42,802 nt of DNA from Sulfurimonadaceae bacterium (GTDB lineage Bacteria > Campylobacterota > Campylobacteria > Campylobacterales > Sulfurimonadaceae), in the NCBI GenBank assembly GCA_016744905.1, contig JADGDM010000019.1, positions 1-42,802 on the forward strand, in the 5' to 3' direction. Under the pieces are notes generated by a model that worked only from the letters and a program-made list of their open reading frames with translations, was not told the DNA's origin and made no database searches. The position numbers were made by a program, and so were the translations under genes. Below are positions 1 through 42,802 of the stretch, piece by piece. The number at the start of each line of letters is the position of its first letter. Positions within the stretch are counted from its first letter, which is position 1.

Positions 1-356
1 AATCAGGCATAGCGCGCCAATACTATAGTGAAAATGAATTTAGCACACTCAGTAAATGGATGAGCCAAGAGTTTTTAAAACAAGATGTCAAAATAGCAAA
101 AATTTATCACTGTCCACATCATCCTAGTATCTCAGGTACGTGTGACTGTAGAAAACCCAATCCTGGAATGTTACTCAGCGCGCAACGTGACTTTGATATC
201 GACTTGGAAAACTCTATCATTATTGGGGATAAAGAGCGCGATATCGAAGCTGGGATTAACGCTGGACTTACAACTGCTTACCTACTTGATGAAACAAAAA
301 AAGTAAGCAGTTCTAAGGCGACAAAAATTATTCATAGATTGGATGAACTGTTATGA
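1..356 (+). CDS. gmhB: D-glycero-beta-D-manno-heptose-1,7-bisphosphate 7-phosphatase GmhB (5' truncated by window edge)
   Basis: This is the C-terminal part of a HAD-superfamily phosphatase that removes the 7-phosphate from heptose bisphosphate in cytoplasmic ADP-heptose synthesis. The frame is open from base 3, before the first internal ATG at 60, and reads SGIARQYYSENEF, the SGIARG-type stretch near the front of GmhB, so the real start lies outside the window. The zinc-binding cluster CPHHP...CDCRKP typical of GmhB follows, then the HAD motif IIGDKERDIEAGINAG. It overlaps the next gene by an ATGA junction. hldD and hldE further on complete the same pathway. The isomerase GmhA is not seen in this window. 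Confidence 0.9.
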   Translation, partial: SGIARQYYSENEFSTLSKWMSQEFLKQDVKIAKIYHCPHHPSISGTCDCRKPNPGMLLSAQRDFDIDLENSIIIGDKERDIEAGINAGLTTAYLLDETKKVSSSKATKIIHRLDELL

Positions 357-835
357 TGATATTAAATTTGGGTGGAACCTTTAACAAACGTTACAATCCT
401 TTAAGTGGAGAGATGGAAGTTCCTGTTGATAATCTTGCAGTCGAGAAGATAGTAGAACATATTGACGCTGATATTGCATTGGCTGGTGCGATTTATAAAG
501 ATTCGCTGGATATGGATAGTGATGATAGAAAGATGTTGACCAGTATTATTGCGCACTCAACTGAGAAGAAGTTTATCGTTGTTCATGGCACAGACACCAT
601 GGAGAAAAGTGCGGAGTTTTTAGATACGGTTTTAGACGATCGTGTGATTATTATAACAGGGGCTATGGTACCTTTTGAGATCAGTGCGATGGAAGCGACG
701 ATAAATTTAAGTATGGCTATTGGTTATCTTGATGCCTGTGAAACAAATGGAGTTTATATCTGTATGAATGGTTATGTGAAACCTTGGAATAAAATTGTGA
801 AAAATCGTACCAAAGGAAAGTTTGAACTTGTCTAA
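353..835 (+). CDS. Half-length asparaginase-like protein (N-terminal asparaginase domain only)
   Basis: This 160-residue protein matches only the N-terminal alpha/beta domain of bacterial L-asparaginase, whose usual length is about 330. The first catalytic threonine region is seen as LGGTF (residues 6-10), the second Thr-Asp pair as HGTDTM (about 79-84), then ITGAM, and a lysine in IVKNRTKG near the end matches the position of the third active-site group. The C-terminal domain that contributes to the subunit interface and active site of normal asparaginases is missing, and the reading frame ends cleanly. It overlaps gmhB by four bases and ccoI by 14, so it is probably co-transcribed. Whether it hydrolyses asparagine, or another amide, cannot be told. 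Confidence 0.75.
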   Translation: MMILNLGGTFNKRYNPLSGEMEVPVDNLAVEKIVEHIDADIALAGAIYKDSLDMDSDDRKMLTSIIAHSTEKKFIVVHGTDTMEKSAEFLDTVLDDRVIIITGAMVPFEISAMEATINLSMAIGYLDACETNGVYICMNGYVKPWNKIVKNRTKGKFELV

Positions 836-3227
836 GGTTAGCTGTACACACTGTCATTTAGAATTTGATGAATCAGTAATGATTAAAGATGAAGCGCATT
901 ATTTTTGTTGTAAAGGTTGTCAGGGAATTTATCATCTTTTAGCGGATGAGGGTCTGGATAATTTTTATGAAAAAGTAGGCGATACAAAACTTACCCCACC
1001 GACAGAGCAGTTTGAAGACAGTGGAAATTTCAATTCGAGCGCTTTTTATGACCGTTTTGTGAAGACAAACCGTGAAGATTTTCAAGAAGTCTCTTTGATT
1101 ATCGAAGGTATTCATTGCGCAGCCTGTGTCTGGCTCAATGAAAAAGCTTTACATAAGATGGACGGTATTGTAGAAGTGCATATTAACTACACGAACAATA
1201 AAGCAAATATTACTTGGGCCGATGAGGTGGTTAAACTCTCTAGTATTATTGATATGATTCGTGCGATTGGATACAACGCTTTTCCTTATGATCCCAGTTT
1301 ACAAGAAGCGCATGCCAATAAAGAGCGTAAAGATTTTTATCTTCGTATGGCGGTGGCAACTTTTGCGTCTATGAATGTTATGTGGGTAGCAGTGGCACAG
1401 TACGCTGGTTACTTTACAGGTATTCGTGATGATGTTCGGTTTATTTTAAATATCGCCGAATGGGCACTATCAACTCCCGTTCTTTTTTATAGTGGTTGGA
1501 TATTTTTTAGAGGTGCTTATTATGGACTGCGCAACAAAGTGGTCAATATGGACTTACTTGTCTCCACTGGAGCCGCACTTACCTATATATATTCGATTTA
1601 TATCACCTTTGCGAACACTGGTGAAGCCTACTTTGATTCAGTGACGATGATTATTACTTTTGTTCTTTTAGGTAAGTTTTTAGAAGTACTCAGTAAAAAA
1701 AGTGCGGCAGATACACTGGATGTTATGAGTAAACATCTTCCCTCCGAAGTGATGGTCTTGCGCGCTGGAAACTTTGTAAATATCAATGTTAATGAAGCAG
1801 TAGCAGGCGATGTTATCCAAATAAAGTCAGGTGAAAAAGTAGCTCTTGATGGAGAAGTGTCCAAAGGTGAAGGAAGCTTTGATGAGTCAAATCTTTCAGG
1901 AGAGAGTGAACCAATTTTCAAAAAATTGGGAGATAAATTGCTCAGTGGAACCGTGAGTTTAGATGCCACACTTCAGTATAGAGCAGTCAAAGATTTTGCC
2001 CATTCAACACTTTCAAATTTGGTGACACTTCTTGAAAGTTCTATGGCAAAAAAACCGAAAATTGAACAGATGGCAAACAAACTTTCTGAACACTTTTCAA
2101 CCGCCATTTTACTTTTGGCTTTTTTAACATTTCTCGTCTGGTTTTTACTTGGCAATCCTTTTGAGACCTCATTTATTGTCGGTATCTCAGTCATCGTTAT
2201 CGCTTGTCCCTGCGCACTGGCCTTGGCTACTCCAGTGGCTACCTTAGTGGGCATAGGACTGGGGGCAAAACGTGGGATACTGTTTAAACAAGCTGCACAG
2301 TTAGAGACGATGGCAAATATTGATATGTTGTTACTGGATAAAACGGGCACACTCACTGAGGGTCGTCCTGATGTTCAGCGCGCCAGCTATCTCAAAGAGT
2401 TTGATAAGGCACTCCTTTTTTCATTGGCTTCAAGCTCCAAACATCCTGTCTCGGTAGGGATCAGTCGATATTTAATGATTGAACATGAGTTTAAAATGAT
2501 TTTAGCGCTTGATGCGTTAGAGCAGATATCAGCGCGTGGGATGAAAGCAAATTATGAAAATCATATCTTGCTTGGCGGTAATGCAGAGTTGATGAGAGAA
2601 AATGGCATAAAAGTGGATGAAAACTCTGATATGACACTGTATTACTTTGCGATTAATGGGGAACTTTGTGCTATCTTAGAACTTAAAGACAGTATCAAAA
2701 AAGATGCGCTTGACTTGATAGAGAGTATGAAAAGTAAAAATATTGATGTGGTGATGTTGACAGGTGATCATGAGAGAGTTGCCAAAGAAGTTGCTGGCGC
2801 GCTGGGTATAGAAAATTATAAAGCAGCACTAACGCCTAAAGAGAAAGCTGATTATATATCGCACATGCACAATCAAGATAAAAAAGTAGTTATGGTTGGT
2901 GATGGGGTGAATGATATTTTAGCCTTAGCTCAAGCTGATATTGGGATTGCGATGGGCAGTGGTAGTGATATTGCTATTGATGTCTCGGATGTTGTTTTGA
3001 TGAATGATTCATTAACCTCATTAAATGAGGCATTTAAAATCTCAACCACTACTTTTAAACTGATTAAACAAAACCTAGGTATCTCTTTGGTTTATAATGC
3101 AGTGACGATACCTTTGGCAATGGCAGGATATATTATTCCTCTTATCGCCGCAATATCGATGTCAATCAGCTCTCTTTTAGTGGTGGGTAACTCACTGCGT
3201 ATTCGTTTGAACTGGAAAAAAGGATAA
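822..3227 (+). CDS. ccoI: Cu-translocating P-type ATPase, CcoI/FixI type
   Basis: This inner-membrane heavy-metal ATPase of the type that supplies copper to the cbb3 cytochrome oxidase has 801 residues. In order it shows an N-terminal cysteine cluster (CTHC at 8-11, FCCKGC at 28-33) characteristic of the CcoI/FixI group, a heavy-metal-binding motif GIHCAAC (96-102), membrane helices, the ion-path motif CPCAL near 462, the phosphorylation motif DKTGTLTEG near 506, a conserved HP pair in SSKHPVS, and GDGVND near 693. The start is TTG at 822, placed just after AAAGGAAAG. A second TTG at 828 is possible, and no ATG fits better. ccoS follows after three bases, which supports the oxidase-assembly role. 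Confidence 0.92.
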   Translation: MNLSKVSCTHCHLEFDESVMIKDEAHYFCCKGCQGIYHLLADEGLDNFYEKVGDTKLTPPTEQFEDSGNFNSSAFYDRFVKTNREDFQEVSLIIEGIHCAACVWLNEKALHKMDGIVEVHINYTNNKANITWADEVVKLSSIIDMIRAIGYNAFPYDPSLQEAHANKERKDFYLRMAVATFASMNVMWVAVAQYAGYFTGIRDDVRFILNIAEWALSTPVLFYSGWIFFRGAYYGLRNKVVNMDLLVSTGAALTYIYSIYITFANTGEAYFDSVTMIITFVLLGKFLEVLSKKSAADTLDVMSKHLPSEVMVLRAGNFVNINVNEAVAGDVIQIKSGEKVALDGEVSKGEGSFDESNLSGESEPIFKKLGDKLLSGTVSLDATLQYRAVKDFAHSTLSNLVTLLESSMAKKPKIEQMANKLSEHFSTAILLLAFLTFLVWFLLGNPFETSFIVGISVIVIACPCALALATPVATLVGIGLGAKRGILFKQAAQLETMANIDMLLLDKTGTLTEGRPDVQRASYLKEFDKALLFSLASSSKHPVSVGISRYLMIEHEFKMILALDALEQISARGMKANYENHILLGGNAELMRENGIKVDENSDMTLYYFAINGELCAILELKDSIKKDALDLIESMKSKNIDVVMLTGDHERVAKEVAGALGIENYKAALTPKEKADYISHMHNQDKKVVMVGDGVNDILALAQADIGIAMGSGSDIAIDVSDVVLMNDSLTSLNEAFKISTTTFKLIKQNLGISLVYNAVTIPLAMAGYIIPLIAAISMSISSLLVVGNSLRIRLNWKKG

Positions 3228-3230
3228 TTT

Positions 3231-3449
3231 ATGGACAGTTATATAATAGCTATGATGTTGGGTGCTTCTCTATTTTTAGGAGGCATCGCTTTGATTGCTT
3301 TTTTATGGGCGATAAAAGATGGCCAGTTTGATGATGAAGAGAAGTTTTTAAACCAAGCACTATTTGATGGTGAAGATGAACTAAATGAAGCAGTGGATAT
3401 GGAAAAACGTAAAGAAGCATTAAAAAAGAAAAAGTATATGCCAGAATAA
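3231..3449 (+). CDS. ccoS: cbb3-type cytochrome oxidase assembly protein CcoS
   Basis: This 72-residue protein has one N-terminal membrane helix (about residues 5-27), then WAIKDGQFDD, which is the hallmark of CcoS, then an acidic and a lysine-rich tail. CcoS is needed to assemble active cbb3 oxidase with its cofactors. It begins three bases after the stop of ccoI, so the two are one transcription unit. The long charged tail (EKRKEALKKKK) is a little longer than in many CcoS proteins. Confidence 0.9.
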   Translation: MDSYIIAMMLGASLFLGGIALIAFLWAIKDGQFDDEEKFLNQALFDGEDELNEAVDMEKRKEALKKKKYMPE

Positions 3450-3503
3450 AATTAATTTGATGTTTTGTTAAATGAAGTGTTTAAATTTAAGGAATAGTAG
3501 AAA

Positions 3504-3526
3504 TTAACTCTCGCAAGGAGAGTTAA
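3504..3526. terminator. Convergent hairpin terminator between ccoS and the cytochrome c gene
   Basis: A perfect 9-bp inverted repeat, TTAACTCTC, with a 5-base loop (GCAAG) and GAGAGTTAA, lies between two genes that face each other. Short A/T-rich tracts on each side could serve as the U-run in both directions. Confidence 0.6.
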
Positions 3527-3544
3527 AGAGGTTTTAAATAGTGA

Positions 3545-3841
3545 CTATTTAAGACCTGCGATATAAGCAGAAACTGCTTCGATGTCAGCGTCAGAGTAAG
3601 AAGCTACTTGACCTTTCATTAAGGCACCCATACCTTTTTTGTTTGTTGTACCAGCTTTGTAACCGTGAAGGTCAGCAGCGATAGTTGCAGCGTCAACGCC
3701 ACCAATATGAGCTGATTTACCAAGAGCAGCTTTTTCACCAGCAGCACCATGACATGCAGCACATTTTTTATATAGTGCAGCACCATCAGCTGCCATTACA
3801 GATACACTTGCTAGTAATAAAGCTAAAGCGATTTTTTTCAT
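3545..3841 (-). CDS. Small periplasmic class I cytochrome c (c553 type)
   Basis: This mono-haem electron carrier would be exported to the periplasm. From the ATG at 3841 the protein has 98 residues: a signal peptide MKKIALALLLASVSVMA, then a CAACH haem site (residues 27-31), and a downstream methionine region KKGMGALMKG that can provide the axial ligand. The start at 3841 is preferred over an ATG nine codons upstream because GGAGA lies just before it and a TATAAT box at 3879-3874 would begin transcription at about 3867, inside the longer frame. The closeness to ccoI-ccoS suggests, but does not prove, that it donates electrons to a cbb3 oxidase. Confidence 0.88.
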   Translation of the reverse strand: MKKIALALLLASVSVMAADGAALYKKCAACHGAAGEKAALGKSAHIGGVDAATIAADLHGYKAGTTNKKGMGALMKGQVASYSDADIEAVSAYIAGLK

Positions 3842-3873
3842 TGTATTCTCCGTTAGATTAGATTTCAACGGGT

Positions 3874-3879
3874 ATTATA
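3874..3879 (-). promoter_or_regulatory. -10 box for the cytochrome c gene
   Basis: TATAAT on the minus strand lies about 33 bases before the chosen ATG, leaving a short leader with a GGAGA ribosome site. No clear -35 is visible, as is usual for vegetative promoters in Campylobacterota. Confidence 0.5.
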
Positions 3880-3942
3880 TAAATAACTATCTTAAAGTTT
3901 ATTGATTTATATCATCTGAGTAATTGTTAACCACTAATTTGG

Positions 3943-3948
3943 TAAAAT
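3943..3948 (+). promoter_or_regulatory. -10 box for hldD-hldE
   Basis: GGTAAAATAC, with TAAAAT as the hexamer, sits 29 bases before the hldD ATG in the divergent intergenic region. The same GTAAAAT form is found before several other genes of the window. Confidence 0.4.
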
Positions 3949-3976
3949 ACACACAAATTAAATTGAAGGCCATAAA

Positions 3977-4984
3977 ATGAGATATATTGAAGATGATTTA
4001 AAAGATAAAACAGTACTAATTACAGGTGGTGCTGGTTTTATCGGTTCAAACTTGGCCTTTTACTTTCAAAACAATCATCCAGATGCTAAAGTAGTAGTTT
4101 TTGACTCTTTTCGTAGTGGAGAGATGCTTTCAAATGGTAATCTAAAAAGCTTCGGACACTTCAAAAATCTTTTAGGATTTAGTGGTGAAATTATTTCTGG
4201 TGATATCAATGATAAAGTAGCTTTAAAAAAGTTAGAAGAGGATTACACTTTTGATTATGTTTTTCATGAAGCAGCTATCTCGGATACAACGGCGTTAGAG
4301 CAAGATTTGATGATTAAAACCAATGTCAATGCTTTTAAAGACTTACTTGATATCTGTGTACGCCAAGGGGCTAAAATGATTTATGCTTCTTCTGCCGCAA
4401 CATATGGTAATGCAGAGTCACCTCAAAGAGTGGGTCGTGAAAACCCAAATAATGTATATGGCTTTTCAAAACTCTCTATGGATCACCTAAGTGCGCAGTA
4501 TAGAGAAAAAACAGATATTTCTATTGTAGGACTGCGTTATTTTAATGTATATGGAAAAGGTGAGTATTTTAAAAACTCAACGGCTTCTATGGTTTTACAG
4601 TTTGGTCATCAACTTTTAGCGGGTAAAAATCCTAAACTTTTTGAAGGCTCAGATAAAATCCTACGTGACTTCATCTATATAGAAGACATCGTCCAAGCCA
4701 ACATCAAAGCGATGAACCCTTCTGAGGGTGGCGTTTACAATGTAGGCACAGGTAAAGCGCGCTCATTTCAATCCATCGTTGACATTCTTCAGCGTGAACT
4801 GGGCACAACAGCGACTTGTGAATATATCCCAAATCCTTTTATCGGCTCATATCAGTTTCACACCGAAGCAGATATTAAACTCAGTGTTATTGGTTTGGGT
4901 TACGCACCTGCGTATGAACTTGAAGATGGCATTAAAGCATACGTGTCAGAAATCAGACGTATTTACGAAGAAGAAGTTAAATAA
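3977..4984 (+). CDS. hldD: ADP-L-glycero-D-manno-heptose 6-epimerase HldD
   Basis: This enzyme converts ADP-D-glycero-heptose to the L-glycero form used for inner-core LPS. It is an extended short-chain dehydrogenase of 335 residues with the NAD(P)-binding motif GGAGFIGS (17-24), the family stretch FHEAAISDTT, and the catalytic YxxxK (YGFSK, about 162-166). It carries the longer N-terminus MRYIEDDLKDKTV, familiar from Campylobacter-type HldD. GAAGG precedes the ATG. The stop codon overlaps the start of hldE (TAATG), so the pair is coupled. Confidence 0.93.
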   Translation: MRYIEDDLKDKTVLITGGAGFIGSNLAFYFQNNHPDAKVVVFDSFRSGEMLSNGNLKSFGHFKNLLGFSGEIISGDINDKVALKKLEEDYTFDYVFHEAAISDTTALEQDLMIKTNVNAFKDLLDICVRQGAKMIYASSAATYGNAESPQRVGRENPNNVYGFSKLSMDHLSAQYREKTDISIVGLRYFNVYGKGEYFKNSTASMVLQFGHQLLAGKNPKLFEGSDKILRDFIYIEDIVQANIKAMNPSEGGVYNVGTGKARSFQSIVDILQRELGTTATCEYIPNPFIGSYQFHTEADIKLSVIGLGYAPAYELEDGIKAYVSEIRRIYEEEVK

Positions 4985-6414
4985 TGCAAGATCTTAGAGA
5001 ATCTAGACCAAATATTTTAGTAGTCGGTGACTTGATGATTGATCACTATCTTTGGGGTTCATGTAATCGTATCTCTCCAGAAGCACCCGTTCAAGTTGTT
5101 GATGTGGCCAAAGAGACAACAGTCCTTGGTGGTGCGGGTAATGTTATCAATAATCTTATCAGTCTAGGTGCGAGTGTCAGTGTTGCTGGTGTTCTTGGTA
5201 ATGACGATAATGGTAAAGAGCTCTCAATGATGTTAAAAAGCATAGGGGTTAAAACGGAAGGACTTGTTACTCAAAAGAATAGAAAAACATCTAAAAAAAG
5301 CCGTATTATCGCATCGAATCAGCAGATACTTCGTTATGACAAAGAGTCTAAAGAAGATATTGATGAAAATAGCGTAGAGAAAATTATTAAAGCGGTAAGT
5401 AAAGACCTTTTTCTTTATGATTTAATTGTTATCTCTGATTATGGCAAGGGTGTAGTACGTGATAGCTTAGCGCAAGCATTAATTAAACTGGCAAAAGAAA
5501 ATGGTAAAAAAGTATTGGTTGACCCTAAGGGAAGTGACTATTCAAAATACAGTGGTGCCCATCTTTTAACCCCAAATAAAAAAGAGGCGATAGAAGCAAC
5601 AGGCATCAATATTAAAGATGATGAGAGTTTAGAATGTGCACTGTTACAACTTAAAGAAGAGTGCGCGCTGGATATCTCTATGATAACACTCTCTGAAGAT
5701 GGTATCGCCATTCATGATCGCGAAGTGGAAAAATATCCAACCGTTGCTAAAGAAGTCTTTGATGTAACGGGAGCCGGTGATACTGTCATCGCTTCTATTG
5801 CTTACGCGCTGAGTTCAGGGAAAACAATGGGTGAGAGTGTAACCTTTGCCAACTCTGCGGCGGCAGTTGTTGTGGGGAAAATTGGATCGGCTACGGTAAC
5901 TTTGGATGAGATTGAAGTGTATGAGTCTTCACTGCATAAGTCAACGTCAGATGTGCATATTAAAACTTTTGATCAGATAGACAGTATTGTTAAACATGCA
6001 AAAGAGAATAATAAACGTGTTGTTTTTACAAACGGCTGTTTTGATATCTTACATGTGGGTCATGTGAAGTACCTTCAAGAGGCAAAATCATATGGTGATA
6101 TTTTGATCGTAGGTCTGAATTCAGATGAGTCAGTCTCTCGTCTAAAAGGGCCAACACGCCCCGTCAATATTGCCGAAGATAGAGCGTATTTGTTAGCTGC
6201 GCTTGAAGCAGTGGATTATGTGGTGCCATTTGAATCAGACACACCACATGATTTGATTAAACTCATTGCCCCATATACCTTAGTAAAAGGCGGTGACTAC
6301 GAAGGAAAAGCAGTCGTCGGAACAGAATTTGCTGATGAACTGAAACTTGTGGATTTTGTCGATGGCAAAAGCACCACCAAAACTATAGAGCGGATACAAG
6401 GAAGTACATGTTAA
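4984..6414 (+). CDS. hldE: Bifunctional heptose-7-phosphate kinase / heptose-1-phosphate adenylyltransferase HldE
   Basis: This cytoplasmic enzyme of ADP-heptose synthesis has 476 residues, the normal size of the two-domain form. The N-terminal PfkB/ribokinase-like kinase domain spans about 1-320, with GGAGNVINN near the front and the anion-hole motif DVTGAGDT near 260. The C-terminal nucleotidyltransferase domain begins at TNGCFDILHVGH (about 348-359). It follows hldD directly and overlaps the next gene by seven bases. Confidence 0.95.
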   Translation: MQDLRESRPNILVVGDLMIDHYLWGSCNRISPEAPVQVVDVAKETTVLGGAGNVINNLISLGASVSVAGVLGNDDNGKELSMMLKSIGVKTEGLVTQKNRKTSKKSRIIASNQQILRYDKESKEDIDENSVEKIIKAVSKDLFLYDLIVISDYGKGVVRDSLAQALIKLAKENGKKVLVDPKGSDYSKYSGAHLLTPNKKEAIEATGINIKDDESLECALLQLKEECALDISMITLSEDGIAIHDREVEKYPTVAKEVFDVTGAGDTVIASIAYALSSGKTMGESVTFANSAAAVVVGKIGSATVTLDEIEVYESSLHKSTSDVHIKTFDQIDSIVKHAKENNKRVVFTNGCFDILHVGHVKYLQEAKSYGDILIVGLNSDESVSRLKGPTRPVNIAEDRAYLLAALEAVDYVVPFESDTPHDLIKLIAPYTLVKGGDYEGKAVVGTEFADELKLVDFVDGKSTTKTIERIQGSTC

Positions 6415-7001
6415 AAAAATTATCATTATTATTGGTAAGTGTAAGCGCTGCATTTGCGATGCATACTGCAGAATTAAATATTAACGAAACAGATATCGAA
6501 GCAAAAATCGATATGGATATGGGTCAGTACAATCAGCAACTCGAACCAGATACTGTTTTTATAGGTCTGCGTTATCTTAATGGAGATCCACGTAATAGTA
6601 ACTATGCAGATATTGAAGATTACTTTGAAGCCTCTTTTCATGTACAAAATATGGTCGGTGATATTGAGTCATTAAAAATTGGTGTGGGCATTAAGGTCAA
6701 TTATAACTCTATTCCTGGTGATAAAGCTTTTTATACTGTTCCTTTGGGAATGAACATCGAGTATGGTCTTCCAACACAAGATTTTATTCCGATGTATTTA
6801 GCGGCTGATGTTTATTATGCTCCTGAAGTACTCTCTTTTGGAGACGCAAAAAACTATTTTGATTATCGTGTGAATTTTGATGTAGAAATTATCGAACAAG
6901 CGCGTATCACTATTGGTTGGAGAGAAATTCATACGGATTACAACGAACGCAAAATTCGTCATAATCAATCAGCTTACGCTGGTATAAAGTTTAGATTTTA
7001 A
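6408..7001 (+). CDS. YfaZ-like outer-membrane beta-barrel protein
   Basis: This 197-residue exported protein has a signal peptide (MLKKLSLLLVSVSAAFA) and alternating hydrophobic/polar strands, ending in a phenylalanine (AYAGIKFRF) as expected for an outer-membrane barrel recognised by the BAM machinery. The overall pattern resembles the YfaZ family, whose function is unknown. AAGGAAG before the ATG is a good ribosome site. It overlaps the 3' end of hldE, so it probably belongs to the same transcript, which fits an envelope role. Confidence 0.7.
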   Translation: MLKKLSLLLVSVSAAFAMHTAELNINETDIEAKIDMDMGQYNQQLEPDTVFIGLRYLNGDPRNSNYADIEDYFEASFHVQNMVGDIESLKIGVGIKVNYNSIPGDKAFYTVPLGMNIEYGLPTQDFIPMYLAADVYYAPEVLSFGDAKNYFDYRVNFDVEIIEQARITIGWREIHTDYNERKIRHNQSAYAGIKFRF

Positions 7002-7004
7002 ATC

Positions 7005-7976
7005 TTAAGAGATTAGTTTTTTAATCTCTTCAATGACTTCGTCTGCTTTGATTTGTGTCATACACTCATGATGTTTCAGCGGACACTCTCTTTTCATACA
7101 CGGACTACACTCCATCTCATGACGAATCAAGACACTCTTTTTATTGTTCCACTGACAGGTTTCTAAAAAACGAGTAGGGCCAAAAATAGCCGCGGTTGGA
7201 ACTTGATACGCAGCAGCTACATGCATTGGACCACTATCATTGGTGACAAAAAGCGAAAGACCTGCGATGTGTGAACAGAGTTCATCTATGGTAGTTTTTC
7301 CTGCGATATTCTCGAAGTTGAGCGCACCCAATTTTATCAACTCTTCTTCGATGTTTTTTGCCATATCGACTTCTGTTGGACCACCAAAGATAACAATATC
7401 ATAGTACTCACTAAAATAAGAAGCCACCTTGGCAAACTCTTGTGGGTACCAGCGTTTGGCTGAACCATAGGTGGCTCCAGGATTGATACCCAGTGTTGGT
7501 TTTTTAAATTCATGGGGTTTGATAAAAAGACGAAGCTCAGGCGTCTCTAAGGCACCTTTGTTGACTATGGTCTCTACCAGCGCGCTGTACTGCTGGACTA
7601 AATGGGTCTGTGTTAATTGTAAAGAGTAGTTTAACAACAGATCCGCATGCCATGACGCACGCGCAATGCTTATCTTTGCCTTGGTGAATTTTAAAAGTAA
7701 ACTAGAGTGGATTTGATTACGAAAGCTGATGGCTAAGTCAAATTGACCTAGACTTTTTGCCAGCTTGCGTGTTGCGAGCACTCTAAAAGTACTTTTTTTA
7801 GTTTCATCAATAACAGCATTCACACAAAAAGGATGATGCTTTAAGGCTTGAATACTCACGTAAGAGCCGACAAATGTCAGTTTTGCATCAGGAAAATTTT
7901 CACACAATAGTTCGATAGCAGGTGTCGCCATGACAGCATCACCCAACCAATTTGGAAGAATAATTAAGACATTCAT
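7005..7976 (-). CDS. waaF: ADP-heptose:LPS heptosyltransferase II (WaaF-like, GT9)
   Basis: This GT-B enzyme would add the second L-glycero-D-manno-heptose to the LPS inner core at the cytoplasmic face of the inner membrane. The 323-residue protein begins LIILPNWLGDAVMATPAIELL, the WaaF signature, and has NPGATYGSAKRWYP and VTNDSGPMHVAAA, the sugar-nucleotide site of GT9 enzymes. Near the C-terminus it has the cysteine cluster CSPCMKRECPLKHHECM found in many WaaF proteins. It overlaps the PAP2 gene by four bases on the same strand and meets the barrel gene tail to tail. Confidence 0.88.
   Translation of the reverse strand: MNVLIILPNWLGDAVMATPAIELLCENFPDAKLTFVGSYVSIQALKHHPFCVNAVIDETKKSTFRVLATRKLAKSLGQFDLAISFRNQIHSSLLLKFTKAKISIARASWHADLLLNYSLQLTQTHLVQQYSALVETIVNKGALETPELRLFIKPHEFKKPTLGINPGATYGSAKRWYPQEFAKVASYFSEYYDIVIFGGPTEVDMAKNIEEELIKLGALNFENIAGKTTIDELCSHIAGLSLFVTNDSGPMHVAAAYQVPTAAIFGPTRFLETCQWNNKKSVLIRHEMECSPCMKRECPLKHHECMTQIKADEVIEEIKKLIS
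7007..7030. terminator. Hairpin at the tail-to-tail junction of the barrel gene and waaF
   Basis: AAGAGATTA and TAATCTCTT form a perfect 9-bp stem around a GTTTTT loop. It starts at the last base of the waaF stop codon and runs into waaF. Neither side has a classical U-run after the stem, so termination is only likely. Confidence 0.35.
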
Positions 7977-8587
7977 ACTGTTTTTCTCAAAGTGAATTTA
8001 TGTGTTGCGTAAAGTAGTAGCGTCACAATTGTTCCAAGCGTTGCTCCTGCGATAACATCGCTGAGGTAGTGTTGCATATATCCAATACGTGATAGTCCCA
8101 TAATCACTCCATACGTGATAAAAGCAGGCCACCAACGTGGAAACATTAACAGCAGTGAAATTGCGATGGCAAAAGCTGTTGTTGTGTGACCTGAGGGAAA
8201 TGAGGCGTAGACATAGTCACTTTTAAAAAACTCAAAAGTGTAGAGATCTTCTTCTCTTAAAAGACGTGGCCTAGTTTTAGCGAAAACTACTTTAAGAATA
8301 TTTACAATGAGTCCAGAACTTACAATACTGATAAACAAAAAGCCAGCACGTGATCGCAGTAGTTCATTTTTATACCAAAACTTTGTGACGAGATAAAGCA
8401 GTCCAGTGACAATCAACCATGGTGTAGATACAGCGCCCTCAGTTAAGATACCACTGACAACATCCATTGTTCCCCCTACTTGAGGAAAGGTCCAGCGCGC
8501 TAGAGGGATATCAATAAAAAATGAGCTCAAAATAATGAGAGGGATATTGATTGCTAATAGTGTATAGATGATTTTTTTAATATTCAC
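7973..8587 (-). CDS. PAP2-family membrane phosphatase
   Basis: This integral-membrane phosphatase has 204 residues, and all three PAP2 motifs are present: K99-x6-R106-P107, PSGH (131-134), and SR (166-167) followed by H173 and D177. Such enzymes hydrolyse undecaprenyl diphosphate, phosphatidylglycerophosphate or lipid A phosphates (LpxE/LpxF) on the periplasmic side. The position between waaF and a glycosidase-like gene suggests an LPS or lipid-carrier substrate, but the substrate cannot be settled from sequence. Confidence 0.85.
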   Translation of the reverse strand: MNIKKIIYTLLAINIPLIILSSFFIDIPLARWTFPQVGGTMDVVSGILTEGAVSTPWLIVTGLLYLVTKFWYKNELLRSRAGFLFISIVSSGLIVNILKVVFAKTRPRLLREEDLYTFEFFKSDYVYASFPSGHTTTAFAIAISLLLMFPRWWPAFITYGVIMGLSRIGYMQHYLSDVIAGATLGTIVTLLLYATHKFTLRKTV

Positions 8588-9853
8588 TTATTGCCTTCTT
8601 TGTATATAAATTGGAGATGCTCCAATATTGAGTTTTTCTGATCTGATAATTTTACCATCTTTACTAAAGGCATTGACCCCATTTTCAAGTTCGACCTCTT
8701 TAGAAGAGAGTGACCAATGCACTTGAATCAGATCATCGCCTTTTAAAACTTGTAAGTGGTGATAGTCACGTTCAATGTCGAGACGTAAAAATTGTGAATC
8801 TTGTAACATCTCAACCATAAATTTATAGGTATTGTAAGCCACAGTTTTACGAATACCTTTTCTATTGTCAATAAGACCATATCCCGGGGCGATAAGTTGA
8901 TGCCAATAGACACGGTTGATCTGTTGAGAGGCAAAGGCAAAAAGATAATAACGCAACATATAATTGGCATAAGTCTCTTCATCAACACACTCATGTTCGC
9001 TTGTTGGGGCATATGGTGCGGTACCACTGAGTGGCCAGTTGGCCTCGGTGATGTAGATGTCATTGGAGCTTTTTTTACTCAAGCGATTGATGGCGCCAAG
9101 TAGAGAGATTTTGTCACTAAGGTTCATCCCCAGTTGAGTATTCTCTGGCGCGCCACGTCGGTCTACATAAAGCAGCGCAGAGATGGCGTCGTAATGAACT
9201 TTAAAAGAGTTAAACAGTGTGTGCATCGTAAAGTGAAATTCAAAATCAATAACTCCTGAACCAATGAGTCTGAGCTTTTTAAAAGAGGCATTACGCACTT
9301 TATACGCCACTTCGTAAAATTTCATATACTCTTCAACACTAAAAAATCCCCATTTGGCACGGTTAATGGTTGAACCTATTTGAAACTCATTGACTTGAGG
9401 TGAAAAGGCCTCGTAAACAGTGGTGATGTTTTTTTCAAAAAGTTTTAGGTCTTCGATGTTCTCTCTATCGTGTAAGACATTAAGTAAGATAGTGTGCTCT
9501 TTAAATTGAGCAAGAAACTTTTTATACTCATCAAGACGTTCCATCTCCCAAAGAGGAAAACGCACAATAATATTTCGTACACCCAGCGCGCTCAGTAGAG
9601 TAAGTGTCTCTTTGTCATCTTTATCGATGTTAACACCTAGTGCAAAAAACTTAGAGGTGTTGAATTTTGAAGCAGGTCGCACAAAGGGCATGGAAAGAAT
9701 AGCAACAGGTAAAATAGCTAAAGATACTAAGGCTGTTTTTATTAATGAACCAAGGTTTTTCTTACGCATCTCTTTTTTATACGTACGGTCTTTGAGTTGA
9801 TAAGGTTGATCGGAATCGTAATCCCAAGTAAAAGGTGCTTTCATAAGTGGCAT
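8588..9853 (-). CDS. Membrane-anchored glycoside-hydrolase-like (clan A, TIM-barrel) protein
   Basis: From the ATG at 9853 the protein has 421 residues: a cytoplasmic N-terminus of about 45, one membrane helix (LVSLAILPVAILSMPFV), then a TIM-barrel-like domain facing the periplasm. IYITEANWPLSG looks like the strand carrying the nucleophile glutamate in clan A glycosidases. The usual acid/base strand (NEP motif) reads FQIGSTINRAKWG, without the expected glutamate. The start is uncertain: ATGs exist at 9853 and 9844, neither with a good ribosome site, and a TATAAT overlaps the first. The stop abuts the PAP2 gene. A role in trimming or binding a surface glycan is inference. Confidence 0.65.
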   Translation of the reverse strand: MPLMKAPFTWDYDSDQPYQLKDRTYKKEMRKKNLGSLIKTALVSLAILPVAILSMPFVRPASKFNTSKFFALGVNIDKDDKETLTLLSALGVRNIIVRFPLWEMERLDEYKKFLAQFKEHTILLNVLHDRENIEDLKLFEKNITTVYEAFSPQVNEFQIGSTINRAKWGFFSVEEYMKFYEVAYKVRNASFKKLRLIGSGVIDFEFHFTMHTLFNSFKVHYDAISALLYVDRRGAPENTQLGMNLSDKISLLGAINRLSKKSSNDIYITEANWPLSGTAPYAPTSEHECVDEETYANYMLRYYLFAFASQQINRVYWHQLIAPGYGLIDNRKGIRKTVAYNTYKFMVEMLQDSQFLRLDIERDYHHLQVLKGDDLIQVHWSLSSKEVELENGVNAFSKDGKIIRSEKLNIGASPIYIQRRQ

Positions 9854-9857
9854 TATA
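9852..9857 (-). promoter_or_regulatory. TATAAT box overlapping the start of the glycosidase-like gene
   Basis: TATAAT on the minus strand ends inside the ATG at 9853. If it is a true -10 box, transcription would begin at about 9845 and the second ATG at 9844 would be translated from a leaderless message. Confidence 0.3.
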
Positions 9858-9923
9858 GTGTATTGTAGATTACATACAAACATTGAATTATCTGTTAATA
9901 TACGAAAACTAAAGGGAGAGAGT

Positions 9924-9968
9924 ATGCAGTTAAAACTTACCCACTCCAAGATGATTATAAAGGTCTAA
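9924..9968 (+). CDS. Possible 14-residue leader peptide upstream of the MBL-fold gene
   Basis: ATG at 9924 opens a 14-codon frame, MQLKLTHSKMIIKGL minus its final terminator codon position, ending in TAA one base before the ATG of the next gene. It has the best ribosome site in the area (AAAGGGAGAG, five bases before ATG). A TAATAT sequence at 9896-9901 could start transcription just upstream. It may be a coupling leader or a chance frame. Nothing in the peptide is recognised. Confidence 0.35.
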   Translation: MQLKLTHSKMIIKV

Positions 9969-9969
9969 A

Positions 9970-10839
9970 ATGAAAATATTTACACTACTCTTTTTATTAC
10001 TAAGTACGCTTTTTGCCGTGCGCGTTGAGTTTGAAGTTCTGGGTTCTGGGGGTCCTGAAATTGATGGGCGCGCTAGTGCTTCATATATCGTATGGATAGA
10101 TGGGAAAGCCCGTGTCTTGATAGATGCAGGAAGTGGATCGATGTTGCGTTTTGAGCAAAGTGGTGCGCAGTTAGAAGACTTAGAAGTGATTGTATTAACA
10201 CATGTTCATATCGATCACAGTGTTGATTTGCCAGCGTATATTAAAGCAGGGTACTTCTCTGATCGACGTAGCGCGCTACCGATTATCGGCCCTGATGGAA
10301 ACCGACATTTTCCTGATATCGAGAACTTTTTAGAAGCTCTTTTTGGTGATAGTGGAGCGTATAGGTACATGAGTGATGTGCTTGATAAGGAGAGTGACTC
10401 ATTTCAGATTATCCCTGTTGAAATAGACTCATCGATACCTGTGCGTAAAATTTTTAAAACATTTAGTCTTGATCTGATTAATGTTAATCATGGAAATGTA
10501 CCTGCCATTGCAGTACGTGTAAACATAGAAAATCAAAGTTTAATGGTGAGTGGTGATACCAACAATGAAAACAAGTCACTGCAAAAACTGGCTAAAAATG
10601 TGGATCTGTTTGTTGCTCATCATGCCATTCCTGAATTTGCTCGTGGATACGCAACACATCTGCACATGACCCCTTCAACTATCGCTGAGGTAGCCCAAAC
10701 AGGTGCGGTTAAAAAAGTATTGTTAACCCATAGAATGAGACGTACATTAGGAAATGAAAAAGAGTCTTTGGAGATTATTCACAAGAAGTATAAGGGTGAG
10801 GTTCTGTTGGCTGAGGATAGGATGAAGATGGAGTTATAA
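9970..10839 (+). CDS. Exported metallo-beta-lactamase-fold hydrolase
   Basis: This 289-residue protein has an N-terminal signal peptide (MKIFTLLFLLLSTLFA). The metal-binding motif THVHIDH lies near residue 80, followed by SGDTNNEN (metal-bridging Asp), VAHHA and a late LLTHRMR histidine, in the arrangement of RNase Z/phosphodiesterase-like members of the fold. Export argues against an RNA substrate. The natural substrate is unknown. The gene is divergent from the LPS-linked minus-strand genes and ends inside a strong terminator hairpin. Confidence 0.8.
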   Translation: MKIFTLLFLLLSTLFAVRVEFEVLGSGGPEIDGRASASYIVWIDGKARVLIDAGSGSMLRFEQSGAQLEDLEVIVLTHVHIDHSVDLPAYIKAGYFSDRRSALPIIGPDGNRHFPDIENFLEALFGDSGAYRYMSDVLDKESDSFQIIPVEIDSSIPVRKIFKTFSLDLINVNHGNVPAIAVRVNIENQSLMVSGDTNNENKSLQKLAKNVDLFVAHHAIPEFARGYATHLHMTPSTIAEVAQTGAVKKVLLTHRMRRTLGNEKESLEIIHKKYKGEVLLAEDRMKMEL

Positions 10840-10865
10840 ACCCATCTTCATCCTAAGTTTTTAAT
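10819..10865 (+). terminator. Rho-independent terminator of the MBL-fold gene
   Basis: AGGATGAAGATGG (10819-10831) pairs perfectly with CCATCTTCATCCT (10842-10854) around a 10-base loop that contains the stop codon, and is followed by AAGTTTTTT. It also lies at the end of the opposing purC gene and may serve both. Confidence 0.75.
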
Positions 10866-11964
10866 CTATAAGCTGATATTGCTCACGTAAGATAGTAATC
10901 ACTTCAGCTTTTGGGTTATCTGAAAGTACTATCTTTTCGCCAGTGATTTTCTCTGCGATGTCTGTATATGTTTTTGAGACATTCATCAACACTTCTGTTG
11001 GGAGTGCATTGTCACGCGCTAATGCTTCTCTCTCATCCATACGTGACTTGTTGAGTAAGATGTCTGGATCAGGAAAATGATTTAACAGTAACTGACGAAA
11101 GCCCTCTTTAGAGTTTTCTACTACTTTGCCATTTGCATACTCTTTTGCATCCCAAATACGTGAAGAGTCAGGGGTTCCCACTTCATCCATATAGATCAGC
11201 TTATCATTGCCTTGTTTGTCTTTGACATAACCAAACTCAAACTTTGTATCAACAAAAATTTGATCAATTTTTGCAAGTTCATTTGAAATAACATCATAAC
11301 CCTCTGTCAAAAGTTTCTCATACAAAGTGATGTCATCCAATGATTTGAAGTTAAAAGATTTGAAATTATCTTCAATATTTTTACGTGTGATGTTCACATC
11401 ATCAACTGCTGGAACACCAGGAATACCTGTTAAAATTCCCTTAGTTGAAGGTGTCTGTAAAAGCTCAGGAAGTTTAGAGTCTTTAGTCAGACCCTCTGCG
11501 ATATTAATCCCACAAAACTCACGCTCACCTTTAGTATATGAACGCCACATAGAACCGGTAATATATTGACGACAAATCGCCTCAATCATAACAGGTTTTG
11601 CTTTTTGTACAATCCATACAAAAGGATGGGGAATATCAAGGATATGACTCTCAGCAAGACCTTGTTCTTTAAATAGTTTAAACCAGTGGTTTGAAATAGC
11701 ATTAAGCGCAGCACCCTTACCCGGTACGCCTTGCATATCTCCCTCACCTTTCCAGATACAATCAAAGGCAGAGATACGATCACTAATAACCATAATGGCT
11801 AAGGGTGTATCAAGAGGTACGTTATACGCTTTTTCTTCGATAAGACGTTTGCTGTCACTTGGCGTTAACCAATAGACTGAGCGTACCTTTCCGCTATGTA
11901 CAGGTTCATCTGTACGTATTGGGAGATCGTTATTTACTGCTAATACTTTGTCAGCTAAATTCAT
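10861..11964 (-). CDS. purC: SAICAR synthase PurC, long form
   Basis: This enzyme joins aspartate to CAIR in purine synthesis. The 367-residue protein has the SAICAR synthetase core: [10 protein letters not shown] at the ATP site, [23 protein letters not shown], and DTKFEFGY followed by [10 protein letters not shown]. It is far longer than the ~235-residue PurC usual in this phylum and matches the long type known from Vibrio-like bacteria. AAGG stands before the ATG at 11964, 23 bases after the 52-residue gene. Its isolation from other pur genes and its length hint at a transferred or second copy. Confidence 0.9.
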
Positions 11965-11987
11965 TATTAATTACCTTTGATATTCAA

Positions 11988-12146
11988 TTATTTTTGGATA
12001 AATTTTCCACATTTTTTGACGGCAGATCCACCAAATTCATGAACTTCTCTTGCTGTTCCATTTTTAGCAATGACTTGACGATTACAATCATCTTTTGCAA
12101 TACACTCAGGATTTTTACATCCAATATCTGCAGGTACTTGTCCCAT
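11988..12146 (-). CDS. 52-residue cysteine-rich small protein
   Basis: This short frame begins with ATG at 12146 after a good ribosome site (AGGAAG, six bases away) and ends with TAA at 11988. It encodes MGQVPADIGCKNPEC and onward, with four cysteines at positions 10, 15, 21 and 46, one histidine (36), a basic C-terminus (KKCGKFIQK) and no signal peptide or membrane helix. The CxxxxC...C...C arrangement suggests a small metal-binding or zinc-ribbon-like fold. I do not recognise a named family. A TATAAT box lies 34 bases upstream, and purC follows at 23 bases, so the two may share a transcript. Confidence 0.7.
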   Translation of the reverse strand: MGQVPADIGCKNPECIAKDDCNRQVIAKNGTAREVHEFGGSAVKKCGKFIQK

Positions 12147-12179
12147 ATTATCTTCCTATGTTATAAAATTTATAAGCGA

Positions 12180-12185
12180 ATTATA
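12180..12185 (-). promoter_or_regulatory. -10 box before the 52-residue gene and purC
   Basis: TATAAT on the minus strand lies directly after the exosortase stop codon and would give a leader of about 27 bases before the ATG at 12146. It allows the small gene and purC to be transcribed separately from the exosortase pair. Confidence 0.5.
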
Positions 12186-12187
12186 GC

Positions 12188-12685
12188 TTAATTCTGAGAG
12201 TGTAGGGATAGATTAGCAACTTTAGTATAGTAATAAAAAAGGTATAAACTAATTGATATTAAAACTATAGGACTAAGGTATTCATGAATAAAATCAAAAT
12301 AGTTTAGATGAAAACGTAAAATCCATGCCAAAAATGTTATACGTAAGATATTTAGTACTTGCAATATAAAGATACTTGAAATCATCCATGTCAGTTTTAA
12401 TTTTAATTTTGCAGGGTAAGCCATGATTACAGCGAGAAAAAGTAAGGTTGCTTTTAGACCATTACACTCAGGCTCAATAAGCATGGTTATATTGTCTAAT
12501 TTAAATGAATTTCCCTGTATTTCTGCTTGTATGCCAATGACCTCAATAGAATATTTGGTCAACTCAATACTTAAAAGTGTCGACCATGTATCTATGGGAG
12601 TGAAAAAAAACAGTATTGAGAGCAGGGATAAATAGAGAAAATAGTAAAGTAAAAACTTTAGTATTTTCAGGTTTCTATGAAGCAT
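12188..12685 (-). CDS. Compact exosortase, XrtH-like
   Basis: This polytopic inner-membrane transpeptidase-like protein of 165 residues resembles the short exosortase H group. The proposed catalytic residues of the family are visible: Cys74 in PECNGLKA, Arg115 in LNILRITF and His134 in FDFIHEYL, each near the end of a membrane segment. Exosortases cut proteins with a C-terminal PEP-CTERM-like signal. The start ATG lies inside the last codons of the upstream gene, which encodes a protein with such a tail, so the pair is translationally coupled. Assignment to XrtH is by remembered similarity of CNGL...AYPA...LNxxRI...H and needs a profile search. Confidence 0.82.
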   Translation of the reverse strand: MLHRNLKILKFLLYYFLYLSLLSILFFFTPIDTWSTLLSIELTKYSIEVIGIQAEIQGNSFKLDNITMLIEPECNGLKATLLFLAVIMAYPAKLKLKLTWMISSIFILQVLNILRITFLAWILRFHLNYFDFIHEYLSPIVLISISLYLFYYYTKVANLSLHSQN

Positions 12686-14111
12686 TCTCTAGTTCATCAC
12701 CTTTTTTAAGTCCAATATAAGCAACTAATGTAAATAAGAAAAACATCAACGCTATGGCTGTATTTGATAGTGGTAATGATTTTGTTTCTGAATATGTGGC
12801 GGTAGTAATGGTTTGTTGTACCGGTTCGATTTTCGCAGCTATGAGTTTAGTATCAATAACTTCTGGAAAACCTACATGGATAATAGTTCCATCTGCTACT
12901 GCATCAATATCTCCATCTGCCCCATCTTTTAAAGTCAATACTAAAGTTTTTGAGTCATTTGATATATCATACCCGACTGTAGTAGGAAAAGCGAAAATGG
13001 TTCCTATGTCAGACCAACTGCCTGTATTTGGATTATGAATAGAATAGCCCGTAAAAAGTAGTGTACTGTCATCAGGAATGGTGTAGGTGACTTGAAAATT
13101 GAAGCCAACATTTGATTGAATTTCTAAATCTAAACCATCAACTAAGAGTCTTTGCTGAAGCGCTATATCTGCAGGCAGTGTATAGTCGGAGAGTGGAACA
13201 TTTGCAGATTTTACTATATTAAAAGGTATCTCTGTGTCATTATTATCATAAGTGGTGTAAATGAGTGTATAACCTTGCTCATTCACAATTTCTTGTGCAT
13301 CTTCAATCGCTTCAGTCACCTCTTCAACATCAGTAGTTAATAGGTACCCATAAGTAAATGTTTTTTCTTCATCAATCGCAAAATCTTCTAAATTAAATGC
13401 TATATCAATACTGTTGTCACCATCACCTATATCAATTCCGCTTAAGGATACATCTGGATCCTCTGTCCAGTCAGAAACAGAGGTATTATGAATGAAATTT
13501 TGGTCGGTAGTAAAAAGAGCGATACTACTATCATTTGAGAGTTGAGCTTGGACAAGATCTTCAGGTGAATATTGAAGATTACCTCGTTGATTTACAGTGT
13601 CATAAATGTTTAGATTAAAATCTGGGTCTACACTACGTAGGTATTTGACTTGGTCTATAGCCTGTGCACTGATATTTTTTATACTGACACTAATTTCGAG
13701 CAATTTAGAGTCTTCAAGTAGAGTATAAACGTGTTTGATGCGCAATTTGTCATTCATATTTGAACTACTCATTACCAAATTTGAATTACCAGAAATGAAG
13801 GTTTGCATATCTGGAGAGTTATAATTACTATTTGAATTGGTCTCTATAGTTGAACCATACTTAACACTAAAAATTTCATGTGGTGCACCAGGGATAATAA
13901 TATCGTCATTGTTTTGAAAAACGCCCTGTCCAGTAGAATCATACTGGATACCAGGATAGTTATTACCACCAAAACCTAAGGTTCCGTCACAGCTAATGGC
14001 TGTTTTGATGTAGTTGTTTTCCAAATTTATAGAGGGACAAGCCGCCGCTATTAGAGAAGATTCTAAAAGAAGTGTAAGAGATGAAAGTTGTAAAATTCTT
14101 GTAAATGTCAT
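12675..14111 (-). CDS. Exported protein with exosortase-type C-terminal sorting signal (probable exosortase cargo)
   Basis: From the ATG at 14111 (AGGA eight bases before it) this protein has 478 residues. It has a signal peptide ending near AACPS, a large threonine/aspartate-rich, probably beta-sheet middle without recognised enzymatic motifs, and a tripartite tail: SLPLSNTA, a hydrophobic helix (ALMFFLFTLVAYIGL), then KKG plus a short acidic end. That tail has the layout of CTERM signals and most resembles the IPTLxxWG type read by XrtH, though without the tryptophan. A TTG two codons upstream is a weaker start. It overlaps the exosortase gene by 11 bases, so it is most likely the dedicated substrate. 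Confidence 0.75.
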   Translation of the reverse strand: MTFTRILQLSSLTLLLESSLIAAACPSINLENNYIKTAISCDGTLGFGGNNYPGIQYDSTGQGVFQNNDDIIIPGAPHEIFSVKYGSTIETNSNSNYNSPDMQTFISGNSNLVMSSSNMNDKLRIKHVYTLLEDSKLLEISVSIKNISAQAIDQVKYLRSVDPDFNLNIYDTVNQRGNLQYSPEDLVQAQLSNDSSIALFTTDQNFIHNTSVSDWTEDPDVSLSGIDIGDGDNSIDIAFNLEDFAIDEEKTFTYGYLLTTDVEEVTEAIEDAQEIVNEQGYTLIYTTYDNNDTEIPFNIVKSANVPLSDYTLPADIALQQRLLVDGLDLEIQSNVGFNFQVTYTIPDDSTLLFTGYSIHNPNTGSWSDIGTIFAFPTTVGYDISNDSKTLVLTLKDGADGDIDAVADGTIIHVGFPEVIDTKLIAAKIEPVQQTITTATYSETKSLPLSNTAIALMFFLFTLVAYIGLKKGDELENAS

Positions 14112-14144
14112 TAGCAATCCTAGTTATTAAATAATATAAACGGC

Positions 14145-14150
14145 ATTATA
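14145..14150 (-). promoter_or_regulatory. -10 box for the exosortase cargo gene
   Basis: TATAAT on the minus strand, 34 bases before the chosen ATG. It lies in the 167-base divergent region 14112-14278, which otherwise shows only AT-rich promoter-like sequence. Confidence 0.45.
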
Positions 14151-14243
14151 ACTAATAATGTTGATATATCATAAAATATGGTTAATTTTGTTATAAACTT
14201 CCTTAACGAATTTTATTTGATAGGGCTGTAATCAAATTTTAGA

Positions 14244-14249
14244 TAAAAT
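14244..14249 (+). promoter_or_regulatory. -10 box for the cysD operon
   Basis: GATAAAATAAG with TAAAAT as hexamer lies 30 bases before the cysD ATG. No CysB-like operator or riboswitch fold was recognised in this region. Confidence 0.4.
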
Positions 14250-14278
14250 AAGAACCAAAATAATCAAAAAGATGCTCA

Positions 14279-15190
14279 ATGATTGATAAAAAACGCCTAA
14301 CCCATCTAAAACAGCTTGAAGCAGAGTCTATGCATATTATCCGTGAGGTGATTGCTGAGTTTGATAATCCTGCGATGCTTTATAGTGTTGGAAAAGACAG
14401 CTCTGTAATGTTGCATCTTGCGCAAAAAGCCTTCTATCCTGCACCTCCTCCTTTTCCTCTGGTTCATGTTGATACCAAGTGGAAATTCCATGAGATGATT
14501 GAGTTTCGTGACAAACGCGCCAAAGAAGTGGGGATGGAGTTGATTGTTTACTCTAATCCAAAAGGGTTGGAGATGGATATCTCACCTTTTACACACGGTT
14601 CAGCGATGCACACAGACATTATGAAAACAGAGGGTTTAAAGCAGATGCTTGACATCTACAAGTATGACGCTGTTTTTGGTGGAGCGCGCCGTGATGAAGA
14701 GAAGAGTCGCGCCAAAGAGCGTATCTACTCATTTCGTGATGAACACCACAGATGGGATCCTAAAAATCAAAGACCTGAATTGTGGAACATCTACAATGGA
14801 AAGCGCAATCAAGGCGAATCTATCCGTGTTTTTCCTCTCTCAAACTGGACAGAACTTGATATCTGGCAGTACATCTATTTAGAAAGTATCCCTATTCCTG
14901 ATTTGTACTTTGCAAAAAAACGTCCTGTCATCGAGTACATGGGTACTAAAATCATGGTTGATGATGATCGTATGCCTCAAGAGTTACGTGATACGGCTAA
15001 AGATGAAGTGGTACGTTTTAGAACATTGGGTTGTTACCCACTGACTGGTGCGGTTGAGTCTCACGCTTCGACACTGCCTGAAATCATCCAAGAGATGTTG
15101 ATTTCGACAACGAGTGAGCGTCAAGGGCGTTTGATTGACAGTGATTCATCAGCGTCGATGGAGAAGAAAAAACAAGAGGGATACTTTTAA
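14279..15190 (+). CDS. cysD: Sulfate adenylyltransferase subunit 2 CysD
   Basis: This is the catalytic subunit of the heterodimeric ATP sulfurylase that makes adenosine 5'-phosphosulfate (APS) from sulfate and ATP. The 303-residue protein is full length and shows the PP-loop motif [37 protein letters not shown] and the late stretch [12 protein letters not shown]. It opens a run of five genes that overlap or abut, all for sulfate activation and PAP turnover. The ribosome site is weak. Confidence 0.96.
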
Positions 15191-16641
15191 TGGCACACCA
15201 ATCAGACTTAATTGCAGAAAATATCGAACAGTATCTGCAAGAACATGAAAACAAAGAGATCTGTCGTTTTATCACTTGTGGATCCGTTGATGATGGTAAA
15301 AGTACCTTAATCGGTCGGCTTTTATATGACTCAAAAATGATTTTTGAAGATCAGCTTTCTGCTATAGAAAAAGACTCTAAAAAAATGGGAACGACGGGTG
15401 AAAAGATTGACTTAGCACTTCTAGTTGATGGTCTTCAAAGTGAGCGTGAACAGGGTATTACGATCGATGTGGCATATAGATTTTTCTCAACAGAAAAACG
15501 TAAGTTCATTATCGCAGACACTCCGGGTCATGAGCAGTACACACGTAACATGGCAACAGGTGCGAGTACGGCAGATGTGGCGATTATCTTAATCGATGCG
15601 CGCCAAGGCGTGCTCACTCAAACCAAGCGTCACTCTTATATTGCTTCACTTTTAGGGATTAAAAACCTTGTTGTCGCGATTAATAAGATGGATTTGGTTG
15701 ATTATTCACAAAAACGTTTTGATGAGATAAAAAGTGAATATGAATCAATTATTCCAAATTTGGTGAACAGTGAAAATATTAACTTCGAGTACATTCCACT
15801 CAGCGCGCTAGATGGCGACAATGTGGTCAATAAAAGTGAAAATGCCTCATGGTACAGTGGAAAACCACTGATGGAACTGATCGATACTATTGATATCGCC
15901 AGTTCAAAAACGGATAGTAGTTTTAGACTTCCTATTCAGTATGTTTCACGTCCGCATCTAAACTTTAGAGGTTTCGCGGGAACCATTGCCAGTGGTGACA
16001 TTAAAGTAGGTGACGCCATCACCGTACTTCCATCACGTAAGTCTAGTGTGGTTAAAAGTATTGTTACGCCTGACATCAAAGAACTTCGTCCTAAACTTCA
16101 AGATGAAAGTGTTGAATCAGAAAAGAGTGCTTACGCACCGATGGCTGTGACACTGACCTTAGAAGATGAGATCGATATCAGCCGTGGAGATATGATTGTT
16201 AAATCAGACGCCATTCCTGAGGTTTCCAACAACCTAAAAGTGATGATGGTTTGGATGGATGAGAGCGCGCTGAGTTTAAACAGTAGCTACATTATCAAGC
16301 GCGCTACGTCTGTGATGAACGGAAAATTTACGGAGATCGCTTACAAAAAAGATATCAATACTTTTGAAGAACTAAGTGCTGAGACTTTAGAACTTAATGA
16401 CATCGCACAGTGTACCCTTAAACTTGACCGAGATATCGCACTGGATGCCTATGCTCAAAACCGTTACACCGGTAGCTTTATTGTTATCGATAGATATAAC
16501 AACAACACATTGGGTGCAGGGATGATAGTATCAAGCGCGCTGAGTGATGATGAAAAAAGTGTTGAGTACTCAGCCGCAGAAATTGAGCTGAATGCTTTTA
16601 TTCGTAAAAACTACCCACAATGGGGATGTAAAAAGATCTAA
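15190..16641 (+). CDS. cysN: Sulfate adenylyltransferase subunit 1 CysN (GTPase)
   Basis: This EF-Tu-like GTPase subunit drives APS formation together with CysD. Its 483 residues include the G1 P-loop SVDDGKSTLIGRLL, the G3 region DTPGHEQYTRNM, and NKMDLVD for guanine binding, followed by beta-barrel domains. It is not fused to an APS kinase domain, unlike NodQ-type proteins; the kinases are separate genes downstream. Its start overlaps the cysD stop (TAATG). Confidence 0.96.
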   Translation: MAHQSDLIAENIEQYLQEHENKEICRFITCGSVDDGKSTLIGRLLYDSKMIFEDQLSAIEKDSKKMGTTGEKIDLALLVDGLQSEREQGITIDVAYRFFSTEKRKFIIADTPGHEQYTRNMATGASTADVAIILIDARQGVLTQTKRHSYIASLLGIKNLVVAINKMDLVDYSQKRFDEIKSEYESIIPNLVNSENINFEYIPLSALDGDNVVNKSENASWYSGKPLMELIDTIDIASSKTDSSFRLPIQYVSRPHLNFRGFAGTIASGDIKVGDAITVLPSRKSSVVKSIVTPDIKELRPKLQDESVESEKSAYAPMAVTLTLEDEIDISRGDMIVKSDAIPEVSNNLKVMMVWMDESALSLNSSYIIKRATSVMNGKFTEIAYKKDINTFEELSAETLELNDIAQCTLKLDRDIALDAYAQNRYTGSFIVIDRYNNNTLGAGMIVSSALSDDEKSVEYSAAEIELNAFIRKNYPQWGCKKI

Positions 16642-17369
16642 TGTTTAGAGAAACCAATACCCGCTCCATCATTAAAGGTGTCTCTTGGCGCGTTGTTGCG
16701 ACCAGTACCACGATTGCTATTGTCTATTTTTTCTTTGATAGACTGGATCTGGCTATTGCGGCGGGGATGATTGAAACTGTGCTAAAAGTAGGTTTGTATT
16801 GGGCGCATGAGCGCGCTTGGTTTAAGGTCAACTGGGGTCGTAAAAAGATTGAACCTTTTAACCTCTGGTTTACGGGTTTGCCTCTGAGTGGAAAAACCAC
16901 GATAGCGGACTTGGTTTATACAGATCTTGCAAAACTTCAAATTCCCCTTGAGCGCATTGACAGTAAAGACATGCGTGAATTGGTACCAAACATTGGATTT
17001 ACACGTGAAGATAGAAACCGTCATATGAAACGTATTGCGCATCTTATTAAAACCCTTCAAAATAACTCTATTTCAACGGTGGCCTCATTTGTTTCACCGT
17101 ATCGTGAGTCCAGAAAAGCGATTCGTACTATGGTTAAAAATAATGTGGTGGTCTATGTTAAAAGTGATGTACAAACTTGTACAGAACGTGACTATAAAGG
17201 CATCTATAAAAAAGCGCTAGCCGGAGAGTTACAAAACTTTTCTGGGGTAAATGATGTGTATGAAGAGCCTGAACACGCAGAGATTATTGTTGATGTGAGA
17301 GAACTCAGCGCGCAAGAATCAGCCGATATCATCGTCAAATATATTAAAAAGAAGTACATAAAAATATGA
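16641..17369 (+). CDS. DUF2061 membrane domain fused to an APS-kinase-like domain
   Basis: This 242-residue protein has two parts. Residues 1-65 form a DUF2061-type domain with two membrane segments (SWRVVATSTTIAIVYFFF and IAAGMIETVLKVGLYWAHER). Residues 72-242 form an adenylylsulfate-kinase-like P-loop domain with Walker A GLPLSGKTT (79-87), GFTREDRNRHMKR, the APS-kinase stretch FVSPYRESR and NFSGVNDVYEEPEHAEI. The canonical DGDN motif is altered to DSKD (107-110). Its start abuts cysN and its end overlaps the canonical cysC by four bases. It may be a membrane-located or regulatory APS kinase; activity is uncertain. Confidence 0.8.
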   Translation: MFRETNTRSIIKGVSWRVVATSTTIAIVYFFFDRLDLAIAAGMIETVLKVGLYWAHERAWFKVNWGRKKIEPFNLWFTGLPLSGKTTIADLVYTDLAKLQIPLERIDSKDMRELVPNIGFTREDRNRHMKRIAHLIKTLQNNSISTVASFVSPYRESRKAIRTMVKNNVVVYVKSDVQTCTERDYKGIYKKALAGELQNFSGVNDVYEEPEHAEIIVDVRELSAQESADIIVKYIKKKYIKI

Positions 17370-17974
17370 GTGAAGTAGATAATAATTTAACATGGCATGC
17401 ACACCATGTCACTAAGCATGCACGAAAAAAGTTTCATAAACAATACCCAGCCATCATCTGGCTCACAGGTCTCAGTGGCAGTGGAAAGTCAAGTATCGCC
17501 AATGCTTTAGATGTGCTTCTTTTTGAAGCGAATCACAATACTTTTTTACTTGATGGGGACAATGTCCGCCAAGGTCTGAACAAGGATTTGGGTTTTAGTG
17601 ATGCAGATCGAGTAGAAAATATTCGCCGTATCGGTGAGGTTTCAAAACTTTTTTGTGACTCTGGTGCTCTGGTGATTACCGCATTTATCTCACCTTTTAT
17701 AGAAGATAGAGCGTTGGTACGCGCGCTTGTTGAAAAAGATGAATTTGTAGAGGTGTTTGTAGACACCTCTCTTGAAGTGTGTGAAAACCGTGACCCTAAG
17801 GGTCTGTATAAAAAAGCAAGGTCAGGCGAGATTCCTAACTTTAGTGGAATCAGCTCACCTTATGAAGCACCAAAGAATGCTGAGATAGTGGTAAAAACAG
17901 AGAATAAAACTGAACAAGAGTGCGCGCAAGAAATTGTAGACTATTTAAGAAAAGAAGGATATTTAGATGCTTAA
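17366..17974 (+). CDS. cysC: Adenylylsulfate kinase CysC
   Basis: CysC phosphorylates APS to PAPS, the universal sulfonate donor. The 202-residue protein is a complete APS kinase: Walker A GLSGSGKSS (35-43), DGDNVRQGLNKDLGFS (from 63), ENIRRIGEV, FISPF and NFSGISSPYEAP. All expected motifs are intact, in contrast to the fusion protein just upstream. It overlaps its neighbours on both sides, so the five-gene operon is tightly coupled. Confidence 0.95.
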   Translation: MSEVDNNLTWHAHHVTKHARKKFHKQYPAIIWLTGLSGSGKSSIANALDVLLFEANHNTFLLDGDNVRQGLNKDLGFSDADRVENIRRIGEVSKLFCDSGALVITAFISPFIEDRALVRALVEKDEFVEVFVDTSLEVCENRDPKGLYKKARSGEIPNFSGISSPYEAPKNAEIVVKTENKTEQECAQEIVDYLRKEGYLDA

Positions 17975-18722
17975 TAAAATTGATTTAGAAAAAATTGTAC
18001 TCATTGCCCAAGATGCAGGTGACGCTATTATGGAGATCTACGCAAGAGACTTTAAAGTAGAGTACAAAGATGATAAATCACCACTAACCGAAGCTGATCT
18101 GAAATCAAATGAGATCATCTGTAATGCACTTTTAGAGCTGTATCCAAATATCCCAATCCTCTCTGAGGAAAATAAGGCACAAGATTATAGTGAGCGTAAA
18201 GATTGGGAGTATTTTTGGTGTATCGATCCGATTGATGGAACAAAAGAGTTTGTAAAGAAAAATGGTGAATTTACAGTAAATATCGCACTCATTCATAATG
18301 ATACACCAGTTCTTGGAGTTGTTTACGCACCCGTACTAGAAGAGATGTACAAGGCTAAAAAAGGTGAGGGCGCTTTTAAAAACAATCAAAAACTTCCCCT
18401 CATCATCAATGAAAATCCCAAAGAGAAACTCTGTGTCGTCGCTTCAAAATCTCACCTCTCAGACGAGACCCAAACTTTCATCGACGCACTTGACACCAAA
18501 GTAGTAGAACAAGCCTCAAAAGGAAGCTCACTTAAACTGGTCATGGTAGCAGAGGGCATCGCAGACATCTACCCACGCCTCGCCCCAACCATGGAGTGGG
18601 ACACCGCCGCAGCCCACGCCGTAGTCCTAGAATCTGGAAAAAATGTAGTCCAATTTGAGAGCCGTGAACCAGTGGTTTACAACAAAGAAAACCTATTAAA
18701 TCCTTGGTTTATTGTTCGATAG
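17967..18722 (+). CDS. cysQ: 3'(2'),5'-bisphosphate nucleotidase CysQ
   Basis: CysQ hydrolyses PAP, the product left after PAPS gives up its sulfonate, to AMP. The 251-residue inositol-monophosphatase-fold protein shows the metal sites LSEENKAQ and DPIDGTKEF (about 86-94) and the late EWDTAAAHAVV. It overlaps cysC by eight bases and precedes the sulfotransferase, as expected for PAP removal. The 3' part (about 18420-18660) uses far more C-ending codons than the 5' part or neighbouring genes, which could reflect recombination. Confidence 0.93.
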   Translation: MLNKIDLEKIVLIAQDAGDAIMEIYARDFKVEYKDDKSPLTEADLKSNEIICNALLELYPNIPILSEENKAQDYSERKDWEYFWCIDPIDGTKEFVKKNGEFTVNIALIHNDTPVLGVVYAPVLEEMYKAKKGEGAFKNNQKLPLIINENPKEKLCVVASKSHLSDETQTFIDALDTKVVEQASKGSSLKLVMVAEGIADIYPRLAPTMEWDTAAAHAVVLESGKNVVQFESREPVVYNKENLLNPWFIVR

Positions 18723-18756
18723 ATTAGGGTTAATATTTATCACACCCCACTTTCAC

Positions 18757-18783
18757 TATAATTGCATTAATAATTAATGTAAT
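18757..18783 (+). promoter_or_regulatory. Promoter and palindromic possible operator before the sulfotransferase
   Basis: TATAAT at 18757-18762 is followed at once by a 23-base near-perfect palindrome, ATTGCATTAAT-A-ATTAATGTAAT (18761-18783, one mismatch per arm). It would cover the transcription start and lie just before the AGGATCACA ribosome site. It could be an operator or a hairpin in the leader. Confidence 0.45.
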
Positions 18784-18796
18784 ATATAGGATCACA

Positions 18797-19618
18797 ATGA
18801 GTAAAAATCTAACTTTTCATGTCGGCTTGGGTAAAACTGGGAGTTCGTATCTCCAACAGGCTTTTTTTCCAAAACTTAAAGGGCTTACTTATGTACATAC
18901 CAGACGATTTAATAAGTTTGAAGAAGATTTAGACAGCGCGCCAGATGGTGACTATTTTCTCTCTCGTGAGTTTGATCAACAGTTAGAGTCTGAGTCGATT
19001 CGTATTTCAGACTATGATAAAGACGCAAAAATTATTGTGGTTTTTCGTCCTCAAGCCCCTTGGATTGGTTCTCAGTATAAACGTTTTACTAAAAATGGAA
19101 TGCATGAGACCTTTGATGAGTTTATTGATATGGAAAATGATAAGGGACTTTGGAAGCAGAGTGAACTTTACTGGATGGATAAAATTGCGATTATCGAAAA
19201 GTACTTTACACACAAACCTCTGGTTCTTTTTCAAGAAGATTTAAAAGATGATCCTTATAAATTTTTTGATGATATCGCCAACTATGTGGGTGCGACTTAC
19301 GAGCGCGCTGATATTTCTATGAACTCTATTCACAAGGCGCGCACGGACAAACAACTAAAGATGATGCGCAAACATGGAACGGGTCTGTTTAAGAAAAACC
19401 AAGTGCTGAGTAAAAACTATCTTATCAACCGTCTACAATCACGCTGGCGTCAACTTAAAACCTATGCAGTGATCTACTCTTCAGTATTTTTTAGTGACAG
19501 CTATTTTGATGATATTGAATTGGTGCCAAAAGAGTCTCTAAAAAAAGTAGCCGCACATTACGCTGATGATTTTGCCGCCGTGAAAGCTTACGCCCTAGAA
19601 AACAACCCTACATACTAA
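18797..19618 (+). CDS. PAPS-dependent sulfotransferase-like protein
   Basis: This 273-residue protein is of the P-loop sulfotransferase fold. The 5'-phosphosulfate loop is seen as HVGLGKTGSSYLQ (residues 8-20) and the 3'-phosphate-binding region as IVVFRPQAPWIGSQYKRF (about 79-96). No signal peptide or membrane helix is visible, so it would act in the cytoplasm on a nucleotide- or lipid-linked sugar. The gene lies directly after the PAPS-forming operon and CysQ and before a glycan locus, so a surface polysaccharide or LPS sugar is the likely acceptor. It has its own promoter region. Confidence 0.82.
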   Translation: MSKNLTFHVGLGKTGSSYLQQAFFPKLKGLTYVHTRRFNKFEEDLDSAPDGDYFLSREFDQQLESESIRISDYDKDAKIIVVFRPQAPWIGSQYKRFTKNGMHETFDEFIDMENDKGLWKQSELYWMDKIAIIEKYFTHKPLVLFQEDLKDDPYKFFDDIANYVGATYERADISMNSIHKARTDKQLKMMRKHGTGLFKKNQVLSKNYLINRLQSRWRQLKTYAVIYSSVFFSDSYFDDIELVPKESLKKVAAHYADDFAAVKAYALENNPTY

Positions 19619-19634
19619 AAAAGAGGAGATAAAA

Positions 19635-19940
19635 ATGATAAAGCTGAATCGTGAAAATATACTCAATTATCTAAAAGAGCATAAAGAAGAGTTTTCTAAA
19701 AATCAGCATATCTCCACACTGGGTCTTTATGGCAGTTACTCTCGTGAAGAAGCGAATAAAAGTAGTGATATTGATATTTTTTATGAGGTTGATAGCGAGT
19801 TTAATATGGGACTCTTTGAGTTTAATGCTTTTGTTAAAAAGATAGAAGATGATTTAAAAGCTAAAATTGATTTTGTGAATTTAAAAGTGATGAACCCTAT
19901 TATTAAACATTACGCAAAAAAAGATTTTATCTATGTATAG
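19635..19940 (+). CDS. MNT-domain nucleotidyltransferase antitoxin
   Basis: This 101-residue minimal nucleotidyltransferase has the diagnostic G33-S34-x10-D45-x-D47 motif (GSYSREEANKSSDID). In HEPN/MNT pairs of this type the MNT protein neutralises the partner, in characterised cases by adding AMP groups to a tyrosine near the HEPN active site. A strong GAGGAG ribosome site precedes the ATG, and the stop overlaps the HEPN gene by eight bases. The module sits within the sulfotransferase/sugar-enzyme run without breaking its orientation. Confidence 0.88.
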   Translation: MIKLNRENILNYLKEHKEEFSKNQHISTLGLYGSYSREEANKSSDIDIFYEVDSEFNMGLFEFNAFVKKIEDDLKAKIDFVNLKVMNPIIKHYAKKDFIYV

Positions 19941-20370
19941 TGAAAAAAATCTTATTCATATATTTACTATTTTAGAGTGTATCGAGAAGATTTGGATTTA
20001 TACAGAAAAATTTGAGAGTGCTTCAGAGTTCGTTTGGGCGGAAAAACAACTACCCCTAAATGCCGTAGTAAATCTTTTTATCGCAATAGGTGAAGAGGTT
20101 AAAAAAATTGACAGTGCATTAAAAGAAGATATTAAAAGTGAGCTCTCTTTTAAAAATGTAGCAGGTATCAGAGATAAGTTGGCACATGATTATCGTGGAG
20201 TTGATGAAAATATATTATGGAATACGATTAAAAATGAACTGCCAAAATTAAAAGAGTCAGTGATAGAGATGTTTGTCCTGCTAAGACCCGATACAGAACT
20301 TTTAGAAGAGTTTCTAAATACACCACATTATGAAGAGATACAGTATCTCAAAAATTTAAAACAGAACTAG
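19933..20370 (+). CDS. HEPN-domain (DUF86-type) toxin
   Basis: This 145-residue all-helical protein is the partner of the MNT protein. The RNase motif R-x4-H-x-Y is visible at Arg80, His85 and Tyr87 (RDKLAHDY), which marks the HEPN ribonuclease toxins; the tyrosine is the one AMPylated in studied pairs. It is coupled to the antitoxin by an eight-base overlap and followed after eight bases by the ABM gene. Confidence 0.87.
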   Translation: MYSEKNLIHIFTILECIEKIWIYTEKFESASEFVWAEKQLPLNAVVNLFIAIGEEVKKIDSALKEDIKSELSFKNVAGIRDKLAHDYRGVDENILWNTIKNELPKLKESVIEMFVLLRPDTELLEEFLNTPHYEEIQYLKNLKQN

Positions 20371-20378
20371 GAAAAACT

Positions 20379-20666
20379 ATGAGCACAATTACAAAACAGG
20401 TCGTATTTATTGCTAAAGATGAGACAATAGAAGAGTTAAAAGCACTTTTAAAAATGATGGTAACTCCTTCAAAGGCCGAAGATGGTTGTCTTTTTTATGA
20501 GATCAGCCAGTTAAAAGAGAAACGCAATGAGTTTTTGGTTGTAGAATCGTGGAGAGATGAGAAGGCATTGGATGGTCATAAAGCGTCGGCGCACTACGCT
20601 GAGTATAAGTCTAAGTTCGAACCGTATTGTGCAAGTAAATACTCTAACGAATTAGAAGTGCTCTAG
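20379..20666 (+). CDS. ABM-domain protein (LsrG/YgiN-like)
   Basis: This 95-residue protein is of the antibiotic-biosynthesis-monooxygenase (ABM) ferredoxin-like fold: KAEDGCLFYEISQ, FLVVESWRDEKALDGHKAS and HYAEYKSKFEPY follow the usual order. The fold includes quinol monooxygenases such as YgiN and the phospho-AI-2 isomerase LsrG. Its place directly before a class II aldolase and an LsrK-like kinase makes an LsrG-like isomerase role worth testing, but sequence alone does not decide between these. Confidence 0.78.
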   Translation: MSTITKQVVFIAKDETIEELKALLKMMVTPSKAEDGCLFYEISQLKEKRNEFLVVESWRDEKALDGHKASAHYAEYKSKFEPYCASKYSNELEVL

Positions 20667-20667
20667 T

Positions 20668-21852
20668 TTGAAAAATCTATATACTAAAGAAGCGGCGCAA
20701 AAATGTAAAAGTGACTTAGACTTTCGAGTCTATACGTCTAATCTTTTAGGTCAATCAGACTCATTGGTTCTTCATGGTGGTGGAAATACCTCAGTGAAAA
20801 CGACCATCGATGGTGAAGAAATTTTACTGGTTAAAGGAAGTGGTTGGGACTTGGTCTCTATTAAAGCCGAGGGTTTTGCTCCTGTTAAAATGAGCACACT
20901 TTTAGAGATGGCAGCACTTAAAGAGTTAAGTGACACGGACATGGTCAGTGGTCAAAAAGCGGCGATGATTGATAAAACTGCACCAAATCCTTCTGTTGAA
21001 GCTATCTTACATGCCTTGATCCCTTTTAAAGTAGTAGATCATACACACGCTGACGCGGTGGTGACTATCTCTAACTCTACAAATGGACAAACACTGATTG
21101 AAGAGTTGTATAAAGACTTTTTAATTGTGCCTTATGTGATGCCGGGATTTATTTTAGCGCATACGATTTATCAGATGACAAGAGATTTTGATTGGTCAAG
21201 TTGTAAGGGGATAGTGTTGCATAATCATGGGATATTTACCTTTGATGATGACGCTAAAATCTCTTACGATAAGATGATCGACGCCGTAACCATGGCAGAA
21301 GAGTTTTTAATGAAAAATGCGCCTTTAAAAATTAATAAAAATAACCCTAGAATTGACTTGGATACTGAGTTGCTTCAAACACTACTTAACAAAGAAAAAG
21401 GGATGGAAGTAAGCCTGCATATCAATACCTCTTTACTAGCGCGCTGTTATGCAACAAAAGAGGATCTCTCTACTTTTGCAACACGTGGTGTTTTAACTCC
21501 TGAGCATATTTTACGGACTAAAAGAGTGCCACTTATTTTAGAGACACAAGATATCGCTCCTGCTTTAAAAAAGTATATTAAAAATTATAAAGCCTATTTT
21601 GAGCGTTACGCCAAAGAGGAAATGATGCTGAATCCTGCGCCAAATTATGTGGTGATTAAAGACTTTGGAATCATTACTATTGGAAAGAGTGAAAAAGAGG
21701 CTCTAGTTATCAATGATGTGGTTGAACACACCATGATGGCAGTTCTACGCGCTGACGCGCTGGGTGGTTACAAAAGTATCTCTGAAGCAGACAGTTTTGA
21801 GATGGAGTACTGGGAATTAGAACAGAACAAGCTTAAAGCGATAAAAGTCTAA
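20668..21852 (+). CDS. Class II aldolase/adducin-family protein
   Basis: This 394-residue protein of the zinc-dependent class II aldolase group starts at TTG 20668. The motifs LHGGGNTSVK near the front, HTHADAV (two metal histidines) and LHNHGIFTF (third) are those of RhaD/FucA-type enzymes and of the N-terminal half of the large aldolase/dehydrogenase fusions. The fused short-chain dehydrogenase half is absent. It is followed without gap by the FGGY kinase, the usual kinase-then-aldolase pairing of sugar breakdown. The substrate is unknown. Confidence 0.85.
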   Translation: MKNLYTKEAAQKCKSDLDFRVYTSNLLGQSDSLVLHGGGNTSVKTTIDGEEILLVKGSGWDLVSIKAEGFAPVKMSTLLEMAALKELSDTDMVSGQKAAMIDKTAPNPSVEAILHALIPFKVVDHTHADAVVTISNSTNGQTLIEELYKDFLIVPYVMPGFILAHTIYQMTRDFDWSSCKGIVLHNHGIFTFDDDAKISYDKMIDAVTMAEEFLMKNAPLKINKNNPRIDLDTELLQTLLNKEKGMEVSLHINTSLLARCYATKEDLSTFATRGVLTPEHILRTKRVPLILETQDIAPALKKYIKNYKAYFERYAKEEMMLNPAPNYVVIKDFGIITIGKSEKEALVINDVVEHTMMAVLRADALGGYKSISEADSFEMEYWELEQNKLKAIKV

Positions 21853-23414
21853 TGTCTTCTCTCTTAGCCATTGATGCAGGAACTGGAAGTGTACGCGCAG
21901 TAATTTTTGATCTTGAGGGCAATCAACTGGGTGTGGCTCAATCAGAATGGACACACTTAGAAGAAGCAGATTTTCCTAACAGCATGCGCTTTGATTATGA
22001 GAAAAATTGGGCATTGACCTGTGAAGTGATTCAAGGTGCTCTTCGTGACGCGCAGGTAGAGGCTGAGGATATCTTAGCATTGAGTGCGACAAGCATGCGC
22101 GAAGGCATTGTACTTTATGACGCACAAGGTAATGAACTTTGGGGCGTGGCAAATGTAGATGCACGCGCAGACAAAGAAGTGAAGGCACTTAAAGAGAACT
22201 TCAAAGGTATAGAAGAGGAGTTTTATAAACTTTCTGGTCAAACCTTTGCACTTGGCGCGCTACCACGAATACTATGGCTTAAAAATAATCATCCTAAAAC
22301 GTATGAAAAAGTAGCCTCTATCTCGATGATCGGGGATTGGATTTTAGCAAAACTCTCTGGCGTTATTGCGAGTGATCCTAGTAATGGGGGAACAACAGGT
22401 GTCTTCTCTTTAAAAGATCGTGACTGGCGCGCTGATATGGCTGAACAAGTAGGCATTAAGTCTGATATCTTTCCACCTATCTTAGAAACTGGTACCGTCA
22501 TGGGCACAGTCAGTGAAGTCGGTGCGCGTCAAAGTGGACTCTCCACTAAAACTAAAGTGGTCATGGGTGGCGGCGATGTGCAACTCGGAAGTGCTGGTCT
22601 AGGTGTGGTTGATGAAGGTCAAGTGGCCGTTCTTGGTGGCTCATTTTGGCAACAAGTGGTCAATATAAAAGCTGATGTGGCACCACCATCAAATATGGAT
22701 ATACGTGTGAATCCTCACGTCGTAGAAGGTCTCTCTCAAGCTGAGGGGATTACCTTTTTTAGTGGTTTGGTGATGCGCTGGTTTAGAGATGCTTTCTGTG
22801 ACTTAGAAAAATTAGAAGCGGAAACAAGAGGGGTAGATGTTTACTCTATTCTTGAAGAGAAAGCGTCTAAGATTCCTGTGGGTTCTTACGGAATTCTCCC
22901 TATCTTTTCTGATTCGATGAAGTATGGACATTGGATGCATGCCAGTCCCAGTTTTATTAATCTTTCCCTCGACAGTGAAAAATCAAATAAGGCCTCAATG
23001 TTTCGCTCTTTGCAAGAAAATGCCTGTATTGTCTCTCAAATAAATCTTGAAAAAATAGAGCAGTTTACCAACATCAAAGTTAACGAAATTGTTTTTGCAG
23101 GTGGGGCAAGTAAAGGTGCACTCTGGTCGCAGATTCTAGCAGATGTGACAGCTTGTACGATCAAAATTCCTCGTGTAACTGAAGCAACAGCACTTGGTGC
23201 AGCGATGGCTGCGGGTGTTGGTGCGGGTGTGTATGATTCACTTAGCAGTGCGGCTAAAAGTTTAGTTGTGTGGGATAAAACCTATGTTCCAAACCTAGAA
23301 AACAGTAAAAAATATGCTGAGATAAAAACCAAATGGCAGGCTGTTTATGAAGAACAACTCTCATTAGTTGAAAAAAATTTAACCACCTCAATGTGGAAAG
23401 CACCTGGTCTTTAA
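21852..23414 (+). CDS. LsrK-like FGGY-family carbohydrate kinase
   Basis: This 520-residue kinase of the FGGY family closely resembles the autoinducer-2 kinase LsrK as I recall it: DAGTGSVRAVIFDLEGNQ at the N-terminus, SMREGIVLY, GGGDVQLG, NPHVVEG, RWFRDAFC, FAGGASKG and the ending LTTSMWKAPGL. LsrK phosphorylates 4,5-dihydroxy-2,3-pentanedione. Here it comes without the Lsr transporter or LsrR, but with an ABM protein and a class II aldolase. Activity on AI-2 or on a related deoxy-pentose is inference. Confidence 0.85.
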   Translation: MSSLLAIDAGTGSVRAVIFDLEGNQLGVAQSEWTHLEEADFPNSMRFDYEKNWALTCEVIQGALRDAQVEAEDILALSATSMREGIVLYDAQGNELWGVANVDARADKEVKALKENFKGIEEEFYKLSGQTFALGALPRILWLKNNHPKTYEKVASISMIGDWILAKLSGVIASDPSNGGTTGVFSLKDRDWRADMAEQVGIKSDIFPPILETGTVMGTVSEVGARQSGLSTKTKVVMGGGDVQLGSAGLGVVDEGQVAVLGGSFWQQVVNIKADVAPPSNMDIRVNPHVVEGLSQAEGITFFSGLVMRWFRDAFCDLEKLEAETRGVDVYSILEEKASKIPVGSYGILPIFSDSMKYGHWMHASPSFINLSLDSEKSNKASMFRSLQENACIVSQINLEKIEQFTNIKVNEIVFAGGASKGALWSQILADVTACTIKIPRVTEATALGAAMAAGVGAGVYDSLSSAAKSLVVWDKTYVPNLENSKKYAEIKTKWQAVYEEQLSLVEKNLTTSMWKAPGL

Positions 23415-23415
23415 T

Positions 23416-24378
23416 ATGAATATACTGGTAGTGCGTAATGATAAATTGGGTGATTTTATCACGGCGCTGCCTTCTATTTATGTATTAAAACAACATAAAC
23501 CACAAGCTAAAATTACAGTTTTAGTGGCAGGTCTAAACAGCGCATTAGCGCAGGCGTGTCCCTTTATAGACGAGGTGATTGTTGATACTTTTGACAGTGC
23601 GCTGGAACTTTCACGTGCGCTTAAAAAACATCAATTTGATCTCTCATTTACACTTTTTTCCAATACAAAAGTTGCCTTAGCCCAGTTTTTAGCGCGCATT
23701 CCACAGCGTGTAGCCCCGGCGACTAAAATAGCGCAAGTCTTTTATAACAGACGTGTGCCACAAAGGCGTTCTCAGGTAAAGATGTCAGAGTATGAATATA
23801 ACCTTGAATTGATACAAAGTTACTTTGCTGATATTGATCTGAATTTTCCTTCACCTCTATGTGAGATGAAAGATAAAAAAATAGTTTTTGAGACATTTGT
23901 AGCGCGCTATGGTGTTGAGAAAGATATTGTCGCTTTTCATCCTGGTTTTGGAGGCTCTTCTGATGCCAATTGGACTTTAGAAGAGTATGTGGAGTTGGCC
24001 AAAATTATCTTAGAAAAGAAAGTCTATCAAGTGGTTTTTACTTTTGGGCCGGATGAAGAAGCGTTGATGAAAAAAGCACAAGCCCTATTGCCAGAACAAA
24101 ATGTTGTTTTTTATCTCTCAAATGAGGGAATGATTACATTTATCTCACTTCTGTCTAATTTTAAACTTTTTGTCTCAACATCAACGGGAACCTATCATCT
24201 AGCAGCTTTGGTGGCAACACCCACCATGACATTTTTTGGTGACTCTCTTTTTGCTTCGGTGAAAAGATGGAAGGCGATTAGTGACGAGACAATACAAGAT
24301 CCTTATATGATCCCAAAAGAGAGTGATCAGCGCGCTAGGATGTTCGAGCGCGTCCAAACAAAACTAAAAGATATTTAA
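23416..24378 (+). CDS. GT9-family glycosyltransferase (heptosyltransferase-like)
   Basis: This 320-residue GT-B enzyme belongs to the heptosyltransferase family: NILVVRNDKLGDFITALPS at the N-terminus, HPGFGGSSDANW and VSTSTGTYHLAALV for the nucleotide-sugar site. It lacks the C-terminal cysteine cluster seen in the WaaF-like protein and in the other GT9 protein of this window. It begins right after the FGGY kinase and its stop overlaps the next start (TAATG). The acceptor is probably LPS core, but which heptose it adds is unknown. Confidence 0.83.
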   Translation: MNILVVRNDKLGDFITALPSIYVLKQHKPQAKITVLVAGLNSALAQACPFIDEVIVDTFDSALELSRALKKHQFDLSFTLFSNTKVALAQFLARIPQRVAPATKIAQVFYNRRVPQRRSQVKMSEYEYNLELIQSYFADIDLNFPSPLCEMKDKKIVFETFVARYGVEKDIVAFHPGFGGSSDANWTLEEYVELAKIILEKKVYQVVFTFGPDEEALMKKAQALLPEQNVVFYLSNEGMITFISLLSNFKLFVSTSTGTYHLAALVATPTMTFFGDSLFASVKRWKAISDETIQDPYMIPKESDQRARMFERVQTKLKDI

Positions 24379-26303
24379 TGTTAAATTCACACTATAGACA
24401 GATATTTACGGCAATGCTACTGAGTTTTGCTCTTTTAATGTTGCTGCGTATTGCACTATTTTTACTTTATCCTAATGATTTTTCCTCGCTAACTTTCAGT
24501 GAAACAGTCCAATCTTTTTTTATGGGCTTTCGGGTGGATATGTCCACGCTTTTTGTCTTTTTAGCACTGCCTATTTTAATGGCTACCTTTCCGATTAAAG
24601 CCATTTTAAACAGGCGCTACCGTCAGTTTATCGGACTTTTGATGGCGTTGATTATGATTGGAATTCTCTTTTTAGTTATTGGAGATATGATCTATTTCTC
24701 TTTTGTCCATCGTCATATCGCTTCTGAACTGCTGATCTTAGCGCGTGATACCGATCTGTTGGTAGATATGGCGCTAGATATGTATTTGAATGTATCATTA
24801 GGAAGTTTGCTTTTAGCAGGTCTGCTTATCTATGTTTATATTAAAATATTTTCTACAAAATTAGAGTCAAAGAGTTTTGGAAAAAAAGAGTATCTTTTAT
24901 TTTTCATCATTATCATTACTATTTTTATGGGGGTGCGTCAAAGTGTTCAGGGACGCTCTTTTGGGATACCTGATGCCTTTGCTGTCTCGAAAGTAGCCTC
25001 AGGAAATCTAGCGATAAATGGGCTTTTTTCGGCGTATAGAAGTTCTAAATCAAAACGTCATATTGATAACTCTAAGTTAGATATGCCATTGGTTCAGACT
25101 TTATTTAAAAGTGATAAAACAGTTTTTAGTGATAAGGGATTTCCTTTAATGCGTCAGTTTGTGGATGAGAAAAAGGCTAAAAATTATAATGTGGTTATTA
25201 TTTTATTAGAGAGTTGGAGTGCAAAATTTGTAGACAGCTTTGGACACAACAACTTTAATGCCACCCCTAATTTTGATAAATTGGCGCAAGAGTCTCTAAA
25301 ATTTGAGAACTTTTATGCCAATGGACAACGCTCTATCGAAGGTATCACAGCGATGCTTGCCGGTATCACACAGCCAAGTGACTTTCCAAATATCGGCTGG
25401 GGTTTAGAGTTGAATAACCTCAGTTATATAGGAAATATTGCCAAGCAACATAACTACTCAACCATCGCGATGCAGAGTTCAAATCGCAACTCTTTTCATA
25501 TTGATGGCATCACTGCTTTGGCTGGTTTTGATGACTACTCAGGCGCAGAAGACATGGCACAAGGTGAACGTGAATCAAAAACGACACAGCCCAAATTTGG
25601 AACCTGGGATGGAAATATGTTTAGGCATCTACATCAAAAATTAAATGCCGCACAAGAGCCATTTATAAGTTTTGGTTTCAGTGCTACGACACACTCTCCT
25701 TTTTACTCTCCTGGTAAAGAGTGGGAGATCTATCCCCATGATAATGGCTCATATTATGGATATCTAAACACACTACACTACGCAGATGCGATGTTGGGGG
25801 AGTTTATGGACGCAGCGCGCCTCACGCCGTGGTTTAAAAATACTATTTTTATCTTTACGGCTGATCATACTTTAGGGTTTGACATTGATGAGGCACATGC
25901 TAAAAAAGAGCAGACCTTTATGCATGAAGACAGTACTTTGGCCAAACACCACATCCCTTTACTGATCTATGCCCCTGATATTTTGAAACCAAAAAAGGTG
26001 AATTTTTTAGCTTCTCAAAGTGATATTTTTGTCTCTATTGTAGATATATTGGGATTTGATGATGCGTTTGCATCGACGGGAAATTCGCTTTTTGATGAGA
26101 GTGTGCAGAGAAGAAGTGTCTATCTACGAGAAGGAAACAGTATTATCTTTAGTGAAGATAACAGCACTATTTTGATGAATGCAGGCAAGATCATGCAAAG
26201 TAATATAAATGAGAGTGACACTAAAAAATTTACACGTAGCTTGGAGAGTCTAGATACAGGACTTAGCCACCTCTTAGTTAAAAATCGTTGGGCGAAACCA
26301 TAA
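24378..26303 (+). CDS. LTA-synthase-like membrane phospho-group transferase
   Basis: This 641-residue protein has about five N-terminal membrane helices (roughly residues 10-200) and a large periplasmic alkaline-phosphatase-fold domain of the sulfatase/LtaS/OpgB group. Metal and active-site motifs are visible: ILLESWSAKF (metal glutamate), NGQRSIEGITAM where the nucleophile position is a serine rather than the usual threonine, SATTHSPF, and FTADHT. The family moves phosphoglycerol or phosphoethanolamine groups from phospholipids to glycans. The LPS setting suggests decoration of core or O-chain. It overlaps the GT9 gene by one base. Confidence 0.83.
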   Translation: MLNSHYRQIFTAMLLSFALLMLLRIALFLLYPNDFSSLTFSETVQSFFMGFRVDMSTLFVFLALPILMATFPIKAILNRRYRQFIGLLMALIMIGILFLVIGDMIYFSFVHRHIASELLILARDTDLLVDMALDMYLNVSLGSLLLAGLLIYVYIKIFSTKLESKSFGKKEYLLFFIIIITIFMGVRQSVQGRSFGIPDAFAVSKVASGNLAINGLFSAYRSSKSKRHIDNSKLDMPLVQTLFKSDKTVFSDKGFPLMRQFVDEKKAKNYNVVIILLESWSAKFVDSFGHNNFNATPNFDKLAQESLKFENFYANGQRSIEGITAMLAGITQPSDFPNIGWGLELNNLSYIGNIAKQHNYSTIAMQSSNRNSFHIDGITALAGFDDYSGAEDMAQGERESKTTQPKFGTWDGNMFRHLHQKLNAAQEPFISFGFSATTHSPFYSPGKEWEIYPHDNGSYYGYLNTLHYADAMLGEFMDAARLTPWFKNTIFIFTADHTLGFDIDEAHAKKEQTFMHEDSTLAKHHIPLLIYAPDILKPKKVNFLASQSDIFVSIVDILGFDDAFASTGNSLFDESVQRRSVYLREGNSIIFSEDNSTILMNAGKIMQSNINESDTKKFTRSLESLDTGLSHLLVKNRWAKP

Positions 26304-26323
26304 GAGACTAACCCTAAATATGG

Positions 26324-26329
26324 TAAAAT
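26324..26329 (+). promoter_or_regulatory. Possible -10 box before the WaaE-like gene
   Basis: GGTAAAATTC, with TAAAAT as hexamer, is in the 54-base gap before the ATG at 26358. It matches the GTAAAAT form seen before hldD, the GT2 gene at 30646 and msbA. Confidence 0.35.
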
Positions 26330-26357
26330 TCTACTATAACTTTAAGAAAAGAGATAA

Positions 26358-27125
26358 ATGCAAAAAGCTATAACTGCCACAATTATTACCCTAAATGAAG
26401 AGAAGCATATTCGTGATGTGATTTTAAATGTACAAGAAATTTGTGATGAAGTAGTGATTGTGGACTCCTTTAGCAGTGATAAGACTTGCGATATTGCTAA
26501 AGAGTTGGGTGCGATTGTTGTTCAACAAAAATATCTTGGCGATGGTGGACAAAAAGAGTTTTGTGAAAAGTATGCGCGTAATGACTGGTTACTGAGTATT
26601 GATGCAGATGAGCGTTTTGAACCTGAGGCCATTGAGATGATTGGCTCTTTAGACTTGGAAAGTACAACACTTGATGGTTACTCTTTTAGACGTAAAAGTT
26701 TTATTGGTAAAAAATACATTAGACAGTGGTATCCTGATCGGGTGGTACGTCTGTATAATCGCACAAAATGTTCGTACAACACTGAAGGTGAACATGGGGC
26801 GGTACAGACGACTAATTTTGAAGCCTTAGATGTTGATATGTTGCACTACTCATTTGATAGTTTTGGCACGCTAGTTCAAAAAGCAGATCGTTTTGCGGTA
26901 AATCTTGCAAAGGTACGTTTCAAAGAAGGTAAACGGGCTCAAGCTTGGGACCCATTTTTACATGGTTTTGGTGCATTTTTTAAAGGGATGATTGCCAAAG
27001 GCGGTATCTTAGGTGGAGCGCAGGAGTGGCACGTGGCTTTTGCTTCAGCGTATAACTCCTATATGAAATACGTTATTATGCTTGAGATGGCTGAAAACGA
27101 AAAAAATGAGAAAAAAAATGCCTAA
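26358..27125 (+). CDS. GT2 glycosyltransferase, WaaE/KdtX type
   Basis: This 255-residue inverting glycosyltransferase of the WaaE group commonly adds glucose to heptose I of the LPS core. It begins ATIITLNEEKHIRDVILN, has the nucleotide motif VVIVDSFSSDKT and the DxD-like LSIDADERF, then KYIRQWYPDRVVRLY, characteristic of this subgroup. It lacks membrane helices and would work at the inner face of the membrane. The C-terminus is lysine/asparagine-rich and overlaps the next gene. Confidence 0.85.
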   Translation: MQKAITATIITLNEEKHIRDVILNVQEICDEVVIVDSFSSDKTCDIAKELGAIVVQQKYLGDGGQKEFCEKYARNDWLLSIDADERFEPEAIEMIGSLDLESTTLDGYSFRRKSFIGKKYIRQWYPDRVVRLYNRTKCSYNTEGEHGAVQTTNFEALDVDMLHYSFDSFGTLVQKADRFAVNLAKVRFKEGKRAQAWDPFLHGFGAFFKGMIAKGGILGGAQEWHVAFASAYNSYMKYVIMLEMAENEKNEKKNA

Positions 27126-28224
27126 AAAGAACTTAATGGAGCTCTGTCTCTCTCCTGATTTGGGTGGATTAGAACTTTTTATGGTGCGTTGTGCACAGGG
27201 ATTTAAAGAGAATTTTAATGTGATCTCAGTCATCAATGAAAATTCAAAGTTAGAGCAGTACTATCGTGATGGTGATGATGAATTTTATTGCATAAAAAAG
27301 AGTAACAATATTTTAATGTTTAGAGCGGCAAAAAAACTGGCGCGTTTGATTGATGAGAAAAAAATTGATATTTTACATCTTCATTGGACTAAAGATATTC
27401 CCCTGTGTGTTTTAGCTAAAAAGTTGGCGCGCAGAGATGTAAAATTGGCACAGACACGTAATATGACCATGACAAAATTTAAAGATGATTTTTACCACCG
27501 TAAACTTTATGCAAACATTGACTTGATGCTACCAGTGACGTATCAAGTAAAAGAGCAGCTAGAAAAATTTATTCCACAGGCCATTCGTCCAGTTATTGAA
27601 GTTGTTTATATGGGGACTCCTGAAATAGATCTACTTAATGATGGTGCGGCGTTAGAGTTACGTTTGGAATTGGGCATGCAAGATAAGTTTGCCATCGGAA
27701 TGGTCGGACGTATCGAAGAGACTAAGGCACAATATCTACTAATCGAAGCTATTGATACATTGAATGCTCGTGGCGTGGATGCAGAAGCTTTTTTTGTGGG
27801 TCATGAGATGGAAGAGGGCTATATTCAGACCTTGATGACTAAGGCAAGTCAGATGGGTATTGAGGACAAAATTCACTTTTTAGGTTTTATGAAAGAACCC
27901 AGCCATTTTTACCAGATCTGTGACACCATCGTTTTAGCCACGCAAAAAGAGACGTTTGGTTTGGTCCTCATCGAAGCTATGCGCGCTGGAACAGCTATTG
28001 TTGGAAGTGATAGTGGTGGGGTCTTAGAAATTATCGAAGATGAGAAGTCTGGACTCCTGTTTAAAAGTTTAGATGCAGAAGACTTATCTATAAAACTGGG
28101 TTCATTAATTATTGACCCCATGAAAAAATCTACCTTAGAGCGTTTTGCCCTTGAGCGTGTAGAAGAACGTTTTGACGCTAAGAAGCAGTTTAAAAAATTA
28201 GAACAAGTTTTAGAAAGACTATAA
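27118..28224 (+). CDS. GT4 glycosyltransferase
   Basis: This is a GT-B retaining transferase. From the ATG at 27118 it has 368 residues: an N-terminal acceptor domain with LSPDLGGLELF, and a C-terminal domain with IGMVGRIEETKAQYLLIEA, LGFMKEP and the GT4 signature LATQKETFGLVLIEAM. An ATG at 27106 and a TTG at 27082 are alternatives, but the glycine loop so close to the front makes 27118 fit best. It overlaps the WaaE-like gene by eight bases. Sugar and acceptor are unknown. Confidence 0.85.
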   Translation: MPKKNLMELCLSPDLGGLELFMVRCAQGFKENFNVISVINENSKLEQYYRDGDDEFYCIKKSNNILMFRAAKKLARLIDEKKIDILHLHWTKDIPLCVLAKKLARRDVKLAQTRNMTMTKFKDDFYHRKLYANIDLMLPVTYQVKEQLEKFIPQAIRPVIEVVYMGTPEIDLLNDGAALELRLELGMQDKFAIGMVGRIEETKAQYLLIEAIDTLNARGVDAEAFFVGHEMEEGYIQTLMTKASQMGIEDKIHFLGFMKEPSHFYQICDTIVLATQKETFGLVLIEAMRAGTAIVGSDSGGVLEIIEDEKSGLLFKSLDAEDLSIKLGSLIIDPMKKSTLERFALERVEERFDAKKQFKKLEQVLERL

Positions 28225-28226
28225 AA

Positions 28227-29297
28227 TTGAAACGACTTGCCTTAGTGATTGACTCTATGGGAATGGGTGGAGCAGAGACTGTTACACTGACACTGGCTCA
28301 GGAGTTTATCAAACAAGGACACAGTGTTGATCTGTTTGTAGTTGATGATATTATTAAGCTTGATGTTGATAAAGAGATCAATCTTCATATCTTAGGTTTC
28401 AAAAAAAGAAATTTTGCGTATAAAATTTATGCTGCTAAGCTACATCAGATGATCCATGAGACTGGCTATTTTGATGGAGTATATGTACATTTACAAAAGT
28501 CAGCGCGCTTGATGAAAAACTTTAAACACCCACATCTTTACTTTGTTATCCATTCAACACTGTCTCAAGCCTCTTTATCTGGACGTCATGGTCTGAAACT
28601 CTATCTTAAAAAGCGTTTTTTGCATAAAATATATAATGGGCTGAATTTAATTACCGTATCGAAAGGGATTGAAGAAGATATCTTAAATACGACAGGTATT
28701 AAACCTAAATCTATTCAAACTATCTATAACCCACTTAACTTTGAACAGGTTAGAAATTTGGCCAAAGAAAAGATAGACTTAGATTTTGGTGAATATATTA
28801 TTCATGTTGGTCGTCTGGCTTCATCTAAGCGTCATGATAGACTTCTTAGAGCTTTTTCCGCCTCAAGTACCAAGTATAATCTTCTACTCATTGGAGAGGG
28901 GGATATGCGTACTTCTATTGAGAAGCAGATTGTAGAATTGGGACTTAATGATAGAGTCAAACTTCTTGGATTTAACAGTAACCCTTATCCCTATATCAAG
29001 TGCGCCAAGCTTTTAGTTTTAAGTTCTGATTATGAAGGCTTGCCTACAGTTTTAATTGAGGCCTTAGTACTTGGAACCAATGTTGTCAGTACAAACTGTC
29101 CCTCGGGACCAAAAGAGATACTCTCAAATGGATTAGAAGATAATTTAGTGAGGTTAAATGATATCAATGACTTGGCGTTAAAAATGGCTGGTCAGTCTCA
29201 AAAAAACTTAAAACCAATGGTTCAAAACAGGAGTATTCAGTATTTTGAAAGTGAATACATTGCAAAAAAATATCTTTTTATATTAAAGTTAAAATAG
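28227..29297 (+). CDS. GT4 glycosyltransferase
   Basis: This 356-residue GT-B transferase starts at TTG 28227, two bases after the previous stop. It has the front motif IDSMGMGGAETV, the mid-protein HVGRLASSKRHDRLL and the signature LVLSSDYEGLPTVLIEAL. SGPKEIL follows as in many N-acetylgalactosamine or galactose transferases of this family, but the sugar is not predictable. Its 3' end overlaps, tail to tail, the O-antigen polymerase/ligase gene on the other strand. It carries the last AGCGCGCT before a 7-kb stretch without that motif. Confidence 0.85.
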   Translation: MKRLALVIDSMGMGGAETVTLTLAQEFIKQGHSVDLFVVDDIIKLDVDKEINLHILGFKKRNFAYKIYAAKLHQMIHETGYFDGVYVHLQKSARLMKNFKHPHLYFVIHSTLSQASLSGRHGLKLYLKKRFLHKIYNGLNLITVSKGIEEDILNTTGIKPKSIQTIYNPLNFEQVRNLAKEKIDLDFGEYIIHVGRLASSKRHDRLLRAFSASSTKYNLLLIGEGDMRTSIEKQIVELGLNDRVKLLGFNSNPYPYIKCAKLLVLSSDYEGLPTVLIEALVLGTNVVSTNCPSGPKEILSNGLEDNLVRLNDINDLALKMAGQSQKNLKPMVQNRSIQYFESEYIAKKYLFILKLK

Positions 29298-30557
29298 TTT
29301 CTTTTCTTTAAAGTTTTTGATACTTTGGTTCGCTGGAGTGAGTAAGGTTATTGATATAAAGGTGACAAACAGTACTAAAGAGAGTTCTGTTTTGTTGCTC
29401 ACAATATCAATAAGCCCAAAAAATATTATAGCAACACCCAGTATTAACTGCATATTTCTAAGCATGGTGTTTTCTTGTTTATATTTATATATTTGATAGA
29501 AAATATTAAGATAAATTATAAGAGCAAAAATTCCAAATTGGACCACTATACTTAAATATTCATTATGTAGGTGAAAAAATGCATTGGAGAGATGTTTGAT
29601 TTCTGGTCTATTAATATTTGTATATTCTCTTACCTCAGATAGATGATCTGATGTTCCCACACCAAAAAATAAGTTTTTCTCTATAACTCCTAATGCACTT
29701 TGATAGACAACGAGTCGTGCCCCTAATGAAGTGTTATAAAACTTATCTTCTTGATTAATGATCTTAGAAAATGTAGCAGTTGTAGTATTGACTCTATCTT
29801 GAAATAACGTACTGAAATTGTAGGCAGAAGTAAATGCAATAGCGAGGAATATACTCATTGCAATACTCATTTTGATAAGTTGTTTCTTGAATAATAAAAG
29901 GGCACCAGCATAAAGTAAAATTAGATATAGCACATAACCTGTTCTTCCACCTGTAATAAATAAGTTAATGGAGGCGGTTAGAAAAAATAAAGCAAGAATT
30001 ATTCGTGTACTTAAATTCTCTTTTTTTAAAAAGAAATCTTGAAAAATCATGACAAGCGTAAATGAAAGAATAAGACCATAATGCGTGTGATGAAAAAATG
30101 GAGTTGGATCTGTATAGGAACTGTAATATCCAAAACTAGCAGGTAAGAGCTGAAAAAATAGTCCATAAGAAGCAATTTCACTAATTAACATACCTAGAAA
30201 AAAGGCAGTTAAGATGTGTTTTATAAAGCGATAGTCTAAAAAAGAGATAAATACTATAGGATAAAGATAAAAAAGGCCTGACTTTAATACCCATGAACTA
30301 CTTGCAATATCCTCTGTTCCAAACAACCAAACAATATGTGTAAGCGCATAGAATGACATGGCTAAGATTACCTTGTTTTGTAAGGCAGTCCTGATATAAG
30401 GAATAAAATTTCCTCTAATAATGAAAATGAGTAAAATAATAATAAAAATATTTTCACTTCCCCTATGTGAAAGTGGTAATACAAAAGTAAAAAGTATAAA
30501 AAGATAATTGAGTATGAGATTGAGATTATTTTTTTCTCTAAATGTTGTGATATTCAA
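29289..30557 (-). CDS. O-antigen ligase/polymerase family membrane protein (WaaL/Wzy)
   Basis: This polytopic protein has about ten or more membrane helices and a large periplasmic loop containing GVGTSDHL and NAFFHLHNEYLSIVVQFG, the pattern of the Wzy_C family that includes WaaL O-antigen ligases. A TTG at 30557 with GGAA six bases before it is the preferred start (422 residues). A TTG at 30587 would lie upstream of or within the TATAAT box at 30582-30577. Ligase or polymerase cannot be told apart from sequence. Base composition is more AT-rich than in the genes to the left. Confidence 0.82.
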   Translation of the reverse strand: MNITTFREKNNLNLILNYLFILFTFVLPLSHRGSENIFIIILLIFIIRGNFIPYIRTALQNKVILAMSFYALTHIVWLFGTEDIASSSWVLKSGLFYLYPIVFISFLDYRFIKHILTAFFLGMLISEIASYGLFFQLLPASFGYYSSYTDPTPFFHHTHYGLILSFTLVMIFQDFFLKKENLSTRIILALFFLTASINLFITGGRTGYVLYLILLYAGALLLFKKQLIKMSIAMSIFLAIAFTSAYNFSTLFQDRVNTTTATFSKIINQEDKFYNTSLGARLVVYQSALGVIEKNLFFGVGTSDHLSEVREYTNINRPEIKHLSNAFFHLHNEYLSIVVQFGIFALIIYLNIFYQIYKYKQENTMLRNMQLILGVAIIFFGLIDIVSNKTELSLVLFVTFISITLLTPANQSIKNFKEKKLF

Positions 30558-30570
30558 GTCAATTTCCGTT

Positions 30571-30617
30571 TTTGAAATTATAGCCAATAATTAAACAAAG
30601 TCTATTTGTTGTAAAAT
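30571..30617. promoter_or_regulatory. Divergent promoter, copy A of a repeated layout
   Basis: The minus-strand box TATAAT (30582-30577) and plus-strand TAAAAT (30612-30617) lie back to back, separated by CCAATAATTAAACAAAG and variable bases. The same blocks with identical spacing occur at 34512-34558. It serves the Wzy/WaaL gene leftwards and the GT2 gene rightwards. Confidence 0.5.
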
Positions 30618-30645
30618 AAAATAAAACTAATGAAATAGGACAAAA

Positions 30646-31479
30646 ATGAAAGTTAGCATTATAATTGCTTTTTATAAAGATTTAGTTGCTTTAGAATTAA
30701 TTTTAAATGCCTTGATAAAACAGACATATAAGAATATAGAAGTAGTGATTGCTGAAGATAATAATGCATCTGAAACAAAAGAATTGCTAAAAAATTATGT
30801 AAATAAAATCAATATCATACATAATTTTCATGAGGATATTGGTCGTACAAAAGCTGCTGCACAAAATAAAGCAATAGTTAAATCAACTGGTGAGTATCTT
30901 ATTTTTATTGATGGTGATTGTGTTCCATATTCTACTTTTGTTGAAGGGCATGTGGCTCTAAGTGCTAAAAAGAAAGTACTCTCCGGACGTCGTGTAAATG
31001 CAAATGCTTCTTTGAGCAAACGGATGAGAGAACATAGCTTAGGTACTGATGATTTTGAGAAAAAATATTTTTATTATGCATTTAGCTCTTTAATTTGGGA
31101 TAAACAGACGCATTATGAACAAGGTTTTTATCTTAAACCTGGTGGATTTATTTATCGAAATTTTATAGCTAAAAAGAAGAGAAATACGCAGATATTAGGG
31201 TGTAATTTTTCTTGTTTTAAAGAAGACTTTGTAGCAATTAATGGTTTTGATGAATTTTATGGTCTCTCTATTTTAGGAGATGATACGGATCTTAATTGGC
31301 GTTTTGTGGACTACGGAGCAGAAATAGTCTCCTGTAAAAATGTAGCAAATGTTTTTCATCTTGATCATAAACGTCCAAGTTATAGTGACTATGATCCGAG
31401 TGAAGCTTTGATCCGTTATAACAAAGTTAAAGAAGCGAAGCAATTTTTTTGTGATGAGGGATTAAATCAATATCTTTAA
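30646..31479 (+). CDS. GT2 glycosyltransferase
   Basis: This 277-residue GT-A transferase starts at ATG 30646 after AGGAC. It begins VSIIIAFYKDLVALELILNAL, with VVIAEDNNAS and FIDGDCVP as the nucleotide/metal motif (DGD), then ILGCNFSCFKEDFVAINGFDE and GDDTDLNWRF, which carry the ED-type catalytic aspartate region. The gene is isolated on the plus strand among minus-strand neighbours and its 3' end overlaps the next minus-strand gene by 18 bases. AT-rich codon use suggests acquisition. Confidence 0.85.
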   Translation: MKVSIIIAFYKDLVALELILNALIKQTYKNIEVVIAEDNNASETKELLKNYVNKINIIHNFHEDIGRTKAAAQNKAIVKSTGEYLIFIDGDCVPYSTFVEGHVALSAKKKVLSGRRVNANASLSKRMREHSLGTDDFEKKYFYYAFSSLIWDKQTHYEQGFYLKPGGFIYRNFIAKKKRNTQILGCNFSCFKEDFVAINGFDEFYGLSILGDDTDLNWRFVDYGAEIVSCKNVANVFHLDHKRPSYSDYDPSEALIRYNKVKEAKQFFCDEGLNQYL

Positions 31480-32478
31480 CATTTCTTCTTTCTCTTTGGA
31501 TAGAGAAAAAAGTTTTTCTATTTTTAGTTTATTTTTATCTTCTTTAATCTCGATGATACTATGTAATAGAGTGTCTTTAAGGGATTGAATATTTCTATCC
31601 TCAACGATTTCAAATTCAAGACCTAATTTTTGTAATTCTGGGAAAGATGTATTTTTATAAGAGATACATTTTAGGCCATAGTAAAGTGCTTCGATAAATG
31701 CATTACTCAACCCTTCACCCTCACTTGGAAAGATAAATATATCAGCGTTGAGATAATATTTTTCTACGTTATCAGTATGTCCGACTAAGGTGATACTGTC
31801 TTGGTATTGAATATTTTGTAAGAATTGAGTAAAGATTTTTTCATAAGGTTCATGAAAACTACCTACAATTTTTAATTCAAAATCAATACTGTTTTGATAA
31901 AGTATCTCACATGCTTCTATCGCTTCTCTTTGCCCCTTGCCCTCTGCAATACGTCCAACATGTAAAAGTTGTAAAGGCTGATGAGGTTTGGCATCAAAAT
32001 CTATATTTTTTGTAGCTTGAAGATTTAAAGAGGGATAAATCACTTTTAATTGTGTGTTCTTTCCAAATGGAATAATCTTTTCTACATTTTTTGCCAAGTG
32101 TTCACAGATAGCGACATGATAATTTACTTGTGAATAGAGTCGTCTGTGTAGGATATCTTTTTTACTACGGTGCTTGGTGGTTCCATGGCGGATGATCAGA
32201 TTTATATCTTTTCCTAGAAAAGCGAAGTAAAGAGATTTGAGTTCAGAGGCACCAAAAAAGATAACGTTTTTAATATTTTTTTCTTTGATGATTGTTGAGA
32301 TACTGTTTATTAAGCTAAAAGAGAAGGACTTTTTGAAATGAATTAATTCTAAGGAAAAGGAGTTTTTTTCTTGAGACTTTGGTGCTTCTTGAGAGATAAA
32401 GGTATCTGATTTTGCAATGAGTGTGACTTCGAGTTCACTAGAGAGCATCGATGCAAATTTAATACTATCAAGTTCCAT
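31462..32478 (-). CDS. GT4 glycosyltransferase with unresolved start
   Basis: From the first ATG (32478) this GT-B transferase has 338 residues with LLHVGRIAEGKGQREAIEA and the signature IFIFPSEGEGLSNAFIEAL. Upstream of that ATG the frame stays open and reads SPLAVICLSPYQGG, which is the expected first beta strand and glycine loop of a GT4 enzyme, but between the preceding in-frame TGA and 32478 there is no ATG, GTG or TTG. A rare ATT or ATC start, or a frame change at the A7 (32521-32527) or G6 (32479-32484) run, is needed for a complete protein. The open extension overlaps the 3' end of the UDP-xylose synthase gene. Confidence 0.78.
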   Translation of the reverse strand: MELDSIKFASMLSSELEVTLIAKSDTFISQEAPKSQEKNSFSLELIHFKKSFSFSLINSISTIIKEKNIKNVIFFGASELKSLYFAFLGKDINLIIRHGTTKHRSKKDILHRRLYSQVNYHVAICEHLAKNVEKIIPFGKNTQLKVIYPSLNLQATKNIDFDAKPHQPLQLLHVGRIAEGKGQREAIEACEILYQNSIDFELKIVGSFHEPYEKIFTQFLQNIQYQDSITLVGHTDNVEKYYLNADIFIFPSEGEGLSNAFIEALYYGLKCISYKNTSFPELQKLGLEFEIVEDRNIQSLKDTLLHSIIEIKEDKNKLKIEKLFSLSKEKEEMLKILI

Positions 32479-32525
32479 CCCCCCTTGATAAGGAGAGAGA
32501 CAGATAACAGCGAGGGGAGATTTTT

Positions 32526-33461
32526 TTAGATGACTGATTTGAAATACTCGATAGTTTTTACTAATCCATCTTCAAGTTTGATATGTGGTTCCCATCCAAG
32601 TTCTTTTTTAGCCATATCGATAATCGGTTGACGTTGAAGAGGATCATCTTGAGGCAGGGGTTGGAAGATGATTTTACTTTTTGAACCTGTAAGGCGGATG
32701 ATATTTTCAGCCAACTCTAACATGGTAAATTCAACTGGATTTCCAATATTTACAGGTCCTGTAAAACCATCACGAGAGTTCATAAGACGAATCATTCCAT
32801 CAATGAGGTCATCAACATAACAAAATGAACGAGACTGTTCACCTGTTCCATACATCGTAATATCTTCACCACGTAGGGCTTGAACGATAAAGTTACTCAC
32901 TACGCGTCCATCATCTGGATTCATATTTGGGCCATACGTATTAAAAATACGCATCACTTTAATATCTACTTCATGTTGACGATAATAGTCAAAAAATAGT
33001 GTCTCGGCACAACGTTTACCTTCATCATAGCATGCACGAATACCTGTTGTACTTACCGAACCACGATAGCTCTCAGGTTGTGGATGTACTTCAGGATCAC
33101 CATAAACTTCAGAAGTAGAGGCTTGTAGAATTTTTGCCTTAGTTCGTTTAGCCAAACCCAGCATATTGATTGCACCAACAACAGAAGTTTTTGTTGTTGC
33201 TACAGGGTCAAATTGATAATGCACAGGACTGGCTGGACAAGCAAGGTTATAAATCTCATCGATCTCTACAAAAAGTGGAAAGGTAACATCGTGACGAATA
33301 AACTCGAAGTGTGGATTACTCATAAGTTCTTGGATATTATCTTTATTCCCCGTAAAAAGATTATCGGCACAGATAACTTCATTACCCTCGTTTAAAAGTC
33401 TTTTACAAAGATGTGAGCCTAAAAAACCAGCTCCTCCAGTGACAAGTATACGTTTTCTCAT
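32526..33461 (-). CDS. UDP-glucuronate decarboxylase (UDP-xylose synthase)
   Basis: This extended short-chain dehydrogenase of 311 residues converts UDP-glucuronate to UDP-xylose. It shows the NAD motif GGAGFLGS (9-16), [27 protein letters not shown], the catalytic YDEGKR and the run [10 protein letters not shown], all closely matching UXS proteins. The supplier of UDP-glucuronate (UDP-glucose dehydrogenase) is not in this window. It abuts the GT9 gene upstream and overlaps the open frame of the GT4 gene downstream, so a xylose-containing glycan is likely. Confidence 0.92.
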
Positions 33462-34499
33462 TCAATGTTCCTTTTTTGTTAGTGCAATTTTATCTAAACT
33501 TTTTAAAACAGACTGGACGGTGATCTCTTTCATGCAGATATTGTCTTTACAGTGTTTAATAACGTCGGTTCCATAGCAAGGAGAACACTCCAAATTGGCA
33601 CTTAAAACGCTTACGTGACTCTCTTTATGTGTGTATGGACCAGTTAGATGCATTGGGGTTGGTCCAATAAGGACAAATATTTTTTGATTAAGCGCTGAAG
33701 CGATGTGTGCAGGTCCTGTATCGGTTGTTAATATAGCTTGTGCCCCATCAATGACTGAAATTAATTCAGCTATTGATGTCTTCCCTACAAGATCATTTAC
33801 GTGTTGAGGATAAGGCTTAATAGGCTCAAAATAGTCCATCTCTTCTTTAGCCCCGATGATAACAAGGTCTATATTTTGATCAAATTTTTCGATAAACTCT
33901 TTCCAATATGCCTGTGGCCAAGCACGGTAATTGATACTGGTCTTTGAATGATGGGAGTTACTTGGATTAAGAACGATATAGGGGCGTTTTAGATTAAACT
34001 TTTCTCTGATATTGCTTTGTGGATCTGAAAATATTTTTGGTGTAGATTGATCCAGATAGTTTTTTTCTACAACGGGTGCAAACATTGCTTTAATAACATC
34101 AACCATATGGTTAACCTTATCTTCTAAGATAAGCTTTGTAAAAGGTGATCCGACCTTGTTCTTTGCCTCAATTTTATGACACAGTTTATCAAAGTTTGGA
34201 TTTTGTTCGAGGTTGATCAAAAGATCATAAGGTTCTGATTTTGCATGTTTAACAATGGCTTTCTTTTCATTAGAGAGCCAGATAGGAGGTTTTTTATGTG
34301 TAAGAAAAAATATTTTATTAACGCGCGGATCAAATTCAAAAAGCTTTGCAGGACCAGGAGTAGTGACAAAGTCAATTTTGATATTTTTGCCATATTGAAG
34401 ACGCAGTGCATCGATTACTGAGGTGGCATAAACCAAGTCGCCCAGCGCACCACAGCGAATGACTAGGACACGTTTGATTTCACTTAAAATATTTTTCAA
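33462..34499 (-). CDS. GT9-family heptosyltransferase-like protein
   Basis: This 345-residue GT-B transferase starts at TTG 34499, about 20 bases after a TATAAT box. It has the GT9 front motif VLVIRCGALGDLVYATSVIDAL, NPSNSHHSKTSIN, and LTTDTGPAHIASAL for ADP-heptose-type donors. A cysteine cluster, CSPCYGTDVIKHCKDNICM, near the C-terminus resembles that of WaaF. It is the first gene of a three-gene minus-strand unit with the decarboxylase and the GT4 transferase. Confidence 0.85.
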   Translation of the reverse strand: MKNILSEIKRVLVIRCGALGDLVYATSVIDALRLQYGKNIKIDFVTTPGPAKLFEFDPRVNKIFFLTHKKPPIWLSNEKKAIVKHAKSEPYDLLINLEQNPNFDKLCHKIEAKNKVGSPFTKLILEDKVNHMVDVIKAMFAPVVEKNYLDQSTPKIFSDPQSNIREKFNLKRPYIVLNPSNSHHSKTSINYRAWPQAYWKEFIEKFDQNIDLVIIGAKEEMDYFEPIKPYPQHVNDLVGKTSIAELISVIDGAQAILTTDTGPAHIASALNQKIFVLIGPTPMHLTGPYTHKESHVSVLSANLECSPCYGTDVIKHCKDNICMKEITVQSVLKSLDKIALTKKEH

Positions 34500-34511
34500 T
34501 TCAAATCTTTT

Positions 34512-34558
34512 TTTGAAATTATATCCAATCTCGAAACAAAGGCAGATTAGTGTAAAAT
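34512..34558. promoter_or_regulatory. Divergent promoter, copy B of a repeated layout
   Basis: The minus-strand TATAAT (34523-34518) and plus-strand TAAAAT (34553-34558) are arranged as in copy A at 30571, with the same TTTGAAATTATA and AAACAAAG blocks and the same 35-base offset. It drives the GT9 unit leftwards and msbA rightwards. Confidence 0.5.
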
Positions 34559-34577
34559 ACGTGCAAGGATTATTAAT

Positions 34578-36299
34578 TTGAAACAGACATTTAAACGATA
34601 TTTACCACTTTTAAAATCTTATGGATTTCAATACTTTTTAGTTTTTGTTGGGATAATCTTAACCGTCTCAGCTACTGCCGCAACTGCGTGGATTATGCAA
34701 CCACTTATGGACGATATGTTTATAGCACGTAAAGAAGAGATGTTGATACTGATTCCTCTTTTACTAATATTTATCTATACCGGAAAATCAATAGGACGGT
34801 ATCTTCAATCAGTTTATATGAACTATATTGGCCTGCATATGATTACGCGTTTGCGCCTTATTCTTTTAGAAAAAATCATCTATCTTGATATGAAGGTTTT
34901 ATATTCCAATAAAAATGGAGAGTTGATCTCACGCGTAACCAATGATTTGGGTCGAGTTCAATATTTTGTCTCTAATATGACGCCAGAGTTAATTCGCGAA
35001 TCATTGACGGTAGTCTCTTTGATAGGTTATGTCATTTATCTTAATTATGTTTTGGCCTTTTATGCTTTGATAGTTCTACCTTTAGTCATCTATCCATTAA
35101 TATTAATTGCAAAGCGTCTGAAACGACTTTCTCATCGCTCACAAGAGAAAAATGCAGATGTGATGGTTCGCCTGACTGAGATATTTAATAATGCAGAAGT
35201 AGTAAAAGCCAACGCCACAGAGTCATATGAACTCTCTCATTTTAGTGAAGATAATGATAAGTTTTTTAAAATCAATATGAAAGCAGTCTATACCAATGAA
35301 CTGGTCTCTCCTATCTTAGAGATCATTGCTGCTTTTGGGTTGGCAGCGGTGATTTATGTTGGGGCGCAACAAGTATACGCAGATAAAATGACAGTAGGTG
35401 AGTTTACTGCATTTTTAACAGCTGTTGGTTTGGTCTTTCAACCAGTGCGTCGTATCGGTTCGATTTATGGAAAAATTCAAGATGCTATTGCGGCGAGTGA
35501 ACGTGTATTTGAAGTCTTAGATGAAAAAAATGAGATCATGGATGGCCCATTACTATTAAGCGAGGATATCAAAAATATTGATTTTCACCATGTTGATCTG
35601 AACTATGGTGAACTCAGCGCGCTGCGTGATATCAATCTGAAAATTAGTGCAGGGCAAAACATCGCCTTAGTTGGAGACAGTGGAGGGGGTAAATCTTCTA
35701 TGATTAATCTTCTACTGCGTTTTTATGATGCGCAAAAAGGTGAGATCTTAGTTAATGATGAAAATATTAACTGTTATACCCAAAACTCTCTACGATCACA
35801 TATCTCCATAGTTTCACAGCGTGTGTATATCTTTCAAGATACCTTAGCGGCGAATATTGCTTATGGTCAAGACGTAGACACAGCGCGCTTAGAAGAGGCG
35901 ATTAAGTTAGCCGATGCAAGCTCTTTTGTTGAGAACCTCAGTGAGGGTGTTGATACGATGATGGAAGAGTTTGGCTCAAATCTCTCAGGGGGTCAACGTC
36001 AACGTATCGCGATAGCGCGCGCCATCTATAAACACGCGTCACTGATTTTGTTTGATGAGGCGACCAGCGCGCTGGATAATGAGAGTGAACAGCGTATTCA
36101 AAGCGCACTTGAATCTTATACTAAAGATAAAATTACGATTACTGTAGCGCATCGTTTGAGTACCATTGAAAAAGCAGATAAAATTTTGGTTTTTCAAGCA
36201 GGGAAAATTGTCGCCAGTGGTTCGCATGATGAGTTGATAGTGGATTCTAGTGAGTATCAACGACTGCAAGGGACATTTAATGAAGAGCAAACTACTTAA
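34578..36299 (+). CDS. msbA: MsbA-type lipid A/LPS ABC exporter
   Basis: This 573-residue half-transporter has six N-terminal membrane helices (about 1-310) and a C-terminal ATPase domain. Walker A is GDSGGGKSS (near 366), then the Q-loop VSQRVYIFQDTL, the signature NLSGGQRQRIAIARA (near 468), Walker B ILFDEATSALD and the H-loop VAHRLST. Family and LPS setting point to flipping of lipid A-core. The start is TTG 34578 with AAGGA ten bases before it. Other ABC exporters with the same fold cannot be excluded. Confidence 0.9.
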   Translation: MKQTFKRYLPLLKSYGFQYFLVFVGIILTVSATAATAWIMQPLMDDMFIARKEEMLILIPLLLIFIYTGKSIGRYLQSVYMNYIGLHMITRLRLILLEKIIYLDMKVLYSNKNGELISRVTNDLGRVQYFVSNMTPELIRESLTVVSLIGYVIYLNYVLAFYALIVLPLVIYPLILIAKRLKRLSHRSQEKNADVMVRLTEIFNNAEVVKANATESYELSHFSEDNDKFFKINMKAVYTNELVSPILEIIAAFGLAAVIYVGAQQVYADKMTVGEFTAFLTAVGLVFQPVRRIGSIYGKIQDAIAASERVFEVLDEKNEIMDGPLLLSEDIKNIDFHHVDLNYGELSALRDINLKISAGQNIALVGDSGGGKSSMINLLLRFYDAQKGEILVNDENINCYTQNSLRSHISIVSQRVYIFQDTLAANIAYGQDVDTARLEEAIKLADASSFVENLSEGVDTMMEEFGSNLSGGQRQRIAIARAIYKHASLILFDEATSALDNESEQRIQSALESYTKDKITITVAHRLSTIEKADKILVFQAGKIVASGSHDELIVDSSEYQRLQGTFNEEQTT

Positions 36300-36313
36300 T
36301 AAGGAATAGATGA

Positions 36314-36679
36314 ATGATTTATGAAAATGATTTGGTTTATATCAAAGAAGAAAAAAGCGAAGTCCCTTGGTTGGTTGTTTTTACTAAGCGTGAAATTAAA
36401 GAGTTTTCTGAAGCTACCTTGGCTGAGAAAAGTGAGATATTTAGACTTTTAGATATTATTGAAAAAGAGATGTTGGACTATTACAATCCTAAAAAAATTA
36501 ACATCGCCTCTTTTGGAAATATGTTGCCACGATTGCACTGGCATATTATGGCGCGCTTTGAAAATGACAGTTATTTTCCTGAGCCGATGTGGGGACAAGT
36601 ACAAAGAACAGCTGAACTGAATTTACCAAGTTTTGAGAATTTTGTTGAAAATTTGAAAGTGAAGTTGGAGAGTTTTTAA
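36314..36679 (+). CDS. HIT-family protein
   Basis: This 121-residue protein of the histidine-triad nucleotide-binding superfamily has the motif LHWHIMARF with conserved histidines in the H-x-H spacing, preceded by the usual NIASFGNMLPR strand. Such proteins hydrolyse or transfer nucleotide monophosphates. It follows msbA by 14 bases and is likely co-transcribed. What it does for LPS, if anything, is unknown. Confidence 0.85.
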   Translation: MIYENDLVYIKEEKSEVPWLVVFTKREIKEFSEATLAEKSEIFRLLDIIEKEMLDYYNPKKINIASFGNMLPRLHWHIMARFENDSYFPEPMWGQVQRTAELNLPSFENFVENLKVKLESF

Positions 36680-36693
36680 GAAGTTAATGTGTT

Positions 36694-36723
36694 AGAAGAG
36701 AGAGATTAGTATCTCTCTCTTCT
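36694..36723. terminator. Long hairpin between the HIT gene and the helicase gene
   Basis: A perfect 13-bp stem (AGAAGAGAGAGAT pairing with ATCTCTCTCTTCT) encloses TAGT, with the helicase stop codon at the loop. It lies at a convergent junction but lacks a clear U-run on either side. Confidence 0.45.
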
Positions 36724-38310
36724 TTGTCCACCGCCGTTGCCGCCAGATCTTTCACCGCCGCCTCCGCCAGAATTACGATCACGATTACCTTTGTAACCGC
36801 CACCTGAACGGTCACCGCCGCCAGATCTTTCACCGCCACCATTACGATCACGATTACCTTTGTAACCACCACCAGAACGGTTACGGTTGTTATTTCCACG
36901 GTATCCACCGCGTCCACCACGGCCTCCGCCATTTCCACGTCTTGCAGCGTTTGCTAAAATCTCTTCTAGTTTATGTGCAGGAATACCAATTTCATCTGGT
37001 CCCTTAACACTTTGACGGTCAAGTAGCATAGAAACCAATTTGTAAGCAATTTGCTCTTGGTCAATATCTTGTTTTAGTGCATCTAAGATGATATGCGCTT
37101 CATCAAATACTTTTTGCTTTTCGATCTCATCAACCAATTTGTTGTGGCTTTTGTTACGAACATCAATTTTAGTTGGAACATAAGCATGTTCCATTGACGT
37201 ACCAACTTTTGCCTTAATACGTTGAAGCTCTTTGAACTCGATAGGCGTTAAAAGAGTAATCGCAGTACCCTTAGTTCCTGCACGTCCTGTACGACCGATA
37301 CGGTGAACATAAGACTCAGGATCAAAAGGAATATGGAAGTTGAAAACATGAGAGATGTCATCAATATGAATACCACGAGCCGCAACGTCTGTCGCGATTA
37401 GGATATCAATTTGATTGTGCTTAAGTCCCTTGATAACCATCTCACGTGAACGTTGTTCCATATCTCCATGAAGTCCTTTAGCGCTGTAACCAACGGCTGA
37501 AAGAACATTTGAAAGACGATCAACCTCTTTTTTAGTACGACAAAATACTACTGCTTTGTTAACTTCTTCAGCTTCAAGAAGACGAATAATCGCATCATCT
37601 CTTTCGTTTTCATCAATCACATAGTAAAGTTGTTTGATGTCTTTGTTTGTAGTTTCACCTTTGGTGATAGATACAAATTCAGGCTCAACAAGGATACGTT
37701 TTGCTAAGTCTTTAATAGGCTTAGGCATTGTTGCTGAGAAAAGTAGTGTTTGACGTGTATTTGGTAAGTAGGTAAAGATTTCGTTGATATCATCTAAAAA
37801 TCCCATATCCAACATCTCATCAGCTTCATCAAGAACAACAGACATTGGTGCGAAGTCTTTAATTAGACCTTTTTTTAAGATATCTAGTAAACGTCCTGGA
37901 GTCGCAACGACTACTTGTGCGCCACGTTCAATAAGTCCGATTTGACGGTTGTATGAACTACCACCATATACTGGAACTGTATTGATTCCTAGGTTTCTTC
38001 CGTATTTAAAAATCTCATCACTTACTTGGTTAGCAAGCTCACGAGTTGGGGTAATAATAAGCGCTTGAACACCTTGATCAAGTGGCATATTATTTAAAAT
38101 AGGTAGTCCAAAAGCAGCAGTTTTACCTGTACCAGTATGTGCTTGACCTACAACATCTTTTCCATCTAAGATAAACGGAATTACTTGTTGCTGAATAGGG
38201 CTAGGAACTTTAAATCCTGCGTGAGCAATACTTTGTAAAATCTGTTTTTTTAGACCAAATGAATCAAATGTAATTTGATTCTCTTCTATTTCTTTTGTTT
38301 CGATATCCAT
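36706..38310 (-). CDS. DEAD-box ATP-dependent RNA helicase with RGG-rich tail
   Basis: This 534-residue RNA helicase of the RhlE/CsdA/CshA group has Q-motif FDSFGLKKQILQ, Walker A AHTGTGKT (57-64), PTRELANQ, LDEADEML, SATMP, VFCRTKKE, ARGIHIDD and HRIGRTGRAG. The last 80 residues are glycine/arginine/asparagine repeats such as RSGGGYKGNRDRN, a form associated with RNA binding and clustering. A ribosome site AAGGA stands nine bases before the ATG. It is monocistronic, with hairpins or promoters at both ends. Confidence 0.95.
   Translation of the reverse strand: MDIETKEIEENQITFDSFGLKKQILQSIAHAGFKVPSPIQQQVIPFILDGKDVVGQAHTGTGKTAAFGLPILNNMPLDQGVQALIITPTRELANQVSDEIFKYGRNLGINTVPVYGGSSYNRQIGLIERGAQVVVATPGRLLDILKKGLIKDFAPMSVVLDEADEMLDMGFLDDINEIFTYLPNTRQTLLFSATMPKPIKDLAKRILVEPEFVSITKGETTNKDIKQLYYVIDENERDDAIIRLLEAEEVNKAVVFCRTKKEVDRLSNVLSAVGYSAKGLHGDMEQRSREMVIKGLKHNQIDILIATDVAARGIHIDDISHVFNFHIPFDPESYVHRIGRTGRAGTKGTAITLLTPIEFKELQRIKAKVGTSMEHAYVPTKIDVRNKSHNKLVDEIEKQKVFDEAHIILDALKQDIDQEQIAYKLVSMLLDRQSVKGPDEIGIPAHKLEEILANAARRGNGGGRGGRGGYRGNNNRNRSGGGYKGNRDRNGGGERSGGGDRSGGGYKGNRDRNSGGGGGERSGGNGGGQRRERY
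36745..36890. repeat. Imperfect tandem repeat in the helicase tail
   Basis: Two copies of a G/C-rich unit beginning AGATCTTTCACCGCC (36745 and 36823) carry ACGATCACGATTACC (about 36775 and 36844). The period is 78 or 69 bases because of a 9-base indel, in frame, so copy number can change without breaking the protein. Confidence 0.75.
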
Positions 38311-38342
38311 TAAATGGTATCCTTTATATAATAATTTGTGGA

Positions 38343-38348
38343 ATTATA
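38343..38348 (-). promoter_or_regulatory. -10 box for the helicase gene
   Basis: TATAAT on the minus strand in GGGTATAATTC, 33 bases before the ATG. The remaining 100 bases to 38447 are AT-rich and show no gene. Confidence 0.45.
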
Positions 38349-38447
38349 CCCAAATAATTACCATAATATATACAAATAGAATATATTTAATAAAAGTTTA
38401 AGAAAAATTGTAGTTGTAGTGGAACACGTACTGTTGTAGACAAAGCA

Positions 38448-39641
38448 TTATTGGCTTATTTGTGTTTCTAAAGAGAAAAAGTGTGTCTCATCTTTGTAGT
38501 GATAATTTAAGTGATAATATTGTTGTTTTAATATTTTATCGCAGATGTAAAGACCCAAACCCAGACCTGAGGAGTGAGACTCTTCTTGAATAAAAGCCTG
38601 CGTATAATACTTTAATGGCTGACTGAGCGCGCTGCCTTTGTTAGAAAAGACGATGTTCTCTTTTTCTAAATATATATTCAGTGATTTTCCATGTTTCAAG
38701 GCATTGTCGATCAGATTTTTAAAAACGATACTCATCATAGAAAAATCACATCTCATCTTTTCTGCACCTATAGCGTGCTCAACACTTTTCTCTAACAGTA
38801 AAAGATCACAAGCATGATCTATAATCTCAATAATGGGGTACTCCTTAATGTCAAGATTATATTGATGCGAGGTGATTTTCTCGACCTCTGCCATCTCATT
38901 GATATTGCGCTCTAAAGAATTAAATACTGAATCTAGTTCTTTGGTGTACTCGGTACTCATTGCGGTGATTAAGCGACCTTTGGTAATGGGTGTGTTCAGT
39001 TCATGCAAGATGTTACGCATAAAAAGAGTTCGTGCATTAAGGAGAGCACGGTTTTGATCTATTGCGTCTTGAAAGGCATTGGAAAGTTTGGCTATTTCAT
39101 CTTTTCGGCTGCTTCTGATGTTGATGTGTTTTTGAGTAAGCGCGTAAGTCTCCAGTTCAGTTTGTATTTTTTTAAGTGGTTTGAGACTACGCATCAATAA
39201 AAGATACATGGTTATTAAAATACCAACGAGTAATAGAAGTATAAATCTCAAAGTGTTTTGAAAAGGAAAAGGACGCTTTTCCAACTTAACAAGTTTGTCT
39301 AACTTTTTGAAATAAATATACAAATATTTTTTATCACTTTCAAGACTATATAGTCCAAAAGGTAAGTTTCTTCGGTGTAGTTTAACCTTGTTCTTGGGGT
39401 TTAATACCTCATGCTTTTCGGAACCTTGAATCAATATAACATGAAGATTTTTTAATGCTATCTCCATAGCACGAGGATTTGATCTGTTATGTAAAACTTG
39501 TTTAATATAAGGTGCTTGAATTGCGGCTAAATGGTACTCTCTTTGGGAGTCTCCACTTGAAGAGAAAAAACTCATAAGTCCAACACTAAATAGTGCGACT
39601 AGAAAGATAAAATTAATTTTAAAATGTATGGAGTTGAACAT
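38448..39641 (-). CDS. ArsS-like sensor histidine kinase
   Basis: This 397-residue membrane kinase has an N-terminal membrane helix (about 10-27), a periplasmic sensor of about 100 residues, a second helix (near 132-150), a HAMP linker, and a phosphoacceptor motif LHELNTPITKGRL with the histidine near 213. The NTP form is typical of the ArsS-type kinases of Campylobacterota. ATP-site motifs follow: FKNLIDNALKHG, then SSGLGLGLYICDKIL. It begins two bases after the response regulator. Helicobacter ArsRS reads acidity; the signal here is not known. Confidence 0.88.
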   Translation of the reverse strand: MFNSIHFKINFIFLVALFSVGLMSFFSSSGDSQREYHLAAIQAPYIKQVLHNRSNPRAMEIALKNLHVILIQGSEKHEVLNPKNKVKLHRRNLPFGLYSLESDKKYLYIYFKKLDKLVKLEKRPFPFQNTLRFILLLLVGILITMYLLLMRSLKPLKKIQTELETYALTQKHINIRSSRKDEIAKLSNAFQDAIDQNRALLNARTLFMRNILHELNTPITKGRLITAMSTEYTKELDSVFNSLERNINEMAEVEKITSHQYNLDIKEYPIIEIIDHACDLLLLEKSVEHAIGAEKMRCDFSMMSIVFKNLIDNALKHGKSLNIYLEKENIVFSNKGSALSQPLKYYTQAFIQEESHSSGLGLGLYICDKILKQQYYHLNYHYKDETHFFSLETQISQ

Positions 39642-39643
39642 AT

Positions 39644-40318
39644 TTAGTCTCCAATATAGCGATAACCAGCACCGCGTATGGTTTTAATGTAGATGGGTTG
39701 TTTAATATCATCACCAATCTTGTGACGAAGACGTCCGATAAGGACATTGATACTTTTATCTGAACTCTCCCAGTCGATAGCATTGACGGAGTTGATAATG
39801 AATTCACGTGAAAGAACCATATGTTTTTTTGACAGCAATAGGGCAAAAAGCTCATACTCTGCTAAGGTCAGCTCAAGATTAACACCTTGTTTAAAGATAC
39901 TTAAACTTTTTTCGTTGACAGTAAAAAGTTCAGATGTTTCTTCTGTGTCTTGTGGTGCATTACGTTTGAGTTGATATTGTATGCGCGCTATGAGTTCGCG
40001 CGGATCATAAGGCTTTGCAATATAATCATCTGCGCCAACTTCAAAGCCAATGACCTTGTCTGTTGTGTCATTACGCGCGGTTGAGATAATGATGGGAAGT
40101 TGTGGGTACTCACGTTTGATAAGACGGCATAAATCTAAGCCGTCCATCTCGGGAAGAGTCAGGTCAAGTAAAACAAGCTCATAATTTGAGCTACTTAATT
40201 TGTCCAGCGCGCTAGATGCACGATCAACACTAAAAAGTTCAAAGCCATACTTATAGAGGTACTTCTCAAGAAGAGCCGTAATCTCCACATCATCTTCTAC
40301 CATCAATATCTGTCTCAT
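39644..40318 (-). CDS. OmpR-family response regulator
   Basis: This 224-residue regulator has a receiver domain with acidic pocket ED (8-9), phosphoacceptor Asp52 in LLDLTLPEMDG, and lysine in YIAKPYDP, followed by a winged-helix DNA-binding domain ending IKTIRGAGYRYIGD. It starts right after the stop of the Spy-like gene and is followed by its kinase, so the three form one operon, comparable to cpxP-cpxR-cpxA in arrangement. Confidence 0.93.
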   Translation of the reverse strand: MRQILMVEDDVEITALLEKYLYKYGFELFSVDRASSALDKLSSSNYELVLLDLTLPEMDGLDLCRLIKREYPQLPIIISTARNDTTDKVIGFEVGADDYIAKPYDPRELIARIQYQLKRNAPQDTEETSELFTVNEKSLSIFKQGVNLELTLAEYELFALLLSKKHMVLSREFIINSVNAIDWESSDKSINVLIGRLRHKIGDDIKQPIYIKTIRGAGYRYIGD

Positions 40319-40729
40319 TTAGTCTTCTTTATTGTCTCTTTTTTCTGAACGTTTTTTTAACTCATCTAGAGCGATTTGTCGCTGTTCTACACTTAATATA
40401 TTATAGGCTTTTTGCATAAAAGCAACTCTTAAAGCGATTCTATCTTTTGAGTGTTCATTCATGTATGCTTCTAAACCTTGTGCATCAAAAGTAGTGGCAG
40501 TGAAATATTTAGACATCTCTTTGATATCTTTTTTACCATTCATATGCTCTTTACGTAACTCTTTAAATTGCTCTTTTTGATCAGAGCTTAGGTCAAGTTT
40601 CTTCATGACTGAAAACATTGCTTTTGGTGAAAATTCACCACCATGATGAGGGCCTCTCATTCCACAACCAGTAAAAAGTGTACCACCAATCATTAATGCA
40701 CTTAGTGCTGCTAAAATTCTCTTTTTCAT
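40319..40729 (-). CDS. Spy/CpxP-like envelope lipoprotein
   Basis: This 136-residue protein has a lipoprotein signal (lipobox LFTGC, Cys22) and a helical, highly charged body. LSSDQKEQFKEL and LSVEQRQIALDEL are two repeats of the LTxxQ type motif found in Spy and CpxP periplasmic chaperones and metal-stress proteins. A HHGGE stretch near the front could bind metal. AAGGAT precedes the ATG. Its place ahead of a two-component system suggests feedback on the sensor. Confidence 0.82.
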   Translation of the reverse strand: MKKRILAALSALMIGGTLFTGCGMRGPHHGGEFSPKAMFSVMKKLDLSSDQKEQFKELRKEHMNGKKDIKEMSKYFTATTFDAQGLEAYMNEHSKDRIALRVAFMQKAYNILSVEQRQIALDELKKRSEKRDNKED

Positions 40730-40756
40730 TGTCTATCCTTTTGTTTTGATAGTCGT

Positions 40757-40762
40757 AGTATA
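40757..40762 (-). promoter_or_regulatory. -10 box for the Spy-like/two-component operon
   Basis: TATACT on the minus strand, 28 bases before the ATG. No clear response-regulator repeat was identified near it. Confidence 0.35.
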
Positions 40763-40824
40763 GAATGAGAAGAGCAACATGAGGAAAATCTTAGATAAAC
40801 GAAGGTAAACGATATCTGCGTGGC

Positions 40825-42411
40825 TTAGATAGAGAAGACTCTGTTCCGTCCACCATCTTTTGCACGGTATAAAGCATCATCTACGCGTTTTATAAGAGAC
40901 TCATTGCTGTCTTCTTTTTGAACAGAGGTTACACCAATACTCGCAGTAAGTTGTTTGATACTGCTATAAGATATCTCTTCAACAGCGCGGTTGAGTTTTT
41001 TTGCCATACTAATGGCTTGATCATGAGGAGTAGAAGGAAGCACTATAATAAACTCTTCACCACCCCACCGACCAAATATATCGTTTTTACGAACATTTTT
41101 AGAAATCACTGTGGTGAACTCCTTTAAAACAATATCGCCTACATCATGTCCGTAGTTGTCATTCACATCTTTAAAGAAATCAATATCAAGCATTAAAATA
41201 GAAAATCCAGTTTGATATCTCTCGTAGAGTGTAAGATTTTTATCAATCTCTTGATTGATGCTATAACGATTAAGTATGCCTGTTAAGGTGTCTTTTGTGG
41301 CCAGATCTTTTAGTACACTTTCTAACAGTTTTCGCTCTGTAATATCATGACTGGTGACTATGAAATGTTTGATTTTCCCAGAAATACTCATAGGAGTAAT
41401 GGTCATCTCCTCATGAATTAAGTCTCCATTTTTAAGTCTATTAATAATAGTATTGGTATAGGTTTCTCCAGATAAAATGGTATTCCATAAATCTTTATAA
41501 AATTTATTATCATGAATACCAGATTTAAAAAGGCTCATCTTCTCTCCAAGAAGCTCCTCTTCTTTATAATGGGTGTGTTTAATCAAAGCATTATTAACAT
41601 AGGTAATACTTCCTTTTTCATCAGTAATCCGTACCAGCTCACTCATTTGATCGATAGCTCTGGCCATGAGGTTGAGTTTGATTTTTGTCTGCTCAGTGTC
41701 TGTGATATCAAGAATAGTACCGATGAGTTCAATAGGGTTACGATCTTTATCATATTTTACATAGCCCAGTCCACGAACATATCGTACAGTGTTGTCATGT
41801 CTAATCACTGTATGGTTAAACTGATAGGTACCGGAGGTCTCTATTGCATGTTTGATTTCTAGTGAGAGTGTTATAACATCTTCTTCTTCAAGGTAGGTGA
41901 GAAATTTGTCATAAGTTGGGGTAAAACTTTGAGGTACTTCACCGAGTATTCGAAATACTTCATCCGTCCAGTTGACTTCATTGGTTTGTATATTCCAAGT
42001 CCAATTACCTAAGTGCGCAATGGCTTGTGCCTCTTCTAGGTAACGGGTGTGTGTTACTTTAGAGTCTTGGGTGAGCTTTTCTTGGGTTAGATCTCGGTAC
42101 TGAACCAATATCTCACCACTTTCTAGTCTGGATATATAGGTATATCGCCAACCGGTAATACGTTTATCTTGAAAAAGGTTGATCTCTTGTTCAGCGCAGA
42201 TATTTTGACTATAAGACTCTTCTAGAAGGTCATAAAAACCATCTTCTTTCGCAAGGGGGAAAATGCATAGAAGAGATCTTCCCATAAAGTCTTCTTTTTT
42301 AATATCCTCATTTCTAACTGAACGATCATTAAAGTTTACAATAATAAAATCATCATCGACTTTTTTAAATACAACGACATTTAAAGAGATGCTATTTATG
42401 GATAAATTCAT
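40825..42411 (-). CDS. PAS-domain diguanylate cyclase
   Basis: This 528-residue protein would make cyclic di-GMP. It has an N-terminal PAS-like region (about 1-125), a PAS_3-type domain (LGNWTWNIQTNEVNWTDEV onward, about 130-245), a third PAS domain (about 250-365, ending SHDITERK), and a GGDEF domain with the active-site form GGEEF near 447. An inhibitory-site RxxD (RKND) lies five residues before it, so product feedback is likely. There are no membrane helices, so it senses cytoplasmic signals. The ATG at 42411 has only a weak ribosome site. Confidence 0.93.
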   Translation of the reverse strand: MNLSINSISLNVVVFKKVDDDFIIVNFNDRSVRNEDIKKEDFMGRSLLCIFPLAKEDGFYDLLEESYSQNICAEQEINLFQDKRITGWRYTYISRLESGEILVQYRDLTQEKLTQDSKVTHTRYLEEAQAIAHLGNWTWNIQTNEVNWTDEVFRILGEVPQSFTPTYDKFLTYLEEEDVITLSLEIKHAIETSGTYQFNHTVIRHDNTVRYVRGLGYVKYDKDRNPIELIGTILDITDTEQTKIKLNLMARAIDQMSELVRITDEKGSITYVNNALIKHTHYKEEELLGEKMSLFKSGIHDNKFYKDLWNTILSGETYTNTIINRLKNGDLIHEEMTITPMSISGKIKHFIVTSHDITERKLLESVLKDLATKDTLTGILNRYSINQEIDKNLTLYERYQTGFSILMLDIDFFKDVNDNYGHDVGDIVLKEFTTVISKNVRKNDIFGRWGGEEFIIVLPSTPHDQAISMAKKLNRAVEEISYSSIKQLTASIGVTSVQKEDSNESLIKRVDDALYRAKDGGRNRVFSI

Positions 42412-42468
42412 ACTCTAATATACATTAAAATAATTAAAACATAACTTAATTATAAGAAAGAGTTAGTA

Positions 42469-42802
42469 TTAAATTTTCCATCCAAAGTGTGTAAAGAGTC
42501 TTAAAAATGTTTCATCAAAACCTGCTTGGATATGCAAGATCTTTTTTGTCAGTGGATGTTGAAATTGAACACTGTTTGCATGGAGTAAAAGTCTATGTGA
42601 ATCCAATTTCTCACGAAATGCTTTAGTATGTCTCAAATCACCATGGGTTGTATCACCCACAATGGGATGAAAGATATGTTTAAGATGTCGACGTAGTTGA
42701 TGTTTACGTCCGGTGTGTGGAGTGATTGAGAGAAGAGAGTAGCGCGCTGTGTCATAGCGACCAATTTGTAAGGGAAGTTCTACAGTGTCTAAGCGTTTAT
42801 AC
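42469..42802 (-). CDS. truC: RluA-family pseudouridine synthase, TruC-like (5' part beyond window)
   Basis: This is the C-terminal part of an RNA pseudouridine synthase. The frame is open to the window edge and reads TPHTGRKHQLRRHLKHIFHP then VGDTTHGDLRHTK, which closely resembles TruC, the enzyme for pseudouridine 65 in tRNA, as remembered from E. coli. Internal ATG/GTG codons near 42660 are not starts, because the conserved motif extends upstream of them. Confidence 0.82.
   Translation of the reverse strand, partial: YKRLDTVELPLQIGRYDTARYSLLSITPHTGRKHQLRRHLKHIFHPIVGDTTHGDLRHTKAFREKLDSHRLLLHANSVQFQHPLTKKILHIQAGFDETFLRLFTHFGWKI

Follow-up and report, generated by a model that had tools for sequence, protein, structure and literature searches.

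Do an exosortase-family membrane enzyme and the exported protein encoded immediately upstream of it form a dedicated sorting system, and if so, which type of enzyme and which tail signal does the pair represent? The window, that is, the whole stretch of DNA analyzed here (42,802 nucleotides), carries both genes on the minus strand, and the enzyme and overlapping cargo open reading frames were located as the preliminary description had stated.

12188–12685, minus strand: exosortase-family membrane enzyme, 165 residues, XrtH/XrtX-like by profile matches; sole TIGR04178 match in the genome
12675–14111, minus strand: exported cargo protein, 478 residues, with ATG at 14111 and stop at 12675; sole copy in the genome
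12675–12685, minus strand: 11-nucleotide overlap of the cargo 3′ end with the enzyme 5′ end, read from the sequence
14118–14121, minus strand: AGGA, a ribosome-binding-like site ahead of the cargo ATG, read from the sequence

The 11-nucleotide overlap probably couples translation of cargo and enzyme. A TTG six bases upstream of the ATG at 14111 is an alternative cargo start, which is less likely because the AGGA (14121–14118) fits the ATG. Promoter and terminator scans returned matches at chance level only. The pair is flanked by genes that we take, from reading their translations by eye, to be purC-like and cysD-like; a 52-residue open reading frame harboring four Cys (MGQVPADIGCKNPECIAKDDCNRQ...; window 11988–12146, minus strand) separates the enzyme from the purC-like gene and possibly encodes a small metal-binding protein. 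Elsewhere in the window, 20668–23414 holds a gene resembling class II aldolases and, after it, a strong match to autoinducer-2 kinase (LsrK-type, 859.8 bits), and an O-antigen ligase-like (Wzy_C) gene at 29289–30587 (G+C 0.295 versus 0.371 for the window) closes a glycan gene cluster starting at about 23.4 kb.

The enzyme among exosortases

The enzyme is hydrophobic and polytopic and scores well above the cut-offs of both superfamily models, with 57.8 bits against TIGR04178 (cut-off 23) and 52.7 bits against PF09721 (cut-off 25.7); these profiles place it in the exosortase superfamily and mark it as a predicted tail-cleaving enzyme. The residues previously assigned to the exosortase positions are conserved throughout.

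12464–12466, minus strand: Cys74 codon, predicted nucleophile in an ECNG motif; identical in 32/32
12341–12343, minus strand: Arg115 codon, predicted catalytic Arg; identical in 32/32
12284–12286, minus strand: His134 codon, predicted catalytic His; identical in 32/32

In the underlying alignment of 32 Campylobacterales homologues, Gly76, Asn112, and Phe130 are likewise unchanged. In the profile search, the enzyme reaches the cut-off for none of the named types; the top-scoring named model is that of XrtX (NF046081; 65.6 bits, cut-off 170), with XrtH at 63.7 bits (TIGR04177; cut-off 86) and XrtM at 45.8 bits (cut-off 125). The likeness to XrtH proposed in the preliminary description thus holds, since XrtH is among the two best named models, but membership does not: by the curated model, the enzyme is XrtH-like and yet not XrtH. 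AlphaFold models were poor (mean pLDDT of 33 for the cargo and 49 for the enzyme), and a PDB fold search with the enzyme model returned no significant match; PDB sequence searches yielded no relative, and plasmid searches yielded a single weak exosortase (Methylomonas) and no relative of the cargo.

Exosortase matches are found in 14 of the 100 genomes searched, the window genome (G000) counted, and in 40 of 399 across the order. The nearest relative is the enzyme of genome G009 (46% identical), with which the window enzyme groups with a support of 93/81. These two and 16 other Campylobacterales enzymes (15 labeled as the VPLS/partner group, plus that of G226) make up one side of a 99/98 split that has two other exosortase types on the opposite side, in a tree that was midpoint-rooted and lacks named XrtH sequences; to call them a clade presumes that the true root lies outside the group. 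Members of the 15-enzyme group usually have a membrane gene of ≈200 residues downstream of the enzyme. This partner passes the model of an exosortase H–associated membrane protein (NF041730) in G077 (37 versus 35), the other two partner genes tested giving no match, and the partner-bearing enzymes tested also score below the XrtH cut-off. A partner model built from eight sequences matches in G005, G579, G040, and G077 and detects no XrtH-associated partner protein in G000; a match in G009 (E 0.04, within a 631-residue frame) is unconvincing. With the partner absent from G000 and no convincing one in G009, we read the window pair as a solo form; by these comparisons, it branches as a partnerless sister to a Campylobacterales clade in which the partner is usually present.

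Other arrangements were also seen. Genomes G467, G470, and G471 of the same family (L093:8664-10710, L094, and L095) have a second type of exosortase next to a cargo ending in GSGGGFDALD..SLIAMILGFLGIGAFIARRR, which is another adjacent exosortase–cargo pair with another signal, and the exosortases of Campylobacterales family f6 (L104 and L105) lie amid pseudopilin-like and type II secretion-like genes.

The cargo and its tail

The cargo comprises a signal peptide, two domains, and a C-terminal tail.

14043–14111, minus strand: predicted signal peptide, about residues 1–23 (hydrophobic segment 6–24; cleavage site by inspection)
13299–14036, minus strand: front domain, residues 26–271, common to a 526-residue exported G082 protein and two-partner-secretion (TPS) exoproteins
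12864–13121, minus strand: degenerate choice-of-anchor-U domain, residues 331–416, below the NF041766 cut-off and homologous to the G009 cargo
12762–12779, minus strand: SLPLSN signal motif, residues 445–450, from tail comparisons and the tail model
12708–12764, minus strand: C-terminal hydrophobic helix, residues 450–468, from the hydrophobic segment
12702–12707, minus strand: basic stop-transfer KK, residues 469–470, read from the sequence

Against NF041766 (cut-off 32), the cargo scores 26.4 bits as a protein and 28 as a genome frame, and the G009 cargo scores 31.3 or 33.3; the window cargo is the sole anchor-U match in its genome. The front domain recurs at 38% identity in the exported G082 protein, which lacks a CTERM tail, and mid-protein in FhaB-like exoproteins bearing a TPS domain, and because of these relatives, the surface role anticipated for the cargo appears likely. 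The earlier view of a cargo with no recognized domain survives in part: no enzymatic domain was found, but the protein is not domainless, as it has the degenerate anchor-U domain and a front domain that also occurs in TPS exoproteins. A weak match to GH36N (E 0.19) was dropped as an identity for the cargo.

The cargo ends in SLPLSN, the hydrophobic segment 450–468, and KKG, and helix 450–476 is the only well-predicted region of its AlphaFold model. The CTERM layout reported for this tail is confirmed: a model trained on 19 other cargo tails, with the window tail left out, recovers it with an E of 7.1e-7 among 704 ORF tails. Its 24.3 bits are the top score for any tail from a genome that contributed no training tail; the best ordinary membrane tails reach ≈14 bits. 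The window tail matches no curated NCBIfam CTERM model, including that of the XrtH targets (IPTL-CTERM; TIGR04174), to which the relatives' tails match mostly weakly, with four of 13 giving weak matches to IPTL_CTERM. The tails of anchor-U proteins and cargos encoded beside the enzyme clade, or in the same genome, run from VPLS, VPIS, VPLF, VPLP, or LPLSN into a helix and then basic residues; [VL]P[LIM][SFPL] is the usual signal, and Trp is present at the motif in none of the tails compared. More divergent are APISKEA in G226 and VPTIGEIG in G049, the latter ending an SdrD-like protein and intermediate toward IPTLxxWG. The tryptophan-free variant proposed in the preliminary description is thus borne out, but it is not peculiar to the window pair because it is shared across Campylobacterales; from the tails compared, the best reading is a VPLS/LPLSN-type signal related to IPTL-CTERM.

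Anchor-U domains also precede another kind of tail. The anchor-U proteins of G548 and G512 (L088 and L090) end in a Gly-Ser-rich GGSGSF[TS]LYSLL; G548 gave no exosortase match and G512 one weak match below the cut-off. As judged from the published description, these tails resemble GlyGly-CTERM (often SGGS), the rhombosortase signal (PMC3237569), which suggests that one anchor domain switches tails according to the sorting enzyme available in a genome.

A probable dedicated pair and its alternatives

G009 keeps the gene pair, and the two cargos align over their last 160 residues (33% identity, E 3e-19). The G009 cargo front is unrelated, consisting of choice-of-anchor-Q and polymorphic-membrane-protein repeats, so that only the anchor-U domain and the tail are shared, as expected if the enzyme reads the tail end. 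Across enzyme neighbors, the tail is kept in the G009 pair and in other adjacent pairs, with the cargo gene of G579, G226, and G080 likewise directly upstream of the enzyme. The G009 pair stands among other neighbors than the window pair, which is consistent with transfer as a unit. Among 228 family genomes, an exosortase is found in 18, an anchor-U protein in 12, and both in 8 to 9 (p about 1e-8); tails (E<1e-3) are found in 11, and nine of these 11 have the enzyme clade (p about 1e-11), the training tails having been drawn from most of the 11. A cleaner figure, because training genomes are excluded, comes from 395 order genomes, where three of four tail-bearing genomes have the enzyme clade (p 8e-6). 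All these p-values are optimistic because related genomes are not independent. G004, G012, and G229, all draft genomes, have tails with no enzyme detected.

A single exosortase, a single anchor-U protein, and a single such tail were detected in the window genome (3.0 Mb in 122 contigs, 99.99% complete), and the whole-genome scan for further LPLSN-type tails that had been proposed returned the window cargo alone. One enzyme, one target, and adjacency are therefore found together, within the search sensitivity and the 122-contig assembly. A dedicated system is an enzyme with a single target, in which case the two genes tend to adjoin (PMC3237569), and the window pair fits this published pattern. 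We thus consider it highly probable, on sequence grounds, that the two genes form an exosortase system in which one enzyme is dedicated to one cargo, with a VPLS/LPLSN-type tail signal and predicted cleavage and anchoring, much as the preliminary description had proposed.

Were the enzyme instead the general exosortase of its genome, further cargos would have tails too divergent for our model. Relatives such as G077 and G005 do carry several tails, and some clade tails diverge as far as VPTIGEIG (G049) and APISKEA (G226); however, the whole-genome tail models return the window tail alone, the cargo is the only anchor-U protein of the genome, and adjacency is typical of single-target systems (PMC3237569), all of which makes a general enzyme improbable. 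An accidental neighborhood, with the cargo an ordinary exported protein anchored in the inner membrane, is more improbable still, indeed very much so. A single helix followed by basic residues ends many proteins, and the G082 homologue of the front domain has no CTERM tail in a genome where no exosortase was detected, but chance adjacency sits poorly with a pair kept in G009 in another neighborhood with an unrelated cargo front, with a held-out score well above ordinary membrane tails, and with the co-occurrence of tails and the enzyme clade.

A further alternative concerns naming and is compatible with the mechanism of a dedicated pair: the enzyme would simply be an XrtH, and its signal a degenerate form of IPTLxxWG. 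The placement of XrtH among the two best models, the NF041730 protein of the sister clade in G077 (37 versus 35), the intermediate VPTIGEIG tail, and the four of 13 weak IPTL_CTERM matches speak for it. Yet the window enzyme and the partner-bearing relatives tested miss the cut-off of 86, the XrtX model scores as high, the genome lacks the partner protein, and none of the tails compared has the motif Trp, so that we regard this as unlikely.

In the favored reading of a dedicated pair, the signal peptide would export the cargo, presumably by Sec, and the C-terminal helix and KK would hold it in the inner membrane, as the layout implies. The exosortase would then cut at LPLSN via Cys74, with Arg115 and His134, and the shortened cargo would pass to the envelope or cell surface, to be released or attached; by family, the product is probably a surface protein with a covalent modification. 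A speculative mechanism published for ArtA, an archaeal relative, involves a Cys-linked intermediate followed by transfer to a lipid amine (PMC7157517). The gene overlap would couple synthesis of enzyme and substrate. More tentatively, and with slightly less than even probability, G000 and G009 may represent a separate solo exosortase type without the partner, in a lineage of Campylobacterales that has a VPLS-CTERM signal of its own, absent from the family libraries, the pair moving as a cassette that swaps the cargo front and keeps the tail. One enzyme, one substrate, and overlapping genes are a minimal layout, a handy test case for how a bacterial exosortase acts on its target and for whether it requires partner proteins; the locus also puts sorted surface proteins on record for Campylobacterales.

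Relation to known systems

The closest known system is XrtH/IPTL-CTERM (TIGR04177, TIGR04174, and NF041730), which shares a short enzyme (about 160 residues), a similar profile score, and a proline motif followed by a helix and a basic end, and the sister clade of the window pair has an XrtH-associated-like partner. In contrast, the window enzyme scores below the cut-off, LPLSN lacks the tryptophan and matches no IPTL model, and the system has one adjacent cargo and no partner protein; our literature search found no paper combining "exosortase" and "XrtH." Exosortase X (NF046081) is the best-scoring named model, yet 65.6 bits is far under 170. Choice-of-anchor-U proteins (NF041766) likewise place this domain just ahead of interchangeable C-terminal sorting tails, whereas the window domain is degenerate (26.4 versus 32 bits) and has no DPGG motif, unlike stronger members. 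In dedicated rhombosortase/GlyGly-CTERM and sortase pairs (PMC3237569), too, one enzyme adjoins one target and the tail has the same three parts, but their enzymes (rhomboid or sortase) are unrelated to exosortase, and the motif differs. The window pair is thus a known kind of surface-protein sorting, with a tail signal and a stripped-down layout that lie outside current family models.
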